In this document: in pieces, positions 1 through 8,352 of the stretch
Layout of the letters: each line of letters opens with the position of its first letter
Numbering within the stretch: the stretch's first letter is position 1
NCBI GenBank assembly: GCA_903930515.1
Contig: CAIYYW010000384.1
Location: 1-8,352 of the forward strand
Direction of reading: 5' to 3'
From: an uncultured delta proteobacterium
GTDB lineage: Bacteria > RBG-13-61-14 > DRUE01
DNA: 8,352 nucleotides
Translations under genes and position numbers: made by a program
Notes under the pieces: generated by a model
What the model was told of the DNA's origin: nothing
The model's input: the letters and a program-made list of their open reading frames with translations, nothing else
Databases searched by the model: none

Positions 1-57
1 AATACAATGGAAACCAGCGATCAGGCAATATCCCTGATCCAACAATTCTTTGCCTGA
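1..57 (+). CDS. Possible 3' end of an upstream gene (partial, unidentified)
   Basis: Reading frame 1 is open from the left edge to a TGA stop at 55-57 and would encode an 18-residue C-terminus ending in SLIQQFFA. The tail has an amphipathic, helix-like look, but it is too short to assign to a family. Its orientation would match lpdA. Against it, the same bases carry overlapping inverted repeats and another frame (3-224) is also open, so the stretch may be non-coding. A third reading is a short 16-codon peptide starting at the ATG at 7-9. Only sequence to the left of the window can settle this. Confidence 0.3.
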   Translation, partial: NTMETSDQAISLIQQFFA

Positions 58-58
58 T
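19..58. repeat. Overlapping, mutually exclusive inverted repeats
   Basis: GATCAGG at 19-25 is the exact reverse complement of CCTGATC at 33-39 (7 bp, 7-nt loop). ATCAGGCAA at 20-28 is also the exact reverse complement of TTGCCTGAT at 50-58 (9 bp, 21-nt loop). Both pairings use the same left arm, so an RNA could form only one at a time. No T-run follows on the plus strand. The role is unknown; the repeats could be a 3'-end structure of the upstream transcript or a protein-binding site. Confidence 0.4.
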
Positions 59-60
59 TG

Positions 61-134
61 AAAAAAAAGCCATCTCGCCGGTCATGGGAGATGGGGGGAA
101 TGAGAGGAAATTTGACGGACCGGCTAGATGGCTT
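61..134 (-). terminator. Long imperfect hairpin with T8 tract on the minus strand
   Basis: Left arm 67-83 and right arm 118-134 pair over 16 bp (9 bp, one C/T mismatch at 76/125, then 7 bp) around a 34-nt purine-rich loop. Read on the minus strand, the stem runs straight into eight T residues (61-68), the layout of an intrinsic terminator. On the plus strand the stem is followed by TTATATG, so it is not a good plus-strand terminator. No minus-strand gene ends here, so it would stop antisense transcription from the lpdA region or a small RNA. The loop is long for a terminator. The pairing is seen directly; the function is inferred. Confidence 0.4.
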
Positions 135-139
135 ATATG
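112..139 (+). promoter_or_regulatory. Candidate promoter for lpdA
   Basis: TTGACG at 112-117 (5 of 6 to the -35 consensus) lies 16 nt before TATATG at 134-139 (4 of 6 to the -10 consensus). Transcription would start near 146 and give lpdA a leader of roughly 150-160 nt. The -35 box and spacer coincide with the loop edge and right arm of the 67-134 inverted repeat, so a protein bound there or DNA structure could affect it. The -10 is imperfect and the region is AT-rich, so a chance match is possible. Confidence 0.3.
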
Positions 140-159
140 TAATAATGTAGCAAATTCTG

Positions 160-194
160 TGCCACATTTATTATGGCAAATTATGCCGTTTTTT
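160..194 (+). terminator. Small terminator-like hairpin with alternative upstream pairing (attenuator-like)
   Basis: Bases 173-178 (ATGGCA) can pair with 184-189 (TGCCGT) across a 5-nt loop, with one G-U pair, followed by a T-rich run to 194. That is the shape of a short intrinsic terminator on the plus strand. The same left arm can instead pair with TGCCA at 160-164 through TGGCA at 174-178, which would prevent the terminator. The structure lies inside the presumed lpdA leader. It could attenuate lpdA or terminate the upstream transcript. The stems are only 5-6 bp, so the case is weak. Confidence 0.3.
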
Positions 195-200
195 CAGATA

Positions 201-251
201 GTTAGGCGGCTGGGGTTGAAATAGTTTTACAAAATTCAGCCGAAACCTGAC
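201..251 (+). other. Bulged stem-loop in the lpdA leader
   Basis: GTTAGG (201-206) pairs with CCTGAC (246-251), including one G-U pair. CGGCTG (207-212) then pairs perfectly with CAGCCG (237-242). The 3' side carries an AAA bulge (243-245), and the loop is 24 nt and AT-rich. The result is a 12-bp bulged helix ending about 40 nt before the lpdA ribosome-binding site. I do not recognise a known riboswitch class. It may be a cis-regulatory RNA, an operator, or chance. Confidence 0.35.
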
Positions 252-290
252 AAAAATTGCCAGGTATGGAAAAAAATGCATAAACATCCG

Positions 291-297
291 GGAGAGG
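291..297 (+). promoter_or_regulatory. lpdA ribosome-binding site that decides the start
   Basis: GGAGAGG at 291-297 is a strong Shine-Dalgarno sequence. An ATG at 299 is only one base downstream, too close for initiation. The in-frame ATG at 305 is 7 nt away, the usual spacing, so the start at 305 is preferred. The two options differ by two residues. Confidence 0.75.
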
Positions 298-304
298 TAT
301 GAAA

Positions 305-1705
305 ATGGAAACCTACGATCTGGTCATAATCGGCTCCGGTCCGGCTGGGTATGTTGGGGCGATCCGCGCCGCTCAACTGGGCGCAAGGGTTTGCGTGGTG
401 GAAAAGGATGAATTGGGAGGGGTGTGCCTGAACCGGGGCTGCATCCCGACCAAGACCCTCTTGAAAACCGCGGAACTTTTGGCTCAGGCGCGCGAGGCTG
501 AAGGGTTCGGCGTAAAAATTACCGGAGAGATCGCTCTTGACCTGGCAAAAGCAATGGAGCGCAAGGACGATGTGGTCAAGACCTTGGTCAAGGGCATTGA
601 GTCGCTGTTCAAAAGCTGGAAAATCACCCTGAAAAAAGGCGCCGCGAAATTCCTGGCCAAAGAAAAAATCTCGGTCCGGTCCGGGCAGACGGTGGAAGAA
701 ATCTCCGCGAAATCGTTCCTGATCGCCACCGGGTCTTCCCCCGCGCAACTCCCGACCTTCCCGATTGACGGCGTCAAAATCCTCTTAAGCGATCATCTGC
801 TCGCGATGAAGCAACTGCCGAAAAGCCTCCTGATCATCGGCGCCGGAGCCATCGGCTGCGAGTGGGCGTTTATGCTCCAGGCCTTCGGGTCCGAGGTTAC
901 GGTCATTGAAATGATGGCCCAGGTCGCGCCGACCGAGGATGAAATGATCGGGACCCTGCTCGCTCGCGAGATGAAGAAGCGCAAGATCAAAGCGCTGGTC
1001 GGAGAGAAGATCGCCAGGGTTGAAACCGATTCCGAGGGCGTGATCGCCCATACCGAATCCGGCGGGGAACTCCGCGCGGAAAAAATGCTGGTCAGCATCG
1101 GACGCGCTCCCAACAGCAACAACCTCGGTTTGGAGCAGATCGGATTGCAGCTTTGCGGCCGCGGATTCATCAAGGTCAACTCCAGGATGGAAACCTCGGC
1201 GCCGGGAATATACGCCTCCGGGGATGTCGCCGGCGGAATGTTGCTGGCGCACAAGGCCAGCGCCGAGGCCAAGGTCGCGGTCGCGAACGCGCTCGGGCAA
1301 AAGGAAGAAATGGATTACCGGATCGTCCCGGCGGTGATCTTCACCTCGCCGCAAGTGGCCGGGGTGGGATTGAAAGAGCGAGACGCCCAATCAAAAGGCC
1401 TCAACTATTCATCCGCATCCTTCCCCTTCCGGGCGCTGGGAAAGGCGCAAGCCATCGGCGAGATTTCAGGAGAGGTGAAGCTTGTTTATGAAAAGTCCAG
1501 CCTGCGGCTGCTCGGCTGTCATATCATCGGGCCCGATGCCGGAAACCTGATCCACCAGGCCGTGATCGCAATCAAGATGAACGCAACCATCAAGCACCTC
1601 GCCCAATCCATTTATGCCCACCCCACCCTCTCCGAAGCGATTATGGAATCCGCGGAAGCAGGATTGGGAATGGCGATCCATCTGCCGAAAGTCAAATCGG
1701 GGTGA
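305..1705 (+). CDS. lpdA: Dihydrolipoamide dehydrogenase (E3)
   Basis: This flavoprotein disulfide reductase reoxidises the dihydrolipoyl groups of 2-oxoacid dehydrogenase complexes or the glycine cleavage H protein and passes the electrons through FAD to NAD+. Numbering from the ATG at 299, the FAD Rossmann motif GSGPAG is at 12-17. The redox disulfide is C43/C48 in the GGVCLNRGCIPTK signature. The NAD-binding GAGAIG is at 181-186, the second FAD motif YASGDV ends at D309-V310, and the catalytic pair H441/E446 lies in HPTLSE. The length, 466 residues from the preferred start, is normal and every catalytic residue is present. No E1, E2, lipoyl-protein or lipoate-ligase gene is in the window, so its partner complex is unknown. 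It is convergent to the operon at 1812-7570 and is not part of it. Mercuric or glutathione reductase is unlikely given the E3-type active site. Confidence 0.95.
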   Translation: METYDLVIIGSGPAGYVGAIRAAQLGARVCVVEKDELGGVCLNRGCIPTKTLLKTAELLAQAREAEGFGVKITGEIALDLAKAMERKDDVVKTLVKGIESLFKSWKITLKKGAAKFLAKEKISVRSGQTVEEISAKSFLIATGSSPAQLPTFPIDGVKILLSDHLLAMKQLPKSLLIIGAGAIGCEWAFMLQAFGSEVTVIEMMAQVAPTEDEMIGTLLAREMKKRKIKALVGEKIARVETDSEGVIAHTESGGELRAEKMLVSIGRAPNSNNLGLEQIGLQLCGRGFIKVNSRMETSAPGIYASGDVAGGMLLAHKASAEAKVAVANALGQKEEMDYRIVPAVIFTSPQVAGVGLKERDAQSKGLNYSSASFPFRALGKAQAIGEISGEVKLVYEKSSLRLLGCHIIGPDAGNLIHQAVIAIKMNATIKHLAQSIYAHPTLSEAIMESAEAGLGMAIHLPKVKSG

Positions 1706-1776
1706 AAAAGGGGAACGGCCCACGGCGCATGGCAAACGGAAATAAGTCATTCTTCAGATCCGCGCCGATCTCATCC

Positions 1777-1800
1777 GGCAATCCGCCGGGCGGGATTGCC
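1777..1800. terminator. Hairpin between convergent genes
   Basis: GGCAATCC (1777-1784) pairs perfectly with GGATTGCC (1793-1800) around an 8-nt GC-rich loop, in the 106-nt gap between the stop of lpdA and the stop of the LutB-LutA gene. Its place between converging genes suggests a bidirectional terminator. Neither side has a T-run, so it would be a non-canonical terminator or a 3'-end stabilising stem. Apart from this hairpin I see nothing else in the gap. Confidence 0.4.
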
Positions 1801-1811
1801 CGCGATTCTAC

Positions 1812-3878
1812 TTAAGGCAACGAATTCAAAATAATTTCGCTCAATATTTCCGCAAGATGTCTGACCCTGACCGGATTGCCTTGAGCCTGGCATCCGCCCC
1901 TGATCTGCATCAGGCAGCCCGGGCAGTCAAGGGCGACCAGACCGGGGCTGGATTCCCGGATGGCGGCTAGCTTTTCCGAAAGCAGGGCCTGGGAGAGTTC
2001 GGGATGATCCATAGAGAAACTTCCGGCAAAGCCGCAGCAGGAATCCGCGTTGGGCAGTTCAATAAAATTTTCTCCGGCAATAAGTTTAAGGATTTCCCGG
2101 GAGGCCTCGCCGGCCTGGAGATGATGTTTTTGATGACAGGACTCGTGATATGCAAGCCGCAGGTTTGACTTTTTATTTGCCACTAATTCCTTTACCTGCT
2201 CCAACTCTTTTTCAAAAATGAACCTGCTGAAATTGGACACCATAACCCGGCCCCCATTTTTATCTCCGGCTGATTGGAGCATTGTGGCGCAAGTCGGGCA
2301 GAGCGTGATCACCAAATCGTCAGGCAAAATTTTTCCCGTCACCGCGGCTAAGGCCTTGTCCCCGGCTTCTTTAAATCCCGCGTTCCTTGCCGGGAATCCG
2401 CAGCATCCGGCCCGAATCAGATCCACCCGGTAGCCGAGCCTGTCCAAAACTCCTGCCGCGGCAATCCCGATCTCCGGATAAAAATGCTCAATTAAACAGC
2501 CGGCGAATATTTTTACTTTCCCTTTTCCCCCTTTAAGCTTGTCATCCTTTAAGCTTTCAAACTTTTCCGTGAACGGGACCGCGGCCGGAGCAGGCAAGAC
2601 CCGGAAGCCCGTATATTTGTTCAGCGGCCAGGGCAATTCCCGGGCGAATCCTTCGCTGGTCTTGATCACCGGCCTGGCAGTCCGGGCCAGCGCAAAAACT
2701 TTTTGCTGAGCGCCCGGATTCGCGATGATTTCGTCAAAGATCATTCCTTTCAAGAACGGTTTTCCCAATTCCCGGTTCAGCTTCTCCCGAAGCGCCACGA
2801 TCAAATCCGAGATCGGAATTTTGACCGCGCAGATCTCATCGCACCTTCGGCAATTCAAGCAAAGAGACGCCAGGTCCCTGGAAGGTTCCAGTCCGTTGAT
2901 CCAGGCCGTGAGCAAAGCGCCGATCCCGCCCATATAAATATGCGCAAATTGCTTCCCGCCCAGGAGCCGGTACACCGGACAGATATTCAAACAGGCCGAG
3001 CATTTGATGCAGCGGGAAACCTCTTTGAAAACCGGGTCAGTCATCATTTCCGAGCGGTGGTTGTCAACCAGGATGATGTATTGGCCGGAGCGGTGCGGCC
3101 CGGCGATGAAAGACACATAACTGGTGATCGCCTGCCCGGTGGCGTTTTTCGGAAGCATCCGGAGCAAGGCCAGGGCCTCGCGCAAGGAGGGATATATTTT
3201 CTCCATACTCGCGAATACGATATGCACGGGCGGAATGGTTGAGACCAGTCTCCCGTTCCCCTCATTGGTCACCATCATCATCGCGCCAAGGTCCGCGATC
3301 AGGGCGTTGGCCCCGGTCAGTCCCGCGCCCGCCTTGAAAATCTCCTTCCGCAATTCCTCCCGCGCGGTCCGGACCAGGGTTTGGATGTCAGCCGGAATCA
3401 CCCTTCCCAATTTCTTGGAAAAAATTTCAGCCACATCCTTGCGGGTCAGATGGATGGCCGGCATCACCATATGGGTCGGATGATCGCAATCCAACTGGAT
3501 GATCCATTCGCCCAGGTCGGTCTCGCGGACGGTGATGCCGTTCTCCAAAAGAAAATCATTGAGCCTGGTCTCCTCGCTCACCATTGATTTGGACTTGACC
3601 AGGGTCTTCACCCGATGCCGCTGAAGGATTTCCAAAACCGCCCGGTTCGCCGCGGCGCTGTCCTTCGCAAGAATCACCTTACTCCCGCGCTTCTCAGCCT
3701 GCTCTATAAATTGCGCGACCAGTTCCCGGTTCTTCTCCAGCGCCCGGTCCCGTATTTCCGCAAGCTCGGACCGGAGCTTTTCAAAGTCCAGTCCGGCAAA
3801 GGCCTTCTCGCGGCTGCGAAAATAATTCGCGCTGAAATGGTCCAGCACCTGCTTCAGGTATGGATCAATCTTTTTCAA
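1812..3878 (-). CDS. LutB-LutA fusion: LUD / 2x[4Fe-4S] / CCG-domain lactate oxidation protein
   Basis: This 688-residue protein joins two subunits of the LutABC (LldEFG) 2-hydroxyacid oxidation system, which are separate genes in Bacillus. The N-terminal half is LutB-like: a LUD domain (about 60-285, with NALIADLGAMM and VSTIPPVHIVF), then two ferredoxin-type CxxCxxCxxxC clusters (C290/293/296/300 and C340/343/346/350). The C-terminal half (about 455-688) is LutA-like, with two cysteine-rich CCG repeats. The first has C461, CCGFP at 492-496 and CPTC at 527-530. The second has HESCH around C581, CCGF at 614-617 and CPGC at 652-655. No signal peptide or membrane segment is visible, so it is probably cytoplasmic. 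It is the last operon gene. The start is TTG, inside the 4-nt overlap TTGA with the stop of the LutC-like gene. A similar fused layout occurs, as I recall, in Desulfovibrio. L-lactate is the textbook substrate; another 2-hydroxyacid is possible. Confidence 0.9.
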   Translation of the reverse strand: MKKIDPYLKQVLDHFSANYFRSREKAFAGLDFEKLRSELAEIRDRALEKNRELVAQFIEQAEKRGSKVILAKDSAAANRAVLEILQRHRVKTLVKSKSMVSEETRLNDFLLENGITVRETDLGEWIIQLDCDHPTHMVMPAIHLTRKDVAEIFSKKLGRVIPADIQTLVRTAREELRKEIFKAGAGLTGANALIADLGAMMMVTNEGNGRLVSTIPPVHIVFASMEKIYPSLREALALLRMLPKNATGQAITSYVSFIAGPHRSGQYIILVDNHRSEMMTDPVFKEVSRCIKCSACLNICPVYRLLGGKQFAHIYMGGIGALLTAWINGLEPSRDLASLCLNCRRCDEICAVKIPISDLIVALREKLNRELGKPFLKGMIFDEIIANPGAQQKVFALARTARPVIKTSEGFARELPWPLNKYTGFRVLPAPAAVPFTEKFESLKDDKLKGGKGKVKIFAGCLIEHFYPEIGIAAAGVLDRLGYRVDLIRAGCCGFPARNAGFKEAGDKALAAVTGKILPDDLVITLCPTCATMLQSAGDKNGGRVMVSNFSRFIFEKELEQVKELVANKKSNLRLAYHESCHQKHHLQAGEASREILKLIAGENFIELPNADSCCGFAGSFSMDHPELSQALLSEKLAAIRESSPGLVALDCPGCLMQIRGGCQAQGNPVRVRHLAEILSEIILNSLP

Positions 3879-4411
3879 CGGAACCCCTCGTCAATCAGCA
3901 GGATCAGGAACTCGGCCGGGCCGTGCACTCCGATCTGGAGCTCGCATTCTATATCCGCGGTCCGGCTCGGCCCGCTGATCAGGGCAACCTGACGGCCTTG
4001 ACCGAGATGCCTTGAAAGATCGCCCGCAATCGCTTCCGCGTCCGGCACGATCCGTTTGGATTCCAGCAGGCACAAACAAATTCCCGGCAATACCCCCGGC
4101 AGCTTGTCCAGATCGTCCTGATAAAACTGCGCCACGGTCCCGGTCTCGGAAATCCCGTAATCCGCGAAAATAATTCCCGCCTCCGCCTTTTCCGCATCGG
4201 CAAGGTTTTGGAATTCCAGGATCGGGAATTTTCCGGACCCTCCGAAATATGGCTCAAGCTTTTTGCCGATCAGGACATTTTTGATTTCATTCTTCCGGAT
4301 AAAATCCGCGAGATATTTTTCGGCATCCTTGAAAGTCGCCAACCGCTCAACCCTGGCGCCGAGCGCGACGGCCTTCGCGGCAAATTCCCGGACAATATTC
4401 TCGCTCACCAT
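3875..4411 (-). CDS. lutC: LutC-like LUD-domain protein
   Basis: This 178-residue protein is nearly all a single LUD domain, the hallmark of LutC/LldG, the small third subunit of the LutABC lactate oxidation complex. Visible family motifs are ADYGISETGTV (83-93), SGPSRTADIE (146-155) and GVHGP (161-165) near the C-terminus, in the normal order and spacing. It has no metal-binding cysteine cluster, as expected for LutC. The ATG overlaps the end of the aldolase gene by 7 nt. A GTG one codon later would make a 4-nt GTGA overlap and is an equally possible start. The purine-rich stretch upstream contains only a weak Shine-Dalgarno, so translation probably depends on ribosomes arriving from the aldolase gene. 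The lutC symbol is by family and position; the substrate is not proved. Confidence 0.85.
   Translation of the reverse strand: MVSENIVREFAAKAVALGARVERLATFKDAEKYLADFIRKNEIKNVLIGKKLEPYFGGSGKFPILEFQNLADAEKAEAGIIFADYGISETGTVAQFYQDDLDKLPGVLPGICLCLLESKRIVPDAEAIAGDLSRHLGQGRQVALISGPSRTADIECELQIGVHGPAEFLILLIDEGFR
3884..3889 (-). promoter_or_regulatory. Ribosome-binding site for the TTG start of the LutB-LutA gene
   Basis: On the minus strand GAGGGG (3889-3884) sits 5 nt before the TTG at 3878-3876, and the TGA of the upstream gene overlaps that TTG. The strong site inside the end of the preceding coding region supports the unusual TTG start and implies coupled translation. Confidence 0.7.
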
Positions 4412-5721
4412 TTCTTTGCTTTCTTCGGCTCCATCTTGCTCAGGTCCAGCCCGCGCTCAAACGCTCCGATCCGGTACAGGCATATTTCCCGGACCGAGGA
4501 CGGATGATGGAGCGCTTCGGAGACGCTTTGCGCGCCCACCGCCCAGACTCCTCCTCCCCGCACAATCACCACTTTGTAATCGTGGAGAAGCCGGATCAAT
4601 TCCCCCAACTCAAATTTCGGGGGCAGAATCGGGATCACCAAATAAAGAAAACTTCCCTCCGCGTCAACCGGGACCATCCGCTCCGGAAGACCGCGCTCGC
4701 CCGGGGCGATGAAATGACTGAGCGCCTCGGCCTCCGGAATATAGCAGTGCATTATGGTCTGAAAATCGCTCTCCGCGTAAATCGCGCGGTGGATCGCGAG
4801 TTCCCGGTCCTTGCCGTCATCGGAAAGCAAAAGCTCCAGCAAAGGCCCGCCCAGCTCTCTCGGCATCGCGGCCTTGGGCGCGTAGAACATTGTCCGCACT
4901 CCGCGCAGCGAGATTGACCCGGTGTAGAACGGGGAGAGCCGCGATTCAAAAATCCGCGCCCCGGCCTTGCGGAACTCTTTGGCCAGTTCCTCATCATCCG
5001 CGAAATCAGCCGCCTGGTCTCCCTCCACTTGATAGTCCGGGAGCGGATGCGAAAAATATTCAGCCGGATTTTCTTGGATGAGCTTGCGCAACTTTTCTAT
5101 GTCCACCTTGAGCTTGCGGCATAGGTTCACGATGTAACCGGAGTTATTGGCGATGCAGAGCAGGAAAAAGGCTTCCTGGATGTTCCGGCCCTTGGCGAAC
5201 GCGCCGTGTCCCTGGATGGAAGTCACCGGATGGTCCTTGAGCCGGGCCGGAATTTTTTCCGTCATCTCCGGAGACCCGCTCGGGACCGCGAACCAGTCCA
5301 CCGGGACTTCACCCTTCAAATAGCGCCACCCGAGCGGATCAATCGGCACAAAACTTTCCGGCTGCGCCGGCTTGTCCAGATCGTCCAGGGTGGCGATGGT
5401 CAGCTCCTTGTTATGGCCGTGCATGGACGCGCTCACGCCCGGGAGGGAAAGTATTTTCGCGTGGATGTCGGTTTCGGAGGACGCCTTGTAGTATCCGAAA
5501 TCGGCCCGGTCAATCGCGGGCAGGCAAATCTGGTCCGGCTCCAAATCCCCCTTCTGGCTCCCGGTCGCGGTGATCGCCATCCGGTCTTGCCCCTTCTCGT
5601 CCTTTAACCGCGTCGCGATATTTCCGCTGTGGCTGTCTTCAATGTCATAAGTCAGCGCGGCCTTCCCCACCGCCTGATACAGCCGGATCAGTTCCTCGCT
5701 CTTCTTCCACTTGTCGCTCAT
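4405..5721 (-). CDS. Tandem-domain class II aldolase/adducin family protein
   Basis: Class II aldolases of this family (fuculose-1-phosphate, rhamnulose-1-phosphate and ribulose-phosphate enzymes) use a zinc ion to cleave or epimerise ketose phosphates. This 438-residue protein holds two copies of a fold that is usually about 215 residues and single. Domain 1 (about 8-205) looks catalytic: SGN at 32-34, TGS at 53-55, acid/base Glu E83 in SSETDIH, and zinc ligands H101 and H103 (HGH) and H172 (GHGAFAKG). Domain 2 (about 245-425) is degenerate: it has YTGSIS in place of the phosphate loop and keeps E307 and H325, but the second His position is Y327 and the third His motif reads RGGG (388-391). 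It follows AOR by one base, with AGGA (5734-5731) as a modest ribosome-binding site, and overlaps the LutC-like gene. An epimerase or another aldehyde-releasing role is possible; the substrate cannot be read from sequence. Confidence 0.85.
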   Translation of the reverse strand: MSDKWKKSEELIRLYQAVGKAALTYDIEDSHSGNIATRLKDEKGQDRMAITATGSQKGDLEPDQICLPAIDRADFGYYKASSETDIHAKILSLPGVSASMHGHNKELTIATLDDLDKPAQPESFVPIDPLGWRYLKGEVPVDWFAVPSGSPEMTEKIPARLKDHPVTSIQGHGAFAKGRNIQEAFFLLCIANNSGYIVNLCRKLKVDIEKLRKLIQENPAEYFSHPLPDYQVEGDQAADFADDEELAKEFRKAGARIFESRLSPFYTGSISLRGVRTMFYAPKAAMPRELGGPLLELLLSDDGKDRELAIHRAIYAESDFQTIMHCYIPEAEALSHFIAPGERGLPERMVPVDAEGSFLYLVIPILPPKFELGELIRLLHDYKVVIVRGGGVWAVGAQSVSEALHHPSSVREICLYRIGAFERGLDLSKMEPKKAKKW

Positions 5722-5722
5722 T

Positions 5723-7570
5723 TTATTTCATCCTGTCGGTGCCAGGGACTTTCGTCCCGAAAAGGGCGGCAATGGTCTCCCCCTTCGGCCTGCCCTGCCC
5801 GTCCCATCCGCGCGCCTCGTAATAATCAGAGCGCATCCGCTCCATCGTTTCCTTGCTCACCACCCGCTCTTTACCGCCGACGATGATCGGCTCCTTGCTG
5901 AACCGCTCCGGCAAGGTGTCATCTTCCGCGGTCGCTCCCGCGGCCAGATTGAAGATCCGCTCCAGGCTGGCGATCCGGTTCGCGATCTGGTCCAGTTTCT
6001 TGGTGGAAAAATCCAATCCGGTGGCGCCGCTCGCCATCCTGGCCCAGGGGTCGGTTGAGAAGGCGAACCCGGTAAACCGGCAGATCCCCAAACTGTCCTG
6101 CAAAATACCCAGGTTCTGCAAATTCCGCACCGCAACCGCGGCCTGCTGGAGAGAGAAGCGCGGGATTTCCCTGGCGCCCCCGAAAAACGCGAGCGAGACC
6201 GCGTATCCGCCGCGAAGGTGGCAGGCCCCGGTCGGCGAAGTCATATACCCGAGCGCCTGGGTGAAGGATGAGCGCGGATCGTAAGCGGGAATCTCCAGGC
6301 CTTTGACGCTCATAGACAATTCCGGCTGCTCATAAAATTTCGCCATCCGCAACGACCCTTCGGCCAACTGGTCGCCGATCCCCTTCCGGAACGCGATCAT
6401 CTCCGCCAGCTTTTCCAGGACCGCGGCGTTTCCGAACCGGAGCTCCATCCCGCCGGTGTCATCTTTATTGAGCGCTCCTTTTTCAAACAGCTCCATCGCG
6501 CAGGCAATCGTCCCGCCCAGGCTCATCGTGTCCATCCCCAGCTCGTTGCAAAGGTAATTCGCCTTGGCGATCGCCTCCAAATCGTAGATCCCGCATTGCG
6601 GCCCCATCATAATCATAGTCTCGTATTCCGGGCCTTCTCCTTTTTTTCCGCCGACTTGCGTGTGCCGTTGACAGGCGAGCGGACAGCGGAAACAAGCCCC
6701 GGCCTTGTCCAAAATTTTGTCGCGCAGGGCCTCGCCGGAAACCCGGTCCAGGTCTTCCTCTGAGTGAGTCACATCCTGAAAATTCTTGCGCGGGAGCATA
6801 TCAATAATGGCGATCAACTTGATCAATCCCGCGGTTCCCAGCTCCTTGAGCAGACGCTTGGTAATGGGCGCCTGCCGGAGAAGGTATTGGGCCTGGTCCA
6901 ATCCTGATTGATACCGCTCCTGGTCCTGAACCGCGATCTTTTCCTTGCCCGAGACCACGACCGCTTTCAGGTTCTTGCTCCCCCAGACCGCGCCCGGGCC
7001 GGAGCGGCCATAGGCCCGATTCTTGTCGTTCATCACCGCGGCAAACCTGACCCGGTTCTCTCCGGCCGGGCCGATGCAAAGAATTTTCCTGCCGGGTTTG
7101 CCTTCGCTGAGCCGGTCGGTGGTCTCGGGAACATTCAGTCCCCAAAGTTCCCGGGCCGGAACGATTTCAACTTTATCCGGCCGGACCTCAACCACCACCG
7201 GCTCTTTCGCTTTGCCCTTGATCACCAGGGCGTCATAGCCGGTTGCCTTGAAAACAGCCGCCCAACTTCCGCCGGAATTGGAGCTGCCGATGATGCCGGT
7301 GAGCGGGCTTTTGAAAACCAGGTGCCCGCGGCAGGCCGTGGGAGCGTTGGTGCCGAGCAAAGGAGAAGTCGCGATCACCATCACATTGTCCGGCCCGAGC
7401 GGATCGCATTGGGGATCAACGGAGTCAAAAAATAATTTGGACGCGAGACCGCGCCCGCCCAAATAGTCCGCGGCCATTCGCGGGTCAAGTTCCTTGTTCG
7501 CAACCCTGCCCGAGCTTAAATCTATCTCCAGTATTTTTCCGTGATAGCCGAAACCGGATATGTCGGTCAT
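5723..7570 (-). CDS. aor: Tungsten-type aldehyde:ferredoxin oxidoreductase
   Basis: This cytoplasmic enzyme oxidises aldehydes to carboxylic acids, or the reverse, and transfers two electrons to ferredoxin. It uses a bis-tungstopterin and one [4Fe-4S] cluster. The 615-residue length matches Pyrococcus furiosus AOR (605). The N-terminal domain carries YLGGRGLASK (37-46) and the pterin-binding region (TSPLLGTNAPTACRG, SGGSW around 99-103). The cluster ligands are C293, C296 and C300 (CFRCPLAC) plus C497 (LGICRF), in the same pattern as the four cysteines of the Pyrococcus enzyme. E315 in GPEYET and H451 in TGACHLRGG match the active-site Glu and His known there, and AYDPR is at 429-433. It is the first gene of the operon, with AAGGGGA (7584-7578) 7 nt before the ATG. 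No MoaD-like or ferredoxin gene adjoins it. Formaldehyde- or glyceraldehyde-3-phosphate-type paralogues are alternatives; the neighbouring aldolase favours a short hydroxyaldehyde. Confidence 0.95.
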   Translation of the reverse strand: MTDISGFGYHGKILEIDLSSGRVANKELDPRMAADYLGGRGLASKLFFDSVDPQCDPLGPDNVMVIATSPLLGTNAPTACRGHLVFKSPLTGIIGSSNSGGSWAAVFKATGYDALVIKGKAKEPVVVEVRPDKVEIVPARELWGLNVPETTDRLSEGKPGRKILCIGPAGENRVRFAAVMNDKNRAYGRSGPGAVWGSKNLKAVVVSGKEKIAVQDQERYQSGLDQAQYLLRQAPITKRLLKELGTAGLIKLIAIIDMLPRKNFQDVTHSEEDLDRVSGEALRDKILDKAGACFRCPLACQRHTQVGGKKGEGPEYETMIMMGPQCGIYDLEAIAKANYLCNELGMDTMSLGGTIACAMELFEKGALNKDDTGGMELRFGNAAVLEKLAEMIAFRKGIGDQLAEGSLRMAKFYEQPELSMSVKGLEIPAYDPRSSFTQALGYMTSPTGACHLRGGYAVSLAFFGGAREIPRFSLQQAAVAVRNLQNLGILQDSLGICRFTGFAFSTDPWARMASGATGLDFSTKKLDQIANRIASLERIFNLAAGATAEDDTLPERFSKEPIIVGGKERVVSKETMERMRSDYYEARGWDGQGRPKGETIAALFGTKVPGTDRMK

Positions 7571-7594
7571 AAATAATTCCCCTTGCCTTCCCTG

Positions 7595-7611
7595 AGATAT
7601 TTATTATATCT
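7595..7611. repeat. Inverted repeat over the -10 box and start site (candidate operator)
   Basis: AGATAT (7595-7600) and ATATCT (7606-7611) are exact reverse complements separated by TTATT. The repeat covers the -10 box and the predicted start of the AOR operon, a classic place for a repressor. It is AT-rich, so chance symmetry is possible. No regulator gene is in the window. Confidence 0.4.
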
Positions 7612-7632
7612 GATGCCCGCGGGCTTCGCCAA
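7603..7632 (-). promoter_or_regulatory. Promoter of the AOR-aldolase-Lut operon
   Basis: On the minus strand TATAAT (7608-7603) is a perfect -10 box. TTGGCG (7632-7627, 4 of 6 to the -35 consensus) lies 18 nt upstream. Transcription would begin near 7596, leaving a short leader of about 26 nt that contains the AOR ribosome-binding site. It is the only good promoter match I see for the four-gene operon. Confidence 0.6.
7615..7624. repeat. 10-bp palindrome inside the promoter spacer
   Basis: GCCCGCGGGC at 7615-7624 is a perfect palindrome lying wholly between the -35 and -10 boxes of the AOR operon promoter. A third symmetry, AATTC-GGG-GAATT (7631-7643), overlaps the distal edge of the -35 box. 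This packing of dyads suggests transcription-factor binding, although no known consensus is recognised. Confidence 0.4.
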
Positions 7633-7685
7633 TTCGGGGAATTCAGGCAGCCCCTTTTTTAAGGGCTTTTCGCGGATGAAACTTA

Positions 7686-7702
7686 TGGTATCATACTCCA
7701 GA
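7686..7702 (+). promoter_or_regulatory. Candidate extended -10 promoter giving a leaderless malQ mRNA
   Basis: TG at 7686-7687, one spacer base, then TATCAT at 7689-7694 forms an extended -10 element. The first malQ ATG begins at 7702, 7-8 nt after the -10, exactly where transcription would start. No Shine-Dalgarno precedes the ATG at proper spacing (the nearest upstream bases are ACTCCAG), which fits a leaderless transcript. No convincing -35 is visible. Confidence 0.4.
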
Positions 7703-8352
7703 TGATGACGCGCGGATTCGGGATCATCCTTCATATCAGCAGCCTGCCCTCCCCTTGCGGGATCGGCGATCTGGGCCCGGCCGCGTATCAATGGACGGAC
7801 TTTCTGTCGCAAGCCGGCGCCAAATACTGGCAGGTGCTTCCGCTCAACCCGACCCGTCCGGAATACGGCAACTGCCCCTACAACAGCCCGTCCGCGTTCG
7901 CCGGAAACACCATCCTGCTCAGCCCGGAATTCCTGGTCAAAGACGGATTGCTCCAACCGGATGATTTGAAAAATCCCCCGGTTTTTCCCGAAGAAAAATC
8001 CGACTATCTCCAAGTGACGGTTTGGAAGGAAAAACTTTTTGAGAGGGCGTATCGGAATTTCAAGCAGCGGCCGGACCGAAGCGGTTACGGTAAATTTTGC
8101 GCGGAGAACGCGGATTGGCTTTCCGACCACGCCCTGTTCGTTTCGCTCAAGGCGCTTTTTCCCGAAAGCTGGAACCAGTGGCCGGAGGAATTGCGGGACC
8201 GGGAGCCGAAGGCGCTGGAAAAATTCCGGGGGCGGTTGAGGGATGAAATTGAGCGGGAGCGGTTTTTGCAATACCTGTTTTTTGAGCAATGGTTTTCGCT
8301 CAAGGATTATTGCGGGCAAAAAGGGATTGAAATCATCGGCGACATTCCGATT
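7702..8352 (+). CDS. malQ: 4-alpha-glucanotransferase (amylomaltase), 5' part, truncated by window edge
   Basis: GH77 amylomaltases move alpha-1,4-glucan segments between maltodextrins and act in cytoplasmic maltodextrin and glycogen turnover. The 217 codons present, about 40 percent of a usual 500-residue enzyme, run in frame to the right edge. Family signatures are clear: GIILHISSLPSPCGIGDLG (7-25), AGAKYWQVLPLNPT (38-51), NCPYNSPSAFAGN (57-69) and the start of the GDIPI strand at the edge. The catalytic Asp and Glu lie beyond the window and cannot be checked. The frame starts with two ATG codons (7702 and 7705); either could be used. It is transcribed divergently from the AOR operon and shares a 131-nt intergenic region with it, but no functional link is evident. 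The low-complexity antisense frame over this region is not a gene. Confidence 0.93.
   Translation, partial: MMTRGFGIILHISSLPSPCGIGDLGPAAYQWTDFLSQAGAKYWQVLPLNPTRPEYGNCPYNSPSAFAGNTILLSPEFLVKDGLLQPDDLKNPPVFPEEKSDYLQVTVWKEKLFERAYRNFKQRPDRSGYGKFCAENADWLSDHALFVSLKALFPESWNQWPEELRDREPKALEKFRGRLRDEIERERFLQYLFFEQWFSLKDYCGQKGIEIIGDIPI

What the first reader, a model, noticed from the sequence alone, without database searches (positions are those of the whole stretch)
1812..7570. AOR, class II aldolase and LutABC-type module in one coupled operon: a possible ketose-phosphate to pyruvate route saving ferredoxin electrons
Four genes with junctions of +1, -7 and -4 nt encode activities that chain chemically. 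The aldolase would release DHAP plus a hydroxyaldehyde (lactaldehyde from 6-deoxysugars, or glycolaldehyde). AOR would oxidise it to the 2-hydroxyacid with reduction of ferredoxin, and the Lut module would oxidise that acid to a 2-oxoacid (L-lactate to pyruvate). The usual lactaldehyde steps use NAD(P)-dependent dehydrogenases, so an AOR step would be an anaerobic, low-potential variant. Gene identities are seen in sequence; the family reactions are established knowledge; the pathway and the substrate are inference. I cannot tell whether this exact operon has been described.
Basis: partly seen in the sequence, partly recalled or inferred. Interest (0 to 1): 0.75.

Follow-up and report, generated by a model that had tools for sequence, protein, structure and literature searches.

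The report
Ferredoxin-linked rhamnose breakdown operon
This four-gene operon from an uncultured anaerobic bacterium most likely splits a phosphorylated form of the plant sugar L-rhamnose and then oxidises the toxic aldehyde fragment with a tungsten-type ferredoxin enzyme and on to pyruvate, instead of wasting it as propanediol or using the usual NAD-linked dehydrogenase.

Summary
In detail: AOR (7570-5723), a class II aldolase (5721-4405), LutC (4411-3875) and a fused LutB-LutA protein (3878-1812) run on the minus strand with junctions of +1, -7 and -4 nt. The aldolase sits next to this AOR in 30 of 33 testable loci, in Ca. Aminicenantes and in the window's own lineage. In the same genus (G001) the order is L-rhamnose isomerase (RhaI) - rhamnulokinase (RhaB) - AOR - aldolase. 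The window's genome carries RhaI-RhaB on another contig. In Aminicenantes an unrelated rhamnose isomerase, RhaA, flanks the aldolase in 5 loci, and RhaB-RhaA lie near alpha-L-rhamnosidase. No RhaEW was found in the genomes of interest, and in two RhaA-bearing genomes this aldolase is the only class II aldolase. It is a tandem-domain protein: an intact FucA-type N-domain plus a degenerate C-domain, unlike RhaD or RhaE. Best reading: L-rhamnulose-1-P -> DHAP + L-lactaldehyde; AOR makes L-lactate and reduced ferredoxin; LutC/LdhH makes pyruvate. No enzyme was assayed and the AOR substrate is inferred from context. New variant of a known kind.

The parts
5723..7570 (-). AOR: aldehyde:ferredoxin oxidoreductase, 615 aa; predicted L-lactaldehyde -> L-lactate with reduction of ferredoxin
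   Evidence: PF02730 and PF01314; closest solved relatives are P. furiosus-type AORs, E 1e-141 to 1e-143; active-site E317, H451, C497 invariant and operon AORs form one clade apart from paralogues
4405..5721 (-). ALD: tandem-domain class II aldolase, 438 aa; predicted L-rhamnulose-1-phosphate aldolase
   Evidence: PF00596 in two stretches; invariant E83/H101/H103/H172; N-domain matches FucA structures, Z 22.8; context with RhaI/RhaB/RhaA
4408..5004 (-). C-terminal domain of ALD (about residues 240-438): degenerate copy of the aldolase domain, two of three metal-binding His replaced
   Evidence: hhalign N- against C-domain, E 0.00018 for this single comparison: H103 pairs with Y327, H172 with a Gly
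3875..4411 (-). LutC/LldG-like LUD-domain protein, 178 aa, predicted small subunit of L-lactate dehydrogenase
   Evidence: PF02589; 7-nt overlap with ALD
1812..3878 (-). LdhH/LldH-like protein: LutB (LUD + 4Fe-4S) fused to LutA (two CCG domains), 688 aa; predicted L-lactate -> pyruvate
   Evidence: NF045670 751.5 bits against a cut-off of 800, next best model 346; same make-up as D. vulgaris DVU3033 (PMC4481167)

Best explanation
The operon is the lower half of an anaerobic L-rhamnose catabolic pathway. RhaI and RhaB, encoded elsewhere in this genome and directly upstream in the sister species, turn L-rhamnose into L-rhamnulose-1-phosphate. The tandem-domain class II aldolase splits it into DHAP and L-lactaldehyde. 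The stand-alone AOR oxidises L-lactaldehyde to L-lactate and puts the two electrons on ferredoxin. LutC plus the fused LdhH oxidise L-lactate to pyruvate. Both C3 halves of rhamnose thus reach pyruvate, with no loss of carbon as 1,2-propanediol. Shown here: gene identities, gene order and its conservation, intact catalytic residues, presence of RhaI and RhaB. Inferred: the substrate of each enzyme, ferredoxin as acceptor, and the direction of flow.
For: AOR-ALD adjacency in 30 of 33 testable loci, including a swapped order in G002 (L040). RhaI - RhaB - AOR - ALD contiguous in the same genus (L039); RhaB there passes TIGR02627 rhamnulokinase (531.3 against 527.95). RhaI-RhaB pair in the window's own genome (G000:C43). 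RhaA (over the TIGR01748 cut-off) next to ALD in five Aminicenantes loci, and RhaA present in 7 of 7 Aminicenantes genomes tested. GH78 alpha-L-rhamnosidase near RhaB-RhaA in three loci. No RhaEW over cut-off in the window lineage or the Aminicenantes genomes searched. In G062 and G064 ALD is the only class II aldolase found. ALD fold is FucA-like with the catalytic Glu and three His invariant. LutC/fused LdhH matches the D. vulgaris LldG/LldH L-lactate dehydrogenase, and L-rhamnulose-1-P would give L-lactaldehyde and so L-lactate. lldEFG genes belong to rhamnose regulons in other bacteria (PMC3870299). MoaC present in G000-G002; a ThiS-domain protein precedes AOR in many Aminicenantes loci.
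Against: No assay. AOR specificity cannot be read from sequence. RhaI (551.5 bits against 646.75) and RhaB (506.1 against 527.95) of the window's genome fall below their equivalog cut-offs. RhaI-RhaB are not on the window contig. The Lut genes are adjacent in only a minority of loci. L007, L017 and L149 carry the aldolase without an adjacent AOR. No MoaC was found in four of eight Acidobacteriota genomes tested, possibly from incomplete bins. The window's genome also holds a FucA-like aldolase with an FGGY kinase (G000:C272), a second candidate for deoxysugars.
Confidence: 0.76

Rival explanations
1. The aldolase mainly acts on another ketose-1-phosphate (L-fuculose-1-P, ribulose-1-P or 5-deoxyribulose-1-P), so that AOR oxidises L-lactaldehyde from fucose, glycolaldehyde or acetaldehyde.
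For: Class II aldolases are often promiscuous (own knowledge); the N-domain's best structural matches are FucA proteins, and a B. thuringiensis aldolase of the radical-SAM by-product route (6btd) also ranks high; divergent relatives L150-L152 keep AOR-ALD with no rhamnose gene nearby.
Against: Isomerase, kinase and rhamnosidase context all point to rhamnose in two lineages. Most strong PF02952 (fucose-isomerase-like) matches sit next to AraD-like aldolases, as in arabinose clusters. LutC/LdhH resembles L-lactate, not glycolate, dehydrogenase.
Confidence: 0.15
2. AOR is a general aldehyde detoxifier that happens to be co-transcribed, while lactaldehyde is reduced to 1,2-propanediol by an alcohol dehydrogenase elsewhere and Lut serves external lactate.
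For: P. furiosus-type AORs are broad in substrate (own knowledge); Lut linkage is patchy.
Against: The operon AOR is one clade distinct from the 1-5 other AORs of the same genomes and follows the aldolase through deep divergence and an order swap.
Confidence: 0.07
3. The chain runs in reverse: AOR reduces lactate to lactaldehyde with reduced ferredoxin and the aldolase builds a ketose phosphate.
For: AORs can run backwards at low potential and class II aldolases are reversible (own knowledge).
Against: Catabolic rhamnose isomerase, kinase and rhamnosidase beside the genes; a Lut module beside the AOR fits oxidation.
Confidence: 0.02

Closest known systems
RhaEW pathway (bifunctional rhamnulose-1-P aldolase/lactaldehyde dehydrogenase; Rodionova et al. 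2013, PMC3870299)
   Same: L-rhamnulose-1-P -> DHAP + L-lactaldehyde -> L-lactate; lldEFG (LutABC) in some rha regulons extends it to pyruvate.
   Different: RhaW is an NAD-dependent dehydrogenase fused to RhaE; here a separate AOR does the step. The aldolase is not RhaE.
E. coli RhaD / FucA pathway with AldA or FucO
   Same: Class II zinc aldolase fold and the same chemistry.
   Different: Single-domain aldolase there; lactaldehyde is handled by NAD enzymes, and reduced to propanediol in anaerobic fermenters.
Desulfovibrio vulgaris L-lactate dehydrogenase DVU3032-DVU3033 (LldG/LldH, PMC4481167)
   Same: Small LUD protein plus a LutB-LutA fusion; NF045670 (LdhH) is the best hit.
   Different: In D. 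vulgaris it lies in a lactate utilisation operon; here behind an aldolase and AOR.
Pyrococcus furiosus AOR (1aor)
   Same: AFOR protein over full length, with conserved Glu, His and Cys ligands.
   Different: Dedicated operon with a sugar-phosphate aldolase.

Membership tests
AOR (aldehyde:ferredoxin oxidoreductase) | AFOR_N and AFOR_C domains over full length | tested here: met
   260 and 420 bits; 1aor aligned over residues 7-598, E 3e-141
AOR (aldehyde:ferredoxin oxidoreductase) | active-site Glu313/His448 and FeS Cys494 of P. furiosus AOR | tested here: met
   E317, H451, C497 invariant in 35 sequences; equivalence read from the alignment; the P. furiosus numbering is own knowledge
AOR (aldehyde:ferredoxin oxidoreductase) | tungstopterin bound, ferredoxin as acceptor | not testable with these tools
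   MoaC present in G000-G002 is consistent only
Class II sugar-phosphate aldolase (FucA/RhaD superfamily) | zinc-binding His triad and catalytic Glu | tested here: met
   H101, H103, H172, E83 invariant in 19 sequences; FucA fold Z 22.8, 187 residues, 2.1 A
RhaD (PRK03634-type) rhamnulose-1-P aldolase | match to the RhaD family model | tested here: not met
   no RhaD model among NCBIfam hits of P0002 at E 0.001; it works like RhaD by context only
RhaE/RhaEW (TIGR02632) | match to RhaE aldolase region or RhaW fusion | tested here: not met
   no hit; in the genomes of interest only the dehydrogenase region matched, below cut-off, in the listed rows; profile comparison with two RhaE gave probability 2%
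LldGH/LdhH L-lactate dehydrogenase | LUD small subunit plus fused LUD-4Fe4S-CCG-CCG large subunit | tested here: met
LldGH/LdhH L-lactate dehydrogenase | score over the curated cut-off of NF045670 | tested here: not met
   751.5 bits against 800; narrow miss, next best model 346 bits, so read as a divergent relative that works like it
LldGH/LdhH L-lactate dehydrogenase | L-lactate oxidation activity | not testable with these tools
   needs assay

The most novel reading that the evidence does not exclude
The tandem-domain aldolase is a third, unrecognised family of L-rhamnulose-1-phosphate aldolase, and it works with its dedicated AOR as a physical pair that hands over lactaldehyde directly. 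This would give these anaerobes a natural route for oxidising rhamnose to acetate with extra ferredoxin electrons and no 1,2-propanediol.
Probability: 0.3. Interest if true: 0.75.

Novelty: new variant of a known kind. Interest (0 to 1): 0.58.

Why it matters
Anaerobic rhamnose fermenters such as Caldicellulosiruptor spend half of their reduced carriers turning lactaldehyde into 1,2-propanediol; a review notes that rerouting it to acetate would raise H2 from 1 to 5 per rhamnose and proposes to engineer this (PMC4187192). The operon would be a natural solution in uncultured anaerobes (Aminicenantes and the window's lineage), would give a physiological role to one clade of AORs, whose substrates are usually unknown, and would add a new aldolase family for annotating rhamnose catabolism.

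Tried and rejected
Rejected: ALD as RhaE. Rejected: contigs C40 and C55 of G001 as one continuous operon - no exact overlap, and the first ~158 bases of C55 diverge, so the six-gene set is a composite of two observations. Considered and set aside: arabinose and fucose clusters as source of the substrate - the other class II aldolase on G000:C386 is AraD-like and the PF02952 isomerase beside it is not a FucI match. No paper held the terms lactaldehyde + aldehyde ferredoxin oxidoreductase + rhamnose, class II aldolase + AOR, or Aminicenantes + AOR; the library is open-access only. A sample of 386 genomes, mostly other phyla, gave no tandem-domain aldolase at 1e-30 outside the window lineage, so within what was searched the family is confined to Acidobacteriota (18 of 297 genomes at 1e-60) and this lineage.
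Full report
Observation. The window is a complete 8352-base contig of an uncultured genome (G000:C384). Four minus-strand genes run AOR, class II aldolase (ALD), LutC and a LutB-LutA fusion, with junctions +1, -7 and -4 nt. Family searches confirm each identity. The operon is flanked by a divergent malQ and a convergent dihydrolipoamide dehydrogenase gene. The LutAB fusion is best matched by LdhH (751.5 bits, cut-off 800), and the same pair of a small LUD protein and a fused LUD-4Fe4S-CCG protein is DVU3032-DVU3033 of Desulfovibrio vulgaris, the L-lactate dehydrogenase LldG/LldH (PMC4481167).

Conservation. A search of GTDB genomes with ALD found relatives in Ca. Aminicenantes / Acidobacteriota and in one bin labelled delta proteobacterium; that bin shares its locus with G001, the same-genus genome. 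Further searches gave 18 of 297 Acidobacteriota genomes at 1e-60 and, among 386 mostly distant genomes, only the window's genome, its genus mate and its order mate at 1e-30. AOR is adjacent and on the same strand in 30 of 33 loci where both sides can be seen; LutC is within 250 bp in 8; LutC-LdhH follow directly in 6. The pair survives to 30-36% aldolase identity (L150-L152), and in G002 the order is swapped but the two genes stay coupled. The ALD-linked AORs form one clade apart from the seven other AORs sampled from the same groups of genomes (100/98 support), so the pairing is an inherited trait of a particular AOR and not a random neighbour.

Substrate. In the same genus, L039 reads RhaI - RhaB - AOR - ALD on one contig. 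RhaB passes the rhamnulokinase model (531.3 against 527.95); RhaI is closest to the rhizobial L-rhamnose isomerase model, below its cut-off (535.2 against 646.75). The window's own genome has an RhaI-RhaB pair on contig C43. Aminicenantes lack RhaI in the three genomes tested but have the isomerase RhaA in all seven tested. RhaA flanks ALD in L003, L007, L009, L017 and L019, and RhaB-RhaA pairs lie near GH78 alpha-L-rhamnosidase in three loci. Two different isomerase families converging on the same aldolase is strong context for L-rhamnulose-1-phosphate. RhaEW, the usual alternative, is absent over cut-off from the genomes of interest. Among class II aldolases, G062 and G064 have only ALD; the other Aminicenantes genomes tested have ALD plus one other. 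In the window's genome the others are an AraD-like protein (C386) and a FucA-like protein beside an FGGY kinase (C272).

Structure of the aldolase. ALD is a tandem duplication. The N-domain has the FucA fold (Z 22.8, 2.1 A over 187 residues with 2fk5; model pLDDT 79.7, pTM 0.86), and the catalytic Glu and three zinc-ligand His are invariant in 19 sequences. The C-domain is a degenerate copy: aligned to the N-domain it has Y327 for H103 and a glycine for H172. It is neither RhaD nor RhaE by family models. Inference: the C-domain is structural and may shape the subunit interface at which class II aldolases build their active sites.

Mechanism. L-rhamnulose-1-P -> DHAP + L-lactaldehyde (ALD) -> L-lactate + reduced ferredoxin (AOR) -> pyruvate (LutC/LdhH). 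The stereochemistry is consistent: rhamnulose-1-P gives L-lactaldehyde, and LldGH is an L-lactate enzyme. AOR lacks a neighbouring NAD-coupling subunit and resembles stand-alone P. furiosus AOR, so ferredoxin is the likely acceptor (inference). Cofactor genes are compatible: MoaC in G000-G002, and a ThiS-domain protein directly upstream of AOR in many Aminicenantes loci. The electron acceptor of the lactate step is unknown.

Novelty. The route to pyruvate through Lut genes has precedent: lldEFG lies in rhamnose regulons of bacteria with RhaEW (PMC3870299). What is new is AOR as the lactaldehyde-oxidising step and a tandem-domain aldolase as a third solution, beside RhaD and RhaE, for rhamnulose-1-P cleavage. 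No paper in the held library joins these terms, which does not exclude subscription papers. In known anaerobic fermenters lactaldehyde is reduced to 1,2-propanediol at a cost of half the reductant, and full oxidation has been proposed as an engineering target (PMC4187192).

Limits. No activity was measured; AOR specificity is inferred from context alone; the six-gene set is assembled from two contigs of G001 that do not overlap exactly; equivalog cut-offs are missed by several proteins of this lineage; the genomes are metagenome bins, so absences may be gaps.

Noticed in passing
L012:6943-7728; also L006, L010, L011, L014, L016, L138, L142-L146, L148: A fused NTPase_1-ThiS gene (split in some loci) lies upstream of AOR in many Aminicenantes loci; in L149 it precedes the aldolase while AOR is not adjacent. 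Possibly a pterin-cofactor sulphur carrier dedicated to this AOR.
   Followed up: partly
L018:10028-11677; L013:12224-13873: In Ca. Saccharicenans a prismane/hybrid-cluster-family gene sits between LutC and LdhH.
   Followed up: no
L042 (G000:C272:1-3964): The window's genome has a separate cluster of FucA-like aldolase, AI-2-kinase-like FGGY kinase and what looks like a D-isomer 2-hydroxyacid dehydrogenase, of unknown substrate.
   Followed up: partly
L149:9194-11768: A divergent tandem aldolase followed by an Nramp-type transporter, with no AOR beside it.
   Followed up: no
L020/L041: The same-genus genome is deposited as an uncultured delta proteobacterium, yet its relatives in the scan are one order-mate only; the label may be wrong and the lineage a small, poorly sampled group.
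   Followed up: no
L078:8755-9423; L008:11319-12029: A corrinoid-binding protein gene next to the aldolase in two Aminicenantes loci, with a URO-D-family gene near the aldolase in L003.
   Followed up: no
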